Source: Dictyobacter vulcani (GTDB lineage: Bacteria > Chloroflexota > Ktedonobacteria > Ktedonobacterales > Ktedonobacteraceae). Taken from it: a stretch of 64,000 nt of DNA. The notes under the pieces were generated by a model, which did no database searches, had not been told where the DNA came from, and saw only the letters and a program-made list of their open reading frames with translations. The position numbers were made by a program, and so were the translations under genes. Of the stretch, positions 1 to 64,000 are shown piece after piece. Location: NCBI RefSeq assembly GCF_008974265.1, contig NZ_BKZW01000001.1, positions 1,426,001 to 1,490,000 on the forward strand, given 5' to 3'. Position 1 is the first letter of the stretch, and every line of letters starts with the position of its first letter.

Positions 1-1
1 C

Positions 2-1357
2 CACTTACGGCAAACATCGCTTACCCAGATACCAGTTGTGGATCCCAACAAACTTGACCAGCCCGGCTCGATTCCAACTACTCCCGATCACGCCAACTCA
101 TTTACATCTGGACCAGATCTGGTAAGTCCCTATCAATCCCAATCTGAAATGGGTGGAGCATATCCACAGCAGTTTGAGCAAGCAGTACCACAGACACCAC
201 CGCTCTCATCAGCTCAGATGCCGTTGCCAGTACCCGCCAGACAACCCGTCTATAAAAACAAATATGTGATGGCCATTGCAGCCATCCTGGTGATAGCCGT
301 GATAGCTGCCAGCATCGGCATCTCTAATGTGCTCAGGTCGGGTAGCAACGGCGGACAGACAGCCACGAACATCACTAATGCAACCACTCCCCTGCCAAAA
401 CCGCAGGGACCTGGTACCGCCTTTTTCCAGGACGATGCCCTGAATCATAATGACCAGCTACGCATCACAATGCAGGATATTCCGGCTCCAGCCAATGGAA
501 AAGTCTATTATGCCTGGTTACAAACAGACACCCAGAAGATCTTACCGCTGGGTGCACTGGATTTACAGAATAAACAGATAGACTTTATGTATGCGGGGGA
601 TCAAAACCATGGCAACTTGATTGCCCATACCAATGGCATTCAAGTGACCATGGAAACCGCTGGTAGCCAGCCAGCGATTCCCAGCAAAGAGCTTGTTTAC
701 CAGGGCACATTTAACAAAACAACGTTACCTGAAATCAAAAATATTCTTTACACCACACCTGGCCTTCCAAATAGTTCTGTGGTGGTAAATATGTTTGAGA
801 CTATCAAGTCGTTGAATGATAAGGCATCCAGTATTGTAGACTCGCTGAATCAGACCAAGGATTATGGCCTGGCCAGGCGCCAGGGAACGCGTATCATCGA
901 GATGATCGATGGTTCTAAATACGCCAGCACAAGTGGCGATCTGCCCAACAATCTACCCAGTCAGATCAATATCCCCGTTGGCTTGCTTTCATCCCCTGGT
1001 CATACGGGCTATATAGATATTCTGGATAAACATCTGGATGCACTGAATGGAGCAGCAGGCAACGACACAAATCTTCAGCAGCGTATCCAGAACGCCAAAA
1101 ACGGTCTGACCGATCTGCGTGAGTGGCTGCAAACAATGCGTGAAAACGATGTCCAGTTATTAAAAGCCACTAATCTGTCCGACCCTAAGAATCATAGTGC
1201 AGCCCTGCAATTAAAACAGCTGGCCGCCGATGCCTATACCGGACGTATCATTCCACCAGATACCACAGCCAAACCTACACGTGGCTCGGCTGGTGCGCTC
1301 CAGACCTATATCGAAACTCAATATATGGCTGCGCTTGATTTAACGGCGGTGAAATAA
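2..1357 (+). CDS. C-terminal part of a membrane sensor protein, probably a Ser/Thr kinase (cut by left edge)
   Basis: The reading frame is open to the left edge of the window; the first possible start inside it is a GTG at 38 with no visible ribosome binding site, so I read this as the tail of a longer gene. From the GTG, about 70 residues of Pro/Gln/Ser-rich linker are followed by one transmembrane helix (about residues 76-95) and an extracytoplasmic domain. The ectodomain opens with a beta-sandwich of the RskA-like type (block PAPANGKVYYAWL) and continues into a helical region. The same two-part ectodomain occurs in the proteins at 37575-40025 and 40056-42484, where it follows kinase or pseudokinase domains. 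By analogy the missing N-terminus is probably a Hanks-type kinase; this is inference, since no kinase residues are in the window. Confidence 0.7.
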   Translation, partial: HLRQTSLTQIPVVDPNKLDQPGSIPTTPDHANSFTSGPDLVSPYQSQSEMGGAYPQQFEQAVPQTPPLSSAQMPLPVPARQPVYKNKYVMAIAAILVIAVIAASIGISNVLRSGSNGGQTATNITNATTPLPKPQGPGTAFFQDDALNHNDQLRITMQDIPAPANGKVYYAWLQTDTQKILPLGALDLQNKQIDFMYAGDQNHGNLIAHTNGIQVTMETAGSQPAIPSKELVYQGTFNKTTLPEIKNILYTTPGLPNSSVVVNMFETIKSLNDKASSIVDSLNQTKDYGLARRQGTRIIEMIDGSKYASTSGDLPNNLPSQINIPVGLLSSPGHTGYIDILDKHLDALNGAAGNDTNLQQRIQNAKNGLTDLREWLQTMRENDVQLLKATNLSDPKNHSAALQLKQLAADAYTGRIIPPDTTAKPTRGSAGALQTYIETQYMAALDLTAVK

Positions 1358-1368
1358 CAACCATTCAG

Positions 1369-1426
1369 CCATAAACAAAAGCACGGCTTGCAGAAATACT
1401 TCTACAAGCCGTGCTTTTGTTTATGG
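1369..1426. terminator. Bidirectional intrinsic terminator
   Basis: A perfect 22-bp inverted repeat (1369-1390 against 1405-1426) with a 14-base loop sits between two converging genes. The arms are flanked by A-rich and T-rich stretches, so it can end transcription from both sides. Confidence 0.9.
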
Positions 1427-1429
1427 GGT

Positions 1430-2443
1430 TTATGAATGGGAAACGACATTATCGACTGGAGGTGTCAATGGCACATTGGAGATCCCACCAACACCAAATT
1501 CGGCTGCGACCGCCAGATGATCGCTGGCATGGTCGCCTGGTAGGCCATCTTCCCCGTTAATCACCACATGGCACGTAGACAAGCGCTCAGCCATGATCGG
1601 ATCAGCAAAGACATAATCAATTCGTCCGGCCGGAGCTGCAGCTGGACAGGTGAAGCCCAGTTCGAGAGGATGGACGTGGCGGAAACAATCGATATACTGG
1701 CCCGCTAACAGTCGAATGCAGCCGCGCGGTGCATAAAAATATGCCGCCAGATCAAAAAGCTTACAAAGCACATCACTCTTCGCAACCAGGCGCAAAACAG
1801 GAATCAACATACGTAATTTAGGGGGCACCACCGAGTTAATATGGGGATGGCCATCATTGAGGGTGATATTCTTGCGCCGTGCATCCAGCCGTACCACGTA
1901 ACGCAATAACGAACTGGCGGTAAAAGCATCCTTCGGAGCCAGGGAATTGAAATCCCCCATCAGCATATGTGGCTTGCCTTCAGCACGCAATGGGGCCATG
2001 ATCTGCAGAATCTCCTGCATCTCACGCATGCGAATATGATTTCCAGCCCAGCCCCGGTTAAAAGCAGCCGACAAATGGATCACGAAGATCGTTAGAGGCT
2101 GGCCATTCTTCTCCTCAACACATACTTCGAGCAGCGGTCGCGCCAGGATACCAGGACGGGCATGATGGCGCACCGAGATTACAGGTAAACTAGTCATCAG
2201 GGCTGTCTGATAATCTCCGCGATTACCAGTCTCGGCTCCCTTAATCAACTGCATACCCAGCGCGTCAGCCAGTTCTTGTACGACCAGTGGACCAGAGATC
2301 TGAGGATTAATACCCTCGGCAAAGCCCACCACATCGGGATTTTCCGAGCGAATGATCTTCAACAGTTGTTCAGTTCTTTTCGCACCATTTTCGCGCAGGC
2401 TATAGCCCCCGGCAAGAATATTATATGAAACGATACGAGTCAT
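1430..2443 (-). CDS. Endonuclease/exonuclease/phosphatase (EEP) family protein
   Basis: This 337-residue protein has the EEP (DNase I-like) fold signatures in order: an N-terminal RIVSYNILAGG strand, the metal-binding Glu in GFAEG (about residue 43), GDFNS in the middle, DYVFAD, and the C-terminal GDHASDHLAV with the catalytic Asp-His pair. Family members hydrolyse phosphodiester or phosphomonoester bonds in nucleic acids, inositol phosphates or sphingolipids; the substrate cannot be told from sequence. There is no signal peptide, so it is probably cytoplasmic. The ATG at 2443 has an AAAAGGA ribosome binding site at good distance. It is transcribed in the same direction as glyS, but a 404-base gap with a hairpin separates them. 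Confidence 0.85.
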   Translation of the reverse strand: MTRIVSYNILAGGYSLRENGAKRTEQLLKIIRSENPDVVGFAEGINPQISGPLVVQELADALGMQLIKGAETGNRGDYQTALMTSLPVISVRHHARPGILARPLLEVCVEEKNGQPLTIFVIHLSAAFNRGWAGNHIRMREMQEILQIMAPLRAEGKPHMLMGDFNSLAPKDAFTASSLLRYVVRLDARRKNITLNDGHPHINSVVPPKLRMLIPVLRLVAKSDVLCKLFDLAAYFYAPRGCIRLLAGQYIDCFRHVHPLELGFTCPAAAPAGRIDYVFADPIMAERLSTCHVVINGEDGLPGDHASDHLAVAAEFGVGGISNVPLTPPVDNVVSHS

Positions 2444-2847
2444 GTATTTTGATCCTTTTTATCAGAAATAGTATTGCTATGCGTTTTCACCATGACACAG
2501 GCCAATCAGAACATTCATAAAAACCTCCTTCAGCCTTCAATGCGCAGGCAGTGGAAGATATTACACTCAGCCATTAGCGTTATTTATCGATCAGCATACA
2601 ACATCGGACAATGGAGGGACCTTCGCCAACGATTTTCACGCGGGCAATTCCTGTTTTACTATAGCAAACGCCGTAAAAAACATGAAAGGTAGAGGTTTAT
2701 CTGGCTACTGAAGTACCAGGTTCATCTCAATGGGGATTTACATCTGTTCATTCATGAAAGCGTGAGGAAAGCACATGTGGATATCCCTTTGGAGGTATCC
2801 ACATGTGCTGAAACCGCTAGCAGGCCACTATCTGCGCAATTACCTGG
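2444..2847. other. Intergenic gap between the EEP gene and glyS
   Basis: No credible gene is visible here; short frames have no ribosome binding site or recognisable content. The right part carries the glyS terminator hairpin at 2770-2809. The left part should hold the promoter for the EEP gene, but I see no convincing -35/-10 pair. Confidence 0.5.
2770..2809 (-). terminator. Hairpin downstream of glyS
   Basis: A perfect 14-bp inverted repeat (2770-2783 against 2796-2809) lies just after the glyS stop codon. The following bases on the minus strand are only moderately T-rich, so the hairpin is clear but its terminator strength is uncertain. Confidence 0.65.
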
Positions 2848-4215
2848 TTATTTCCAGGTGACGCGATCCAGCAGATACATGGTGAGCTCACTGATAGGCA
2901 AGCGAATCTGGGTCATGCCGTCGCGCTCACGTACCGTCACGGTCTGATCATCCAGGGTCTGGAAGTCAATGGTCACACAGAATGGTGTTCCAATTTCATC
3001 CTGACGACGATAACGACGACCAATATTGGCGACATCATCGTACTGAGAAACCATATAGCGGCGCAGATTCTGGTGGATCGAGCGGGCAGTCGAGACCAGT
3101 TCCTCTTTATTCTTCTGTAATGGCAAGATAGCCACTTTAACCGGAGCCAGCCATGGATGCAGGTGCAATACCGTACGAGGTTCTTTTCCATTCGGATCTG
3201 GCTCTTCTTCGTATGCATCCAGCAACAGATTCAAGAAACTGCGATCAACACCACCCGAGGTCTCAACGATCCAGGGAGTGTAGCGCTCTTTGGTCAGCGG
3301 ATCGGTGTAGCGGAGATCCTGGCCACTATACTCAGAGTGACGTGTCAGATCCCAGTCCTGCCGCCAGTGCACACCTTCCCACTCCTGCCAGCCCAGAACG
3401 GTCTGATACTCGATATCAAACGCTTTCTTCGCATAATGAGCCAGTTCATCACTGCCATGCTCACGGAAGCGCAGGCGATCCTTATGATTGATGATGCCCA
3501 GATACCACTCAAAGCGTAATTTCTTCCAGTACTCATACCATTCATCCATATCATTAGGATGAACAAAGAACTGCAGATCCCACTGCTCAAATTCGCGCTG
3601 GCGGAACAAGAAGTTTCCTGGTGTGACCTCGTTACGATAAGCTTTACCGATCTGAGCGATACCAAATGGAACCTGGACACGTGATGATTTAACGACATTA
3701 TCATAATCCAGGTAAATGTTCTGACAGGCCTCACCGCGCAGGTAGGTCTTCATGCGGTCGCCCTCTACCACGCCCAGATAGGTCTCCATCAGCAGATTAA
3801 AGACACGAGGCTCTGAAGTCAGTTCGCCGCCACAATTTGGACATTTATGCTGCTCCAGATTCGCTGGATCCAGGTGATCGATGCGGAACCGGCGTTTACA
3901 TTTCTTACAATCGACCAGGCGATCCACAAAGTTCTCAACGTGGCCACTGGCCTCCCAGACACGAGGATGGGTGATAGTGGCACCATCGATACCCACGACA
4001 TTATCGTGGTTCTGGACCATTGACCACCACCAATAGCGCTTAATATTATTGCGCAATTCCACGCCCAGAGGACCAAAGTCATAGAATCCAGCGACACCGC
4101 CATAGATTTCAGAATTGGGGAATACAAAGCCACGGCGTTTAGACAAAGAAACAACTTTTTCAATGGGGACCAGAGGAGTATTTTTAACCTCCGGCTGATT
4201 TTCGGTCTGTGTCAT
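2848..4215 (-). CDS. glyS: Glycyl-tRNA synthetase, alpha2 (single-chain) type
   Basis: Charges tRNA-Gly with glycine in the cytoplasm. The 455-residue chain has the class II aminoacyl-tRNA synthetase layout: an N-terminal FVFPNSEIYGG-type block with YDFGPLG (motif 1 region), a zinc-finger-like CKKCKRRFRID...CPNCGG, motif 2 around FRQREFEQWDLQFF, and motif 3 with SGGVDRSFL. A C-terminal anticodon-binding domain follows (WLAPVKVAILPL). Length and motifs fit the archaeal/eukaryotic-like single-chain enzyme and not the alpha2beta2 form. The frame extends upstream to 4293, but the ATG at 4215 has an AGAGGA ribosome binding site and the upstream part overlaps the T-box terminator, so 4215 is the start. 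Expression should rise when uncharged tRNA-Gly accumulates, through the leader described separately. Confidence 0.95.
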   Translation of the reverse strand: MTQTENQPEVKNTPLVPIEKVVSLSKRRGFVFPNSEIYGGVAGFYDFGPLGVELRNNIKRYWWWSMVQNHDNVVGIDGATITHPRVWEASGHVENFVDRLVDCKKCKRRFRIDHLDPANLEQHKCPNCGGELTSEPRVFNLLMETYLGVVEGDRMKTYLRGEACQNIYLDYDNVVKSSRVQVPFGIAQIGKAYRNEVTPGNFLFRQREFEQWDLQFFVHPNDMDEWYEYWKKLRFEWYLGIINHKDRLRFREHGSDELAHYAKKAFDIEYQTVLGWQEWEGVHWRQDWDLTRHSEYSGQDLRYTDPLTKERYTPWIVETSGGVDRSFLNLLLDAYEEEPDPNGKEPRTVLHLHPWLAPVKVAILPLQKNKEELVSTARSIHQNLRRYMVSQYDDVANIGRRYRRQDEIGTPFCVTIDFQTLDDQTVTVRERDGMTQIRLPISELTMYLLDRVTWK

Positions 4216-4229
4216 GAGTGGGTTCCTCT

Positions 4230-4497
4230 CGCAAAAAAAATGCCCCAGGCGTCTATAGCCCAGGGACGAATATACCAACGTATGCCTGGGCAACTACGTT
4301 TTACGGCAATATCCGCGGTCCCACCCTGCTTCTCCACTCAACCAGTGAAGCCACTTATTCTCAATGCATCCGGCTCAGAAGCGCCCTTCATCTGTCTCAG
4401 ATTGCCGACCTCACACCATCTGCCGACTCGCTGTTATCTGTACCAGACTACTCCTCTTCCTCAACACCAGAAAACATTTGTATTCTATTCTTTAGAG
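4230..4497 (-). promoter_or_regulatory. T-box leader (riboswitch) of glyS
   Basis: On the minus strand the leader reads, in order: a purine-rich GAGGAAGAGGAGTAG stem I base (about 4447-4461), an AGCGAGTCGG / GATGGTGTGAGG block typical of T-box stem I, the conserved T-box sequence AGGGTGGGACCGCGG (about 4312-4327), and a GC-rich terminator (about 4232-4290) with GCCTGGGGC followed by eight T residues just before the glyS ribosome binding site. In this family uncharged tRNA pairs with the T-box bulge and prevents the terminator from forming. The position directly before glyS predicts tRNA-Gly as ligand; I did not assign the specifier codon with certainty. Confidence 0.9.
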
Positions 4498-4499
4498 GT

Positions 4500-4528
4500 A
4501 GTATAACGAAGAACCCTTGAACTTGCAA
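4500..4528 (-). promoter_or_regulatory. Likely sigma-A type promoter of the glyS T-box transcript
   Basis: On the minus strand TTGCAA (4523-4528) and TATACT (4500-4505) are separated by exactly 17 bases and lie just upstream of stem I of the T-box. Four of six -35 and five of six -10 positions match the consensus. Confidence 0.5.
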
Positions 4529-4648
4529 GTGGAAATACAATAATACCTGTGTGGATTGAGCAAGTTGTATCAATATGCCATACCTTGTAGAGGGCTATCA
4601 GAGGTGCTACAATAGTGCAGAAATAATGGGTAACAAATTAAAGAAGAG

Positions 4649-7342
4649 ATGGAAGAATACGTGGTGACCGAGCACGATTACCAGGCTGACATACAAGCCT
4701 TTGCCGCGCGTTACACATTCCCTATTGACACGTTTCAATTGGAAGCCATAGAGCAACTGGCGCACGGACAATCCGTGCTTGTCGCGGCACCCACTGGTAC
4801 AGGAAAAACTCTTGTAGCAGAGTACGCTATCTGGCGTGCACAACAAAATAAACAACGCGTCATTTATACGACCCCCTTAAAAGCGCTTTCTAATCAAAAG
4901 TACCGCGATCTGCGTGAAGTCTATGGTACAGAGGCAGTCGGACTGGTAACTGGCGATATTGTGGAGCACAGCCGCGCCTCCATCGTTATTATGACGACCG
5001 AGGTCTACCGTAATATGCTACTCGAAAAAGGTGGCGAACAAGCTGGCCTGGGAGCGGGTCCCTCATCACTGGCCGATGTGGGCTTTGTTGTCTTTGACGA
5101 ACTACACTACCTCAGCGATGTAGGACGTGGACCTGTCTGGGAAGAGGCGATCATCTGCTCTCCTGACCATGTACAACTGGTTGGACTCTCAGCAACCGTG
5201 AGCAACGCCGAGGATCTGGCCAGTTGGATCAGCCGCGTCCATCGTCCAATCTCTCTGGTAACCCACGAACAACGTGCGGTTCCGCTCGAACATTACTACT
5301 TTTTGGATGGCAAACTCCATCTTGTCCAGGATGCCGATGGTAATCGCATCGAGGAGTTCCCTAAGGTTGGTGGAGAAGCCAAACTGGCTCAGATGCTGGG
5401 TCGCAACCGCGTTTTCTCCTTTGATGAAGATGAGGACGAGGATGAAGAGAGCGATTTAGAGACAGATCTATGGGAAGAACGCCGTAAGCGCAATCGTGGC
5501 CTGCGTCCCCAGGATCATCGCATCTCACGCAAAGAGCGCGAACGCTTACGTTCCCGTCCTCGCACAACTGGCAAAGAACATACCGACAAAAAAACCGAGG
5601 ATGACAACGCTATTCCTGAGAGCAGTACCAGCAGCGAGGCACAAACAACAGGTGATTCTGCCCGCCAGGAGAAGCCCCGTGGACGCCGCCTGCAACAGCG
5701 TAAAGCACCAGAGCCGGGCGAGATCCTCACGGTCCTGCGTGAGGCTAAGATGCTTCCCTGTCTCTACTTCCTCCCCGGCAGACGTGTCGTGGAAGAAGCC
5801 GCTATGAGCGCCGCGCAGCACAACTTTACCACACCTGAAGAAGAAGAGTTGATTCGCGCAGAGACTGAGGTCTGGCTGGAACATCTACCAAAAGAAGATC
5901 GTAACCTCCAGCAGGTACATGCTCTGCTGCGTCTCTTGCCGCGTGGACTGGCTTTCCACCATGCAGGACTCCTACCAGGACTCAAGGTGCTGGTTGAGAC
6001 CCTGTTTGCCCGTGGACATTTGCGCGCTGTCTTTGCGACCGATACGCTGGCGCTGGGCATCAATATGCCTGCTCGCTCAGTTATTGTTGGGAGTCTCAGT
6101 AAGTTTGATGGCCAGGAGATGCGCCTGCTCACACCTAACGAATATCGACAGCTGACAGGACGCGCCGGTCGCCGTGGTATGGATGTCCATGGATCCGCGA
6201 TCATTCCATACTCACCCTGGGAGCCATTTGAAACTTCCTTCCAAAAAATTACGGGCGATATGCTGCCTGTCACCAGCTCATTTGTGATTCGCTATAACTC
6301 GGTGCTCAATCTCTGGCGTCCAAATGATCTACAACACCTGCGCCGCATCTGTGCCTCCAGTTTGCGTGAGTACCAGCGCTATCTGCTCTGGGAGATTAAT
6401 GAGCTACAACGCCTGGAGAAACGTTATCAGAAGGCCCGCAAATCTGGCAAAAAGAAGAAAGGGGCCGCGTCTGTAGAGGCTGAACGTGCCCTTGAGCGCC
6501 GACGCGAAAAGATCGGTGCTTTTCCGCTCAGTCGCGCCGGAGCAGCCGAACTGGATGGGACAATCTTCGCCCTGCGCGCTATGGGCCATATCGGACAGGA
6601 TGAGCAACTGACTGTCAAAGGCCGCCTGCTCCGTAATATCTTCCATCCCGCCGGTATCGTGCTGGTAGAACTGATGACCAATGGTTATCTGGAAGATCTT
6701 TCGGCCGCTGAAGTGGCTGAAGTCTGTAGCTGGTTTACCTATGACAATGATCGTCGCCTGAACAATCGCGATGTCGTTCATAATCGTCTGGCGCAGATCC
6801 GCCGCGAACTCTGGCACATTATCCAACATGTGCGTGGTGTCGAGGAGCGGGCAGGCGTGAACTTCACTCCCGGCATTGTTCCTGAGTTCCATGGCGTAGC
6901 CCTCGCCTGGGCACGCAAGACCACGCTCAGTGGCTTGATGAAACGCATCGAACTGGCCGAAGGTGATATCATGATGATCCTGAACCAGAGCATCGATCTG
7001 ATCCAGCAACTGCAATCCGCGGTCGGTCATGTGCTCGATAACCGTGAGATCTGGCAACAGCTTTCACCTGTCATGGTTGAAGGCATTTATAATGAACTGA
7101 ATACGCCTGATTATATGGCGAAGCGCAACGAACAGATGTTGCGCCAGCGTGAGCATCTGGAGCGCCTGCGCCCAATGTTAGGTCAGGCGGCCGCCTCACT
7201 CCTGCACGGTATTATCGCGCAGAGCCGCACCGTTCCTTCGATGGCCGTTCAGATTGGGACAGAAGAAGTCCCACTGGATGCCGAAGAGGACCGTGATGCA
7301 CAGGGCTTATCAGACACTGAAAGCTTTGTGGGCGATCTCTAA
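4649..7342 (+). CDS. Ski2/Mtr4-like (HelY-type) superfamily II RNA helicase
   Basis: ATP-dependent helicase of the Ski2-like family, expected to unwind RNA in the cytoplasm and feed decay or processing enzymes. The 897 residues show the Q-motif region (FPIDTFQLEAIEQL), Walker A in APTGTGKT (about residue 50), DELHYL for motif II, LSATVSN for motif III, and motif VI in QLTGRAGRRGMD, then a long helical C-terminal region with a KKKKGAA basic stretch. Between the two RecA-like domains, roughly residues 255-355, lies a highly charged insert with an acidic FDEDEDEDEESD run followed by Arg-rich sequence; it is low complexity and probably disordered. Length is usual for actinobacterial HelY. A strong hairpin terminator follows, so it is probably a single-gene unit. 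Confidence 0.9.
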   Translation: MEEYVVTEHDYQADIQAFAARYTFPIDTFQLEAIEQLAHGQSVLVAAPTGTGKTLVAEYAIWRAQQNKQRVIYTTPLKALSNQKYRDLREVYGTEAVGLVTGDIVEHSRASIVIMTTEVYRNMLLEKGGEQAGLGAGPSSLADVGFVVFDELHYLSDVGRGPVWEEAIICSPDHVQLVGLSATVSNAEDLASWISRVHRPISLVTHEQRAVPLEHYYFLDGKLHLVQDADGNRIEEFPKVGGEAKLAQMLGRNRVFSFDEDEDEDEESDLETDLWEERRKRNRGLRPQDHRISRKERERLRSRPRTTGKEHTDKKTEDDNAIPESSTSSEAQTTGDSARQEKPRGRRLQQRKAPEPGEILTVLREAKMLPCLYFLPGRRVVEEAAMSAAQHNFTTPEEEELIRAETEVWLEHLPKEDRNLQQVHALLRLLPRGLAFHHAGLLPGLKVLVETLFARGHLRAVFATDTLALGINMPARSVIVGSLSKFDGQEMRLLTPNEYRQLTGRAGRRGMDVHGSAIIPYSPWEPFETSFQKITGDMLPVTSSFVIRYNSVLNLWRPNDLQHLRRICASSLREYQRYLLWEINELQRLEKRYQKARKSGKKKKGAASVEAERALERRREKIGAFPLSRAGAAELDGTIFALRAMGHIGQDEQLTVKGRLLRNIFHPAGIVLVELMTNGYLEDLSAAEVAEVCSWFTYDNDRRLNNRDVVHNRLAQIRRELWHIIQHVRGVEERAGVNFTPGIVPEFHGVALAWARKTTLSGLMKRIELAEGDIMMILNQSIDLIQQLQSAVGHVLDNREIWQQLSPVMVEGIYNELNTPDYMAKRNEQMLRQREHLERLRPMLGQAAASLLHGIIAQSRTVPSMAVQIGTEEVPLDAEEDRDAQGLSDTESFVGDL

Positions 7343-7349
7343 TATCACT

Positions 7350-7396
7350 ATTTCATCAAGAATTGCCGCATATTTACTGACAATTCTTGATGAAAT
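7350..7396 (+). terminator. Intrinsic terminator after the Ski2-like helicase
   Basis: A perfect 16-bp inverted repeat (7350-7365 against 7381-7396), followed by ATTTTCG, starts seven bases after the stop codon. Confidence 0.85.
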
Positions 7397-7715
7397 ATTT
7401 TCGCACACAATGTGTGTCTCGACATATCGTCAACAGCAATTTGAAATCCACTGAAACACAATGCCTTTCCTACACCCCCAATAAAATCAGAAATTTCCCG
7501 TTTAATCCATTACTAATAAATAGCACGAAAGCACAAATTGACGCAGTAATAGACATTACTTTGGTCATGCTTGCACTACCATTTCATTGTCAGAAGCATG
7601 GAAGTTGACTAATATGTACAAAGGTACAAGTATGTCGGGAAGGCAGGGTGAGGAAAACCAAGGTTAGTACTGACTGGCATGTGAGCGCCAGTTGTAATAG
7701 AGGGGTAGAGTTTTG
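7397..7715. other. Intergenic region upstream of the first kinase
   Basis: About 320 bases of AT-rich DNA without a credible gene. It holds a small TGTAC/GTACA inverted repeat near 7615-7628 and presumably the kinase promoter; I see no clear -35/-10 pair. An AGGGG ribosome binding site precedes the kinase start. Confidence 0.4.
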
Positions 7716-9992
7716 ATGAAAGCAGAAGCATTAATTGGAAGGGCATTAGGCACATGCACACTCCAAAAGTTAGTAGGGCAAGGTGGCATGGGCGCAGTGT
7801 ATCTCGCTCAGCAGTCCCGCCCTCGGCGTCAGGTTGCCGTAAAAGTGCTTTTACCTATAACCCAGCTGAATGCCAACCAGTTAGCCGCATTTCTAGAACG
7901 CTTCCGCCGCGAGACTGATGCCGCCGCTTCTCTGGAACATCCAAACATTATGCCTGTCCATGAATATGGAGAGCAGGCTGGTATCGCCTATCTGGTTATG
8001 CCTTACGTTTCAGGGGGCACGTTACGCGATGAACTGGAACGCGAAGGGCCGTTAACCCTGCAAAAGACGATGGATTATTTAGATCAGCTTTCCGCGGCCC
8101 TGGATTTTGCTCACGAACACGGGGTTATTCACCGCGATATCAAGCCCGCCAACATTATGGTCACAAACGAAGGACGCCTCATCCTCTCTGACTTTGGTCT
8201 GGTCAAAATTATTGCCGCCGGGCAGGCCCCTCAGGTACGTCTGACAGGTGCTGGTGCACCAGTTGGTACACCGGATTATATGGCTCCAGAGCAGGTCATT
8301 GGTGAGGAAGTTGATACACGCGCGGACCTCTATTCTCTGGGTGTGATTCTTTTTCAAATGCTTACTGGCACGACTCCATTCCAGGGAGAGACGCCGATGC
8401 AGATTGCCGCCCAGCATTTACAGATACCACCTCCTTCCCCGCAGATGTTACGCCCGGATCTGCCCATTGCCGCCGAACAGGTGGTGCTACGCGCTATGGC
8501 GAAACGCCCCGGAGACCGCTTTATGCGGGCTGAGGATATGGCCAGAGCGTTTCGTAATGCCCTGCTTAACTCAGGCATACAAATCGGCGCAGCTCAAACA
8601 TGGGCCGGCCTGCTCAGTGGCTCAACAGCCTCACGCATGGCGGTTCCTAAAGGACAGTTTGATCCTATGCGCCAGACTGCTTCGATGCCTAAAGTGACAA
8701 AAGCAGATTTATCTCCTCGTGCCACTGGCAATTTACTTAATCGCGCAGCTATGCCACCAATGCCGCCCGCGCAGAATGGGTTTGCAGCAACAAATCAGAA
8801 CAATCCATCGCCACGGGCAACTGGCGGCCTCTTAAGTCGAACAGGGATGATGGCCTCTGTCAAGTCAAATGCTGCTGCACTGGATGCTCAGCCACGTAGC
8901 GGCCTGCTCTCCAGAACCGGCAAATCCCCTATGACCGGAACAGATAATGACCTCGGGAGTGGGCTACATCCATCCTGGAACCGCGAGTCTCCACAGACGC
9001 CTACAGCACTTCCTGGTAATGGTGCGATGATGAAAACTCCCACCAATGCCCTGGCGCTTCAAGAAACAAGAACATCGACGGGCACGCTTAAACTCAATGA
9101 TCCAGTTAAAGTCGTGAAAGTACCAGTTGCGGGCCAGCCAGGCCAATATATCACCGGCATCTTGCCCTTCGAACGCCAACCAGAAGAAGAAGAGAAGCCA
9201 CAAAAACAGCGTAAGGCGATGAAGCCATGGATGCCAACCGCACTGGCAGCAGCCGCCGTCATTGTGGTCCTGGCATCTCTGGGCATATTGCTGTTTTTCC
9301 AGAATCAGAGTAAAACAGTCCTCAATGGTCAGCAATCCCTGGCTGCTACCGCCAATGCAGTTACTCCCGATACGCCGGGCGCGCGCGCTACAGCACAGGC
9401 AATCGCCAATATACTTGTTACGGATCCCCTGGATAAAAATAACAATGGCTGGCGTACGAATCCCGCTAACCTTTATAGCTTTAAAAATGGTGCTTATCAT
9501 ATTGCTGTCCAGGGAGATAAAGGTAGTGGCGCCATTTTACCCGGCAAATCCTATGATGGCCCCATAACCTATCGCTTGACGATGCAAGAAATCAAGGGCA
9601 ATGATAACGATGCAGGCAACACTTTTGGCATGATTTTCCGTTTCAATCAGCAAAATAAAAATGGCAAAACAAATACCACGTTCTATACCTTTGAGGTCGC
9701 GAATACGAAAGGTAAAGAATACAAATTGTGGCGCTACGATGATAGCCAGACTAATCCCTGGACCACAGTGAAAAACGGTACGCTGGCCATGGGGAATGAA
9801 TTTCATCTGGGCAAACAGGCCAATACCATCGAGATTGCCATGAATGCAGATAAATTTACAGTCACCGTCAACGGAAAAAAATTACCAAAAGTCTTTCAGG
9901 ATAATACCTATAAAAATGGTACTGTAGGCATGACGGTCAATATGAATGGTACCGAAGTTGCCTTCAAGAATCTCTTGCTCACGCGGAACTAA
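7716..9992 (+). CDS. Receptor Ser/Thr protein kinase with LamG/DUF1080-like extracytoplasmic sensor domain
   Basis: Transmembrane Hanks-type kinase of 758 residues. The kinase domain (about 1-275) is complete: Gly loop GQGGMG at 21-26, VAVK lysine at 43, HRDIKPAN with the catalytic Asp at 141, DFG at 159 and APEQ. A 225-residue Pro/Ser/Thr linker follows, with three variants of a GLL motif (ATGNLLNR, ATGGLLSR, RSGLLSR). Then comes a block TGTLKLNDPVKVV plus PVAGQPGQ, one transmembrane helix at about 508-528, and a 200-residue beta-rich ectodomain resembling concanavalin/LamG-like sugar-binding folds (for example TVNGKKLP, GTVGMTVN). The ectodomain assignment is by pattern and should be checked. 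A TTG precedes the ATG; I chose the ATG at 7716 because of ribosome binding site spacing. Confidence 0.88.
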   Translation: MKAEALIGRALGTCTLQKLVGQGGMGAVYLAQQSRPRRQVAVKVLLPITQLNANQLAAFLERFRRETDAAASLEHPNIMPVHEYGEQAGIAYLVMPYVSGGTLRDELEREGPLTLQKTMDYLDQLSAALDFAHEHGVIHRDIKPANIMVTNEGRLILSDFGLVKIIAAGQAPQVRLTGAGAPVGTPDYMAPEQVIGEEVDTRADLYSLGVILFQMLTGTTPFQGETPMQIAAQHLQIPPPSPQMLRPDLPIAAEQVVLRAMAKRPGDRFMRAEDMARAFRNALLNSGIQIGAAQTWAGLLSGSTASRMAVPKGQFDPMRQTASMPKVTKADLSPRATGNLLNRAAMPPMPPAQNGFAATNQNNPSPRATGGLLSRTGMMASVKSNAAALDAQPRSGLLSRTGKSPMTGTDNDLGSGLHPSWNRESPQTPTALPGNGAMMKTPTNALALQETRTSTGTLKLNDPVKVVKVPVAGQPGQYITGILPFERQPEEEEKPQKQRKAMKPWMPTALAAAAVIVVLASLGILLFFQNQSKTVLNGQQSLAATANAVTPDTPGARATAQAIANILVTDPLDKNNNGWRTNPANLYSFKNGAYHIAVQGDKGSGAILPGKSYDGPITYRLTMQEIKGNDNDAGNTFGMIFRFNQQNKNGKTNTTFYTFEVANTKGKEYKLWRYDDSQTNPWTTVKNGTLAMGNEFHLGKQANTIEIAMNADKFTVTVNGKKLPKVFQDNTYKNGTVGMTVNMNGTEVAFKNLLLTRN

Positions 9993-10025
9993 ACCATCAG
10001 CTACTACTGTCTTTTCATCATATCC

Positions 10026-10069
10026 CTGTTATGGCAGGCATATACAGTAAACACACTGCTCCATAACAG
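10026..10069 (+). terminator. Hairpin between the two kinase genes
   Basis: A 9-bp inverted repeat (10026-10034 against 10061-10069) with a 26-base loop lies 34 bases after the first kinase. There is no clear T-tract, so this is a weak terminator or attenuator candidate. Confidence 0.35.
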
Positions 10070-10153
10070 CGAAAGGAGAAAGTATTCTGGGACGGTGGTT
10101 ATGATCAGTCACAGCAGTATAGCTAGCTTTGACGGCAAAGAGGAAATTTTTTC

Positions 10154-11980
10154 ATGAATGCAGAAGAATTATGTGGAAAGGTGCTTGGCACCTGCACGCT
10201 CCAAAAGGTGATTGGACGAGGTGGCATGGGAGCAGTGTATCTGGCTCAACAGTCTCGTCCGCGCCGTCAGGTGGCGGTCAAAGTTCTTCTACCCATCACG
10301 GCCTTCAAACCGCAGCAACATAAAGCGTTCCTGGAACGCTTCCGGCGCGAGACCGATGCGGCCGCCTCATTGGAGCATCCTAATATTACGCCTGTCCACG
10401 AATATGGTGAGTTAGATGGCCTGGCGTATCTTGTCATGCCATATGTCAGCGGTGGAACCTTGCGTGATGAGCTAGACAATGAAGGGAAGCTACCCCTCAC
10501 ACGTATTGTGAGTTATTTAGAACAGATGGCGGCAGCACTGGACTTTGCTCATGAGCGCAAAGTCGTACACCGGGATATTAAACCTGCCAATATTTTGATG
10601 ACCCCGGAAAAACGCCTGCTGCTCACAGACTTTGGCCTGGTTAAAATTATTACCGATGGGCAGATGAATCAAAATCCACTCTCCGAGGTCGGTATGCCAA
10701 TGGGGACCCCTGATTACATGTCTCCAGAACAGGTGGTCGGTGGTGTGGTGGATGCACGGGCGGATATTTATTCTCTCGGAGTCTTGCTCTATCATATGGT
10801 GGCCGGTGTACCGCCTTTTCAAGGTGAGACGCCGATGAAGGTGGCGCTTCAACATTTACATACGCCACCACCCCTACCCCGTATGCAACGCCCAGATTTA
10901 CCTCCTGCGGCTGAACAGGTTATCTTGCGTGCCCTGGCTAAACGCCCTGCAGATCGCTATGTCAGCACCCGCGATCTGGCTAGCGCCTTCAGATTGGCAC
11001 TGGAAGCAGCCGGAGTCCAGGTAGATGGATCGGGATCGGGCGGTCTCGGCGACTCGGGTAATCGACGCCGCGGACTCTTTGATCCTGTCTGGCAGAGTCC
11101 AACCTCTGAACCTGTCTCACAACCTGAGCCACAAAAAGAGATGGCCAGGTCACCACAGGTCCCCCCCGCAGCTAAAATTGCATCGGAGGGCGCCAGGCGT
11201 CGGGATATCGTGGCCCAGACCAGTATGACACTGCCATCTTTTTCTGGCATCTTAACAGATATCAATATTCCAGGCTTGCAACCGTTGAATGCCCAACCTT
11301 CAGCCTTGCCAGGGCAAGGCTCACTACTGGATGCTAAAGACGGTCCAGAAACTCCTGATAACGGCCTGTCATCTATTGGTGTTACACCCTTGCCGCCAAC
11401 AATCGGATTTGAGAAACCACCTGCAGTTCCTAACACACCCGTTGGCAAACAAGGTGTAGCACATACACCGCTACCACCAGTTGCGGAGGAAACTACGGCA
11501 GGTGCCAGGAAGATGTTTGTCCCACCCGGGTTACGACTTGCGCATAAAACCAATTTGCGCGGCATGCACAAAGATACAGCTTCCTTGCTCGCTACCAGAC
11601 CAGGTAAAGAAGGCGGACAAACATCGGCAGAGGCAGTAAAACATAACCAACAAGGCGGACAGGCACAAGCAATATCTGGCTTGCGGGCGAATGCTGGTAC
11701 AGCCAATGTATTGGCAGGAACCGCCACCTCAAAAGAGGATACAGGAGCCTTACCAGTACAGGCATCATTCACATCCTGGCAAGAGCTACTAAAAAAATAT
11801 AAGAAAATAGCCTTCCTGGTTGCAGTGGTAATTCTGATTGTGCTTAGCATAATCATCTATACATTTATCCAGACCATGACTCCCCCACCAGCGGGAGGAT
11901 CAATCCGCTTTCAGCAGCATGCCATCAGTGCAACCACACCGCTGGCTCCTGAAACGCAGATGGGTCTGGTGCATAGATGA
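10154..11980 (+). CDS. Transmembrane Ser/Thr protein kinase with almost no ectodomain
   Basis: The 608-residue protein has a complete Hanks-type kinase domain closely related to the one just upstream: GRGGMG loop at 21-26, lysine 43, HRDIKPAN with Asp 141, DFG at 159. About 270 residues of Pro/Gly/Ser-rich linker lead to a single transmembrane helix at about 553-573. Only about 33 residues follow outside, starting GGSIRFQQHA, which resembles the first strand of the RskA-like ectodomain in the kinases at 35.8-42.5 kb (compare GTIHFSRGPA), and then stop. It therefore looks like a kinase whose sensor domain has been lost or cut off. The next gene supplies a membrane-bound sensor without a kinase, so the two may cooperate. 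Confidence 0.88.
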   Translation: MNAEELCGKVLGTCTLQKVIGRGGMGAVYLAQQSRPRRQVAVKVLLPITAFKPQQHKAFLERFRRETDAAASLEHPNITPVHEYGELDGLAYLVMPYVSGGTLRDELDNEGKLPLTRIVSYLEQMAAALDFAHERKVVHRDIKPANILMTPEKRLLLTDFGLVKIITDGQMNQNPLSEVGMPMGTPDYMSPEQVVGGVVDARADIYSLGVLLYHMVAGVPPFQGETPMKVALQHLHTPPPLPRMQRPDLPPAAEQVILRALAKRPADRYVSTRDLASAFRLALEAAGVQVDGSGSGGLGDSGNRRRGLFDPVWQSPTSEPVSQPEPQKEMARSPQVPPAAKIASEGARRRDIVAQTSMTLPSFSGILTDINIPGLQPLNAQPSALPGQGSLLDAKDGPETPDNGLSSIGVTPLPPTIGFEKPPAVPNTPVGKQGVAHTPLPPVAEETTAGARKMFVPPGLRLAHKTNLRGMHKDTASLLATRPGKEGGQTSAEAVKHNQQGGQAQAISGLRANAGTANVLAGTATSKEDTGALPVQASFTSWQELLKKYKKIAFLVAVVILIVLSIIIYTFIQTMTPPPAGGSIRFQQHAISATTPLAPETQMGLVHR

Positions 11981-12095
11981 GCTAGCCAGGATCCAGCCAT
12001 AAATGATGGCCCAATCAACACATTTTGAGTGGTTGATATAGAGGCAACATTCTTTATTACTGTAAAATATACGCCATTACACACCGGTGAGAGAT

Positions 12096-13904
12096 ATGAA
12101 TAATCAACAAGGACCTTTTAATTCGCCGTTCTCCCCAAAGATGGGGAATCAATCAGGCGACGCAGGACAAACTGAGAATACGAGAAAAACTGGGCCCAAC
12201 GCACGCCTGGGGCGCAAAGCAAATCTGCGCAATCTGGCCGATCAGCGTACGGAACCACCAATGACCAATCCAGATTGGACACCACAACAGCCCGACGCAG
12301 GAAATGGACCTCAGTCCTTTCTGCCGCCGCAACAAAGCTGGGGTGGATCAGCTGATGCTCAGTCGTCTCAACCTGCTCAGAGATCGTGGAATGAAACCGC
12401 AGCCGAGGCATTTCAATCAGCGCAACAACCGGGAAATGGGGCTGCAAACCAGAATTTTCAATCTCCACCGTCACAGTCAGCCTCAAATTTCAATACGATG
12501 GGGAATAGCAACACCCAGCTTGGATCCAATGGCCAGCCGCAACGCACCCCAACGGGACAGTTAGGACGCGGTTCCTCGCTCCTGGGCAATCCAATGTTTC
12601 CCAAAACGAATAATGGACAGGCAGCACCGGCGACACGCCAGCTTGACGACACCTATGGCGCGCAGCCCAATGGCACTAACAACAGTGGTATCTATAACAA
12701 AAAACCTACCGGTGCCCTCGGCACTAGTGGCATATTCCAGAATCCTGGTAGCACCCAGGGTAACAGCGGCACATTTAAAAATCAGACCGGTGCTCCTGGC
12801 AATAACGGTATGCATCAGAATCCTACCGAGGCCTTCAGCACGAGTGGCATGTACACCAATCAAACTGGAGCTTCAGGCAACACTGGCGCGCTTATGCATC
12901 CTGCGGGCGAGTATAGTGGTGATACTGGCATGCTCAAATTGAACCAGGCCGTCAAGGTCGTGCGTATCCCGGTCGCCGGCAAACCTGGAGAATTCAAAAC
13001 CGGCATCCTACCCGTGATCTCCCAGACTCCGACCGGTACCCTACCACCATTGCCGCCACCTGACGCCTCCTTTCAAGGGAAAGTCAAGAAAAATGGCAAG
13101 CTCGTGCTCCTGGCTGTCCTGGCTTTACTCATCGTCTTTGGCTCCGGCATCTATATGATGACCCGCTCCAGCGGCAACATGCCGGTCGCAACTACAGGAT
13201 CTGGCAATAAACCAGGCCAGACAATCTCAAACACCAATCTCAATGCTACTGCAACAGTACAGGCACAACCAACTCCCACATTTCTTATTGATGACAACCT
13301 TAGCTCTAATGGACGCGGTTGGCTAACTACTGAAACAAGACCAGATCTATTGAGTAAAGGTATCAAAGCCTATTTCGCCGATAATGCTTACCATGTTAGT
13401 TCAAAGAAAACAAAGGACGTTCCATACTTTGTATCTTCTGCGCAAAGAGGCATCGTAACGCCAGCAAAATACACTTTAAGCGTGGACATGCAACAAATCA
13501 AAGGTGATGAGGGTAACGCTTTTAATTTCTTTGGCTTGCTCTTTAATTATACCGAGATAGGTGGTCATCCGATAACCTATGCATTCCGCCTCGTTAACAA
13601 TAAAGATGATCGGAGATACGAGTTCACTACCCTTGACGATCGAATAGCAGGAGGCGGCTGGGCCCCCGATCCAAAGTGGAAACATGCCACTGGCAAAGAG
13701 TTCAAGGGTGGCAAGGCAAAAAACAACCTGAAGGTACAGGTGGTTGGTCACCAGTTCACCTTCTTTGTGAATGGGGTCAAACTGGGTAGCGCGACAGATT
13801 CAAGCTATGGCCCTGGCAACGTTGGTGTAGGCGTCAATGGCTTAGCCGATAAAGATGGCTCAGATGTTGCCTTTACCAACTTCGTGATGACGACAACCAA
13901 TTAA
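12096..13904 (+). CDS. Kinase-less membrane sensor protein with LamG/DUF1080-like ectodomain
   Basis: About 602 residues with no kinase domain. The first 270 residues are Gln/Asn/Pro/Gly-rich and contain a degenerate 14-residue repeat. Then comes TGMLKLNQAVKVVRIPVAG and TGILP, nearly the same juxtamembrane block as in the kinase at 7716-9992, one transmembrane helix (about residues 335-355), and a 200-residue beta-rich ectodomain of the same type (ANGVG-like turns, FFVNGVKLG, GNVGVGVNG). It looks like the sensor half of the first kinase with the catalytic half replaced by disordered repeats. A GTG at 12087 is also possible, but the ATG at 12096 has a GGTGAGAG ribosome binding site. The function is not known; a co-receptor for the upstream kinase is inference. 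Confidence 0.8.
   Translation: MNNQQGPFNSPFSPKMGNQSGDAGQTENTRKTGPNARLGRKANLRNLADQRTEPPMTNPDWTPQQPDAGNGPQSFLPPQQSWGGSADAQSSQPAQRSWNETAAEAFQSAQQPGNGAANQNFQSPPSQSASNFNTMGNSNTQLGSNGQPQRTPTGQLGRGSSLLGNPMFPKTNNGQAAPATRQLDDTYGAQPNGTNNSGIYNKKPTGALGTSGIFQNPGSTQGNSGTFKNQTGAPGNNGMHQNPTEAFSTSGMYTNQTGASGNTGALMHPAGEYSGDTGMLKLNQAVKVVRIPVAGKPGEFKTGILPVISQTPTGTLPPLPPPDASFQGKVKKNGKLVLLAVLALLIVFGSGIYMMTRSSGNMPVATTGSGNKPGQTISNTNLNATATVQAQPTPTFLIDDNLSSNGRGWLTTETRPDLLSKGIKAYFADNAYHVSSKKTKDVPYFVSSAQRGIVTPAKYTLSVDMQQIKGDEGNAFNFFGLLFNYTEIGGHPITYAFRLVNNKDDRRYEFTTLDDRIAGGGWAPDPKWKHATGKEFKGGKAKNNLKVQVVGHQFTFFVNGVKLGSATDSSYGPGNVGVGVNGLADKDGSDVAFTNFVMTTTN
12679..12930 (+). repeat. Degenerate 14-residue (42-base) coding repeat
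   Basis: The region encodes about six tandem units of the pattern SGIYNKKPTGALGT, SGTFKNQTGAPGN, SGMYTNQTGASGN and similar. The units share Ser/Thr-Gly, an Asn-Gln/Pro pair and Gly-Asn, and have diverged at DNA level. Confidence 0.7.
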
Positions 13905-13963
13905 TTTTTTATTGATCTTATCCGTTCTAGCGCACACACAACATTTCTGGGTGGAGGTATTCG

Positions 13964-14434
13964 TTGATAACTATGACTAACATAATCGCGTCTGTAGCAC
14001 TACAACAGGCAGGCCTACTGGCTTTTAAATCAAAGTCAACTGACATCATTCCGATTGTCTTATGGGTCACAGGTTTTCTCTGTCTGCTCAATATTGGACT
14101 GGCGATCTTTTATCGCCGCAATAAGCACCTTGAGATCCTGTCCTACTATGGAGCCTGTGCATTTGAACTGCTGCTCTTCGTAGGTGCCTTACTGGTACTG
14201 CTAGGCGTCATCTCACAATCACTGTTCCGCCTACCGCCCGGACTCCCTATCAACCAGGCCGAGATAGGCGTAGCACTCGCCATCGGCCTGGGACTCTTCC
14301 CTGCTGCCTACTGGCACCGCATCAACTTGTCCGAGTTGCCGAAACGCATTAACGAAGATGGCAAAAACATGAACAACGCTCAAGCCAAAGTGCGCGTTCG
14401 CGACCGCAGCATTCCTGGCGAGTGGATGAACTAA
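13964..14434 (+). CDS. Small membrane protein of unknown function
   Basis: I do not recognise this protein. The 156 residues contain three to four hydrophobic segments: a weak one near the N-terminus, then about residues 22-45 (IIPIVLWVTGFLCLLNIGLA), 55-85 and 95-115, and a hydrophilic charged C-terminal tail. A GGAGGT ribosome binding site lies five bases before a TTG at 13964 and 14 bases before an ATG at 13973; spacing favours the TTG. It follows the kinase and sensor genes on the same strand with a 59-base gap and is closed by a strong terminator, so it may be the last gene of that unit. Confidence 0.7.
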   Translation: MITMTNIIASVALQQAGLLAFKSKSTDIIPIVLWVTGFLCLLNIGLAIFYRRNKHLEILSYYGACAFELLLFVGALLVLLGVISQSLFRLPPGLPINQAEIGVALAIGLGLFPAAYWHRINLSELPKRINEDGKNMNNAQAKVRVRDRSIPGEWMN

Positions 14435-14445
14435 AACAACCAATC

Positions 14446-14488
14446 AAAGGCGGCAGAAGAAAGAATATTTCTCCTGCCGCCTTTTTTT
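14446..14488 (+). terminator. Intrinsic terminator
   Basis: An AAAGGCGGCAG / CTGCCGCCTTT stem (14446-14456 against about 14473-14483) is followed by a run of T residues, 12 bases after the stop codon. Confidence 0.93.
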
Positions 14489-14757
14489 ATATCGCTATAT
14501 ATCCTGCATAGTGTAGCCCATTAAAAAGCTCTCAATAAAAAAAAGGAGCGGGCCAGTGCATTTTCATTGGATAAATCCCATCCTATTCCGTTTATGTCTA
14601 TGAAATACAGGTAAATAGCTTTCTGCTATAATAATCATAGCCTTTAAATAGTCAGCCTGAGCAGACAGCTGAACATAAACATAAAGATATTTTGACCGGG
14701 TCTACCGAAAACAGATGCAGGACAGAGTACCTGCATGCATCATAATGAAAAAGGATA
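14489..14757. other. Intergenic leader of the ABC-2 ATPase gene
   Basis: No gene is visible. A TATAAT hexamer occurs at 14627-14632 but without a good -35 box at the usual distance. An AAAAGGA ribosome binding site stands just before the start at 14758. Confidence 0.4.
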
Positions 14758-15630
14758 ATGAGCATGACGACATTTCCTGAACCGAACTCATCTACTACTT
14801 CTTCGGTGGAGCAGTACTATACTTCTCCGGTTCCTATGCAGGCGAATAACAACACGTCTTATGCTATCGTGACCCGCAATCTGATTCGCCAGTTTGATCA
14901 GAAATGGGCGGTGAATAATCTCAATCTAACGGTGCAAGCGGGCGAATTCTTTGGTTTTCTTGGACCCAATGGAGCAGGTAAATCCACGACGATCAAAATG
15001 ATGGTTGGCTTGTTGCGACCCAGTTCGGGCAATATCTGGGTTGGCGGCATCGATGTCTGGCAAGATCCACTCAAAGCCCGGGCCTTGATGGGAGTACTGC
15101 CAGAATATCTGAATCTCTACGAGCGCCTGTCTGGACGCGAGTTTATTACCTTCTCGGGCCATATGTATGGCGTGCCTGAGGCTGATATTCTGAAGCGTAC
15201 TGAGGAGTTATTGCAGATATTGGATCTGGCTAATGATGCGGATAAATTGATTGTCGACTATTCAGTGGGTATGCGCAAAAAAGTAGCCTTGGCCGCTGCG
15301 ATTATTCATCGTCCCCAGGTACTCTTCCTGGATGAACCATTTGAGGGCATTGATCCAGTCAGTTCACGTGTCATCCGCGACATTCTACAGGACCTGACGC
15401 ACAGGGGTACCACGATCTTCTTCTCTTCGCACATCATGGAAGTAGTGGAGAGGCTCTGTACCCGCGTGGGTATCATCAATCAGGGAGTCCTGGTTGCCGA
15501 GGGTACATTGCAAGAGCTACGCGAGCGCGCCAGTGGCAATGGTGGGGATAAAGATGCCACCTTAGAGGATATCTTCCTCAATGTAATCGGTGTGCGCAAT
15601 GAGAACCACAATTTAAGCTGGTTGGACTAG
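14758..15630 (+). CDS. ABC-2 type transporter, ATP-binding subunit
   Basis: Cytoplasmic ATPase of 290 residues that would power a separate membrane permease. Motifs: Walker A GPNGAGKST, a signature-like YSVGMRKKVALAA, Walker B VLFLDEPFEGIDP, and the switch His in FFSSHIMEV. About 35 Ser/Thr-rich residues precede the nucleotide-binding domain. No permease is adjacent; the likely partner by type is the ABC-2 permease at 23114-24823, with the peptide locus between. The natural substrate is unknown. A bidirectional terminator follows immediately. Confidence 0.9.
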   Translation: MSMTTFPEPNSSTTSSVEQYYTSPVPMQANNNTSYAIVTRNLIRQFDQKWAVNNLNLTVQAGEFFGFLGPNGAGKSTTIKMMVGLLRPSSGNIWVGGIDVWQDPLKARALMGVLPEYLNLYERLSGREFITFSGHMYGVPEADILKRTEELLQILDLANDADKLIVDYSVGMRKKVALAAAIIHRPQVLFLDEPFEGIDPVSSRVIRDILQDLTHRGTTIFFSSHIMEVVERLCTRVGIINQGVLVAEGTLQELRERASGNGGDKDATLEDIFLNVIGVRNENHNLSWLD

Positions 15631-15648
15631 GATTATCCATAAAGCACG

Positions 15649-15691
15649 GAGAGGCTGCATTATGTTCATCATATACGTAATGCAGCCTCTC
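15649..15691. terminator. Bidirectional intrinsic terminator
   Basis: A perfect 14-bp inverted repeat (15649-15662 against 15678-15691) separates the converging ABC-2 ATPase and peptide exporter genes. Confidence 0.88.
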
Positions 15692-15710
15692 TTACTACCA
15701 GAGATCCTCT

Positions 15711-18281
15711 TTATGCGACTCCAATTTCGCCATTCTCCATCTGAATCTCAATCAAACGTGCGTAGAAGCCACCGCGTTGGAGCAAGCGATGATGGGTACC
15801 CTGCTCCACAATACGTCCCTGATCCAGGACAAGAATAAGGTCTACGTTACGGATGGTACTCAGACGGTGTGCGATCACGATTTGCGTACAAGAAAGACTA
15901 TTGAGACTCTGCTCGACCGCTCGCTCGGTCGTCACATCCAGGGCGCTGGTTGCCTCGTCGAGTAACATCAGGACGGGATTATTGGCCAGGGCGCGCGCCA
16001 ATGCCAGGCGCTGACGCTGTCCACCCGAGAAGACACTCCCACCTTCTGACAGCAACGTTTCATAGCCCATCGGCATCTTTTCGATATCCTCATGGATAGC
16101 TGCGGCTTTTGCGGCTCGGATAATCTGCTTCATACTCATATCAGAGTTATTGAAAGCAATATTTTCGCGCACAGAGCCACTGAAAACAAACGACTCCTGC
16201 AGCACAACACCAAACTGCCGCCGTACCTCCTGATAGTTGAGTTGCTTCAATGGGATACCATCATACAGGATATCTCCGCTGGTAGGAGTGATCAGACCGA
16301 TCAGCAATTTGCCCAACGTGCTCTTACCAGAGCCAGTCTTTCCAACCAGTGCCACCTTTTGTCCGGGTCGAATATGGACCGCGATATCATTCAAAACAGG
16401 TGGGGTATTAGGATCATATTGAAAACTTACCTGCCTCAGTTCAAGTGCACCTTTCAACCGTGGTGGTAACTGAACCTGCTGCAGGTCCTGCTCCGGTTCG
16501 CTCCCAAGTACATCCGCCAGACGGTCAAAGTGGGCATGCGCTATTTGTATTTTCTGTCCACTGGAGGCCAGTGAACTGAGAGGAACCAGAAATGAAACGG
16601 CCAGCGTGCTCAGTGCCAGCATAGAACCAACGGACATGGCACCATTGATCACCTGCGTAGCCCCTATCCAGAGCAGTAGTAGTGGCGATAAGAATTGCAG
16701 GATCTCAAAAGCAATCCCGACCATCGCCTGAAGATAGTTACGCTGGTTAGAAATATTCATCTCGTCAAAAAAGAGATTTGTCCAACGGGCCAGCGCTCGC
16801 TGTTCCGCGCCAGCGGCCTTCACCGTGGCAATACCGGCCAGCACCTCGTTCAGATATCCTTGCGTTTTTCCTTGCGCAATCAGATCACGCATGGTCAGCC
16901 TGCGAATAGCTGCGGCCGTAGATAGTAGCAAACCTACCTGCACTGCACCAATAACGATGGTCGCACCAGCAAATAGCTTCGATTGGATAATCAAGACTAT
17001 AAGATAGACAAGTACCGATGAACCATCCAGCAGAGTAGAGATCATCTGACCCGTTAATAGATCACGAATGGCCGCGTTGCTTTCCGCACGTGATAGCAGA
17101 TCGCCATTCAAACGCATCTGAAAGAAACGATAGGATAAACTCAGCAAGTGCTCCAGAAAGTGCAGCATCATTTGCGCATCCATACGTGTTTGCAGATAGA
17201 TAAGTAAAGAAACACGCAGTAGCTTCATGACGCCTTGCATCAGAATCAGGAAGAGCATACTGATACCAAGCATGATTAAAAGATTGCCAGCTTTGGTTGG
17301 GATCACATAATCGATAATCGTCTGTGTTAACAGCGGCGCGCCTAATCCAATAATCTGTAGTAACAGGGAAATGCCAATAATCTGGGCCATAACCCCGCGC
17401 ATATCTGGCAACGAGCGCAGATAGGTCCACAGCGAAAGAGTACGGGATGAAGTATGGCGCTCAAAACTTGCGCCCGGTTCGAGCATAATTAAGACACCTG
17501 TAAAACCCTCCTCAAACTCCGCCTGCGATAATTTTCTGCGCCCTGTTGCTGGATCAACGATATCCACATGCCGGCTAGACCAGCGCTCAATCACCACAAA
17601 ATGATTGAATTCCCAGTGAGCGATGGCTGGCAAGGTGAGAAAACGAAAATCATTCTTTTTCAACGAGACGGTACGCACCCGCAGTCCATACTGGCGTGCA
17701 GCCTTTACAATCGCCAGCGCGGACAGACCATCACGGCCCACCCCACAGAGGTCCTGCACATCCGAAACACTGACTGTACAGCCATGATAATTCAAGATCA
17801 TTGCCAGACAACATGCTCCGCATTCAACGGCACTCATCTGTCTCAGTTCATGCACACGACGCCAGCGTCTTTTGCGGCGAGGGGCTGACACTCCTGCTGA
17901 GGATGGCTGTCTGGCTTCCTGTGCCTGCTTCTGAACCAGTTGGGGCCTTGCGGCTGCTTGCTCTGGTACTATACTGGCAGGCTTGTTTTCAGGCACCCTC
18001 AGCACCTGTGGCTCCGGAGAAGATGCACGTGAAACCTGCTGGCCTTTAACCGCAGGCATCGGCCGGCTCGGCAATGAAAGGAGTTGAGGGCCAGAAGCTA
18101 TATGTTTATCAGTATGCAGATTATCCGTGGGAGGAGCAGAAATCGTGGAGGATACCGGGCGTCGAGAGTCAGTGCGCCGAAAAGAACCGGGTAACATAAG
18201 CCGGGGCGGCCCCTGCAGCTTCTGCGGCTTCTTGCTCACCATGCCTTTTCCGACAAATTGGGTATGCTGTTTCTGTTCCAT
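15711..18281 (-). CDS. Peptidase-containing ABC transporter (C39 peptidase, double-glycine peptide exporter)
   Basis: Bifunctional exporter of 856 residues that cleaves a double-glycine leader and exports the peptide through the membrane. Order: about 135 residues of Pro/Arg-rich, probably disordered extension; C39 peptidase with the catalytic Cys in SAVECGACCL (about residue 148), His in HWEFNHFVV and Asp in IVDPATGRR; a six-helix ABC membrane domain; and an ATPase domain with Walker A GKTGSGKST (about 648), signature SGGQRQRLALARAL and Walker B VLMLLDEATSALD. The long N-terminal extension is unusual, as these proteins normally begin near the C39 domain. The frame continues to 18389, but ATG 18281 has an AAGGA ribosome binding site lying in the end of the upstream gene, so the two are tightly coupled. 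Its cargo is probably the peptide at 18980-19237. Confidence 0.93.
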   Translation of the reverse strand: MEQKQHTQFVGKGMVSKKPQKLQGPPRLMLPGSFRRTDSRRPVSSTISAPPTDNLHTDKHIASGPQLLSLPSRPMPAVKGQQVSRASSPEPQVLRVPENKPASIVPEQAAARPQLVQKQAQEARQPSSAGVSAPRRKRRWRRVHELRQMSAVECGACCLAMILNYHGCTVSVSDVQDLCGVGRDGLSALAIVKAARQYGLRVRTVSLKKNDFRFLTLPAIAHWEFNHFVVIERWSSRHVDIVDPATGRRKLSQAEFEEGFTGVLIMLEPGASFERHTSSRTLSLWTYLRSLPDMRGVMAQIIGISLLLQIIGLGAPLLTQTIIDYVIPTKAGNLLIMLGISMLFLILMQGVMKLLRVSLLIYLQTRMDAQMMLHFLEHLLSLSYRFFQMRLNGDLLSRAESNAAIRDLLTGQMISTLLDGSSVLVYLIVLIIQSKLFAGATIVIGAVQVGLLLSTAAAIRRLTMRDLIAQGKTQGYLNEVLAGIATVKAAGAEQRALARWTNLFFDEMNISNQRNYLQAMVGIAFEILQFLSPLLLLWIGATQVINGAMSVGSMLALSTLAVSFLVPLSSLASSGQKIQIAHAHFDRLADVLGSEPEQDLQQVQLPPRLKGALELRQVSFQYDPNTPPVLNDIAVHIRPGQKVALVGKTGSGKSTLGKLLIGLITPTSGDILYDGIPLKQLNYQEVRRQFGVVLQESFVFSGSVRENIAFNNSDMSMKQIIRAAKAAAIHEDIEKMPMGYETLLSEGGSVFSGGQRQRLALARALANNPVLMLLDEATSALDVTTERAVEQSLNSLSCTQIVIAHRLSTIRNVDLILVLDQGRIVEQGTHHRLLQRGGFYARLIEIQMENGEIGVA

Positions 18282-18288
18282 AATCACT

Positions 18289-18867
18289 CTATCCTTCTGA
18301 TTTTCTGAGAAGTTGATTGAATCCTGGAAGCAAGGAAAGCACACTCTGCGATCCAGTCTGAATCTGTGCACTACATAGGCTACCAGCATAAACGCTTGAG
18401 GAAGCAGCAGACCCGATGGAAATAGTAACAGTAAAAGACGGCTCTACGATTACCTGCGCCAGTCCACCTTGAAGTTTGTAACGGCTACGTGCCTGGTCAG
18501 GACTTATCAGGGTTGCATCCACCTGCTCGACAATGCCAGTTACTCTGGTTGGGGTCGAGCCAATGTTCACGACAACGGCTTGCCCTGGATGAAGTCCTGC
18601 CCGCTGGTGCGGTGAAAAAAAGAGTTCGGCTACGGCTGTTTTCGCGCTTTGTCCGGCTACCTTCTGTTCGACAATTATTCCCTGACCCTGAATAACAACT
18701 GGCACCTGGATAGATAAGGCAAAACCCGCGGCACCAAAAAGGGCTAGCAAAAAAATCCAGAAGAAGATCAATGCCGGCGGATAAGCCACATGTAACAATA
18801 CTCCTTGCTCGTGTTTCTGCTGATATCGTTCTACGGCCTTTTCTCGGAAGATAGATCGTCCTGACAT
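18289..18867 (-). CDS. Minimal HlyD-like membrane fusion protein for peptide export
   Basis: The 192-residue protein starts with a basic cytoplasmic stretch SIFREKAVERYQQ typical of accessory proteins of NHLP/C39 exporters, then one transmembrane helix (about 34-56) and a short beta-barrel-like region with QVPVVIQGQGIIVEQ and a C-terminal VYAGSLCSAQIQTGSQS strand pair. Family members are normally 300-450 residues with a long coiled coil; here that hairpin is missing. It sits directly upstream of the exporter gene with a 7-base gap and should bridge exporter and envelope. ATG 18867 has a TGAGGAAAT ribosome binding site. It could be a natural short form or a deletion derivative; no frameshift is apparent. 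Confidence 0.75.
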   Translation of the reverse strand: MSGRSIFREKAVERYQQKHEQGVLLHVAYPPALIFFWIFLLALFGAAGFALSIQVPVVIQGQGIIVEQKVAGQSAKTAVAELFFSPHQRAGLHPGQAVVVNIGSTPTRVTGIVEQVDATLISPDQARSRYKLQGGLAQVIVEPSFTVTISIGSAASSSVYAGSLCSAQIQTGSQSVLSLLPGFNQLLRKSEG

Positions 18868-18893
18868 CGGTATGATATTTCCTCATAAACAGA

Positions 18894-18933
18894 CAAGGCA
18901 AAAGCCTAACCAATGGTTATAACTTTTGCCTTG
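18894..18933 (-). terminator. Attenuator-like hairpin between peptide gene and export genes
   Basis: An 11-bp perfect inverted repeat (18894-18904 against 18923-18933) lies between the peptide stop and the export genes. On the minus strand it is followed by only a short T-rich stretch, suggesting partial termination. Confidence 0.6.
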
Positions 18934-18979
18934 CCACACACAGGCATTCTGGGGTCCAGAGCAGACTGCCTGGCGTCAA

Positions 18980-19237
18980 TTAGGGGAGTAAGGTACCTGG
19001 AACAATCGCAGGCGTTGTGACGCTAGCGCCCGCGGCCTGAACCTTTATTCCACTTACACTCAAGCTGCTAACAGCACCTGTTGCCGTGTTAGTAACATTG
19101 CCAACGGTCGAAAATACGTCGACCATGTCAACAGTATTGAGCAGGCTACCACCTGAGACCTGGCTCAACTGCTCATCGGTGACTTCTTCCATAACCTGGT
19201 CCGTGATCTCTGTGTTTTTCTTTCCAAATTTAAACAT
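18980..19237 (-). CDS. Double-glycine leader peptide precursor (bacteriocin-like or signal peptide)
   Basis: The 85-residue precursor has a 30-residue leader ending DEQLSQVSGG, with hydrophobic residues at -12, -7 and -4 and Gly-Gly at -2/-1 as C39 exporters require. The predicted mature peptide is 55 residues, starting SLLNTVDMVD. It is rich in Ser, Thr, Val and Ala, has no Cys, one Phe as its only aromatic residue, one Lys and two Asp, so it is roughly neutral and not cationic as bacteriocins often are. No lanthionine, cyclodehydratase or radical-SAM gene is nearby, so it is probably unmodified. ATG 19237 has a strong AAAAGGAG ribosome binding site. It is first in the minus-strand unit before the fusion protein and exporter. 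No separate immunity protein is recognised. Confidence 0.85.
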   Translation of the reverse strand: MFKFGKKNTEITDQVMEEVTDEQLSQVSGGSLLNTVDMVDVFSTVGNVTNTATGAVSSLSVSGIKVQAAGASVTTPAIVPGTLLP

Positions 19238-19773
19238 GCTATACTACTCCTTTTCGTAAAACGTTTGCCTCCGCCATGCAACCATTTACGGTCAACTGGC
19301 AGTAGTAAAAATTGGCAAACAATAAACACTTCGACTCGGGCTCACACGATAAATGCTGCAAGCTATCTATACATTCCAGCCATAACAGACTCCGAAGATA
19401 GATATTCACGCATTCAGCGGTAAGCATTTCAAGACATTAAACACTTTTCTTGAAATTGTTGAGACCATAACACAAAACACCTTGTTTCCATCCCTACAGC
19501 ATAACTGCATTGCAAGAGCATTTTCTGCGGTCTCATTTTGTTATCGAAAAAGTCTGAAAAATGTTGCGCGATTTGAACGATTCCGTAAAAATTCGTTACC
19601 CGATAGATTTTCATTACCCGGGTGAGTAGGATAAAATATGCCAATCACAGCTCGTCTGTTTGGCAACCGGGTATAAATAGCCATTTTGGTTAGTATTTCG
19701 ATGAACATCGCAACATTACCATATATTGCCCCGATAACCATGCGAGATTTCAAAAATACCCTTGAGGAGCACC
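19238..19773. other. Divergent intergenic region between peptide operon and sigma-factor operon
   Basis: About 535 bases of AT-rich DNA. Short open frames on the minus strand have no good ribosome binding site and no recognisable content. It must carry promoters for both units; I could not identify an ECF-type promoter pair with confidence. Confidence 0.5.
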
Positions 19774-20325
19774 ATGCATCAACGACAACGGCAAGTCCTT
19801 AGCGGTTTACATGTTGAAAAGCTCTACAATAAACATGCACCTGATATTCTGAGATACATTCATAGATATATATTTTCAAATGAAAATGCTGATGATGTAT
19901 TAGTTGAAGTTTTTCTAGCTGCTATTGAGAGTCCAAACTTGCTCAAATTAACGATGGAAGAACAATTTGCCTGGCTACAACGCGTAGCACGCAACAAAAT
20001 AGTCGACCACCAACGCAGGGTCACCAGATATCCAGAGGTAACTCTGGACGAAATGTTGGATAGTCCATTTGATGCCGACCTGGTTACACCAGAAAAAGAA
20101 ATAGTGGAGCGAGAAGAAGTGGAATTATTGCGTTCCCATTTGTCTGTCCTACCAGAACTGCAACAACAGGTACTACAACTGCGTTTCGGTGAGGGTCTAC
20201 GTACCAAAGAGATTGCTTCAAAACTGCACAAAAGTGATGGTGCCATCCGATCCCTGCTATTACGTTCGCTCAATCTTTTACGGGATCTCTATAGCACACA
20301 TGACAAGGAGCGGATCAATGGATAG
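19774..20325 (+). CDS. ECF-type RNA polymerase sigma factor
   Basis: The 183-residue protein has sigma region 2 (YNKHAPDILRYIHRYI followed by NADDVLVEVFLAA), a short linker and region 4 (LQQQVLQLRFGEGLRTKEIA, then a helix-turn-helix with KSDGAIRSLLLRS). It lacks the long extra regions of housekeeping sigma factors. It would direct RNA polymerase to a small regulon. The ATG at 19774 has a GAGGAG ribosome binding site; an upstream TTG in frame overlaps that site. Its stop overlaps the start of the next gene by eight bases, showing translational coupling with a membrane protein that is the likely anti-sigma partner. The regulon may include the divergent peptide operon; that is inference from position. 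Confidence 0.9.
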   Translation: MHQRQRQVLSGLHVEKLYNKHAPDILRYIHRYIFSNENADDVLVEVFLAAIESPNLLKLTMEEQFAWLQRVARNKIVDHQRRVTRYPEVTLDEMLDSPFDADLVTPEKEIVEREEVELLRSHLSVLPELQQQVLQLRFGEGLRTKEIASKLHKSDGAIRSLLLRSLNLLRDLYSTHDKERING

Positions 20326-20764
20326 GGATGACGAAAAACTTACGCTAGAGAACGTAGATGAGCAAATAGAACAGTATCTTTCACAGCCTCGGACATCCAC
20401 TTCTGAGACTAAAACTCCGCTCGCTCGTACTACCCATAATCTGCACGATATTTATGCTGAGCAGCGTAGGTTAGAGCAAGCCTGGGCGCGTATTAATAAC
20501 CATATATCTGCATTGAATGCTGACAATGACGCCACAATCGCGGATTTGTCTACTATCCAACCTTCTCAGGCAAAAGAAAAGAAGGCCAGACCAGTTGTTG
20601 GAGAAGAGTCATCTCATCCTATCCTGCAGCTCAATAAAAAACGCTCCCAAAAGGCCGTGTATTGGAAGCGGCGCATGGTCGGATTTGGCGTCACGGCGGC
20701 AGTAATACTGCTGGCCATCTTCCTCTGGCCAACCATTTCATACCTGATGTCTATGGCACGCTGA
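20318..20764 (+). CDS. Putative membrane-bound anti-sigma protein, N-terminal part (frameshifted?)
   Basis: The 148-residue product begins with ATG 20318 inside the sigma gene stop. It is a charged cytoplasmic region (about 1-118, with a helical stretch RRLEQAWARINNHISALN) followed by one transmembrane helix (about 121-143, MVGFGVTAAVILLAIFLW) and ends five residues later. No known anti-sigma family is recognisable, but the coupling to the sigma factor suggests that role. The next frame, shifted by one, carries on directly with an extracytoplasmic-type PsbP-like domain pair that otherwise has no signal sequence. So the gene may really be one protein of about 500 residues broken by an indel near 20735-20765. 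Confidence 0.7.
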   Translation: MDRDDEKLTLENVDEQIEQYLSQPRTSTSETKTPLARTTHNLHDIYAEQRRLEQAWARINNHISALNADNDATIADLSTIQPSQAKEKKARPVVGEESSHPILQLNKKRSQKAVYWKRRMVGFGVTAAVILLAIFLWPTISYLMSMAR

Positions 20765-20790
20765 TCGGGCACCCAAAGCCTTCCAGCGTT

Positions 20791-21825
20791 GTGGTTACAC
20801 CTCAGAGCCAATCGACGGTAGATGTAGCCAATATGAAGGTCTATAGCAGTCAGTACTTCACCATCCAGTATCCAGCCAATTGGATCATTACACGCTTAAC
20901 AACTGGTGGATCTTCACAGCAAAGAGTGCAGTTCCGACCTTCCGCGACAAGTACTATTTTTGCTGATATTACAGTTTTACATAATAGTGGCTCTACTGCT
21001 ACTCAATTGCTGCATATGGATCCTGATGTCAAACTGGGGAGCGGACTCAGCACGAGTTCAGTTGTCTATCATGGTGTGCCCTGGATGACTGGCATCGTCA
21101 ACCTTCCGGCTTCTGATCACACTCCGGGCAGTAAACGTGAGGTTGCCTATACTAATCAGAAAACTCCTTACAGACTTGAGTTTGGCACAACAACAGACAA
21201 ATTTGACGCCTATAGGCCGGTTTTCAATAACATGTTTGCTTCGTTCCAGGCGCAGGATATGCCTTTAGCCACAGCTACCGCTACGGCGCCAGCTACAAAC
21301 AAACCAGGACCTCAAGTGACGCCAACGGCAACATCACTGGCGCAGGGAACGCCACCATCCGCGGCGACACCGACACCACCAACAACGCTGGCTGGCATAA
21401 AAGTGTATAGCGGTCAGTACTTCACCATTCAGTATCCAGCCAGTTGGTTAATTACCAACATAACTACTGGTGGTACCTATCAACAAACGGTGCAATTCCG
21501 TCCATCAGTGACGAGTGCAGCTTTTGTCAATATCAATGTACTAAATACTAGCGGATTATCGGCGGATCAACTGCTGAATATGGATCCTGATCTGAAATTG
21601 GGAAGTGGACTCAGCACGAGTTCTGCCACCTATAACGGCATGCTCTGGAAAATTGGCACGGTCAATCAGCTGGCGACATTGCTAAATCCAGCCAGCAAAA
21701 CAGAGATTGCATACACTAATCAGAAAAATCCTTATAAAATCGAGTTTAGTGCACCGCCAGATACATTTGATGCAAATACGCAAGCTTTCAATACCATGCT
21801 GGCTTCATTCAAACCAGCAGGTTAG
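20791..21825 (+). CDS. Tandem PsbP-like domain protein, probably the ectodomain of the upstream membrane protein
   Basis: Two repeats of about 140 residues resemble PsbP-like/DUF1795-type domains: the first begins MKVYSSQYFTIQYPANW (about 20830) and the second IKVYSGQYFTIQYPASW (about 21405), each closing with an F-x-x-M-x-A-S-F motif. A Thr/Pro/Ala linker separates them. No signal peptide or membrane segment belongs to this frame on its own, and a convincing ribosome binding site is missing; the start is set at a GTG for convenience and may be wrong. The frame is open back to 20662, through the transmembrane helix of the previous gene in the other frame, so a fused single gene is more likely. 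Function unknown; an extracytoplasmic ligand sensor is inferred. Confidence 0.65.
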   Translation: MVTPQSQSTVDVANMKVYSSQYFTIQYPANWIITRLTTGGSSQQRVQFRPSATSTIFADITVLHNSGSTATQLLHMDPDVKLGSGLSTSSVVYHGVPWMTGIVNLPASDHTPGSKREVAYTNQKTPYRLEFGTTTDKFDAYRPVFNNMFASFQAQDMPLATATATAPATNKPGPQVTPTATSLAQGTPPSAATPTPPTTLAGIKVYSGQYFTIQYPASWLITNITTGGTYQQTVQFRPSVTSAAFVNINVLNTSGLSADQLLNMDPDLKLGSGLSTSSATYNGMLWKIGTVNQLATLLNPASKTEIAYTNQKNPYKIEFSAPPDTFDANTQAFNTMLASFKPAG

Positions 21826-21871
21826 CCAAAACACGCCAATAAATCATGAACTATCCATTGGGGGATAACAA

Positions 21872-21915
21872 TGTATGCAGAGTACCTCTTTAAGATAAAA
21901 GGTACTCTGCATACA
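21872..21915 (+). terminator. Strong hairpin after the PsbP-like gene
   Basis: A perfect 16-bp inverted repeat (21872-21887 against 21900-21915) lies about 45 bases after the stop. The T-tract is poor, but the stem is strong. Confidence 0.7.
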
Positions 21916-21958
21916 CATCCGCCCGACTATACGTCCAGATGAGAGGCAGGTTTCTAAG

Positions 21959-22846
21959 ATGAAAAATATACGATGTCTTGCTATAATAGATAACATAAAG
22001 CAATCTCGACTCAAGCAGCGTCCTCACAAGATATCAGTGCCCCTTATCTCTCTACGCGCACTACTAGCCAGCCTTTTGCTGGTCATTATGCTGGGATCGC
22101 ACTCCGGGCTGCTAATGAAAACTGCCTATGCCAGCAGTACATGTGGCGTGCTCTTCGTGTGTCCAACACCGACTCCACAACCATTACCCACACCCACTCC
22201 ACAACCATTACCTACGCCCACTCCAGCACAATCAATGCCAACGCCAACGCCACCGACCAGTGCAACACCACCAATACATCCCAATCCAACAAGTGCTGCA
22301 GTACCAGGATTAGCACCGACAACTACGACCAAAGCATCGCCTACGGTCAAGGCAAAGGCTACCCCTACCCGCGTAAGCCAGACGCCAGTTCCTGCTTCGA
22401 CACCTGCCCCGACTACGCACGATGCACAGGCTGGAAACCAGCCAGCAGATCAAGCAGGAGACAGTGGTTTTTCTCGGATGTTGCTGATCATCGCGATTGT
22501 CTTCGTATGCCTGCTCATGGGTCTTGCAATCGGTCTCTGGTTCTTCCGCCGTAAGCTTTTGCCACCCATCAATGTCAAAAAGCCAGTCAGTGGCATTTCC
22601 TCCTGGACTCGTACCCTGAAGCCAGATGGCACCCTTAACGCGAATAACATAAATACTTTATCTGCCACTGAGACCGAGAACCATAGTGCTGCCACCATCG
22701 CCAGTAGTGCTGTACACTCCCCACAACTCGTTCTGTCGAATAAGACCGATATGGCCTCTAATAGCACTAGAACAGCGCCGAATCTGGCAGCGACCAACGC
22801 CAATAACTCATGGTATGATGTGTCAGACGAGCCATTCTCGGTTTAG
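21959..22846 (+). CDS. Proline/threonine-rich single-pass membrane protein
   Basis: The 295-residue protein has a long N-terminal signal region (hydrophobic LRALLASLLLVIMLG, about residues 32-46, ending at TAYASS), then a 100-residue extracytoplasmic segment of TPTPQPLP-type repeats and further Pro/Thr/Ala sequence. One transmembrane helix follows (about 172-194), then a positively charged FFRRK stop-transfer and a 100-residue cytoplasmic tail rich in Ser/Asn/Thr. I do not recognise a family. The layout suggests a wall-spanning stalk or surface anchor. ATG 21959 has a GAGAGG ribosome binding site at slightly long spacing. It is separated from the PsbP-like gene by a hairpin. Confidence 0.75.
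   Translation: MKNIRCLAIIDNIKQSRLKQRPHKISVPLISLRALLASLLLVIMLGSHSGLLMKTAYASSTCGVLFVCPTPTPQPLPTPTPQPLPTPTPAQSMPTPTPPTSATPPIHPNPTSAAVPGLAPTTTTKASPTVKAKATPTRVSQTPVPASTPAPTTHDAQAGNQPADQAGDSGFSRMLLIIAIVFVCLLMGLAIGLWFFRRKLLPPINVKKPVSGISSWTRTLKPDGTLNANNINTLSATETENHSAATIASSAVHSPQLVLSNKTDMASNSTRTAPNLAATNANNSWYDVSDEPFSV
22166..22225 (+). repeat. 24-base tandem coding repeat (TPTPQPLP)
   Basis: Two near-identical 24-base units (22166-22189 and 22190-22213) and half of a third encode a Pro-Thr-Pro stalk. Confidence 0.8.
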
Positions 22847-22980
22847 CCAGGGGTACGAGACGCATTAATTTTATCCACCTGTTTGACTGTTTGGTTATAG
22901 TAGTGTATATACGTTTTAATATATGCCTTTTCTATAGCGAATGCTTTACATAACTCGTTCAAAGCAGTCGAGCAGAAAAA

Positions 22981-23028
22981 ACTCCTCTATCTGTAAGTTT
23001 GTTCTGCTGAACAGTTGGATAGAGGAGT
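22981..23028. terminator. Intrinsic terminator between stalk protein and ABC-2 permease
   Basis: An 11-bp stem (22981-22991 against 23018-23028) encloses a second small GTTCTGC hairpin. Confidence 0.75.
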
Positions 23029-23113
23029 CTATTCTTACGTATGTATCATATGTATCATATGTGGCATAAATTTTTTCTACCTGGCTAGTGACTGTAATAG
23101 TTCAGGGGGGACT

Positions 23114-24823
23114 GTGATATCTCTACGTAATTCATTTCATGCGGATAAAATTCGCTGGTTATTCTGGCTACGCTGGAAAATGTTTACGCGTGGCTTTACC
23201 CGCGGCAATCGCGCCTCACGCATTATCGGTACCATTTTTCTTGGCATCTTTGTCCTCACGATTGGTATAACGGTTGCCGGCGGAACCTTTGCTGCCTACC
23301 GTTTTCTGCCTGCTCCAGCCAATGCTGAAGTCCTATTCCTGGTTTTAACTGGCATCTTTGCTCTCTGGCTGATATTGCCTCTACTGGAATTTACAACCAA
23401 TGAGGGATTGGATATCTCCAAGCTGGCACTCTTTCCACTAACGCGCGGCGAACTGATGACCAGTCTGGTCATCTCTACGCTACTGGATATTCCGACAGTA
23501 GGATTAGTTATTGCCCTGGGGGCTGTCGTCGTGGGTTGGGCGACCTCAATTCCACTGGCCCTGATGGCCTTTGTCACCATGCTTGTATTCTATGTGCAAC
23601 TGGTAGCAGCAAGTCAGCTCATTCTGGCCTTACTGCAAAAAGTATTGCAGAGCCGGCGTTTTCGCGATATCAGCGTGATCCTGGTGGTGCTCCTATCATC
23701 CAGCGGCTACCTCTGCCAGTTCGCGGTGCGCGGATTTATCAATGTGGGCTTCTATAATACAATGCTCCATGCCGGACTCTCACCCTATCTACAATGGCTA
23801 CCGCCAGGCATGGCGGCACGCGCGATCCAGCAGGCCTCGGTTGGCAACTGGCTCATGAGCGGAGTCTGGTTACTGGCTCTGATTGTGATCAGCTTCTGCT
23901 TCTTATACTTCTGGCAGATGATTGTCGAGCGTGGCCTGACCGCCGCCGAAAGCGCTGGTTCAGCCAAGACGGTTCGTCGTCAGCGCGTTACCACGACTAC
24001 AGGCGCAAGCGCAGCGACTGGTAATCTGATCACACGCTACTTGCCAGTACAGGTCAGGGCAATGCTGAACAAAGACCTCAAATACTTCTGGCGTGATCCA
24101 CAAATCAAGGCTATCTTTCTACAATCCATGGTCTCAATGGTCTTCCTGGTCCTCTACTTAGGCTTTACCGTGTTTAGCAATAGTGGTCAGAGTAGTGGCA
24201 GGATTCTTACGATTCTGGGACCCTGGGCAGTACCGGTCGTGCCATTGTTCATTCTATTCACCCTTTACGCGCTGGCCTATAACTCGCTGGGCTTTGAGCG
24301 TCAGGGCATTACAACCCTGTTTCTCTTCCCTATTGATCCCCGTTATATCCTGTGGGGCAAAAATATTGCCGTTTTCCTGATTGGATTGGTTGAGGTCACG
24401 ATTCTAATTCTGCTGGCGGCAATCATCACCCATGGTTGGCTCTATATCGGACCAGCCTTCGTCGTTGGCCTGGCTGGTATTGGCATTATTCTGGGTATCG
24501 GCAACATTACCAGTGTCTTTCTACCACAAAAAATGCGTCAGGGACGGCGTGGCTTCCAGACGACAAGTAATATGTCAGCGGAAGGCGGCTGTCTACGTGG
24601 TCTGCTCTCAATGGTAGCCTGGTTAACCATGGTCGTCCTGCTGATCCCCGTGGGGGCTGCGGTGGCCTTACCCATCTTCTTCCATATGCAATGGATCTGG
24701 CTACTCAGCTTGCCTGCCTCACTGCTGTATGGCCTGGCTTTCTATATGATTGTCACCAATATTGTCGCGCCACACATCTTGAAAAAAGCACCTGAAATAG
24801 TTGGAACTATTGCCAAAGAATAG
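23114..24823 (+). CDS. ABC-2 type transporter permease (putative exporter)
   Basis: Integral membrane protein of 569 residues with about 12 hydrophobic helices in two halves joined by a hydrophilic loop around residue 300 (SAGSAKTVRRQR). The pattern RWLFWLRWKMFTRG at the start and the FPLTRGELM loop is that of ABC-2 exporter permeases in Chloroflexota and Actinobacteria. The frame extends upstream to 23015, but the GTG at 23114 has a CAGGGGGG ribosome binding site and the upstream part lies in a terminator, so GTG is the start. A partner ATPase is not adjacent; the one at 14758 is a candidate. Substrate unknown. Confidence 0.85.
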   Translation: MISLRNSFHADKIRWLFWLRWKMFTRGFTRGNRASRIIGTIFLGIFVLTIGITVAGGTFAAYRFLPAPANAEVLFLVLTGIFALWLILPLLEFTTNEGLDISKLALFPLTRGELMTSLVISTLLDIPTVGLVIALGAVVVGWATSIPLALMAFVTMLVFYVQLVAASQLILALLQKVLQSRRFRDISVILVVLLSSSGYLCQFAVRGFINVGFYNTMLHAGLSPYLQWLPPGMAARAIQQASVGNWLMSGVWLLALIVISFCFLYFWQMIVERGLTAAESAGSAKTVRRQRVTTTTGASAATGNLITRYLPVQVRAMLNKDLKYFWRDPQIKAIFLQSMVSMVFLVLYLGFTVFSNSGQSSGRILTILGPWAVPVVPLFILFTLYALAYNSLGFERQGITTLFLFPIDPRYILWGKNIAVFLIGLVEVTILILLAAIITHGWLYIGPAFVVGLAGIGIILGIGNITSVFLPQKMRQGRRGFQTTSNMSAEGGCLRGLLSMVAWLTMVVLLIPVGAAVALPIFFHMQWIWLLSLPASLLYGLAFYMIVTNIVAPHILKKAPEIVGTIAKE

Positions 24824-24835
24824 CATTCAAGCATA

Positions 24836-24877
24836 ACAAGCGCCCGGCGTTAGTAAAAATTAACGCCGGGCGCTTGT
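24836..24877. terminator. Bidirectional intrinsic terminator
   Basis: A perfect GC-rich 17-bp inverted repeat (24836-24852 against 24861-24877) lies between converging genes. Confidence 0.92.
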
Positions 24878-25101
24878 TCATTAGACAGGCATTTTTCTGC
24901 TTCACCAGTACGAAAAAGTTCAATGCTCCGCTGGTGGTTGAGGAGAGGAATGTTCTTCATTAGCCTGCTCCACCGGTACCTCCACAGCTTGCTTCTCACT
25001 GACTGCAGGTCGTACTTTGGAATAGCGGCGGAAAAGGATAAAGGGCACGACAAGTAGCACCACTACGATGACATACCCCAGGATATTTCCCAACTTATCG
25101 A

Positions 25102-26142
25102 TCAGGCTGGCCTGCTGAGGAGTACTACCCAGGCTCGGCGGATAGAGTCCGGTAATAATAAATTGGGGGTGCCGCCGGTAGCAATCATGGTAATCACCTG
25201 TCGACCAGGGATATCATACATGGCCACCTGACCAGTACTCAGAGCCGCAAAGCCCAGTTGCCCATCATTGGTAATGGCGATTGAACGTGGTGCCGCATCC
25301 AGCTTCAAGACATGATTTGGCTGTTTGGGCAAGGCAAAGCCAGCGTTGACTGGATTCAACACCACCAGTTGCTTATTGGCCGCATCGGGCACATAGATTT
25401 CACCATTCGTCTCATTAAAATCCATCGGACCATAAGTACCGCCACTGATCAGTTTGGAGACTTGATGGGTTCCCATATCGATCGATAGCACAGAGCCCTC
25501 GTTGGTGGTTGCATAGATGGTCGCGCCCGGAGGAATCGACAGGTAGCGTGGCCCCTGGGGGACGGCGACGGTTCCCAGGGACTGACCACTCACATCGTCA
25601 TAAATGGCCACCGCTTTCTCATTGGAAACCCACAACTGCTCACCATTTTTCCCGGAAACAGCAGAGCCCACTGCGGCATAGGCCAGGCCATAGACAGGTC
25701 CGGTCGTCTCAATCCGTTTTTTGATCGCACAGTTTTCCGCATCAATCACGGTAACCGTTGAACTTTTTGGTCCACCCACATACAGAGATTTGACGTTAGG
25801 ATCAAATGCCAGCAGGGTAGGTTCACCAGGAACATTGGCGGAACAGAACTGATCACCCGTTCTGGCTGTGATGATCGCCAGACGATTCAGTTGTGGCTGT
25901 GTCACATACAAAAAACGACCATCCTGGCTTAATGCCACCAGATGGGGATCGCCAGCTACTTTAATAGTTCTGGTCACTTTTTGCTGCTGCACATCAATGA
26001 TACCGACACCGCCATTGGCACCCGCCACATAGGCAAGATTAGGAGCCCCACCATCTGCATGAGCGACTGGTACAAACGAAGCGCTGGCTGCCAGCAGAAG
26101 CAAGATGAGCACAATCAACAATGAATAGGTACGTGTATACAT
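25102..26142 (-). CDS. YVTN/YncE-like beta-propeller protein (C-terminus broken by a frameshift)
   Basis: Exported seven-bladed-propeller type protein. It has a signal peptide (YSLLIVLILLLLAASA, cleavage near VAHA) and repeats such as LVALSQDGRFLYVTQP and AYVAGANGGVGIIDV. As written it ends after GGTPNLLLP with an out-of-family tail. Reading one base further in the other frame gives QFIITGLYPPSLG, then a transmembrane helix (ILGYVIVVVLLVVPFILF) and a charged tail ending at a stop at 24920. So the true gene probably spans 24920-26142, about 407 residues, membrane anchored at its C-terminus; the break is at the five-G run 25165-25169. It lies 25 bases after the BNR-repeat lipoprotein and probably shares its operon with the CopC-CopD gene. 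Confidence 0.8.
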   Translation of the reverse strand: MYTRTYSLLIVLILLLLAASASFVPVAHADGGAPNLAYVAGANGGVGIIDVQQQKVTRTIKVAGDPHLVALSQDGRFLYVTQPQLNRLAIITARTGDQFCSANVPGEPTLLAFDPNVKSLYVGGPKSSTVTVIDAENCAIKKRIETTGPVYGLAYAAVGSAVSGKNGEQLWVSNEKAVAIYDDVSGQSLGTVAVPQGPRYLSIPPGATIYATTNEGSVLSIDMGTHQVSKLISGGTYGPMDFNETNGEIYVPDAANKQLVVLNPVNAGFALPKQPNHVLKLDAAPRSIAITNDGQLGFAALSTGQVAMYDIPGRQVITMIATGGTPNLLLPDSIRRAWVVLLSRPA

Positions 26143-26167
26143 GTAATTACCTGGCCTCTATTCCTCT

Positions 26168-27682
26168 CTATGCCTTCGGTGTCAATGAAGTCCATGCCCC
26201 GGCCTGCTGATCAAATTGATACACCTCACTGGGATAAGATAGTGACAGGAAGAGACGTGTAGCGGTCTGTGGATCTGGTACGAGATTCTCCAGATTGCCC
26301 TTGATCTGCGGCAATGTCTTCCAGCTTTTGCCACCATCAATACTCTTATAAATCATGCGTCCAGTCTTACCATACAGTAGATCAGGTTGACCAGGTGCGG
26401 CAATCAGGGCACTATAGCGAGCATCCGCATACACCAGTTTAAAGCTTTTTCCGCCGTCCTGCGATGCCAGGATACCCTGGTCACCTGAAGCATAGATAGG
26501 GCCCTGGGACCGCTGGTCGTCATATTATAGATCGCGGAATCCAGACCTTTGATGAGCGCCCAATGAGCGCCACCATCGCTACTACGCGCCGCTCCATCGT
26601 TACTGTAGACTAGCAACTGACCTGGCTGATCGGGCAAGGCCAGGATACCCAGAATACGTCCAAAAGGCAGGGCAGCAGGAGATGAGAAGTGTTTGCCTCC
26701 ATCCTGACTGACACAAAACCATTGGCTCCTCTGGTAGGAACATAGGCATAAACTTCATCCGCGGAACGGTTACCCGCCACAACGGTATACATTTTTCCGA
26801 TCCGCGCTTTAGAGGCAGCCGCCAGCTCTTGCCACCATCCTGGTGGCTACAAACCATATCACCAGTCTGGCTACTCACGAATGCTCGACCAGGCATATAC
26901 CAGCTGACACATTCCGCACTCGCAGGGCAAGAGGTCATCAAATGTGTCCTATCCATCCTGGACTGGCATACCACCCGCCACCATCCCGTCCGGCCGCTCT
27001 CGTCACTCCTTCCGCCACCTCCCACCAGAGCGAAACAGCCCCACCAGTCCCAATCTACGCACATCCCCTCTCTACACTGCCTACCACCACCCATCAACCG
27101 CTATCATTAATTCGCAAGGCAACATAGCTGGAACCATGATTGGTCCGCAAAAACTGACTGACCACAAAACCATTGGCATTCTCTAGGAACATAGCATTAA
27201 ACTTCCATCCGCGGACGTTACCCGCCACGAGACGTATACATTTTTTCTCGTGACCGCCGCTTTAGAGCAAGCCGCCAGCTCTGCCCCACCTGGCTGCAAT
27301 ATCAAACCAATATCATCCCACCTACACCACACAGCGAATGCTCGCAACCAGCCATTCACACGCTGACGTCCCACACACCATCACACCACCGCCAGGAAGC
27401 CAGTGTCAACATATTAACTTGGTCTGGTCGGGGGCCGACCAGCTTTTAGCATCACCAAGCGTAAACAGCCCCATAATGGGTAGCCACCACCAGTACATTA
27501 TTCGGCAAGGCCAACATAGCATGGACATGATTGGCCGCCGTCCCAAAGACATTCACCTTTTGCGCCTCTGGCGTTGCTGCTGGCGGAACAGTATTATCGA
27601 AACTGGAGCAGGCACTCAAAAACAGTGCCAGCCCACACAGTAATATGACAGGCAATGATACAGGAGAAAACTTTTTGCTCAT
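26168..27682 (-). pseudogene. BNR/Asp-box repeat lipoprotein, fragmented by frameshifts and a probable assembly fault
   Basis: ATG 27682 with a GAGGATGTAAGG leader starts a lipoprotein signal (LLCGLALFLSACSS), then NHVHAMLALPNNVLVVATHYG. The frame breaks at about 27470 and resumes in pieces down to 26168. Pieces in different frames contain at least five Asp-box motifs: QDGGKSW, QDGGKHF, SSDGGAHW, SQDGGKSF and SIDGGKSW. This is the signature of sialidase-like or YCF48-like beta-propellers with an exported, lipid-anchored location. The middle (26945-27420) contains noisy copies of both flanks, so I suspect the real gene is intact and about 400 bases shorter. It sits between CopC-CopD and the YVTN propeller on the same strand. 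Confidence 0.75.
26945..27420. other. Probable assembly artefact: two noisy contig ends joined without merging
   Basis: 27020-27150 is a noisy version of 27455-27545 (for example AGCGAAACAGCCCC against AGCGTAAACAGCCCC, and TTCGCAAGGCAACATAGC against TTCGGCAAGGCCAACATAGC). 27150-27390 is a noisy version of 26701-26930 (for example CATCCGCGGACGTTACCCGC against CATCCGCGGAACGGTTACCC). Differences are mostly single-base insertions and deletions. No reading frame survives. Confidence 0.75.
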
Positions 27683-27816
27683 CCTTACATCCTCAATATC
27701 AAGGTAACAACCCACTCCTCCAACTTAAAATGGAGTCGTGAGATCAATCGTTCCGCTGTGAAGGGTATCCTGAGGAGTACGTACCTCAATGCGTAACTGC
27801 CAGTGTCCACCCATAT

Positions 27817-29667
27817 TTAAATCCCCCGGGCACTGAAATGTCCCTTTCCATCAGGCTGTAGATTAATCGCATCAGTGCCCATATCCATATCCAGCATCGT
27901 CGTATAGATCGACACCCCTACCTGCGTATCCGGCTGTCCTTTACTATCTAACACATTCACGGTAAACACGTTGGTGCCAAAACGATTAGGTGAGACCGTC
28001 ACGTTCAAGGTATATTTATGGTCCTTCGTTTGCACCGTACCATGAAATGGCTTCACAACTGTAGCCTGAGATGAAGTTGTTTGACCTACCGTTGTTGGCA
28101 ACAATGTGCCAGCAAAAACGTTCAACAATCCTGTACAAACTAATACGGCTACACCCAGCAAAGGTTCCCAGCGCAAAATCCGTGTCAGGCGGGTGACGTG
28201 GCCTTCAAGCTTATTTTCCAGCACTTTTATTTCTGAGCTCAGCGCCAGAAATGGATGCTTGCCAGTATCCTCTGGTTTATCGTCCGGATGAGATCCAATC
28301 CCTTCATAACTGGCAAACGCTTTCTTTAAACGCGGACGATACACGAAGACATGCAGAGAACTGGTTACCAGGAGTGCGATGACCAGCAATGTTTTCACGG
28401 AAAGCGCACGCCCATAAGCTGTGGTGATAAGCTGGGAAAATGTATCCATGTGCACAACGGCATTAAATGGACCGCTTACTGCCATGATAATTACGCCGGC
28501 AAGAGCTAACGGCGAATAATGAGCCAGTGTTGACAATAAAATGCGGCTACGCGAGGGCAGCGTAGTAGAATGCAGAATTGGTAAGTAGATCAGGGCAAGA
28601 TAGAGCATCCCTCCAACCCAGAGTGCCGCAGCTAATAGATGCAACCAATCGCCGAGAATGGCAAAAATCTGCAGGTCGCCATTTACCGCCGCCGCATGTC
28701 CTGAGAGGGTCACCGCGATCAGAAGAGCCAGGGCTAAAATCAAGTTGATCCAGGATAATGTGCTATCAATAGCACGTGGACGCTGCCGTTTCAGGGCCGC
28801 GAATACGGCCAGTAACAGCGCAAGCGCTAAGACGGCCAGGCGCAACAACCAGTAGGTGCCAAAGCGACTATGCAAGACCAATCCTTGCAAGGTCGCTGGC
28901 AGCAGCGCCTGCGACCATGAGCCATCGGAGAGTGCCAGGCCCTGTCCTATGAGTACACCCAGGTTCGCTAGCAGTAGGAGCACCAGCACAGGTACAGCGA
29001 AAAAGCGCTCAAAACGCTGGATAGCGCGCTGATCGGCGCGTTGTTGTTCAACCTCTTGAGTATCAAATAACTGGAGCACAAATGAGTGCCAGAGTTGCGC
29101 TCCCACCCAGAAAACAACCCCGATATCAACCAGGGTGATCATTAAGAAGCTAAAAAGGCTTGAACCATCCAACTGTCCACTGGAGGCATCTGTAGCTGAG
29201 TTCGAACCAAGCACATCGGTACCAGGAATTGTCTTGCTGCTTACCTGCGGCACCGTACCATCAGCCTGAGCTACACTGAAGTGGAAAGAGCCCCGCAACA
29301 CGTGTCCATCATCAGACGATTGCGTCCGCCAGACCACGACATACACCCCTGCTGGCAATTTTGCGGGCAAAGAAACAATCATTTCACGTGGATCATTGAC
29401 GGTCACATGTGCATCTTTCGTATCCACGCGCGTATTAGTAGCATTAACCACTTCCGCGGTACTAGAAGCTGGATTCAAATCTTCGGTAAACCACATGCTC
29501 ACCTGGGATGGTGCGGTAGCCAACACAGCATCTTTAGCTGGATCAGACTTAAGCAAGATCGCATGCGCCTGTGCTGGTAAAATAAAAAAGCATAACAGCA
29601 GCCCGGCCAGTAACAAAGCCAGTCCTGGTATACGTATAAAAGCCATTAAGCGGCGTGAATATCGCAT
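27817..29667 (-). CDS. CopC-CopD fusion: copper resistance/uptake membrane protein (C-terminus frameshifted)
   Basis: The protein starts with a signal peptide (LALLLAGLLLCFFILPAQA) cleaved before HAILLKSDPAKDAVL, the start of a CopC cupredoxin-like copper-binding domain (about residues 35-135). Eight or nine transmembrane helices of the CopD type follow (about 170-440), then a further helix and an extracytoplasmic beta domain. As written it stops after GKGHFSARGI. Adding one base to the run at 27823-27827 restores GDLNMGGHWQLRIEV and a new stop at 27725, a typical end for this type of domain. The true gene is therefore probably 27725-29667. ATG 29667 is chosen over an upstream TTG. A role in copper transfer across the membrane is from family knowledge. 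Confidence 0.88.
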   Translation of the reverse strand: MRYSRRLMAFIRIPGLALLLAGLLLCFFILPAQAHAILLKSDPAKDAVLATAPSQVSMWFTEDLNPASSTAEVVNATNTRVDTKDAHVTVNDPREMIVSLPAKLPAGVYVVVWRTQSSDDGHVLRGSFHFSVAQADGTVPQVSSKTIPGTDVLGSNSATDASSGQLDGSSLFSFLMITLVDIGVVFWVGAQLWHSFVLQLFDTQEVEQQRADQRAIQRFERFFAVPVLVLLLLANLGVLIGQGLALSDGSWSQALLPATLQGLVLHSRFGTYWLLRLAVLALALLLAVFAALKRQRPRAIDSTLSWINLILALALLIAVTLSGHAAAVNGDLQIFAILGDWLHLLAAALWVGGMLYLALIYLPILHSTTLPSRSRILLSTLAHYSPLALAGVIIMAVSGPFNAVVHMDTFSQLITTAYGRALSVKTLLVIALLVTSSLHVFVYRPRLKKAFASYEGIGSHPDDKPEDTGKHPFLALSSEIKVLENKLEGHVTRLTRILRWEPLLGVAVLVCTGLLNVFAGTLLPTTVGQTTSSQATVVKPFHGTVQTKDHKYTLNVTVSPNRFGTNVFTVNVLDSKGQPDTQVGVSIYTTMLDMDMGTDAINLQPDGKGHFSARGI

Positions 29668-29852
29668 AAAGTGCAAACCTATCGTAGATGATAATAAAAC
29701 CCAAAAGAAATACTGATGCCGAATATCTATAGGATGAACATATCCTTACCCCCTATTATAGCGCAACCTGCTGGATAAAAACTTCTTTGCACTGGCACAA
29801 ATAAAGTCTTCACAACAGTTCAAGCACGATCATAGGTGGGCGGCAAGCATTT

Positions 29853-29880
29853 TTGTAACCCGGCGGTTTGAGCTTATAAT
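29853..29880 (+). promoter_or_regulatory. Likely promoter of the rnc unit
   Basis: TTGTAA (29853-29858) and a perfect TATAAT (29875-29880) are separated by 16 bases, about 70 bases before the rnc start. Confidence 0.5.
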
Positions 29881-29950
29881 CACACGAGTCTGGCAAAGAA
29901 AGCGTAAGAAGACTCGACGCTCTTGTTATCACTGAGATATAATAAGCACT

Positions 29951-30691
29951 ATGAACGATGCAGATACTGTAGATAATCTTGGAGCTCTGGAGTCATTACT
30001 TCAGATTACATTTGACGACCGTAAGTTGCTACAACGGGCGATTACTCATCATTCGTGTTGCCCGAATACGGCCGTACATGATTCGTATGACACACTCGAA
30101 TTCCTGGGTGATGCCATCATTAGCGCTCATGTAGTTGAATATATCTACCGAACGCATCCTGATGCCTCGGAAGGCGAAATGACAGCCGTCAAATCAGAGG
30201 TGGTAAGCCGTCGTGTCCTGGCCCAGGTTGGACAAAAACTCGGTCTCTTCCCATTTATCTGTGTTGATATCGCTAACCTGCGTACGTTCAATGAGCGTTC
30301 CCGCGATTCCCTCTGCGCGGACGTACTGGAAGCGATTGTCGGCGCCATCCATATCGATCAGGGTACCGAGGCCGCGCGTACATTTGTCACACGCACGATT
30401 TTTCCCATGATTGAGCTGGTAAGTAACCACGCCATAGATACCAATCCCAAAGGACGTCTACAAAAAGTAATTTTGCAGCGCACGGGCCATCTCCCACGCT
30501 ACCGGGTCCTCGAACAAAGTGGTCGCCACAATGATCGCGTTTTCCTGGTTGGCGTGTTTGATCAGGAACAACTATTGGGAACTGGAAAGGCGTCCAGTAT
30601 TAAAGAGGCTGGCCGTTTAGCGGCGCTGGAAGCATTGCAGTTGCTGCAAAAGAAAGAAAAACGCTCGTCAGCCAATGACACAAAAGCATAA
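29951..30691 (+). CDS. rnc: Ribonuclease III
   Basis: Double-strand-specific endoribonuclease for rRNA and mRNA processing. The 246 residues contain the RNase III signature TLEFLGDAIISAHV (about 45-58) with the catalytic acidic residues, the second acidic site in DVLEAIVGAIHIDQG, and a C-terminal double-stranded RNA-binding domain (about 165-235, with KGRLQKVILQR and ASSIKEAGRLAALEAL). Length is usual. The stop overlaps the start of the following methyltransferase by 17 bases, so the two are translationally coupled. Confidence 0.95.
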   Translation: MNDADTVDNLGALESLLQITFDDRKLLQRAITHHSCCPNTAVHDSYDTLEFLGDAIISAHVVEYIYRTHPDASEGEMTAVKSEVVSRRVLAQVGQKLGLFPFICVDIANLRTFNERSRDSLCADVLEAIVGAIHIDQGTEAARTFVTRTIFPMIELVSNHAIDTNPKGRLQKVILQRTGHLPRYRVLEQSGRHNDRVFLVGVFDQEQLLGTGKASSIKEAGRLAALEALQLLQKKEKRSSANDTKA

Positions 30692-32381
30692 TCTCTTGCA
30701 TTGGTATGAAGCCAGTTTGCCTCAGCGAGAACGCAAAGCACGTGGGCACTTCTCTACTCCGCCACGTCTCGTTGAACAGATACTGGATGCCTGCGGCTAT
30801 ACGCCAGACAAGGACCTCTCACAGCTACGTGTCCTTGATCCGGCCTGTGGTAGCGGTAATTTTTTGGCGGGCGCGACACGCCGCCTGCTAACATATGGTC
30901 AACGTGCCAACCGATCTGCTCTCCAGAGCGCCCGCTCTATTAAAAAAAATATCTGGGGCTTTGATCCAGATCCCATTGCCTGCACGCTGGCCGAGCTACA
31001 ACTCCATGCAACCTTTACTGATAGTTATCCTGACAGCCAGGCCTTGCGACATACACACATCCATCAGGCAGATGGTCTGGCCTTTCCCTGGCAACACCAT
31101 AGCAATATCGACCTCTTTCTGGCCAATCCACCCTATCTGGCCGCTAAAAATATTGATCTGAGCGGCTATCGCTCCACGCATCAACGTGGTCAGGCTGATA
31201 GTTATCTGCTTTTCCTCCGGCTGGCACTCCAGGTAGTCAAACCCGCTGGCTGGATTGGTCTGGTGCTGCCAGATCCAGTGCTGGCACGTGCCAATGCGGC
31301 CCGGGAACGGGAGCTCCTGCTCTCCGAGACAACGATTCATCATATCTGGCATCTCGCAGATGTTTTTGCGGCCTATGTCGGCGCGGTCGTGATTATCGCC
31401 CAGAAAACACCACCCAACCATCTGCATCATATCTCCTGGCAACGCTCCCGCTGGTCAGATACTGCATCCCCGCCTCCAACCATCAACAGCAATGAGCTGG
31501 CACTTGAAGTTGCCGCCACGGTCTCACAGAGCCTGTTAAGCCAGCAACCAGGAGCAGAGCTACGCTATCTACTGAGCTCCATCACAGGAACCCTGGTTGA
31601 GCGTCTCCAACATCAGATCCATCAGCCGGTGAAAAATGGTGAGGTGCGTCGCCTGGGTTGCATGGGCGAATATGTCATGATCAGGCGTGGCGAAGAACTT
31701 GGCAAGGATAACCCGCTACTCACCGCGAATCCACCAACCACACAGCAATCAGCCTGGCGTCCAGTCCTGCGCGGCGGAATAGACGTGCATCCCTATGAAA
31801 TACCCAGGGCCCGCTATTGGATTGCCAGTGAGCAAATCGCCAAACCCCTGGATCGTTATCTTGCTCCCAAACTATTACTCGTCAAGAGCTCTGGACGCTT
31901 GCAGGCAACGTTAGATCTGCACGGCCATATTGTGCTACAAACGTTGTATATTCTACAACTAGCAGAAACCTGGTCAGACACACAGGCAAATGAGCCAGGC
32001 AGGCCTGCTTTTAGTACAGAAGAAGAGCTGTACTTTTTGCTGGCCTTACTCAACTCACGCATCCTGCAGGAGTACATGTATACTCTGCATACCGCCTACA
32101 AATTAGTTCAACCACAAATTGAGCAACATGTGCTGGCTCAACTGCCGATACCGATCAATACAGCGTATACTGAAAAAGTGCAGATCATCGACAGGGCAAA
32201 ATTACTGATGCATGCTTGCGACAAAGCATCCTCCGTTGTAGAATTAAAAATACAAAACCTTGAGCTGTATGAAGAACAAGAGCGCGCGATTTGCGTACTC
32301 TACGAAACCGCTCTCGAAAAGATGCAAGCACTTGACTTGCCTCGCAGTGGTATTGACGAAGGAGTCAGTTTGTATGGTTGA
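30675..32381 (+). CDS. Class I SAM-dependent N-6 adenine DNA methyltransferase (Eco57I/TaqI-like)
   Basis: The 568-residue protein has the gamma-type order of amino-methyltransferase motifs: [10 protein letters not shown] (motif X region, about 24-33), [12 protein letters not shown] (motif I, SAM binding, about 54-65), and [11 protein letters not shown] (motif IV catalytic NPPY, about 150-158). A large C-terminal region includes [12 protein letters not shown], typical of the target recognition part of Eco57I/TaqI-like enzymes. No restriction enzyme is encoded nearby, so it is either an orphan or a fused enzyme; I see no obvious nuclease motif. It starts inside rnc and its stop overlaps the next gene start (ATG at 32374), placing it in a tight operon. 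DNA as substrate is inferred from the NPPY motif. Confidence 0.85.
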
Positions 32382-32805
32382 GAATCAGACCGCCCGCCCG
32401 ATCCGTGTCCTGGTAGCAAAACCGGGACTTGATGGACATGACCGTGGTGCAAAAATCATCGCTCGTGCCCTGCGCGATGCAGGCATGGAGGTTATTTATA
32501 CAGGTATCCGTCAGACGCCCGAAATGATCGTTGAGGCCGCCATTCAGGAGGATGTAGATGCAATCCTGATGAGCATTCTCTCTGGCGCCCATATGGCCCT
32601 GTTCCCGAAAATTATCGAACTTCTCAAGCAGAATGAAGTCGATGATATCTTGATTGCTGCTGGCGGCATCCTGCCTGATGAAGATATTCCAGCCATCAAG
32701 CAGATGGGCATCCAGGGCTGCTTTGGACCAGGAACATCTACTGAAGAGATTATTTCGTTTGTTCGTAACAATATTCAGGGTGAACGCCTGAGCGTAGAGG
32801 CATAG
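32374..32805 (+). CDS. Cobalamin-binding subunit of methylmalonyl-CoA mutase (or related acyl-CoA mutase)
   Basis: The 143-residue protein is a stand-alone B12-binding domain: [20 protein letters not shown] carries the DGHDRG motif whose His ligates cobalt, followed by the Rossmann-like [15 protein letters not shown] and the [10 protein letters not shown] and [13 protein letters not shown] loops. It is the size of small subunits that pair with a separate catalytic subunit, which is not in this window. Its ATG overlaps the methyltransferase stop and has a GAAGGAG ribosome binding site. The next gene, MeaB, is the chaperone of this enzyme, which supports the call. Confidence 0.93.
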
Positions 32806-32813
32806 GTGTTGGC

Positions 32814-33770
32814 GTGAAAAATATCGTTGAACGCCTTCTCCAGGGAGATCGGCGGGCACTGGCGCGTATGGTGACCTTAATCGAGAACGAGCTACCCCAG
32901 GCCCATGCCTTTCTGGCCGAGCTTCATCAACATAGCGGACAGGCCCAGATCATCGGTGTGACAGGCTCACCAGGAGCCGGAAAAAGCACATTGGTGACCC
33001 GCATGGTCCGCGAGCTACGCAAACAGGATCACAAGGTTGGCATTATCGCCGTCGATCCGACCAGTCCTTTTAGCGGGGGCGCCATTCTGGGTGACCGCAT
33101 CCGCATGATGGAACTGGCCGGAGATCCCAATGTCTTTATCCGCAGTATGGCCAGTCGCGGACACCTGGGGGGCCTCTCGACCGCTACCCGTGACGTGGTA
33201 CGCGCGATGGATGCCGCCGGTTATAATCCAATTATCATCGAGACCGTGGGGACCGGCCAGGCTGAAGTAGAGATCATGCGCACAGCACAAACCGTGCTGG
33301 TGACCATGGCACCAGGAATGGGCGACGACATCCAGGCCATTAAAGCTGGCATCCTGGAGATCGCGGACATCTTTGTCGTCAGCAAAGCCGATAAACCCGG
33401 AGCCGATCAGACCGCCGCAGAGCTAACCATGCTTCTGAGCCTTGATCCCAATCGCCGGCAATCGGCCTGGCGCATTCCTGTGATCAAAACTTCGTCCTTG
33501 AAAGAGCAGGGGATCAGCGAACTGATCACTGCTATGCATAAACATTATGCCTATCTCAAGGAAAGCGGGCAGATCACCCGGCGTGCCCAGCGTCAGCTCC
33601 ACAGCGAGATCCAGAATCTGATCATGCAAGCAGTCGCCAAAAAACTTCAGGCCCAGATTGATCCCGAAGAATGGGATGCCCTGATCGCCGAAGTTACCGA
33701 CCGCAAGCGCGATCCATATAGTGTCGCCGACAGCTTGCAAACGCGTATCGGCCTCAATTCATCTTTATAA
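32814..33770 (+). CDS. meaB: MeaB/ArgK-type GTPase, chaperone of B12-dependent mutase
   Basis: P-loop GTPase that protects and reloads adenosylcobalamin in methylmalonyl-CoA mutase. The 318 residues show Walker A GSPGAGKST (about 50-58), the VDPTSPFSGGAILGDR region, the Mg-binding ETVGTGQAE stretch and the base-recognition SKAD. A helical C-terminal dimerisation arm is present. The start is GTG 32814, eight bases after the mutase subunit stop. A terminator follows directly. Confidence 0.95.
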   Translation: MKNIVERLLQGDRRALARMVTLIENELPQAHAFLAELHQHSGQAQIIGVTGSPGAGKSTLVTRMVRELRKQDHKVGIIAVDPTSPFSGGAILGDRIRMMELAGDPNVFIRSMASRGHLGGLSTATRDVVRAMDAAGYNPIIIETVGTGQAEVEIMRTAQTVLVTMAPGMGDDIQAIKAGILEIADIFVVSKADKPGADQTAAELTMLLSLDPNRRQSAWRIPVIKTSSLKEQGISELITAMHKHYAYLKESGQITRRAQRQLHSEIQNLIMQAVAKKLQAQIDPEEWDALIAEVTDRKRDPYSVADSLQTRIGLNSSL

Positions 33771-33776
33771 ACAGAC

Positions 33777-33812
33777 AATTTTGCGGTCGATGGCAGCATT
33801 GACCGCAAAATT
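33777..33812. terminator. Intrinsic terminator after meaB
   Basis: A 12-bp perfect inverted repeat (33777-33788 against 33801-33812) lies just after the stop codon, between converging genes. Confidence 0.85.
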
Positions 33813-33863
33813 CACCTGCTCTTTTCATCCTCCTTTCAACACTTACTATCACCCACAAAAAAG

Positions 33864-34175
33864 CTATACTCTCCGCCGGGCAACAAAGTACGTCGCTGCG
33901 GCAACACCAGACAAAGCAAGCGTTGTGTAAAAATTACGCTTGCGATGACGTTGCGGGGATCCTGAAGCGAGAATCTGGTTAATGGCCTGTTGGACATCTT
34001 GATACTGAATACCTCGCTCTTTAAGCACATTAGCAGCCAGACCATTCCCCTCAAGCAACAGGCCAAGCAGGATATGTTCAGTGCCAACATATGGATGCTG
34101 CAAGCGTTGGGCTTCGCGCTCGGATAACTCTAAAATTTTTAGCGCCCTTCTGGTGAAATGACTATGTTGTACCAT
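33864..34175 (-). CDS. Stand-alone Clp N-domain protein with C-terminal membrane anchor
   Basis: The 103-residue protein has one Clp N-terminal (ClpR) repeat: HFTRRALKILELSEREAQRL, PYVGTEHILLGLLLEG, and a second helix pair ending AINQIL (about 1-65). There is no ATPase domain. A basic stretch SPQRHRKRN is followed by a hydrophobic helix (about 80-97, TTLALSGVAAATYFVA) and RRRV, so it is probably tail-anchored in the membrane, with the Clp N domain in the cytoplasm. Clp N domains bind substrates or adaptors of ClpC. ATG 34175 has an AAGGAGT ribosome binding site; an upstream TTG is less likely. The function is unknown; an adaptor for ClpCP is an inference. Confidence 0.82.
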   Translation of the reverse strand: MVQHSHFTRRALKILELSEREAQRLQHPYVGTEHILLGLLLEGNGLAANVLKERGIQYQDVQQAINQILASGSPQRHRKRNFYTTLALSGVAAATYFVARRRV

Positions 34176-34417
34176 GATCAATTACTCCTTGAGATAAGCT
34201 TTGCTGAAAGTATCACCACAGGTAGTTCAGCAGTATATACAGCCTTATTGCTCAAAAAGGTTCCACTCGGACACTATCTATCAGGAATACTAGATAGTAA
34301 GACTCTATTTTGTTTGTGAGGAAGCGGGATCTGGATTTTAGCGGCCGGTACGAGTCCGGTACGATGTACAGGGACGCTGGCCTGAGATACAATGGCGTCT
34401 GTAGGAGGAGATTGTTT

Positions 34418-35830
34418 GTGGAGCATACGATTATTGATCAGCGCGGCCGGGATCTGGCGATTATTCCACCGCTAGAATTGCAAACGGTAGCACGTGTGGC
34501 ACTGATAGAGCAGTTGTTTGGCTCGTATCTACCACCCGAAGTGGTGACTGGCATGGAACTGGATCGCCGGGGACATTTTTTACGCACGTTACCGATCCAC
34601 TTTCCCTTGATTAAAGCGGCCCTTGAGCAGCAACAGACGCCTTTCAGCATTGCTTTTGCAGAACGGCCAGCCCTGCCATTTAAGACTGCACTGGCCATGG
34701 ACGCTCGTCCTTATCAACAGGAGGCTCTGGCCGCCTGGCTGGCCGAACAACACCGCGGAGTAGTGGTCCTGCCCACGGGTGCGGGCAAGACTTTTGTGGC
34801 AGCGATGGCCATTCAAGCCACCGGACTCTGGACGCTAGCTGTGGTACCAACGATTGATCTTTTGCAGCAGTGGCGCGTGGCATTGGCCGCAGCCCTGGCG
34901 GTGCCAGTGGAAGAGATTGGCATGTTTGGTGGTGGTGAAAAAGAATTAAAACCAATTACAATTATTACCTATGATTCAGCTGCTTTATATCCACGTGAGT
35001 TGCGCCAGTTTGGTTTATTGATCTTTGATGAATGCCACCATTTACCAGCACCCACCTATCGCTTGATCGCGGAAAGTGCTTTTACACCCTTACGCCTGGG
35101 ATTGAGTGCCACACCTGAGCGCAGCGATATGGCGCATATAGAACTGGAAGAGTTGATTGGTCCCGAGGTGTATCGCCGCTCGCCAGCGGAACTGACCGAG
35201 GGGCGCTTTCTGGCCCAATATCAGGAGAAAGTGATTGACATTGCCCTTGGCACAGAAGAACAGGAACGCTATACCGAACAGCGCCGCCTGTATCGCTCGT
35301 TTTTGCAACGTCGGCGCATCGTGATTCGCAGTCCGGAAGATTTTCAGCAGAAGATTATTTATATGAGCGCGCGCGATCCAGAGGCGCGGGAGGCGATGCT
35401 GGCCTGGCGTGAGGCGCGCAATATCGCCATGAATGCTCCAGCCAAATATACCGAGATCGAGCGGCTGCTGCACGAGCATAGTCAGGATCAAATTATACTC
35501 TTCTCAGAATATAATGATGTCGTCGATCAGATCAGCCAGCGCTTCTGTTTGCCCAGCATTACCTATAAGACACCAACCGAAGAGCGGCGCACGATCCTGG
35601 AGCGCTTTCGGCGTGGCGAATATACCAAGCTGGCTACGGGCCGCGTCTTAAATGAAGGTGTCGATGTTCCCGATTGCCGCATCGCGATCATTGTCAGCGG
35701 CAACAGCACGAAGCGCGAATACATTCAACGCCTGGGCCGTATCCTCCGTCCTAAAGCCGGGCAGGCAATTCTCTATGAACTGGTCACGACCAATACAACC
35801 GAAGAAAGTATCGCCAAACGCCGGCGCTAA
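34418..35830 (+). CDS. XPB/Rad25-like superfamily II DNA helicase
   Basis: ATP-dependent helicase of about 470 residues. It has an N-terminal beta-rich region, the Q-like RPYQQEALAAWL, Walker A VLPTGAGKTF, motif II DECHHL, motif III LSATPERSD, a RED-like and thumb region, and motif VI QRLGRILRPK. Family members act in nucleotide excision repair or related DNA processing, in archaea and several bacteria often with the nuclease Bax1; no such nuclease gene is adjacent here. The frame is open to 34310, but the GTG at 34418 is preceded by AGGAGGAG at seven bases and is the best start. It converges with the next gene with only 16 bases between stops and no terminator. Confidence 0.88.
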   Translation: MEHTIIDQRGRDLAIIPPLELQTVARVALIEQLFGSYLPPEVVTGMELDRRGHFLRTLPIHFPLIKAALEQQQTPFSIAFAERPALPFKTALAMDARPYQQEALAAWLAEQHRGVVVLPTGAGKTFVAAMAIQATGLWTLAVVPTIDLLQQWRVALAAALAVPVEEIGMFGGGEKELKPITIITYDSAALYPRELRQFGLLIFDECHHLPAPTYRLIAESAFTPLRLGLSATPERSDMAHIELEELIGPEVYRRSPAELTEGRFLAQYQEKVIDIALGTEEQERYTEQRRLYRSFLQRRRIVIRSPEDFQQKIIYMSARDPEAREAMLAWREARNIAMNAPAKYTEIERLLHEHSQDQIILFSEYNDVVDQISQRFCLPSITYKTPTEERRTILERFRRGEYTKLATGRVLNEGVDVPDCRIAIIVSGNSTKREYIQRLGRILRPKAGQAILYELVTTNTTEESIAKRRR

Positions 35831-35846
35831 TGTGCGCTCCGATCAA

Positions 35847-37529
35847 TCAGAAACAGACAGATGAATTGGCATCAGCCGGACACACCTTCATGGTGTATAC
35901 AAGAGGTGCATGCGTCAAAGGTATCTTTGCATAATAGAGACGCAGCCTGGGATCCATCGCAGGAACCAGCACCTGAGGATTTGTGGCGTCTTCCAGGGTG
36001 ATCAGGAAACGATTGTCGGGGAGCAGCAAATTAGCAGTTGCAGCATCACTCAATGGTCCACTATGAATCTGCTGATCCTTGACTGTCAGTTTCCAATGGA
36101 CAAGATGCTCTTCACTGGTCACAGGATCAATCCAGGCATAGTAGGCTTTTCCTGCTGGTGGCGCGGGAATATGCTCGGCATCGATCTGGAGTGTATTATA
36201 GTACTTCGCCGCCGGACCACGCGAGAAATGGATCGTGCCCGCAGGCTGAAATGTTTGCGACTGGGTGGTAACAAAGAAGAGACTGCCAACCACCAGTGCC
36301 ACCACCAGCAGTACGATACTGCCTATGAGCAACCACCTGCGCTGCACCTGCGAGTGTGGTTGTGGCGGAGGGGCAGGTATCGGTCCAGGAGCAGATCCAG
36401 GCAGAGAGACGGGTGTTATTCCTCCTGAGCGTAACGAAGCTACCGTAGCCATATCTGCATCGGTCTCACTCATAGGTTCTTTAATGCCTGCATATCCTAC
36501 GATAGATGGCGAGGGTGAAACAGCCAGATCAGATAGCGACAAAACGGGAGGATCAGGCTGGCCTGGCGACTGTACAGTCTGCATAGAATGGATATAAGAA
36601 AGAGAGAGGGCAGCATCGGGAGGTGATGTATGCATGCTTTGCAGCAATGATGCAGGAGGAGCAATCTGAAAAGCTTGCGCTAATGCTACCGTCATCGCAC
36701 TGGCGCTGGCGAAGCGCTCCTCTGGCTTCTTCGCAATACTTTTCAAGATGACTTCAGAAACAGCTGGACTGATCCGGGTATTTAACAATTCAGGCTGTAC
36801 TGGCGGCTGACTGACATGTTGCATAATCACATTCATCATGCTCGCACCATGAAATGGTGGTGTGCCAGTCATCACCTCATAGAGGATAATACCCAGGGAA
36901 TACAGATCGCTGCGCTTATCTTCATACATTCCCAGCGCCTGTTCTGGAGCCACATAGAGAGGAGTACCCACGATGGATCCGATCAGTGTGCCACCTGATA
37001 CTCCCTGGCGGCGCGCGATCCCAAAATCGGTAATGATCGGCTCACCCATCGACCTGACTCTGGTATCTCTTTGATCCAGCAGAATGTTAGCTGGCTTGAT
37101 ATCACGATGAATCATGCCACGTCCATGCGCATAATCCAGGGCCTGGGACACGGCCGTAAAAATATCCACAATCTCTTCAGCTGGAGGAAATTTGCCCTGT
37201 TTGGAGGTGTCAGCGATATACGCAGCCAGCGTCTGTCCCTCCACATAATCCATGACCATGTAGAGGAATGGCGGCTCACCCTCCCGTTCCTCTATATAAA
37301 AATTATGAATATTCACTATATTGGGATGCCGTAGGGACGCGATCAGCCGGGCCTCACTCTGGAAGCGTGTGACAAAATCGCTTGAGCCACGCCAGTTTGA
37401 TAGCAGCAGCTTGATAGCCACCGTTCTTTGCAAGCGCGTATCCAGCGCCTTCCAGACCTCACCCATGCCACCTCGCGCAACGCATTCCAGCATCTGATAA
37501 TGTCCAAGGTAACGTGGTTCTGTCGCCAT
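35847..37529 (-). CDS. Transmembrane Ser/Thr protein kinase with RskA-like ectodomain
   Basis: The 560-residue protein has a complete Hanks-type kinase domain: RGGMGEVWK loop at about 19-27, VAIK lysine at 40, HRDIKPAN at 141-148, DFG at 168-170 and APEQ. A Pro/Ser linker leads to one transmembrane helix (about 403-425) and a short beta-sandwich ectodomain (GTIHFSRGPA, PAPPAGKAYYAWI). This is the carbohydrate-free RskA-like type, without the extra helical region of its two neighbours. It is the last gene in a minus-strand series of three, 45 bases after the previous one, with a GGAGAG ribosome binding site. Ligand and substrates are unknown. Confidence 0.9.
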   Translation of the reverse strand: MATEPRYLGHYQMLECVARGGMGEVWKALDTRLQRTVAIKLLLSNWRGSSDFVTRFQSEARLIASLRHPNIVNIHNFYIEEREGEPPFLYMVMDYVEGQTLAAYIADTSKQGKFPPAEEIVDIFTAVSQALDYAHGRGMIHRDIKPANILLDQRDTRVRSMGEPIITDFGIARRQGVSGGTLIGSIVGTPLYVAPEQALGMYEDKRSDLYSLGIILYEVMTGTPPFHGASMMNVIMQHVSQPPVQPELLNTRISPAVSEVILKSIAKKPEERFASASAMTVALAQAFQIAPPASLLQSMHTSPPDAALSLSYIHSMQTVQSPGQPDPPVLSLSDLAVSPSPSIVGYAGIKEPMSETDADMATVASLRSGGITPVSLPGSAPGPIPAPPPQPHSQVQRRWLLIGSIVLLVVALVVGSLFFVTTQSQTFQPAGTIHFSRGPAAKYYNTLQIDAEHIPAPPAGKAYYAWIDPVTSEEHLVHWKLTVKDQQIHSGPLSDAATANLLLPDNRFLITLEDATNPQVLVPAMDPRLRLYYAKIPLTHAPLVYTMKVCPADANSSVCF

Positions 37530-37574
37530 AAAACTACTCTCTCCATATGCTCAAAATGCGAGCATGCCTCCAGC

Positions 37575-40025
37575 TTAAAGATGCGCTGGCAGATTCTTCG
37601 TGATCGTAAATGTTGCCAGTTGCTGAATATCATAGTGAGCCTGTGTTATTCCGGGATGCACCTGATTTGTGACGGGATCTAATTTGCCAATATAGGCATA
37701 CGTGGTTAAAGTCACTATATCATCCAGCATATGGCCAGACTCAGGGCTCCTCAACTGATCAGGTGTACTATTAAACAGCTGAGCCGCATCCTGGTGTACC
37801 ACCTTGAGCCAGGCATTCACATTCTGCAGGGACTCAATAATATGGGCCAGACGTTGGCGCATCGTCGCCGAGATATCCGAGGCCTTGGCAATCTGGGCCA
37901 CATGGAACTGGGTATGATCGATATACCCCAGAGGATTGGTTTTGTTGAACTCGCCACCCTGATTGGCAGGATCAACCGTCAATAAACCGACCTTCGACGC
38001 GATCTGGTCAGCACGCACAGGCGTATTCGCAGGCATATCCACATGCACATTTTTCAAGCCGTCCAGATAATCCAGTATGCTAATAAATTGATTCTTCATT
38101 AACTGGATTTCTGCATCATTGGTCTGCTGACCATGCCAGTTATCACGCGCACTAACCGACCATTCCAGCAGTTTCTCAGTATTATTTGACAGCCAGACAT
38201 CCAGGCCACCTGGTAAACCCAGTACGCTGATATCAACCTCGTTATAGAACAGATGCCGAATATGGATCAACGCACTAAAGGCCGCCGCATCCTGCGCAAT
38301 CGGCTTCTGTGGTAAAACAGCATAGTAGCGCCAGGTAGCGCGATTGTTTGAAGGGGTCGTATTGGCACTATTAGCATCCTCCTCAGTGATCAATAAGCGA
38401 CTGGTAGCCGATAACAGGTTATTATGGGCAGCATCACCGGGGAAAAAGTAATGAATGTGACCATCCTGAACAGGCAAGCTTTTCGTCAACAGGATCGGTG
38501 GATTGACGGGTAAAGGACCGGTTAGATCGTCGCGCCGCAAAGGATCAATATCACCAAGCAACCAGGCATGATAACTTTTTCCTACCGCTGGAGTTGCCAC
38601 TCCTGGTACATCAATCTGTAGCTGATCCGCGATCCCCTGAGCGCTATCAGCATTGGTCAGACCACTACTGACAAAGAAAGCATGCCCATCAGTTGATGCT
38701 GGCAAGGCTGCCATCAGTGGGAAATGCTGGAATGCCACCACGCCACCAACAATCAACAGGATGACCAGTAAAACAGTACCTGCCAGCATATAACCACTCA
38801 CGCGGCGACGGCGCTTCACAGGTAGCTGTGGTGGAACATTGGTGGCAGGACGTAGAGGTGGCGGTGAGAGAGCCGCTGATGGATGAGACGGGCCAGCCAC
38901 GTTTGGAACTATCGGCCTGCTCTGAGCCATAAACACGGGAACAGCACTGGTAGCATCAGTCTGGGTCGCCGCTGAAGCTACCGTGTCTGCTGCTGGCTGT
39001 GACGTAACAGGAAGCACAGGAGTGGCAGCTACCACTTTTTCCGAACCAGATAGAGAGCTATCAGCAGACCAGGCCTGTTGCGTTTGCAGGTTTGCGCGAT
39101 CCCATACCTCCAGATGGGTTGGCTGACCAAGTGTCTCAGGCCCTGGAATAGAGAGAGACTTTGCGATATCAATAGTCATTTCAGAGGCCGTCGCATAGCG
39201 TTCAGCAGGATTTTTAGCCATGCTACGCTCGATGACCTGCGCCAGCGCGGGCGGAATATTCGGATTAATCAAAGTAGGAGAGATGGGTGTGTTGTGGATA
39301 TGTTGCATGATCACTTCCATGGGAGTATCCCCACGAAATGGCAACACACCAGTTACCATCTCATACAGGATAATACCCAGGGAATACAGATCGCTACGCT
39401 CATTCCCCAGCATGCCTTTAGCCTGTTCAGGCGAGAGATACAATGGGGTGCCCAACTGCGCTCCGCTCTGGGTATTGGTCAGCGAACTCAGCAGCTTGGC
39501 CACACCAAAATCCGTCAGGATTGGCTCACCCATTGGATTACGAGTTGTATTGCGCTTATCAAGCAGAATATTCGCGGGCTTGATATCACGATGGATCATA
39601 TCTTTACTATGTGCATAATCGATCGCCAGACTAATCGATGTAAAGAGATTGACAATCCTGGCAGGAGCTGGCACCTTGCCTACATTTGAAGTCGCATAGA
39701 TATATTCAGCCAGTGTCTGGCCTTCCACGTAGTCCATCACCATATAAGCCAGGGGAAAGGGCTGCTGTGGCTCATGCGGCTGATAAATCTGAAAATCGTG
39801 AATCTGGACAATATTGGGATGATGCAGGGCCGCGATCAACTGGGCTTCGCGCTGGAAACGTGCCACAAAATTTGGATCTTCGCGCAAGTTTGGATGCAAC
39901 ATCTTAATCGCCACATAACGCTGGAGCTGGGTGTCCATCGCCTTCCAGACCTCAGCCACACCGCCATGGCCCAGCCGCTCCTGCAACTCATATTTATCCA
40001 GACGCTGAGGAAGAGCATTGTACAT
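37575..40025 (-). CDS. Transmembrane Ser/Thr protein kinase with RskA-like plus helical ectodomain
   Basis: About 816 residues. The kinase domain is intact: GHGGVAEVWK loop, lysine 41 in VAIK, HRDIKPAN with Asp 147, DFG at 172-174 and SPEQ in place of APE. After a Pro/Ala linker there is one transmembrane helix (about 410-430). The ectodomain begins GHAFFVSSGL, contains PAVGKSYHAWLLGD of the RskA-like sandwich and continues for about 270 residues of mostly helical sequence (SALIHIRHLFYNE, LQNVNAWLKVVHQDAAQL). ATG 40025 is chosen over the ATG at 40031, because GGAGGT is directly adjacent to the latter but six bases from the former. It lies 30 bases after the pseudokinase gene. Confidence 0.9.
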   Translation of the reverse strand: MYNALPQRLDKYELQERLGHGGVAEVWKAMDTQLQRYVAIKMLHPNLREDPNFVARFQREAQLIAALHHPNIVQIHDFQIYQPHEPQQPFPLAYMVMDYVEGQTLAEYIYATSNVGKVPAPARIVNLFTSISLAIDYAHSKDMIHRDIKPANILLDKRNTTRNPMGEPILTDFGVAKLLSSLTNTQSGAQLGTPLYLSPEQAKGMLGNERSDLYSLGIILYEMVTGVLPFRGDTPMEVIMQHIHNTPISPTLINPNIPPALAQVIERSMAKNPAERYATASEMTIDIAKSLSIPGPETLGQPTHLEVWDRANLQTQQAWSADSSLSGSEKVVAATPVLPVTSQPAADTVASAATQTDATSAVPVFMAQSRPIVPNVAGPSHPSAALSPPPLRPATNVPPQLPVKRRRRVSGYMLAGTVLLVILLIVGGVVAFQHFPLMAALPASTDGHAFFVSSGLTNADSAQGIADQLQIDVPGVATPAVGKSYHAWLLGDIDPLRRDDLTGPLPVNPPILLTKSLPVQDGHIHYFFPGDAAHNNLLSATSRLLITEEDANSANTTPSNNRATWRYYAVLPQKPIAQDAAAFSALIHIRHLFYNEVDISVLGLPGGLDVWLSNNTEKLLEWSVSARDNWHGQQTNDAEIQLMKNQFISILDYLDGLKNVHVDMPANTPVRADQIASKVGLLTVDPANQGGEFNKTNPLGYIDHTQFHVAQIAKASDISATMRQRLAHIIESLQNVNAWLKVVHQDAAQLFNSTPDQLRSPESGHMLDDIVTLTTYAYIGKLDPVTNQVHPGITQAHYDIQQLATFTITKNLPAHL

Positions 40026-40055
40026 GAGCATACCTCCGTCTCGCTATGCCTGCCG

Positions 40056-42131
40056 CTAAATACAGGACTTGCTAGCTTTGCTTGCGCTACACGCCATAAC
40101 ATCAAAGGTTGCCAGTTGCTGCGCTTTGTAGTGAATCTGAGAAACACCTTCTCTCACCTGATTCGTGGCAGGATCTGTCTCTCCAACAAAGGCATTGTTG
40201 GCCAGTTTAAACATATGATTCAGCCGTGCCAGCGTCTCAGGCTTACGCAACTGATCAGGTGACATATGGATGATCGCCGCCGCATCGTCATGTACGCCAA
40301 GAAACCAGCTCTTGACGTTGTTAATGGCGACATTGATTTCAGTCGCCAGTTTTTTCTGGTCACCATTGACATTGGGAGCAAACGAGATCTCATGCAAGTG
40401 ATTACCTATATGCAGCAGATAAGCTGGCGGGCTCTCACTCTGGCTCACCTCTAGTAGCGCCACCCGCGCAATTTTGGGATCTACCAGGATCGGTGATAGA
40501 TTAGCGGGAATCTTCTCCGTCTGCACATACTGGGTACCATCCAGATAATCCAGAATACGGACCGCCTGGCGTTGCATCAAGCCAGTATCCCCACTGCGAT
40601 ACGCATCGCGTGCGCTACCAGACCACTCAAGGATCTTGAGCGTATTGCGGAAGAGCCAGATATCCAGTCCTCCACTCAATCCAACTGAAGCCAGTTTGGG
40701 ATCTTGCGCAAGCAAATGGCGTAGATGATCCAGCAAGCTATAATGGTTTTGTGTATCCTCTGGACTCGGCACCTGCGAGAAGAAGGCTCCATAGCGCCAG
40801 GTATTCTGATCAAGCGAAGGATTGGCCGGCGGCATGCTGGCATCCTCTTCAGTCACCAGAAAACGACTATAGCGTGAGAGCAGATTCTTGTTGTCATTAC
40901 TGGTAAAAGACTTGGAGACACGCCCATTCAAAATCTGTAACGTGCCCAGCGAGAGGGCCGGAATAGTAACATTGGCGTCATTATCGCCAAGCAACCAGGC
41001 ATAATAGCTCTTACCGGCTTGCGGTGCTGGTATATGACTCAGATCAAGCTGGAGACCATCAACAATACCATTGGGATTATTCGAATCAATCAGACCACTA
41101 CTCACAAAAAAAGCATGCCCGGAAAGTGTTTCGGCCGCTGCACTCTGCCGCTGCAATAATAAAAACGTCATCAGGCCAGCACCTACGACCAGCAAGCACA
41201 ACAAGACCGAAGCCCAGATGGCCAGATTCTTTTTGCGAGATCTATTGCGGCGGCCTGCGCGTATCAAGTTTGGAGCTTGCTGAGGTTGCAGATCAGGGGT
41301 AGATGCTCCATGGCCTTCCAGTTGCTGTGTTGGCTGTGCCGATAACATACCTTGACTCTGCCCGGAGCTCACCGCCATCTGTGTGTGCCCACTATTGGAC
41401 ACGGATACAGCGGGCAAAGGAGTCATCATCGGTGCCTGCGTATACTCGCCGGACTGCGTTTGTGCTGTCAAAGGTAATTGGGTAAACGCACCAGAAACTT
41501 GAGGACTCAAATAAGTCACATCATCCATAGCATCTAACGACGTGCCGCGTGGAGTCAGCCGATTGCCACTGATAGCCGTGCCAGATTGTCCCAGACGCGA
41601 ACTGGTCGGTGCATTGAGAACTTTCGCCACTGCCGCCACCAGGGCAGCCGCGGTGGGAAACCGTGCAGCGGGCTCTTTAGCCAGACAACGCAAGATAATC
41701 GCGGTCAGACCCGGCACAATATGCGGATTAATCAACGCGGGCGACATCGGAGTAGCATGGATATGTTGCTGTAGCAGTTCGGCAACGCTGTCGCCATGAA
41801 AAGGGAGCGTCCCTGTACAGAGCTCATAAAGGATCACACCGAGCGAGTAGATATCGCTACGAATATTCTCCGTTTGCCCCTGAGCCACCTCGGGAGAGAT
41901 GTAGGCAGCATCTTCAGCAGGTAGTACTAGAGGTGACAGAATGTTGTGCAGACCAAAGCCAGTCAGCTTTGCCTCCCCCAGCGGCTCCTGGGAATCCGGC
42001 TCACGCTCAAACAAAATACAGCCAGGCTTAAGACGACTATGAATGATTCCATGTTGATGGGCATAATCAATGGCCGAACCAATCGGTGCCAGCAAATGAT
42101 AGATATCAGCAACAACAGGAAAATCACCCAC
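40056..42131 (-). CDS. Pseudokinase-type transmembrane sensor, main part (N-terminus in another frame at 42484)
   Basis: Together with the fragment at 41963-42484 this forms a protein of about 809 residues with the same plan as its downstream neighbour: kinase-like domain, linker, transmembrane helix and RskA-like plus helical ectodomain (GHAFFVSSGL, PAPQAGKSYYAWLLGD). The catalytic motifs are degenerate: HSRLKPG in place of HRDIKPAN, GFG in place of DFG, and SPE. So it is predicted to be unable to transfer phosphate. The fold-defining residues (SDIYSLGVILYELCTG) are kept, which argues for a maintained pseudokinase. A single missing base in the run at 42167-42170 separates the two parts; restoring it gives EYIEGVSLADYIDATA in one frame. 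The first codon of this piece as written is only the first ATG after the break. Confidence 0.8.
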   Translation of the reverse strand: MGDFPVVADIYHLLAPIGSAIDYAHQHGIIHSRLKPGCILFEREPDSQEPLGEAKLTGFGLHNILSPLVLPAEDAAYISPEVAQGQTENIRSDIYSLGVILYELCTGTLPFHGDSVAELLQQHIHATPMSPALINPHIVPGLTAIILRCLAKEPAARFPTAAALVAAVAKVLNAPTSSRLGQSGTAISGNRLTPRGTSLDAMDDVTYLSPQVSGAFTQLPLTAQTQSGEYTQAPMMTPLPAVSVSNSGHTQMAVSSGQSQGMLSAQPTQQLEGHGASTPDLQPQQAPNLIRAGRRNRSRKKNLAIWASVLLCLLVVGAGLMTFLLLQRQSAAAETLSGHAFFVSSGLIDSNNPNGIVDGLQLDLSHIPAPQAGKSYYAWLLGDNDANVTIPALSLGTLQILNGRVSKSFTSNDNKNLLSRYSRFLVTEEDASMPPANPSLDQNTWRYGAFFSQVPSPEDTQNHYSLLDHLRHLLAQDPKLASVGLSGGLDIWLFRNTLKILEWSGSARDAYRSGDTGLMQRQAVRILDYLDGTQYVQTEKIPANLSPILVDPKIARVALLEVSQSESPPAYLLHIGNHLHEISFAPNVNGDQKKLATEINVAINNVKSWFLGVHDDAAAIIHMSPDQLRKPETLARLNHMFKLANNAFVGETDPATNQVREGVSQIHYKAQQLATFDVMACSASKASKSCI

Positions 42132-42484
42132 CCGTGCCGTGGCGTCGATATAATCCGCCAGCGAGACCCCTCGATATACTCGCGCACAATACAGGCATCA
42201 GTACGCTTAAATCCTGCCTGCTCCTCTGCCTGCTCTGGCGGTGAGAAAATCTGTACCTCATAGATTTTTGCGATACTGGGATGATTGAGAGCCGTCAGAT
42301 TCTTGGTCTCGTAAAGGAAACGAGGCACAAGTTCAGCAGCATCGGCTGCCGGCAAATGCAAAATGGTAATCTCCACCTGGCGTTGCTGCTGCCGATCAAA
42401 AGCCTTCCAGGACTCATACTGATTTGCGCTGCTTAACTGCTGCTGTAGCTCATATGGACCGAGATAGCGCTGGTTCGTGCTCAT
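41963..42484 (-). CDS. N-terminal fragment of the pseudokinase gene (before the frameshift)
   Basis: From ATG 42484 the frame encodes the N-lobe of a kinase-like domain: GPYELQQQLSSANQYESWKA has no Gly-rich loop and QVEITIL has Thr where the VAIK lysine should be. Sequence is family-like up to REYIEG (about residue 105) and meaningless after the C4 run at 42167-42170, so only 42171-42484 is real coding sequence in this frame. It belongs with the piece at 40056-42131. Confidence 0.75.
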   Translation of the reverse strand: MSTNQRYLGPYELQQQLSSANQYESWKAFDRQQQRQVEITILHLPAADAAELVPRFLYETKNLTALNHPSIAKIYEVQIFSPPEQAEEQAGFKRTDACIVREYIEGSRWRIISTPRHGWVIFLLLLISIICWHRLVRPLIMPINMESFIVVLSLAVFCLSVSRIPRSRWGRQS

Positions 42485-42848
42485 GGAGACACCTCAATCA
42501 CTGCTAAAAAGCTGCTATCCTGAATGCTTTCACTTTTATCAAAGGACGGCATAGTAGTATCTGGCATTCACATAACTATACTATGCCATAATTTGAGTGC
42601 TAAGTTAAACAATATTTTAAATCATTTTTTATTATTGCTTAGAATTCATTGCATGTCAGTGAAAAACTTCATAATTTGAGGAGAATTTTTCTTTACAGCA
42701 TAATCTTTCAGCTATTTTATATGGCTACATTAATATACGCGCTCTTGTGGGAAAATTTGCCAGTCATTCCTGAGAATATATATATGATGCTCAAACTTCC
42801 TGATATCGTTGCACCAGGCACACTCGGACACTAAAGTGCCCATACTTC
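42485..42848. other. AT-rich gap between pseudokinase operon and IS element
   Basis: No supportable gene. The region must contain the promoter of the minus-strand kinase operon. A small GGACACTAAAGTGCCC palindrome-like element lies close to the IS left end. A 61-residue frame on the plus strand has no ribosome binding site. Confidence 0.4.
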
Positions 42849-42868
42849 TATGAGTCATCCCGAATTTT
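42849..42868 (+). repeat. Left terminal inverted repeat of the IS
   Basis: Twenty bases identical to the reverse complement of 44409-44428. Confidence 0.88.
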
Positions 42869-42995
42869 TGAGGAACATTTCTAGCCGGAAAGAAAGAGAG
42901 AAAACCGGAAAAGTAAGAACTAGGCAAAGAGGGGTCTCCTGAGTTAAACTGTTAAAAATTCAACTGACAGCAAAAAACCAGGAGGCCCCCAACTC

Positions 42996-44396
42996 ATGCC
43001 ATTTCAGTATGACATACTTCAACCCGAGGAACAAGATGCGCAGAGAGCATCACAGGAATTAGCTCAATTGCTTGAAGAATTTCTTATGCCACTTTTGATT
43101 GTGCTTGATAGGCTGATAGATAAGAGGTTAGTGCGAACGTTAGTACAGGTATGCGTTGCAATTATTCGTTTCAGAAATAACAAGCAGGGACTACTTTTGA
43201 GTGAATTAGGTTCCTACCTCGATGGATATGCGCAGCAATCAAAAACAGCGACTGCTGGAACGAAGAGAGTGGGAAACCTGCTTCGCTCCATAAAATGGAA
43301 TTTTTTGCAGATAGATCACTATTTACTAGAAGAAGCTGATAAAGAGGTGACACGTATGAGAGAACAAGGGAAAAGGATTATTTGCCCTTGGGATGAGAGT
43401 GTCATAGAAAAAGCAGAAAGCGAGAAATTAGAAGGAATCTGTCCAGTAACTTCTAGTAAAGCGAAAAGATTGCAGCGCTCAAAAAAAGGCCTGGTCTTTA
43501 ATTTTCCACCAAAGAAAGCGATTACAGTGGCAGGAATGCAGTGGACAGCAGCATTGATCATAGGAATGGAAGGAAGGGTAAAAGTAGCAGTGATGAGCTG
43601 GTGGACTACCAGAGGTGATGATGCGACAAAGTTAAGAGAACAACAAGAAAAGTTATTGAGAAAAGTTGTTCGGAAATGGGGGGATCAGCTCCTTCACATA
43701 TTTGATCGTGGAGCAGCATCAGGCCCTTGGATACAAGTGTTACAGAAATTACGTGTGCGTTTTGTGATTCGCTGGAAAAAAGGGCATTTCTTTTTCAATG
43801 AGAAAGGGGAAAAGAAGAAATTATGGCAGATTGGATTACATAAAAAGTATTTATCTCATAAAGAAATACGTGATAGCCATACTGGTGAAAAGATGCCTTG
43901 TGATGTTTGGTGGGCGCCGATATGGCATGAGCAATACGAGTATCAACTTTATCTCGTAAAAGTTCGCGTGAATAAGAAAGTCTGGTATCTGGTAACTAAT
44001 GAGCGTATTCGAACTGCAGAGCAGGCTTGGGAGATTGTTTTTGCTTATCGGAGACGTTGGCAAATAGAACTCGTATTCCGCTATGGAAAGAGTGAGCTGG
44101 CGATGGAGAGTCCGCGTTTGTACGCGATGGAAAACCGACTCAAGCTGTTAGGTATCGTGACACTTGTTTATGCTTTTCTCCTCCATTTACTCACTCCTAT
44201 CCACGGGGATCTTGTTGAAATGATCTTGCATTTGAAGTGCAAAAGAACCGGAAAGCGATGCAAAAAAGCTATTGCACCGCTTTACCGCTTACGTTGGGCG
44301 ATCAGCCGTCTGTGGGACGACTATCGTCCAAGCCTTGGCTACCTTTTGGCTCCCAATATCCAGACATTACAGTCTTTGTCAGATAAAAGGTGTTAG
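42996..44396 (+). CDS. IS4-family DDE transposase
   Basis: The 466-residue transposase cuts and rejoins the IS ends. Catalytic residues can be placed: first Asp in CPWDESVIEK (about 131), second Asp in HIFDRGAASGP (about 245), and Glu in the YREK signature YRRRWQIELVFRYGK (about 350-364) with exact Y-2-R-3-E-6-K spacing. The beta-strand insertion between the second Asp and Glu is present. ATG 42996 has an AGGAGG ribosome binding site. The gene is full length with no disruption, so it may be active. Confidence 0.93.
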   Translation: MPFQYDILQPEEQDAQRASQELAQLLEEFLMPLLIVLDRLIDKRLVRTLVQVCVAIIRFRNNKQGLLLSELGSYLDGYAQQSKTATAGTKRVGNLLRSIKWNFLQIDHYLLEEADKEVTRMREQGKRIICPWDESVIEKAESEKLEGICPVTSSKAKRLQRSKKGLVFNFPPKKAITVAGMQWTAALIIGMEGRVKVAVMSWWTTRGDDATKLREQQEKLLRKVVRKWGDQLLHIFDRGAASGPWIQVLQKLRVRFVIRWKKGHFFFNEKGEKKKLWQIGLHKKYLSHKEIRDSHTGEKMPCDVWWAPIWHEQYEYQLYLVKVRVNKKVWYLVTNERIRTAEQAWEIVFAYRRRWQIELVFRYGKSELAMESPRLYAMENRLKLLGIVTLVYAFLLHLLTPIHGDLVEMILHLKCKRTGKRCKKAIAPLYRLRWAISRLWDDYRPSLGYLLAPNIQTLQSLSDKRC

Positions 44397-44408
44397 AAAA
44401 GCATCCCG

Positions 44409-44428
44409 AAAATTCGGGATGACTCATA
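44409..44428 (-). repeat. Right terminal inverted repeat of the IS
   Basis: Matches the left end exactly over 20 bases. Just inside, CATCCCGAA and TTCGGGATG (44402-44421) form a near-perfect hairpin that may also stop transcription out of the transposase gene. Confidence 0.88.
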
Positions 44429-44515
44429 TTTTTGAGCGCCGTAGGCGCGAAAACGCCAGTGGGGTAATCGTGGAGAGAATGAGATGCGGACACACGCCAG
44501 CAAAAAAATGCAAAA

Positions 44516-44554
44516 AGAGAGGGCCGACCATGTATGATAAGGTCGGCCCTCTCT
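44516..44554 (-). terminator. Intrinsic terminator of the hrcA-dnaK-dnaJ operon
   Basis: A 14-bp GC-rich stem (44516-44529 against 44541-44554) is followed on the minus strand by two T-runs, downstream of dnaJ. Confidence 0.93.
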
Positions 44555-44591
44555 GCATCAGAAGCAAAAGTCTGCTTGTTGGCTTGCTTGC

Positions 44592-45734
44592 CTATTGAAA
44601 GACATCTTTCGTTTTCTCAAACAGATCACGGAAAATGTTTTTATCGTTCTGCTCATTGCGCTCGGTTTCAATACGCGCAAACTCTTCAAGCAATTGACGC
44701 TGCTCGGCGGTCAGGTTGGTTGGTGTCACCACCTTGACGATGACATGCTGATCACCACGCGCGCTACTGTGGACCACTGGAACACCCATGCCTTTGAGGC
44801 GGAATGAACGGTTGCTCTGTGTGCCGGCAGGAATCTTCAAGACGGTGGTCTTACCGTCAACCGTCGGGACATCAACCTCATCGCCCAGGGCTGCCTGCGT
44901 AAAGCTGATTGGCAGTTCATAGATGATATCGTTACCCTGACGTTTGAAGAACTCATGCGTCTTCACGGTCAAGACGACATACAGGTTACCCGGTGTACCA
45001 CCACGGGCACTGACTTCGCCCTCGCCGGTGACACGTACGTTAATACCATCGTCAACACCGGCAGGAATATTCACTACCACACGACGGTTATTGCGCACAC
45101 GGCCCTGGCCACGGCACTTCTCACAAGGCGTGGTAATAATGCGTCCCTCACCGCGACAGCGCTCACACATCGTGACATTGACAAACTGACCAAAAATCGA
45201 CTGCTGCACACGGCGGATCTCACCGGATCCCTGACAGCCGGGACAGCGTTGGGTGGAGGTCCCTGGCTGGGCACCATTACCACGACAGGTTGAGCAGGTT
45301 TCCCAACGCGGCAACTCAATCTCTTTTTGACATCCAAACACAGCTTCTTCAAAAGAAATGGTTAATTCATAGCGTAAATCTGCGCCACGCTGGGGTCCAG
45401 AACGACGCTGACCACCCCCCGTGGAGCCTGAAAAGAAGGTTTCAAAGATATCATTGAGATTGTTAAAACCACCAAAGTCGAAGCCCGCAGCGCCACCAGC
45501 GCCACTTGCCACGCCGGCATGCCCATAACGATCATAAGCCGAACGCTTCTGCTGATCACTTAAAATCTCATAGGCTTCATTGATTTCGATAAAGCGGGCT
45601 TCCGCTCCCTGCTCTTTATTTGCATCAGGGTGATATTGCTTTGCCAGGCGACGGAAAGACTTTTTAATTTCGTCGTCCGTTGCGCTGCGCGATACCCCCA
45701 GCACCTCATAATAATCTCTTTTGTTTGCGGCCAT
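44592..45734 (-). CDS. dnaJ: Chaperone protein DnaJ
   Basis: Hsp40 co-chaperone that stimulates DnaK ATPase and delivers unfolded proteins. The 380 residues contain the J domain with HPD (KQYHPDANK, about 34-42), a Gly/Phe-rich linker, four CxxCxGxG zinc-binding repeats (from CSTCRGNG to CEKCRGQG, about 150-220) and the C-terminal substrate-binding domain with AALGDEVDVPT. It is a type I DnaJ of normal length. ATG 45734 has an AAAGGA ribosome binding site. It is transcribed after dnaK across a 328-base gap with a hairpin. Confidence 0.96.
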   Translation of the reverse strand: MAANKRDYYEVLGVSRSATDDEIKKSFRRLAKQYHPDANKEQGAEARFIEINEAYEILSDQQKRSAYDRYGHAGVASGAGGAAGFDFGGFNNLNDIFETFFSGSTGGGQRRSGPQRGADLRYELTISFEEAVFGCQKEIELPRWETCSTCRGNGAQPGTSTQRCPGCQGSGEIRRVQQSIFGQFVNVTMCERCRGEGRIITTPCEKCRGQGRVRNNRRVVVNIPAGVDDGINVRVTGEGEVSARGGTPGNLYVVLTVKTHEFFKRQGNDIIYELPISFTQAALGDEVDVPTVDGKTTVLKIPAGTQSNRSFRLKGMGVPVVHSSARGDQHVIVKVVTPTNLTAEQRQLLEEFARIETERNEQNDKNIFRDLFEKTKDVFQ

Positions 45735-46062
45735 CTGCTGGTCCTTTACCCTTAGAAACAGGGCGCGAACGTATCCGCGCTACTGGATGAAAAAAAACAC
45801 GTATCGACTATATCATTTGCCCAAAGTTGGCATTGTCTAAGAATACATCATGACACAAAACATAGGCAATTATTATAGCCCGAGTAGGAGCATTGGAAGC
45901 TTATTCTAGTACCTGGACTCCAACTCCATATATTGCTGCGCCATATTGCTGCGCCAAAACAAGGGAAGAGAGGATAACATAGACGTTATCCTCTCGGAAG
46001 GAGGCAATATACCAGCAGAGTAAATGTCGTCTTTACCAGCAGCATACGCCTCCTTCAGTTAA
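45735..46062. other. Gap between dnaK and dnaJ
   Basis: Contains the hairpin at 45968-45995 and an exact TATTGCTGCGCCA direct repeat near 45929-45955. No gene is visible. A separate dnaJ promoter may lie here, but no clear boxes are seen. Confidence 0.45.
45968..45995 (-). terminator. Hairpin downstream of dnaK
   Basis: An 11-bp perfect stem (45968-45978 against 45985-45995) with a 6-base loop lies between dnaK and dnaJ; it may act as a partial terminator that sets the DnaK to DnaJ ratio. Confidence 0.7.
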
Positions 46063-47976
46063 CTACATCTCTTTGTATTCGCCCTCGATGGTGTCATCGT
46101 TAGGACGCTGCTGGCCCTGATCGCCTTCTGGCTGCTGGGCATCAGCAAAATCTGCGCCAGCACCAGGCTGGCCGGCCTGACCATACATTGACTGGCTGAT
46201 TTTGTAGAATGCCTGCTCCAACTCTTCGCGGCTCGCTTTGATGCGCTCCACGTCGTCGGTTGAGAGAGCGGTACGTACGTCGGCAATCTTGCCTTCGAGC
46301 TCGCTCTTCTGCTCAGGAGAGATCTTGTCGCCGATTTCCGAGAGGCTCTTCTCTGAACGATACGCTGCGCTATCGGCCAGGTTACGCTCCTCGACTTCTT
46401 CTTTACGGCGCTTGTCATCAGCAGAGTGGGATTCAGCATCATTGACCATTTTGTCGATCTGATCTTTTGACAGACCGCTGGAGGCCATGATGGTGATCTT
46501 CTGCTCACGACCAGTACCTTTATCACGGGCAGACACATTTACAATACCGTTGGCATCGATATCGAAGATAACCTCGATCTGTGGCACACCGCGTGGTGCA
46601 GGTGGAATACCATCCAGGATAAAGCTACCCAGTGAACGGTTGTCTTTTGCGAACTCGCGCTCACCCTGCAGGACATTGATTTCCACGCTAGGCTGGCTGT
46701 CGCTGGCGGTCGAGAAGACCTGACTCTTCTGGGTTGGGATGGTGGTGTTGCGCTCGATCAAACGGGTGAAGACGCCACCAAGGGTCTCGATACCCAGGGA
46801 CAATGGGGTTACGTCGAGCAGCAGGACGTCTTTGACATCACCGGTCAGGACACCGGCCTGAATGGCGGCACCAATGGCTACAACCTCGTCCGGGTTCACA
46901 CCACGGTTTGGCTCGCGATCAAAGATGCGGCGCACCATCGTCTGTACAGCAGGCATACGAGTCTGACCACCGACCAGCACAACCTCGTTGATATCGCCAG
47001 GGCGAACACCAGCATCAGAAAGCGCTTTAGTAACCGGGATGCGGGATTTCTCGACCAGGTCCTCAACCAACTGCTCTAATTTCGAGCGGGACAGGGTGAC
47101 GGCCAGGTGCTTTGGACCACTGGCATCAGCAGTGATGAAAGGCAGGTTGACTTCGGTCTGCATTGAGCTGGAAAGTTCTTTTTTCGCTTTCTCAGCAGCC
47201 TCTTTCAAACGCTGGAGAGCCATACGATCCTGACGCAGGTCAATACCCTGGTCCTTACGGAACTCGTCGGCCAACCAGGTGATAATGCGCTGGTCGAAGT
47301 CGTCACCACCCAGGTGAGTATCACCGTTGGTGCTCTTTACTTCAAACACGCCATCGCCCAGTTCCAGAATGGAGATATCGAAGGTACCACCACCCAGGTC
47401 ATAGACCGAGATACGCTCGTCTTTTTTCTTGTCCAGACCATAGGCCAGTGAGGCGGCGGTTGGCTCGTTGATGATACGCAGGACTTCCAGGCCAGCGATC
47501 TTACCACAGTCACGGGTGGCCTGACGCTGAGCATCGTTAAAGTAAGCAGGAACTGTGATAACAGCCTGTGTGACGCGCTCACCCAGATAAGCTTCCGCAT
47601 CATTTTTCAATTTCTGCAAGATCATCGCGGAAATTTCTGGGGGGCTGTACTGCTTGCCCTGAACCTCTACCCAGGCATCGCCATTGCTGGCGCGTACAAC
47701 TTTGTAGGGCATCAGACGTTTGTCGCGATCAACTTCAGGATCATCAAATTTACGACCCATGAAACGTTTGATCGAGTAAACAGTGTTCTCAGGATTTGTG
47801 ATGGCCTGACGCTTGGCAACTTCACCAACCAGGCGCTCACCATTCTTATTGATAGCTACGATAGATGGGGTTGTACGGGCGCCTTCTGCGTTAGGGATAA
47901 CAACAGGTTCGCCACCCTCCATTACAGCCACACACGAGTTTGTAGTTCCCAGATCGATTCCAATAACCTTTGGCAC
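46063..47976 (-). CDS. dnaK: Chaperone protein DnaK (Hsp70)
   Basis: ATP-driven chaperone of the cytoplasm. The 637 residues show the three Hsp70 signatures: [18 protein letters not shown] at the N-terminus, [17 protein letters not shown] (about 192), and [14 protein letters not shown] (about 330). The substrate-binding domain and helical lid follow, ending in a Gln/Pro-rich tail with the acidic EGEYKEM end. The start is GTG 47976 with AGGAGG at six bases. It follows hrcA after 106 bases that carry a three-copy repeat. Regulation by HrcA is expected. Confidence 0.97.
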
Positions 47977-47990
47977 AGTTGCCTCCTAAA

Positions 47991-48035
47991 TTTAAAATCA
48001 AAATCTTTAAAATCAAAATCTTTAAAATCAAAATC
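47991..48035 (-). repeat. Three perfect 15-base tandem repeats in the hrcA-dnaK gap
   Basis: TTTAAAATCAAAATC occurs three times in a row (47991-48005, 48006-48020, 48021-48035), just upstream of the dnaK ribosome binding site. The last copy forms a small AAAATC/GATTTT hairpin with the following bases. Confidence 0.9.
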
Positions 48036-48082
48036 TCAAGATTTTGCATCTAAGATTTAAAATCTATATGTCTGCCTGAGTA

Positions 48083-49186
48083 TTACTCACATCCATAAAC
48101 ATCAGCCAGTAGTTCATTCATAACCTCTGCCATATAACGAACAACGGCAATGGCACGACCATATTGCATACGTGTAGGGCCAATAATTCCCAACAATCCA
48201 CCAACCTTACCTTGCTGCCCATAACGCGCCAGGACTAAACTGACGTCTTTCATTTCGTCCCACTGGTTTTCACCACCAATGATCACCTGGATACCGTCCG
48301 TTGATGGGAGATGCGAGGCAAGCACTGGTAAAATGCGCTTCTGCTCAATATCATCCATCACTTTTTGTAGACGTTTATGCTCAAGGTCTTCAATGATTTT
48401 GCGAATACGCTCGGCACGCTCTTCTTCAGGCGCCAGGCGAATACCCACGGCTGAACCAGCTGTATGGTCTAGAATATTGACAATATCTTCTCCGAAGAAG
48501 ACATCCCCCTGCATGTCGCCATTCTGCTCCAGGATGCGTACGATGCCATTGGCAACAATGCGTTCCACAGGAGCGGGGGCATAGGTCACGAGAAACTCAT
48601 TAATCTCATCGGCATTTTTGCCCTGAAATAATGGGTTGAGTCGAGCTGCAATAGCACTCAGTTCTTCTTGCTGCGTTGGCTTCTCTAAGAGCAAGCGCTG
48701 TTGTTGAATCGACCCATCCATCAAGACCAATACCAGATGTACTGAAAGATCGGTCACCGCCAGCACTTCAAAATGCTTAAAGCGACTCTCACTGGAACGT
48801 GGGGGCGTCATCACGGCGGCACTATGGAGCAAACGCGCCATCACAGAAGCCGTCAGGCGTACCCATTGATCCAGTTGATCTTGAACTTGATAGAACATAT
48901 GCCGAATCAGACGCTGCTCATCGAGCAACAATGCCGATTCCTGCATCAGGTGTTCGACAAAGTAGCGATAGCCAAGGTCGGTAGGTACACGACCAGCAGA
49001 GGTATGTGGCTGGTTAATCAGATTTGCCTCTTCCAGGCCTGCCAGTTCATGGCGTACAGTAGCAGAGCTGAAAGGAAGTTCATACTTGCGTACGAGCGTC
49101 TCAGACGCAACCGGAGTCGCGTTGTGGATATATTCTTCAACCAGCGCACGCAAAATCTGCTGTTTGCGTGGGCTTAGAGGTGTCAT
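48083..49186 (-). CDS. hrcA: Heat-inducible transcription repressor HrcA
   Basis: DNA-binding repressor of heat shock operons. The 367 residues begin MTPLSPRKQQILRALVEEYI with a winged-helix domain (PFSSATVRHELAGLEE, about 40-55), followed by YRYFVEHLM, a GAF-like central domain and the C-terminal GLLGIIGPTRMQYGRAIAVV typical of HrcA. The frame is open to 49237, but ATG 49186 has a GAGGGAAG ribosome binding site and matches the usual N-terminus. It is first in the operon, ahead of dnaK and dnaJ. grpE, normally next to hrcA, is not here. Confidence 0.95.
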   Translation of the reverse strand: MTPLSPRKQQILRALVEEYIHNATPVASETLVRKYELPFSSATVRHELAGLEEANLINQPHTSAGRVPTDLGYRYFVEHLMQESALLLDEQRLIRHMFYQVQDQLDQWVRLTASVMARLLHSAAVMTPPRSSESRFKHFEVLAVTDLSVHLVLVLMDGSIQQQRLLLEKPTQQEELSAIAARLNPLFQGKNADEINEFLVTYAPAPVERIVANGIVRILEQNGDMQGDVFFGEDIVNILDHTAGSAVGIRLAPEEERAERIRKIIEDLEHKRLQKVMDDIEQKRILPVLASHLPSTDGIQVIIGGENQWDEMKDVSLVLARYGQQGKVGGLLGIIGPTRMQYGRAIAVVRYMAEVMNELLADVYGCE

Positions 49187-49339
49187 GTACTTGCTTCCCT
49201 CGATAGTCTTGCTGTACCTCCCTGGCAAGTATCCCATTATTTACAGTCAGTTCGCCGCTCGCAGCAGTTTTACTGATTGCACGGTAAGGACCGTTTATGG
49301 ATATGCTCGGATGATACAACATCTGTCAACTGCGATTGC

Positions 49340-49398
49340 TAGCACTCTCACTTGGAGACTGCAAGTACAGAATAGCACTCTCAAGGGTCGATTGTCAA
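49340..49398 (-). promoter_or_regulatory. Heat shock promoter with two CIRCE-like half-sites
   Basis: On the minus strand a perfect TTGACA (49393-49398) and TATTCT (49369-49374) are 18 bases apart. The 11-base sequence TGAGAGTGCTA, which contains the CIRCE right half GAGTGCTA, occurs twice in direct orientation (49373-49383 and 49340-49350), once inside the promoter and once just downstream. The other half of each expected inverted repeat is degenerate. Confidence 0.65.
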
Positions 49399-49537
49399 GT
49401 CTCCAAACAGCCAGTCACAAGAGCGCACAAATTTCTCAGGACGATATGCAGCAAGATTCTAACAGAGATAGCATATTGAACACGCCAGAGGACATTTTCA
49501 GTCCTGCGCCAGACAGAAAAAAAGTGATATAAAGAAA

Positions 49538-49573
49538 AGGATGCTGCCAGAAATATATTCCTGACAGCATCCT
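49538..49573 (-). terminator. Intrinsic terminator after the first PBP gene
   Basis: A 9-bp stem (49538-49546 against 49565-49573), extended by CAG/CTG pairs, is followed on the minus strand by CTTTTCTTTAT. Confidence 0.8.
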
Positions 49574-49600
49574 CATTAAAATGGAATATGCACACCAGTA

Positions 49601-52549
49601 TTACCGTTGCAGTGGGTCCTGTCCATCAATCACCCAATCGTACTGTCCACTACCCGCGAGACCATTAAACGTCGAGAGGGACGCCTTATGGATACCACCC
49701 GGCACATCAAATTTCCACTTTGGATGCTGCGAGAAACGGAAGTTATAATTGGGCCCGCAGTCAATATCATCTCCCGTTTGATAAAGGTTACCATTATACA
49801 CTTTATTACAGTATCCCAGAGTTCTCTCCATGACACTATGCCAGATTGGAGCCGCACCTGTAATACCGATAACATGTTCCATCGGAGTGTTATCAGCATT
49901 GCCAACCCAGACAGCTACAGTCACATCTGGAGTATAACCAATCGTCCAGTTATCTATAAAGCCGTCAGTGGTACCAGTTTTGGTTGCCACCTGATGCTCA
50001 CAGGCCGGATTTACTGCACAATTGGAGTCGATATCAGCGAAAGACAAGTCATGATCATCAAGGAATTCTGCATGGCGGTCAGGTTCATCGATCAAGACAG
50101 AGGTCATCAAATATGACACCTGGGGTGAAAACACACGACCAGAAATCGGCTTGCCAGTATCATAATGATACAAATTATGGCCTTGATTATCCCAGATATT
50201 CAGAATACTCTGTGGCTGCACACGCACGCCACCATTAGCAAAAGTCTGATAGGCATTAGCCATTTGCAATGGTGACACTTCCTCTGAACCAATCGCCATG
50301 GATAGACCACTATTTCGCAGTGTAGTAATACCCAACCGTTGTGCAGTGTTTAGTACTGCATCTTTACCAGTAAACTGCAGGGCTTTAACGGCGGGAATAT
50401 TTAAAGAACTGGCGGTAGCTTTACGGATAGTAGAAGCCGTATCCGTCCAGGATTGCATATAGTTCGATGGGAAGAACATGGCATCTGTCCCAGCGAGGGC
50501 TCGCGCCGCGTCATCTGTGGGGGGTATCTGCAAACCAACATTATATTGTGTTGGAAAGTAGGTACGATTATCTTGCACTACTGTACCCGGATTCCAGCCC
50601 ATCTGGAAGGCAGTCGCATAGTCAATGGGCTTAAACGTGGAACCAGGCTGGCGAGGATGGGTAGCCGCGTTAAACTGACCTTTGACTTTGATACTATCCG
50701 AATCATAATTCGCGCTACCAACCATACTCAGGATCTCGCCAGTCTTCGAGTCCATAACTACCGCCGCAGCATCATTCACATTATTATCTACATTCAAGGT
50801 TAAGACTTGATTAGTGACCTTTTGACTCTCAGGTTTATAGATGTGGCGCGTAATCGCTTTTTCTGTATAATCAACCAGGTGTGCATCAACCGTGGTCTGG
50901 ATGTTATAGCCACCGGTTTTGAAGGCATGGGCGCCAACCTCACCACCACCCAGGGCATCCTCCACCTGTTGAATAACGTAATCCACAAAATGTGGGGCGA
51001 GTTTCTTACGCACATACGATGTAAAGGTTTGTTTGGCCATCAGGTCTTCGGCCTGTTTGGCAATCGCGGGCGTGATCAGTGGGCTATCAGGTTTGCCGTC
51101 TATGGTCATACCCTGATTGATCATCGCATTAAGCACCAGTTTCTGGCGCGCCAGCGCACGCTCTTTATTCCCGGGTCCAGCCGTAGGATCAGTGGCACTT
51201 GGCCCATTGGGTTGTAATGCCAGGAAAGAGGCGCGGGCAAGGCCTAAAATAGGATCATGCTTCTTCGTTTTGGTATTGTAGTCCAGCTTGGAAATACCAG
51301 GTGTACAAACTTGATTAGCCTGACAGGTTGGCGTCAGCTTGAAATAATCTTCGGTTGCAACCTCAACACCATAGGTCTGAGCACCAAAAGGAGCCACGTT
51401 AAAATACAACTCCATAATTTTAGTCTTTGGATACTGCTGGGTCAGACCAATCGCCATCGAGGCCTCGTTAAGTTTACGCTGATACGAAGGGGCCGCATCA
51501 TGGGACATATTTTTAATGACCTGCTGGGTCAGCGTACTACCACCACCATAGTTACTGGCACCGGCACGGATAATAGCCAGTGGATCAATACCAGAGTTGG
51601 TCCAGAAGGTTTTATCCTCAATCGCGGTCATAGCATTCTGCATAACCAGAGGAATATCCTCATAACGGACAGTGACGCGACGGCCGCTATAGGCTGAGGT
51701 CGTATTGTCATAAGCGTCGTATAATAATACGCCATTACGATCATAGATACGTGTATTTTGATCGATATGCTGACTGGTGTACGCTGCCATCTTCGGCTGC
51801 TGCTGCAAATAATAGCTGTAGCCATAGGCGGTACTGCCAAAGGAAGCCAGCACGACCAGAGCGAGCAGACTTGCTATTGCAATGGTCAGAACCTTGCTGG
51901 GACCGCCCTTATTGGCTTTTAAACGACGCTGGCGGATCTGCTTGTTGATACGCAACACGCGTGAACGTTTCCAGGGTCTGGAGCGCTGCGTTGAAAACAC
52001 CTCAGGAGCCGGCGTTGGTGCTGGCCGATAGAGGGCCATATATGGATCAGGAGGCTGTACTGGTGGTTGTCCATGATTAGCTACGGCAGCCATCTTACCA
52101 GAAAAGCGGCGCATCATATCAACGGTATTGGACAAGAGGCCACTGCGCTGGCGCATAGGCGGTTGCGGGGCCACCGGTTGGACCGGAAACTGCTGGCCGG
52201 GATATTGCTGGCCTGGCTGCGGCTGACGCGTTGGCGACCACTGCTGCGGTGCGCCTGCTGGATATTGTGAGGGAGGGGGATTTTGTGGACCATTCGCTGG
52301 CGGCATACCAGGTCCTGGTTGCCCCTGTGGATACTGACCACCATTCTGCGCAGGAGAGTATTGGCCAAATGGACCACGCAACAACGACGAGTTGTTTCTG
52401 GTTGGGCCACCTGGATTTGGTTGGCCGTTTGGTGTATTTTGATCAGGTTGCTGGTTTTTGTAATTCCGTAAAAGTCCCCCGGTCTTGGGCGGGGGATTAT
52501 TCTCCGCAGGTTGATTAGAATCGGAATATGGATTCTTATTATCACTCAT
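49601..52549 (-). CDS. Class A penicillin-binding protein (transglycosylase/transpeptidase)
   Basis: Membrane-anchored peptidoglycan synthase of 982 residues. A 200-residue cytoplasmic tail is Pro/Gln-rich and carries PKTGGLLRNYKNQ near the start and RSGLLSNTVDMMRRFSGK (about 135-152). One transmembrane helix (about 219-243) follows. The glycosyltransferase domain has EDKTFWTNSG (catalytic Glu about 309) and GGGSTLTQQVIKNM. The transpeptidase domain has the active Ser in GSTFKP (about 636), SSLN as the SxN motif and KTGTTDGF (about 855). The long disordered cytoplasmic tail is unusual and shares motifs with the paralogue next door. ATG 52549 has a TGAGGAA ribosome binding site. Confidence 0.95.
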   Translation of the reverse strand: MSDNKNPYSDSNQPAENNPPPKTGGLLRNYKNQQPDQNTPNGQPNPGGPTRNNSSLLRGPFGQYSPAQNGGQYPQGQPGPGMPPANGPQNPPPSQYPAGAPQQWSPTRQPQPGQQYPGQQFPVQPVAPQPPMRQRSGLLSNTVDMMRRFSGKMAAVANHGQPPVQPPDPYMALYRPAPTPAPEVFSTQRSRPWKRSRVLRINKQIRQRRLKANKGGPSKVLTIAIASLLALVVLASFGSTAYGYSYYLQQQPKMAAYTSQHIDQNTRIYDRNGVLLYDAYDNTTSAYSGRRVTVRYEDIPLVMQNAMTAIEDKTFWTNSGIDPLAIIRAGASNYGGGSTLTQQVIKNMSHDAAPSYQRKLNEASMAIGLTQQYPKTKIMELYFNVAPFGAQTYGVEVATEDYFKLTPTCQANQVCTPGISKLDYNTKTKKHDPILGLARASFLALQPNGPSATDPTAGPGNKERALARQKLVLNAMINQGMTIDGKPDSPLITPAIAKQAEDLMAKQTFTSYVRKKLAPHFVDYVIQQVEDALGGGEVGAHAFKTGGYNIQTTVDAHLVDYTEKAITRHIYKPESQKVTNQVLTLNVDNNVNDAAAVVMDSKTGEILSMVGSANYDSDSIKVKGQFNAATHPRQPGSTFKPIDYATAFQMGWNPGTVVQDNRTYFPTQYNVGLQIPPTDDAARALAGTDAMFFPSNYMQSWTDTASTIRKATASSLNIPAVKALQFTGKDAVLNTAQRLGITTLRNSGLSMAIGSEEVSPLQMANAYQTFANGGVRVQPQSILNIWDNQGHNLYHYDTGKPISGRVFSPQVSYLMTSVLIDEPDRHAEFLDDHDLSFADIDSNCAVNPACEHQVATKTGTTDGFIDNWTIGYTPDVTVAVWVGNADNTPMEHVIGITGAAPIWHSVMERTLGYCNKVYNGNLYQTGDDIDCGPNYNFRFSQHPKWKFDVPGGIHKASLSTFNGLAGSGQYDWVIDGQDPLQR

Positions 52550-53136
52550 ACATTATTCCTCACGTTGGTGCAGCGGGTAAATCTCTGCCTGCAGTCTCTA
52601 GAAGTACCTGCTATTCCCACTGTCAAACATAAAATAGTAGCCGTCCCCACCCCTTCCTCTCCTCACATGCCAGAGAAAGTATCTGTATAGACTTTTTTCA
52701 ATATACCGAAAAAGAACGTCTAATCCAGGTACATTGGGAGGACGCCAGTCCAATAAACATAATCATCCTCACCACATACATTCCCCAGCATTCGGCTATT
52801 CACAAATTGCATCATTTTTAGTGTTCCGAACTACCTATCTGAACGAACCATTTGACACACGTTAACACACCTACCCAAATAGGGGATGTAACATAAGCTT
52901 ATAGCTCTTTTTTAGGAACACAAACAATATGCTTAAAGAATAGTCACTCACTAAAAAAGACTATACAGCTCAATGGCTTAGGTAGGCAAATTACAGCCCT
53001 AATAATGAGAAGGCTATCCTAGTGTTTTGCCCATTCATCACCTTTGACAGTGCGAAAATGCCATAAACGGCACGTGAGGACCGTAACAAATATGCTGTCA
53101 CGGTCCTCTTACCAAATGTTGTAAAGAACTGCTTGA
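52550..53136. other. Gap between the two PBP genes
   Basis: Nearly 590 AT-rich bases without a supportable gene. It holds the terminator of the upstream PBP (53076-53108) and must hold the promoter of the downstream one; no clear boxes are recognised. Confidence 0.5.
53076..53108 (-). terminator. Hairpin after the second PBP gene
   Basis: A GAGGACCGT / ACGGTCCTC stem (53076-53084 against 53100-53108) lies about 30 bases past the stop codon on the minus strand. Confidence 0.65.
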
Positions 53137-55953
53137 TCAGGGAGCCTGCTCATCCAGTGTCCAATCAGGCTGCTCACTTCCATGCAATCCGGCCGCAGTA
53201 GTCGTCATCTGTTCCAATCCATCTGGCACAGGAAATGTCCACTGCGGATTTTGTGAAAAACGGAAGCGATAGTCGGGTCCACAGGCCACCTGATCGGCCG
53301 ACACAAAGGGATTGGTCAGAGCAGGATTTTCATTACAGCGTCCCAATACACGCTCCATGACGCTATGCCAGATCGGACCCGCCCCCGTAATGCCGATCAC
53401 ATCATTCATTTTTTCATTATTAGCATTGCCAACCCAGACACCCACCACCACATCTGGCGTATAGCCAATCGTCCAGTTATCTCTAAAGTCGTCGGTCGTC
53501 CCGGTCTTGGTAGCTACCTGACGTGTACAGAGCGTACGCGAATAGGCACAATTGGGGTCCATATCAGCGAAAGACAGATCATGATCACTGCCAAACTCGG
53601 GAGCCCGGGAAGGCTCATCGGACAGGACCGAAGTCATCATATAAGAAATCTGTGGTGAAAAAACGCGCCCCATGGGAGGCTGGGCCGCATTATAGTGATA
53701 CAGGTTATGCCCGGAATTATCCCAGATATCCATTACCCCTTGAGGAGGGATGCGCATACCATTATTCGCAAAGGTCTGATAAACATCCACCATTTGCAGC
53801 GGCGAGATATCCTTTGATCCCAGTGCCCAGGCCAGACCAGTATTCTCCTGGGTTGTAATCCCCAGGCGACGCGCGGTATTTAATACTTCATGGGCACCAC
53901 TAAACTGCATCGCTTTAATCGCAGGAATATTATAAGAATTAGCGATGGCGGTCCGCAGGGTCACCAGCTGATTGGTATACGTATGCCCATAGTCGTAAGG
54001 AGCATAGATCGTCGCATGCTTATCAGTAATCTCTTTATCGCTAAGAGGCATTGATGTACCTGCCGAGGCACCATTAGGAAAATAGGTACGATTATCCTGC
54101 AAGACAGTGCCCGGATTCCAGCCCATCTCGAAGGCGGTCGCATACTCGATAGGCTTAAATGTCGATCCCGGTGGACGACTATTGACGGCGGCATTAAATT
54201 GGCCACCAACCCTGGGATCCTCTGAATTATAATTGGCACTCCCATTCATCGCCAGGATTTCGCCCGTTTTGGCATCCATCACTACCACAGCCGCCGAATG
54301 CAAATTATTATAGGTACTCAAAGTGGCATAATAGCCCCGAACCTTTTGATATTCCGGCTGATAGATGTGGCGCGTAATGGCTTGCTCCACATATTCCTGT
54401 AAGTGCACATCAATCGTCGTGCGAATATTCAAGCCAGCCTTTTGAAACGCCTCATAGCCATCCGCAGAATTGCCATTGCCCAGCGCGGTCGAGACCTGAT
54501 TGATGATCCAATCCACAAAATGCGGGGCATGTTTGGTGCGTGTATACGCGTGAAAGTGCGTCCGCTCCATCAATAAACGAGCATGTGTGGCAATCTCGGG
54601 CGTCACCACTCCCAGGCCATCTACAGAGATGTGTTGCACCACCATCTGCTGTAACACCATTTCCTGCCGCGCAATCGCCCGTTGTTTGGCATCTGGCCCG
54701 AGGGTCGGATCATTATAACCTGGCTGATTGGGCATACCAGCGAGCAGTGAAGCACGCGCCAGGCCCAATAGAGGATCATTTCTGTGGGTCACCTGATTAT
54801 AATTCAGCCTGGCGATACCTGGAACACATTTTTGATTGGTGCTACACTCTGGCTGCAAGCCAAAATAATCCTCGACCGCAACTTCAACCCCAAAGGTCTG
54901 TCCACCAAAAGCCGCCACATTGAAATACATCTCAAGAATTTTGCTTTTAGAATATTGCTGCGTCAGGCCAATCGCCATCGCCGCCTCAGTAAGCTTACGT
55001 TCGAGTGCATATTCACGATTATTCGAGAGATTCTTGATCACCTGTTGGGTCAATGTACTGCCACCACCATATTGTCTGGCCGCTGCTCGTACGATCGCCA
55101 TAGGTTCAATACCGGCATTGGTCCAGAAGGTTCGATCTTCAATTGCTATCAGCGAATCTTGCATGACATGAGGAATATCTTCATAATGCACAGCCATCCG
55201 GCGGCCGCCTTGTCGAGAATTTTGATCATAGGCCTCAAAAAGCAAGACACCATTGCGATCATAAATATGCGTCGTCTGAGCAATATGCGCGTTCGCCAGT
55301 TCATTCACTCTGGGCAATTGGCGCTCATAATATCCATAGCCATAGGCCGTGCCGGCAAAAGAGACCAGGACCAGTATAGTGGCCAGGCCAATCAGCAAAA
55401 CTGGCCAGATCTGGCGTGGACTTTGTTGCCAGCGAGCACGACGCTGGCGCATCTGCATCGCAATGCGTAAAGTGCGCGACCGTCGCCAGGCACGCTTGCG
55501 TTGCGGTTGGGGCGTGCTGACAACTGGTCCTGGCGCTGGCATATGATACCGTTCCATATAAGGAGCAGGAGGCTGAATTTTATAGCCCGCTACTGTCGCC
55601 ATTTTACCAGACCAGCGACGGACAAGATCCACCGTCGTCGACAATAATCCAGGCACCATTCCCCCCTGGCCGGGGACCACATCAGAGATAGGTCGAGAGG
55701 AAGATAACTGAGCAGGTGAAGGAGGAAGCGGCATCGAAGGCAGGGAGATTGGACCCCTCAAACGCGAAACAGGCACCTGAGGCGGCGCTGACACCAGGGG
55801 CGCTAAAGGCTCGGAGGATTGCCCGGCTTGCGCCGTAGAAGCCGAAGGATGCTGGTTTCTATAACTGGTTAAAAGTCCTCCCGTTTTTGGTATGATATTA
55901 TCCTCAATCCGTGATTGCTGGCTATCAAGTTGCTGGTCCGAATTATTACTCAT
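53137..55953 (-). CDS. Class A penicillin-binding protein, paralogue of the neighbour
   Basis: About 938 residues with the same architecture as the PBP at 49601-52549: a Pro/Ser-rich cytoplasmic tail with IPKTGGLLTSYRNQ and VPGLLSTTVDLVRRWSGK, a transmembrane helix (about 184-206), glycosyltransferase motifs EDRTFWTNAG and GGGSTLTQQVIKNL, and transpeptidase motifs GSTFKP (about 596), ANSYN and KTGTTDDF (about 816). All catalytic residues are present, so both copies should work. The frame extends to 55980, but MSNNSDQQ at 55953 has a GAGGA ribosome binding site and aligns with the paralogue start. It is transcribed first of the pair, but a 587-base gap suggests separate promoters. Confidence 0.94.
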   Translation of the reverse strand: MSNNSDQQLDSQQSRIEDNIIPKTGGLLTSYRNQHPSASTAQAGQSSEPLAPLVSAPPQVPVSRLRGPISLPSMPLPPSPAQLSSSRPISDVVPGQGGMVPGLLSTTVDLVRRWSGKMATVAGYKIQPPAPYMERYHMPAPGPVVSTPQPQRKRAWRRSRTLRIAMQMRQRRARWQQSPRQIWPVLLIGLATILVLVSFAGTAYGYGYYERQLPRVNELANAHIAQTTHIYDRNGVLLFEAYDQNSRQGGRRMAVHYEDIPHVMQDSLIAIEDRTFWTNAGIEPMAIVRAAARQYGGGSTLTQQVIKNLSNNREYALERKLTEAAMAIGLTQQYSKSKILEMYFNVAAFGGQTFGVEVAVEDYFGLQPECSTNQKCVPGIARLNYNQVTHRNDPLLGLARASLLAGMPNQPGYNDPTLGPDAKQRAIARQEMVLQQMVVQHISVDGLGVVTPEIATHARLLMERTHFHAYTRTKHAPHFVDWIINQVSTALGNGNSADGYEAFQKAGLNIRTTIDVHLQEYVEQAITRHIYQPEYQKVRGYYATLSTYNNLHSAAVVVMDAKTGEILAMNGSANYNSEDPRVGGQFNAAVNSRPPGSTFKPIEYATAFEMGWNPGTVLQDNRTYFPNGASAGTSMPLSDKEITDKHATIYAPYDYGHTYTNQLVTLRTAIANSYNIPAIKAMQFSGAHEVLNTARRLGITTQENTGLAWALGSKDISPLQMVDVYQTFANNGMRIPPQGVMDIWDNSGHNLYHYNAAQPPMGRVFSPQISYMMTSVLSDEPSRAPEFGSDHDLSFADMDPNCAYSRTLCTRQVATKTGTTDDFRDNWTIGYTPDVVVGVWVGNANNEKMNDVIGITGAGPIWHSVMERVLGRCNENPALTNPFVSADQVACGPDYRFRFSQNPQWTFPVPDGLEQMTTTAAGLHGSEQPDWTLDEQAP

Positions 55954-56307
55954 AAAGTAATTATCCTCATCACTACCCACTTTCTGTGTACCTGAGGAGT
56001 ACAGCGCTGTCCAGTCCTCTGCACATGCATAACAAAACTATAGGAAGAATCAAGAGGATATAATGTATAGAAGCATCCCATGTGTGGCACACAACCTCCC
56101 TTCCACCTCACTCCCAGATTCGGATGTTTGTGATGAGCAAGCACTATCCGAACCTCAATTATATTAAACGAATAACTATGACATAGATTAACAGGCTATT
56201 TCAAACTTTACGAGCAGCCAACTCTGTTTTTCCTATTTTACACCTTAACAGGGAATAAGGAAAGAATGACATGCTATTAAAAAGCAATGGAGAAACAGAG
56301 GAGTAGA
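55954..56307. other. Divergent gap between second PBP and dprA
   Basis: About 350 bases with no supportable gene; it should hold both promoters. The ATG at 56287 lies in it but has no ribosome binding site. Confidence 0.45.
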
Positions 56308-57474
56308 ATGGGCAAGAAACAGCGGAGGGTTGAGGTGTGTGATACGTCGGCCCGCTATTATCCTTCGGACGCATTAACATTAGAGGAGCTTGCATACTGG
56401 ATCGCGTTTAGCCGCGTGATGGGTATTGGTCCGGTACGTTTTCAAATGCTGTTGGACTTCTTTCAAGAGGATGTAGCCAGCGCCTGGCGGGCCACATCCA
56501 AAGATCTTATCGGGGTCGGGCTGGACCAGCGGACATTGGAAAGCTTTATCAAGCAACGTACCAATATTGATCCTGCCAGTGAATTGAAACGCCTGGAGAA
56601 GCTGCGTATTCAGGTGATTACCTGGAAAGACGCTGGCTATCCACCACTGCTGCGCAAAATGGACTATGCACCACCTGTCCTCTATGCGTGTGGTCAATTA
56701 GTTGAGGATGATCTCCGTTATACCATCGGCATCGTCGGCACGCGCAAAATGAGCACGTATGGCCGCCAGGTGACCGAGCACTTCACCCGTGATCTGGTCA
56801 AGGGCAGAATCACCATTGTCAGTGGACTGGCCCTTGGCATCGATACAGTGGCCCACAACACAGCACTTGATGAGGGTGGACGTACCATCGCCGTACTGGC
56901 CTGTGGTCTGGACACTATTTATCCTCCCTCTAACTATCATCTGGCCAAACAGATCGTCGATTCTGGCCAGGGAGTTCTGCTTACTTCCTTCCCGCTGGGC
57001 ATTAAACCTGACGGCGGCAATTTTCCGGCCCGCAATCACATCATCTCGGGACTTTCCCTGGGCGTACTGGTAACAGAGGCTCCAGATAAAAGTGGAGCAC
57101 TGATCACGGCCAGCTCGGCCCTCAGTCAGGGACGTGAAGTCTATGCCGTCCCCAATAATATCTTCTCAAACAGCGGGATGGGTACCAATCAGTTGCTAAA
57201 AGATGGTGCGCATCCTGTCACCGAGGTCAAAGATATCCTGGAACATCTCAATATCCATACGGTCCCACGTGATGAAGAATTACCGCTATGCGAGCCCGCC
57301 AATGAGGAAGAAAAGCAACTGCTGGCCCTGCTCACACGCGAGCCTCAGCATATTGATGATCTTATTCGTAGCTCGGCATTGGCGGCAAATACAGTCAGCT
57401 CTACGTTAATCATCATGGAGCTCAATGGAATGGTCAAACAAATTGGCAATATGCAGTATGTGCGTACCCGTTAA
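56308..57474 (+). CDS. dprA: DNA-processing protein DprA
   Basis: Cytoplasmic single-stranded-DNA-binding protein that loads RecA during natural transformation. The 388 residues contain an N-terminal SAM-like helical region (LAYWIAFSRVMGIGPVRFQ), the Rossmann-type DprA core with IGIVGTRKMSTYGR, SGLALGIDTVAHNTALD, AVLACGLDTIYPPSN, FPARNHIISGLS and VTEAPDKSGALITASSAL, and a C-terminal winged helix (about 330-385). An in-frame ATG at 56287 exists, but GAGGAG just upstream of 56308 favours the later start. It is followed by a tiny gene remnant and the murF-alr gene on the same strand. Confidence 0.93.
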   Translation: MGKKQRRVEVCDTSARYYPSDALTLEELAYWIAFSRVMGIGPVRFQMLLDFFQEDVASAWRATSKDLIGVGLDQRTLESFIKQRTNIDPASELKRLEKLRIQVITWKDAGYPPLLRKMDYAPPVLYACGQLVEDDLRYTIGIVGTRKMSTYGRQVTEHFTRDLVKGRITIVSGLALGIDTVAHNTALDEGGRTIAVLACGLDTIYPPSNYHLAKQIVDSGQGVLLTSFPLGIKPDGGNFPARNHIISGLSLGVLVTEAPDKSGALITASSALSQGREVYAVPNNIFSNSGMGTNQLLKDGAHPVTEVKDILEHLNIHTVPRDEELPLCEPANEEEKQLLALLTREPQHIDDLIRSSALAANTVSSTLIIMELNGMVKQIGNMQYVRTR

Positions 57475-57517
57475 AGCTCGCTAGTGGATAGAATGAAGGG
57501 AATAAGGAGGAACGCCA

Positions 57518-57610
57518 ATGCCGATTGCATATAATAAATTCGTGCGCAATCGCATACCAGCAATCATTCGCAACCGTAGCGACAACTGTGATATGGTAGT
57601 CTTAGGATAA
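57518..57610 (+). pseudogene. N-terminal remnant of a phosphoribosyl-ATP pyrophosphohydrolase-like gene
   Basis: A 30-codon frame with a strong AAGGAGG ribosome binding site encodes MPIAYNKFVRNRIPAIIRN and then stops. This is the typical start of small MazG/HisE-like pyrophosphohydrolases (family pattern YNKLVRDKIPEII). The family is normally about 100 residues or more, and no continuation is seen in the other frames before the next gene at 57650. It is therefore probably a 3'-deleted remnant that may still be translated. Confidence 0.65.
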
Positions 57611-57649
57611 GCTGAATAATCAACATACCACCACTATTTAGTCAGAGGG

Positions 57650-60358
57650 ATGCCCATGATCTATCTCGATCACCTGTTAAAAGCGACTCAGGGTACGCTG
57701 GGTCAACGGAGCAAGCATACACACTTTCAGGCCTTCAACCATGATACCCGACAACTGGCACCAGATGAGCTCTTCGTGGCAGTACGAGGTGAGCGAGGAA
57801 ATGGTCATGATCATTTGCTGGATGCTGTCCGTAAAGGTGCCAGCGGACTTCTCGTTGAAGGGCTGGCATTTCAACAATTGTCCGAACAAACCCGCTCTGC
57901 TTTGTCCCAGGAAGAAATTACAATTATTGTGGTTGAGGATACACGCCTGGCTTTACAACATTATGCCAGCGCTATCTTGCAAATCTGGCATCCTACCGTG
58001 ATTGCGGTCACGGGAAGTGTGGGCAAGACCAGCACCAAAGAAGCGATTGCCAATGTATTATCATGCCAGTTTAACACCTTCCGCAGCTGGCAAAACTACA
58101 ATGACACCCTCGGCATCCCCCTATCCCTGGGTAGGCTTGAGGCCCGGCATGAGTATGCCGTGATTGAACTTGGCTGTGACCATCCAGGAGAAATCGCCGC
58201 CCTCTGCCGTATGCTCCAGCCCCAGATCGGTGTGCTGACCAACATCAGTCCCGTCCAGCTCCAATATTTCAGCTCGCTTGAACATCTCGCGTTTGAACTA
58301 AGCACGCTGCTCACCAGTCTGCCTGCTGGAGGACACTTTTTCTATAATCAGGACGATCCAACTATTCAAGCATTGTTAGCCCAATATGTCCGCGATACCC
58401 CTTCACCCATCACATGTCATCCTTTCTTAGAGAACATTCCCGAGGGTTTGAGCGCCCAACAACTGGTGACCGCAGTAACCTGGCAGGGTGTCCAGGGCAG
58501 CATTGTACGGCCAGAGGCACGAGAACATGCCACTGATGTTGAGGCTCCTGAAAAAGAGGGCCAGCAGTACATCCAGCTGAGTTCCCAACTATTAGGACGG
58601 CATCACTTTGATACGATGCTGGCCGCCTATCAGATCGGGCTCAGCCGTGGCATCTTTCCAACCCACGTTGAACAGGCGCTGACAGACCTGAAGCCGCTCG
58701 TCGGCAGACTCAATCCACTCCCCGGTGTACGACAATCAATGTTGCTGGACGATAGCCATAACGCCACTCCGGCCTCGACCGCCGCAGGACTGCAGACATT
58801 AAGCACCCTGGCACCTGCTGGCAGCCAGCGTATCGCGATCCTGGGTGATATGCTGCACCTGGGCGATTACGAAGAGGAGGCCCACCGTAGTATTGGACGC
58901 CAGGTTGCCGAACATGTCGATTATCTGATTACGCGCGGCGAATGGGCCGCCTTGATCGCGGAAGAAGCCCAATTAGCAGGTATGCCGGTTGAACGGATCA
59001 TTATGACCTCAACCCACGAAGACGCAGCCCAGGCCGCGCGTCGTCTGCTGAGTGCACTGCCCACTAGCACTACATCATCCAGCACAGACCTTGAGAACCT
59101 CAACGCGGTCATCCTGATCAAAGGTTCTGAAGAGACGCGCATGGAACGAGTAACCGAGCTCTTAATGGCCCGTCCCTGGGAGGCCTCCGAACTCCTGGTA
59201 CGTCAGACTCCTGGTTGGAAAAAAACCTTCTTTATGCATGCAGAACGCCCTACCTGGGTCGAGATAGATCTGAACGCGATTGGCAGCAATACACGTCACA
59301 TCGCCTCGCTGGTAGGTCCACAGACCAGCGTTCTGGTTGCCCTCAAAGCCGATGCTTATGGCCATGGTGCCCTCAAAGTCGCGCGTACAGTCCTGCAAAA
59401 CGGGGCCAGCATGTTAGGGGTCGCCACCGTCAGCGAAGCCATACCACTACGTGAAGCCCACATCAACGCCCCGATCCTGGTCTTTGGCTATGTGCCCCGC
59501 TGGCAGATGCGCGAAGCGCTACGCCTGGGTGTCAGCGTCACCATCTACTCTAAAGAAGAAGCCCAGGCCCTCTCACGAGCAGCGATCGCCCTGGATAAGG
59601 TCGTCAAAGTCCATGTCAAGGTTGATACTGGCATGGGACGACTGGGTATTCGTTATGAGGAGCGCGAAAAGATTTTAGAACTGGTACGCACAGCCAGGCA
59701 TCTTCCAGGACTTGAGCTCGAAGGCATCTATACCCATTTTGCCCAGGCCGACGCCGAAGATCAGGCACATGTGCAGATGCAGTTATCCCGTTTCCAGGAA
59801 ATACTTCAGGCGCTGGATGCCGAAGAATTGCGGCCGCCCATTGTACATGCGGCCAATAGCGCGGCGACATTGATGCTGCCCGAAGCACGCTTTGATATGG
59901 TCAGACCAGGCATCGCCATCTACGGCCTGGAGCCATCACCCAGCGTACACCTGCCTGAAGGTTTCCGGCCAGCCCTCTCATTCAAGACCCAGGTCTCACA
60001 GGTCAAGTGGATTCCAGCCGGTGAGGGCATCAGTTATGGTAGTACCTACATCACCGAAAAACCAACCTGTATCGCTGTTCTGCCCGTTGGCTATGCCGAT
60101 GGCTTTCGCCGTGGACCCCAGAACTGGCAGAGCGTGCTTATCCACGGACAGGAAGCCCCCATCTTAGGTCGAGTCTGCATGGATCAGTGCATGGTGGATG
60201 TCACCCATATTCCACAAACACGCATGGGTGACGAGGTCGTGCTGATTGGACGCCAGGGAGAAATGACACTGAGTGCGGAAACGGTCGCTGAGCGTCTCGG
60301 TTCCTTCAACTATGAAGTAGTATCAGGGATTCTGGCCCGCGTGCCCCGCGTCGATTAA
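57650..60358 (+). CDS. murF/alr: Bifunctional MurF ligase - alanine racemase
   Basis: The 902-residue fusion joins two steps of cell-wall precursor synthesis. The N-terminal half (about 1-510) is UDP-N-acetylmuramoyl-tripeptide:D-Ala-D-Ala ligase, with the ATP-binding VTGSVGKTSTKEAI (about 118-131), NYNDTLGIPLSLG, ELGCDHPGEIAAL and DDSHNATPAS. The C-terminal half (about 529-902) is a PLP-dependent alanine racemase, with the PLP lysine in ALKADAYGHGAL (about 566), KVDTGMGRLGI, and the second catalytic Tyr in GISYGSTY (about 795). Alr makes D-Ala, the building block of the D-Ala-D-Ala that MurF attaches. Such fusions are known in Bacteroidetes. ATG 57650 or 57656 could start it. Confidence 0.93.
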   Translation: MPMIYLDHLLKATQGTLGQRSKHTHFQAFNHDTRQLAPDELFVAVRGERGNGHDHLLDAVRKGASGLLVEGLAFQQLSEQTRSALSQEEITIIVVEDTRLALQHYASAILQIWHPTVIAVTGSVGKTSTKEAIANVLSCQFNTFRSWQNYNDTLGIPLSLGRLEARHEYAVIELGCDHPGEIAALCRMLQPQIGVLTNISPVQLQYFSSLEHLAFELSTLLTSLPAGGHFFYNQDDPTIQALLAQYVRDTPSPITCHPFLENIPEGLSAQQLVTAVTWQGVQGSIVRPEAREHATDVEAPEKEGQQYIQLSSQLLGRHHFDTMLAAYQIGLSRGIFPTHVEQALTDLKPLVGRLNPLPGVRQSMLLDDSHNATPASTAAGLQTLSTLAPAGSQRIAILGDMLHLGDYEEEAHRSIGRQVAEHVDYLITRGEWAALIAEEAQLAGMPVERIIMTSTHEDAAQAARRLLSALPTSTTSSSTDLENLNAVILIKGSEETRMERVTELLMARPWEASELLVRQTPGWKKTFFMHAERPTWVEIDLNAIGSNTRHIASLVGPQTSVLVALKADAYGHGALKVARTVLQNGASMLGVATVSEAIPLREAHINAPILVFGYVPRWQMREALRLGVSVTIYSKEEAQALSRAAIALDKVVKVHVKVDTGMGRLGIRYEEREKILELVRTARHLPGLELEGIYTHFAQADAEDQAHVQMQLSRFQEILQALDAEELRPPIVHAANSAATLMLPEARFDMVRPGIAIYGLEPSPSVHLPEGFRPALSFKTQVSQVKWIPAGEGISYGSTYITEKPTCIAVLPVGYADGFRRGPQNWQSVLIHGQEAPILGRVCMDQCMVDVTHIPQTRMGDEVVLIGRQGEMTLSAETVAERLGSFNYEVVSGILARVPRVD

Positions 60359-60383
60359 TTCTTTTCATTCGTGGTACCTACTG

Positions 60384-60520
60384 CTCTGTCAACGTGGATG
60401 CGCAAGGCAGGGGTGCAGGGGATGGCCATCCCCGGACGGGGTTCCAGGGCTGTCCCCTGGCCTCCCTCCCCCTTTCCCGCCCGCGTAGCGGGCTCATCTT
60501 TCTCATGGAGCCTGACAGAG
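60384..60520. repeat. GC-rich intergenic element with inverted ends and G-quadruplex motif
   Basis: An imperfect inverted repeat (CTCTGTCA at 60384-60391 against TGACAGAG at 60513-60520) encloses very GC-rich hairpins: GGGGATGGCCATCCCC, CCAGGG/CCCTGG and GCCCGCGTAGCGGGC. The minus strand at 60454-60478 has four G-runs of three or more with short loops. It looks like a REP/MITE-type element; the rest of the 313-base gap holds nothing I recognise. Confidence 0.6.
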
Positions 60521-60671
60521 TACTACAACTATAGGCAAAGATCATACGTAACAGAAAGGGACGATGTAAACCCATGCATGGATACATAAATATCCATGCC
60601 AGCAGATTGCCGATATCCAGATTGGTATCAACGTTTACAAGCATAATTGTACATGGATGGTGAGGTTGATA

Positions 60672-61652
60672 ATGCAAGAAACTACACATGAAATGAATTC
60701 CACCACAAAAAAACAAAAGATAAAAGCAATTTTAATCGCCAATCCAACTTCGGGCAGTTATACCATGCATGAACATCAGATCAAACAGATCATTTCAACC
60801 CTTCATCAACATGGTTGGCAGGCTGATCTTAAATTAACTCAGGCCGGTGGCGATGCCCGCAGAATAGCCAGTGAGGCGGTTGAGCAAAAGATCGATGTCG
60901 TGATCGCTATCGGAGGAGACGGCACCATCCATGAAATCATTCAGTCATTAGCGGGCAGTGAGACGGCCCTGGGAGTATTACCCAGCGGGACCGTCAACGT
61001 CTGGGCACGCGAGGTAGGCATTTCACTGGACCTCAATAAGGCCAGCAATGTCCTGCTCAATGGACAGACGCGCCGTATCGATCTGGGAAAAATTGATGAT
61101 CGCTATTTCCTGCTTATGGTAGGTATTGGAGTGGATGGTGAGGTCACCCATGCCGTCGAGAAGAAGCCGGTAAAACGCCTGGGTGTGATTGGTTATTTGC
61201 TGGTCGCAGCCTGGTGGGGCGCCCGCTATCCCGCCTTTCGCGCGGCTATCGCCCTCAACAATCAAGTCATTAAAGTTCATGCCCTGCAAGTAATTATTGG
61301 CAATACCCAGTTGTATGGGGGCGCAATGAAATATACCTGGGAAGCCAAATGTGATGATGGCGTACTGGATATCTGTGTGATACGTCGACAAAATATCTTA
61401 CGCCGCTTACCGGTGCTACTGGATTTCCTGTTGCGGCGCCCACAACGCAAACAATGGGTCCGCTATGAGACCAGCGATACACTCAAAATTACGACCACTG
61501 AACCGGTTGCTATTCAAGTGGATGGAGAACCAATCGGTCATACCAGCACATCAGAAGAGCAGCCAACCTGCATAAGCGTCGTACCACAGGCATTAAAAGT
61601 GATCGTGCCACAAATATTGCCAAAAGATCTGTTCTCTCAGCCCCCGCTGTAA
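60672..61652 (+). CDS. Diacylglycerol-kinase-family lipid kinase (YegS/DagK-like)
   Basis: The 326-residue protein has the DAGK catalytic signatures: AILIANPTSGS, the nucleotide-binding AIGGDGTIHEIIQSL (about 78-92), LGVLPSGTVNVWAREVGI and the second-domain VGIGVDGEVTHAVEKK, then a C-terminal beta sandwich ending VQVDGEPI-like (IQVDGEPIGH). Members phosphorylate diacylglycerol or related lipids at the inner membrane face. The frame starts at 60657, but ATG 60672 has GGTGAGG at six bases and is preferred. The exact lipid is unknown. Confidence 0.88.
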   Translation: MQETTHEMNSTTKKQKIKAILIANPTSGSYTMHEHQIKQIISTLHQHGWQADLKLTQAGGDARRIASEAVEQKIDVVIAIGGDGTIHEIIQSLAGSETALGVLPSGTVNVWAREVGISLDLNKASNVLLNGQTRRIDLGKIDDRYFLLMVGIGVDGEVTHAVEKKPVKRLGVIGYLLVAAWWGARYPAFRAAIALNNQVIKVHALQVIIGNTQLYGGAMKYTWEAKCDDGVLDICVIRRQNILRRLPVLLDFLLRRPQRKQWVRYETSDTLKITTTEPVAIQVDGEPIGHTSTSEEQPTCISVVPQALKVIVPQILPKDLFSQPPL

Positions 61653-61723
61653 CGTATTATAACTACACTATCCATCGCGATAGATGGGTAATACAGTGGC
61701 CTTGCAGAGGAGAGAAAAAGAGT

Positions 61724-63475
61724 ATGGCCAAATCTATATTACAGGATCAACAGCGCGTCCTGTTACAACAAGAGAAGCAATTGGCAATTGAGCTGGCAAG
61801 CTGTTTAGAAAACTTTGAAGGCGGCGAGCCGTATGAACAGACCCTGCGACAGGTCACAGCTTCGCTTGATGATTTATTCCTGCTGGTCATTGTAGGCGAA
61901 TTTAATGCGGGCAAATCTGCGTGCATTAACGCCCTGCTGCACAGCGACGTGCTGGAAGAAGGCGTCATCCCCACCACCCATCAGGTAACCATCTTGCGCC
62001 ATGGTGAGGAACAATCCCAACGCCTGCTCGCACAAGACATCCTGGAAATCGATTATCCTGCAGAGTTTTTACGTGATATCAGTATTGTAGATACCCCGGG
62101 CGTCAACGCCGTTTTACAGGAGCATCAGCGTCTGACCGAAGATTTTGTGCCACGCAGTGATCTGATCCTTTTTATTACTTCGACCGATCGCCCCTTTACC
62201 CAGAGCGAAAAAACCTTCCTGGAACGTATTCGCTCCTGGGGGAAAAAGGTCGTTTTTGTCCTCAACAAGATCGATCTGCTGCGCACGCCAGATGAATTAC
62301 AAAAAATCACCACGTTTATCGCCAACAATTGTCAGCAACTCCTGGGCTTCCAGGCAGACATTTTTCCTGTCTCTGCTATGCAAGCGCAGAAAGCCCGCAC
62401 CGCAGTGGGACACGATGCACTGGATCTCTGGGAGCGCAGCCGCTTTGGCAAGCTTGAAGAATATCTGTTTGAAACGCTGGATGCCGAAGAACGCGTACGT
62501 ATCAAGCTTCTCAGTCCGCTCGGCGTCATGCAACGCCTGCTGCATCAGACACGCACCTCGGTCGAAGAACGGGCCAAACTCCTGGCAGAGGATTCCCGTA
62601 CCGTGTCCAATATCGAAGAGCAGCTCAAATTTTATCGCGAGGATATGGAGCGAAACTTCAAGCATCGGCTGACCGAGATCGCAAATATTATATTGGAGAT
62701 GCGCCAGCGTGGTGATTACTTCTTCGACGATACGATGCGCCTGCGCCGCATCCTGGATCTGGTACAGGGCGAACGCATTCGGCGCGAGTTTGAAAACGAA
62801 GTCCTGGGAGATAGCGCGGCCCGTATTGAGCAGGCGGTACAGGAAATGATTGACTGGATGGTCGAACAGGAACATCACTTCTGGCAAAGCGTCATGGAAT
62901 ACCTGGATCAGCGCCGTGAGGTCAGTTTGCGCCGTGAAGATAAAATGATCGGCACCGTCAGCCGACAATTTGATTATAACCGCCGCGTCCTCTTACAGTC
63001 CGTCTCACGTACAGTCACTGGCGTCGTCAACACGTATGATCCAGAAACCGAAACATTCCAACTGGCACAGGATATGCGTAGTACCGTCGCCCAGGCAGTA
63101 ATTACGGGAGCGGGCGGTGTCGGTCTGGGTGCACTGATTGTGGCTTTTATGGGCACACTGGCAGCCGACGTTACCGGTATTATCGCTGGCCTCGGTCTCT
63201 TACTGGTTGGATATGGTATTATCCCACTACGCCGTAAACAGGCCAAAAAAGCCTTTGGCGACAAAATGACTGAGTTACAAACCAACCTGACCAATGCCAT
63301 GAGCGAGCAATTCCGCAAAGAACTCCATAACTCGGTCGAGCGCATCGAGGATGCGATTGCGCCCTATACGCGCTTCGTGCGGTCAGAACAGCAAAAAACA
63401 GTCGAGGTCCAGAGTCGTATCACTCGCTTAGATAATGACATCAACGCCATCAAAAATGAGATAGAGAAACACTAA
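61724..63475 (+). CDS. Bacterial dynamin-like GTPase
   Basis: Large membrane-remodelling GTPase of 583 residues. G1 is GEFNAGKS (about 58-65), G2 lies around VIPTTHQVT, G3 is DTPGVN (about 122) and G4 is LNKIDLL (about 180). A long helical region follows, then a hydrophobic paddle of two closely spaced membrane segments (about 460-500: GLGALIVAFMGTLAADVTGI, AGLGLLLVGYGIIPL) and a helical C-terminus. This order matches the bacterial dynamin-like proteins that bind or fuse membranes. It follows the lipid kinase by 72 bases on the same strand, which fits a membrane-homeostasis pair. ATG 61724 is preceded by a GGAGAG ribosome binding site. Confidence 0.9.
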   Translation: MAKSILQDQQRVLLQQEKQLAIELASCLENFEGGEPYEQTLRQVTASLDDLFLLVIVGEFNAGKSACINALLHSDVLEEGVIPTTHQVTILRHGEEQSQRLLAQDILEIDYPAEFLRDISIVDTPGVNAVLQEHQRLTEDFVPRSDLILFITSTDRPFTQSEKTFLERIRSWGKKVVFVLNKIDLLRTPDELQKITTFIANNCQQLLGFQADIFPVSAMQAQKARTAVGHDALDLWERSRFGKLEEYLFETLDAEERVRIKLLSPLGVMQRLLHQTRTSVEERAKLLAEDSRTVSNIEEQLKFYREDMERNFKHRLTEIANIILEMRQRGDYFFDDTMRLRRILDLVQGERIRREFENEVLGDSAARIEQAVQEMIDWMVEQEHHFWQSVMEYLDQRREVSLRREDKMIGTVSRQFDYNRRVLLQSVSRTVTGVVNTYDPETETFQLAQDMRSTVAQAVITGAGGVGLGALIVAFMGTLAADVTGIIAGLGLLLVGYGIIPLRRKQAKKAFGDKMTELQTNLTNAMSEQFRKELHNSVERIEDAIAPYTRFVRSEQQKTVEVQSRITRLDNDINAIKNEIEKH

Positions 63476-63505
63476 ACCAGCGCAATCTCTGGCCTGGTGT
63501 TTCTC
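63464..63505. terminator. Terminator overlapping the end of the dynamin-like gene
   Basis: GAGAAACAC (63464-63472) pairs with GTGTTTCTC (63497-63505), with further CCAG/CTGG pairing inside the loop. The left arm includes the last codons of the gene. Confidence 0.75.
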
Positions 63506-63532
63506 TATGAGATGGAACCATGTATGTAAAAT

Positions 63533-63952
63533 TTAAAGATTAAAGATGAGATTAATCAAACAGATGGCGCCGCAAATCATGCCCAGCGCGAGTATAGATA
63601 TAGCAGAACTGAGTCCAGTGGTAAAGAGTACCGGAACTAATGGAACCAGGATACCGAGCGAGACGATAGACAGTGCCAGCCGCTGAGCAGGAGATGATTT
63701 CGCGCGCTGACTTGAGGCCTGACGCAACTTGCCATTGAATTGATCATTATGAGGCAAGCGCTGGGCAATACGCTGTGAGATGGCTTCAATAAAGTTATCA
63801 TCCATAAAGGTGTTAGCGCCTGGCGCTTGCGTATAAGGTGGTCGGGTATGCTCATACGCTGGTGGATTCTGACGAACCTCCTGATTTCCCTCATAACCCT
63901 GATATGAATCGGAATGAGGTCGCTGCTGCTCAGAATTCATCTGTGGTGTCAT
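63533..63952 (-). CDS. Small membrane protein of unknown function
   Basis: I do not recognise this 139-residue protein. The first 90 residues are hydrophilic and rich in Gln, Pro, Ser and Tyr (DSYQGYEGNQEV, PPYTQAPGANTF), with a helical FIEAISQRIAQRLP stretch. The C-terminus has two hydrophobic segments (about 92-112 LALSIVSLGILVPLVPVLFT and 118-138). It could be a membrane protein with a cytoplasmic interaction tail. ATG 63952 has an AAAAGGGG ribosome binding site at eight bases; the frame extends to 63976. It converges with the dynamin-like gene. Confidence 0.72.
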   Translation of the reverse strand: MTPQMNSEQQRPHSDSYQGYEGNQEVRQNPPAYEHTRPPYTQAPGANTFMDDNFIEAISQRIAQRLPHNDQFNGKLRQASSQRAKSSPAQRLALSIVSLGILVPLVPVLFTTGLSSAISILALGMICGAICLINLIFNL

Positions 63953-64000
63953 CCTGTAAACCCCTTTTGCAATCATTTATAGCATAAAAAACCTTCTAAA

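What the first reader, a model, noticed from the sequence alone, without database searches (positions are those of the whole stretch)
15711..22846. Candidate ECF-sigma-controlled peptide secretion system
A GG-leader precursor, short fusion protein and C39 exporter diverge from an ECF sigma factor, a membrane partner with a PsbP-like sensor domain and a Pro-rich stalk protein. The mature peptide is neutral, Cys-free and Ser/Thr/Val-rich, unlike typical cationic bacteriocins, and no modification enzyme or immunity gene is seen. It may be a secreted signal or surface peptide sensed by the PsbP-like domain, with sigma factor feedback.
Basis: partly seen in the sequence, partly recalled or inferred. 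Interest (0 to 1): 0.75.

Follow-up and report, generated by a model that had tools for sequence, protein, structure and literature searches.

The report
Sigma-factor-controlled peptide export module
The five genomes of one genus of soil bacteria (Dictyobacter) that were examined all carry the same compact gene module, in which a switch protein likely turns on both itself and the making and export of a small peptide that would then be sensed at the cell surface, which would be a new way for these bacteria to signal.

Summary
A double-glycine precursor (85 aa, predicted 55-aa product), a short fusion protein and a C39 exporter diverge from an ECF sigma factor, its membrane partner and a Pro/Thr-rich stalk protein. 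The arrangement is conserved in 5 of 5 genomes of the genus. New: the partner and the PsbP-like part are one anti-sigma-like protein in relatives but lie in two frames here; the module interrupts an ABC-transporter gene pair that is adjacent in 3 of 4 relatives, so it moved as a block; the precursor transcript has a predicted structured leader of about 300 nt and a covarying hairpin before the exporter genes; the sigma/anti-sigma pair belongs to a family with exchanged ectodomains. Best reading: a self-activating sigma circuit driving peptide export, with possible feedback through the PsbP-like ectodomain. Peptide sensing is untested. It works like MibX/MibW control of microbisporicin but has no modification enzymes. 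New variant of a known kind.

The parts
15711..18281 (-). C39 peptidase-containing ABC exporter (856 aa)
   Evidence: Peptidase_C39, ABC_membrane and ABC_tran over cut-off; motifs; 76-83% identity in three relatives read in one frame
18289..18867 (-). short one-TM membrane-fusion-like protein (192 aa)
   Evidence: matches in 24 of 47 genomes of the order, own included
18892..18935 (-). hairpin between precursor and fusion-protein genes, 12-bp consensus stem with 4 pairs changed on both sides
   Evidence: 5 species
18980..19237 (-). double-glycine precursor peptide, 30-aa leader and 55-aa predicted core
19238..19535 (-). predicted structured leader RNA of the precursor transcript
   Evidence: no Rfam match at gathering score
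19542..19567 (-). ECF-type promoter motif of the precursor side, GCAACATT-N13-CGATA
19710..19736 (+). ECF-type promoter motif of the sigma side, GCAACATT-N14-CGATA
19774..20325 (+). ECF sigma factor (183 aa)
   Evidence: Sigma70_r2 and r4 over cut-off; 79-92% pairwise identity in five genomes
20318..20764 (+). predicted anti-sigma cytoplasmic part and TM helix; overlaps the sigma gene
20765..21825 (+). two PsbP-like repeats, in another frame here, one frame with the preceding part in G023, G024 and G026
21959..22846 (+). stalk protein: signal-peptide-like start, CGxxFxC, Pro/Thr-rich stalk, TM, conserved tail
14758..15630 (+). flank: ABC ATPase whose permease gene now lies beyond the module
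23105..24823 (+). flank: ABC permease, adjacent to the ATPase gene in G024, G025, G026

Best explanation
This is a peptide-export module whose two divergent gene sets carry the same promoter motif and are likely switched on together by the ECF sigma factor encoded between them, which would be held at the membrane by a predicted anti-sigma factor and would be released when the PsbP-like ectodomain of that factor senses the exported peptide or its effect. Shown: gene order, the motif pair, the conserved leader and hairpin, and the one-piece anti-sigma architecture in relatives. Inferred: the sigma factor binds both motifs and so makes more of itself; the C39 domain cuts after GG and exports a 55-residue unmodified peptide; the hairpin keeps peptide output above exporter output; the leader RNA adds a second control. 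Speculative: the ectodomain binds the peptide itself; the stalk protein displays, receives or tolerates it at the wall. My sub-estimates: sigma controls both promoters 0.85; the partner is its anti-sigma 0.85; this exporter carries this peptide 0.9; the peptide is the signal 0.35.
For: Divergent arrangement in 5 of 5 genus genomes. Motif at both promoters in 5 of 5 genomes, 10 of 21 genome-wide hits, backward control 5 hits; 2 in the window against 0.02 expected. Block relocation: the flanking ABC genes are adjacent in 3 of 4 relatives and the module lies elsewhere in all 4. Anti-sigma part overlaps the sigma gene; 7 of the 9 best sigma matches in this genome (the window's own included) are followed by a one-TM protein with a related N-terminal motif. 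Of 31 homologues of the G024 protein, 23 are full-length single-frame proteins. Structured leader and hairpin conserved in five species.
Against: No transcription start, binding or secretion data. The window's own anti-sigma frame is interrupted. No Pfam anti-sigma domain matched. A PsbP/Mog1 fold shows no function. Paralogous sigma/anti-sigma pairs carry other ectodomains, so these ectodomains need not sense peptides. 16 of 16 other fusion-protein/C39 loci that were read show no ECF match, so the exporter pair works without this circuit. One of five leader sequences (G026) does not fold clearly better than shuffles (11 of 100).
Confidence: 0.4

Rival explanations
1. The peptide is the output, not the signal: the anti-sigma ectodomain senses an envelope or environmental cue, and the exported peptide is a surface or matrix peptide like EbfG of Synechococcus.
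For: Neutral, Cys-free core in 5 of 5; paralogous anti-sigmas with other ectodomains and no C39 gene in the two loci whose ORFs were read; EbfG precedent of non-antibiotic GG proteins exported by a C39 protein (abstract of PMC4997328; passages of PMC9981879).
Against: No beta or amyloid signature found: C-terminal beta moment p<0.05 in 4 of 19 homologues, not in the window's; the precursor model is unusable.
Confidence: 0.28
2. A bacteriocin: the peptide inhibits relatives and the stalk or another membrane protein gives self-protection, under ECF control.
For: Leader model over cut-off; database names such as bacteriocin for P0044; N-terminal half helical moment p<0.05 in 9 of 19 homologues.
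Against: Class IIc bacteriocin model below cut-off; the window's own helical moment p=0.12; charge 0 to -2; no gene recognised as immunity in the module.
Confidence: 0.15
3. In this strain the circuit is decaying: a truncated anti-sigma without ectodomain can no longer sense anything.
For: Frame interruption between TM and ectodomain, absent in G023, G024 and G026; the module was moved and no NO synthase match is left in this genome.
Against: The other genes, both promoters and both RNA elements are open or conserved; an assembly error would look the same; G025 also shows frame changes.
Confidence: 0.25
4. The two halves are unrelated neighbours.
For: Exporter and fusion protein occur without the sigma genes in other genera.
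Against: 5 of 5 genus genomes keep the arrangement, the halves moved together, and both promoters share one rare motif.
Confidence: 0.03

Closest known systems
MibX/MibW control of the lantibiotic microbisporicin (PMC4973701, passages seen); PspX/PspW of planosporicin (recalled)
   Same: ECF sigma and membrane anti-sigma encoded with a ribosomal peptide; ECF-type motif before the sigma gene; proposed feed-forward by the exported peptide; a loop after the precursor gene
   Different: Here no modification enzymes, a C39 exporter, the precursor itself carries the sigma motif (the mibA promoter lacks it), no MibR-like activator seen in the module, PsbP-like ectodomain, long structured leader
EbfG1-4 / PteB of Synechococcus elongatus (PMC4997328 abstract; PMC9981879 passages)
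   Same: Small GG-leader proteins exported by a C39 protein, not acting as antibiotics
   Different: No ECF pair described in what was read; biofilm role shown there, no role shown here
RsiV, anti-sigma factor and lysozyme receptor (PMC5014341, search listing only)
   Same: Membrane anti-sigma whose ectodomain acts as receptor for an extracellular protein
   Different: Ectodomain and ligand differ; ligand here unknown
NHLP/NHLM-type bacteriocin exporters (TIGR03796)
   Same: Best NCBIfam model for the exporter, 661.8 bits
   Different: Below the equivalog cut-off of 853.3

Membership tests
ECF sigma factors | Sigma-70 regions 2 and 4 only | tested here: met
   PF04542 39.1 bits (cut-off 24), PF04545 43.0 (24.1), TIGR02937 80.4 (42.9)
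ECF sigma factors | Assignment to a numbered ECF group | not testable with these tools
   No ECF group models on hand; best NCBIfam equivalog TIGR02952 87.5 bits, below 206.45
Transmembrane anti-sigma factors | Encoded directly after the sigma gene, cytoplasmic N-terminus, one TM, extracytoplasmic domain | tested here: met
   Gene overlap and one-frame architecture in G023, G024, G026; TM helix 127-154 in the G024 model; orientation inferred; interrupted in the window
Transmembrane anti-sigma factors | Match to a known anti-sigma domain family | tested here: inconclusive
   No Pfam or NCBIfam anti-sigma model matched; paralogous pairs support the role
Transmembrane anti-sigma factors | Binds and inhibits the sigma factor | not testable with these tools
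   Needs an experiment
C39 peptidase-containing ABC exporters | C39, TM and ATPase domains with catalytic residues | tested here: met
NHLM/NHLP exporter equivalog TIGR03796 | Score over the curated cut-off | tested here: not met
   661.8 vs 853.3 bits
Class IIc bacteriocins (PF10439) | Score over the curated cut-off | tested here: not met
   18.7 vs 27.1 bits
Double-glycine leader peptides (TIGR01847) | Score over the curated cut-off | tested here: met
   16.1 vs 15.7 bits for the single protein; not found for this genome in the genome-wide scan at E<=0.1
MibX/MibW-type lantibiotic regulation | Lanthionine modification enzymes in the cluster | tested here: not met
   No such domain among the ten proteins of 13964-24823 that were scanned
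MibX/MibW-type lantibiotic regulation | ECF motif before the regulator genes | tested here: met
   (motif sequence differs from GAACC-N15-GCTAC)
EbfG-type secreted matrix proteins | Role in biofilm or surface localisation | not testable with these tools
   Needs an experiment
PsbP/Mog1 fold domain | Fold match covering most of the domain | tested here: met

The most novel reading that the evidence does not exclude
A self-contained peptide signalling circuit in Chloroflexota: an unmodified, Cys-free double-glycine peptide is exported by a C39 transporter and recognised by the tandem PsbP-like ectodomain of a membrane anti-sigma factor, which frees an ECF sigma that transcribes the peptide, its exporter, itself and its own receptor, with a 300-nt leader RNA and a dosage hairpin setting output. 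It would be the ECF counterpart of the two-component pheromone loops of Firmicutes, and one of several sigma circuits in these bacteria made by swapping ectodomains.
Probability: 0.3. Interest if true: 0.82.

Novelty: new variant of a known kind. Interest (0 to 1): 0.62.

Why it matters
Peptide signalling in bacteria is known mostly through two-component systems, cytoplasmic receptors and a few lantibiotic clusters (general knowledge). A compact, movable module that couples a double-glycine peptide to an ECF sigma/anti-sigma pair would be a new wiring for cell-cell signalling in mycelial Chloroflexota. It is directly testable: one promoter motif, one peptide of predicted mass 5330.0 Da, one receptor candidate. 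The sigma/anti-sigma relatives with exchanged ectodomains could help find signals for other orphan circuits, and the leader is a candidate new cis-regulatory RNA.

Tried and rejected
Chance neighbourhood: rejected (5 of 5 genomes, shared motif, block relocation). Coding leader: ORFs of 30 to 79 codons differ between the five species and the alignment has indels not in threes, so it is read as RNA. Rfam: nothing at gathering score, one chance miRNA hit at E 1.2 over the hairpin. Precursor structure: mean pLDDT 49, unusable. Amphipathicity of the core: mixed, not used as support. Anti-sigma profile against solved structures: only two chance hits, E 0.44 and 0.68. Defence models: only two generic-looking matches to the exporter's ATPase end. 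The 11 promoter-pattern hits outside the module: one in G024 is a duplicated fragment of the sigma promoter region; one in G000 (C1:1182448) has no ORF of 100 aa or more starting just behind it; all 11 were compared with the module's genes, but the ORFs around the other nine were not read. Full-length anti-sigma relatives in genome contigs: 4 loci, all in the genus relatives (the window's own records may be left out there); in the order, matches outside the genus cover parts only. Homologues from metagenomes could not be placed in context, as no metagenome scan was available. The stalk search found one homologue, P0050, and missed the genus orthologues that are known from the loci, so it was not sensitive. 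NO synthase in the window's genome: no match (the tool warns that an empty answer alone shows little). Papers: nine searches; no listed title or abstract start describes this system; two of them, extracytoplasmic function + PsbP + anti-sigma and Dictyobacter + sigma factor, gave 0 papers. Most subscription papers are not held.
Full report
WHAT IS THERE. The window lies in a 7.4-Mb genome (contig C1, 1426001-1490000). Minus strand, in order of transcription: precursor 19237-18980, fusion protein 18867-18289, C39 exporter 18281-15711. Plus strand: sigma 19774-20325, anti-sigma-like protein from 20318, stalk protein 21959-22846. Pfam and NCBIfam support the exporter, the sigma factor and the leader; the PsbP-like part scores just under its cut-off (24.6 vs 27), and the class IIc bacteriocin model is not met. 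The C39 Cys, His and Asp and the ATPase motifs are present.

THE MEMBRANE PARTNER IS SPLIT HERE. In the window the cytoplasmic part with the TM helix ends at a stop at 20764, and the two PsbP-like repeats follow in another frame. In G023, G024 and G026 both are in one frame; G025 has a frame change inside the first repeat and another in its exporter. Of 31 database homologues of the G024 protein (7995 candidates scored), 23 are 460-531 aa proteins with the whole architecture, five have a single PsbP-like repeat, and the other three are the window's own piece, the G025 fragment and a 291-aa protein. Whether the window's interruption is an assembly error or a mutation cannot be told here.

A CONSERVED UNIT. 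The fusion protein matches in 24 of 47 genomes of the order (own included); the precursor matches in 7 of 47: the 5 genus genomes and weakly in two of another genus. Of 20 loci fetched, the four genus relatives have the whole divergent arrangement. In the 16 others (three of them in the window's own genome; some are short contigs) no sigma or anti-sigma match appears, and no ECF match even at E 0.1; a loose motif scan finds a candidate GG precursor before the fusion protein in 10 of those 16. So the exporter pair is a common tool, and the sigma circuit is the genus-specific addition in this sample. An ABC ATPase gene (14758-15630) and a permease gene (23105-24823) flank the module. They are direct neighbours in G024, G025 and G026, and are separated by recombinase-type ORFs in G023. 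In the four relatives the module lies elsewhere, beside a NO synthase gene and a haem-NO-binding gene; no NO synthase match was found in the window's genome. The two halves therefore moved together.

SHARED PROMOTER. Alignment of the five divergent regions shows the same element before both gene sets. GCAACATT-N12-15-CGATA occurs 21 times in the five genomes (4, 5, 5, 5, 2), against 5 for the backward control; 10 of the 21 are the two sites of each of the five loci. In the window it occurs twice, with 0.02 expected from shuffles. In G026 an insertion of about 1.5 kb lies between the two promoters, and both are kept. By position, the sigma transcript would have a leader of about 30 nt and the precursor transcript one of about 300 nt (inference; no start was mapped).

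RNA ELEMENTS. From the -10 element to the start codon the distance is 299-306 nt in the five species, while the peptide cores are only 31-62% identical in pairs (leaders 73-87%). The leader folds better than shuffles in the window (z -3.35); by species in a second run z is -2.9 (G000), -2.4 (G023), -2.2 (G025), -3.4 (G024) and -1.4 (G026, 11 of 100 shuffles as good). On the RNAalifold structure 90.2% of cells pair, against 34-43% when slid; 9 of 76 pairs change on both sides, reached by 1 of 500 shuffles (related sequences can exceed such shuffles, and the structure comes from these sequences). G-U cells outnumber A-C cells 51 to 16, which favours the sense strand, although the structure was predicted on that strand. 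A covariance model of the middle part finds it once in each of the 5 genus genomes and, with stricter filters, in none of the other 42. The hairpin between precursor and fusion-protein genes has a 12-bp stem with 4 double-sided changes, reached by 3 of 500 shuffles. That such hairpins keep precursor mRNA above exporter mRNA is recalled knowledge; a loop downstream of mibA is called a putative attenuator in PMC4973701.

MECHANISM. Most likely the sigma factor is held at the membrane, a signal on the ectodomain frees it, it transcribes both gene sets, and the peptide is cut after GG and exported. Whether the signal is the peptide itself (0.3-0.35) or another cue with the peptide as output (0.28) is open. 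The stalk protein (conserved CGxxFxC after the signal-peptide-like start, Pro/Thr-rich stalk, TM, conserved tail) has no known role.

COMPARISON. It works like MibX/MibW (feed-forward ECF control of a ribosomal peptide; PMC4973701, passages), but is not a member of that kind: no modification enzymes, and here the precursor carries the sigma motif itself. In substrate type it resembles EbfG/PteB (PMC4997328, abstract and outline; PMC9981879, passages). None of the listings of nine paper searches shows this system; the Ktedonobacteria genome paper PMC6497799 does not hold the word sigma in its main text (passages). I rate it a new variant of a known kind.

Noticed in passing
L045 13231-15293; also L043, L044, L046: In 4 of 4 genus relatives a NO synthase gene (PF02898, 545.9 bits) and a haem-NO-binding gene (PF07700, 83.8 bits) follow the stalk gene on the same strand; the window's genome shows no NO synthase match.
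   Followed up: partly
L133-L138 (own genome), L120: Related ECF sigma genes are each followed by a one-TM protein with a similar N-terminal motif and a different ectodomain: a sigma/anti-sigma family with exchanged sensors.
   Followed up: partly
L097 3824-7215: In G023 the same ABC ATPase/permease junction is split by two ORFs, one with a Resolvase domain: the site was hit twice in the genus.
   Followed up: partly
L089 about 8900-9050: G024 carries a second copy of a fragment of its sigma promoter region about 67 kb away, before a long ORF (1194 aa) that resembles a serine/threonine kinase at its start.
   Followed up: partly
L057 and L061, precursor candidates before the fusion protein: Other fusion-protein/C39 loci have GG candidates with Gly/His-rich or His-rich cores, possibly metal-binding.
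   Followed up: no
L044 6762-6774 and about 11350: G025 shows frame changes in the exporter and in the anti-sigma ectodomain: assembly errors or decay.
   Followed up: no
window 21872-21915: A long near-perfect inverted repeat between the PsbP-like frame and the stalk gene; the relatives have other or weaker folds there.
   Followed up: partly
window 15649-15691: A 14-bp perfect inverted repeat just behind the exporter gene, likely a terminator at the module's edge.
   Followed up: no
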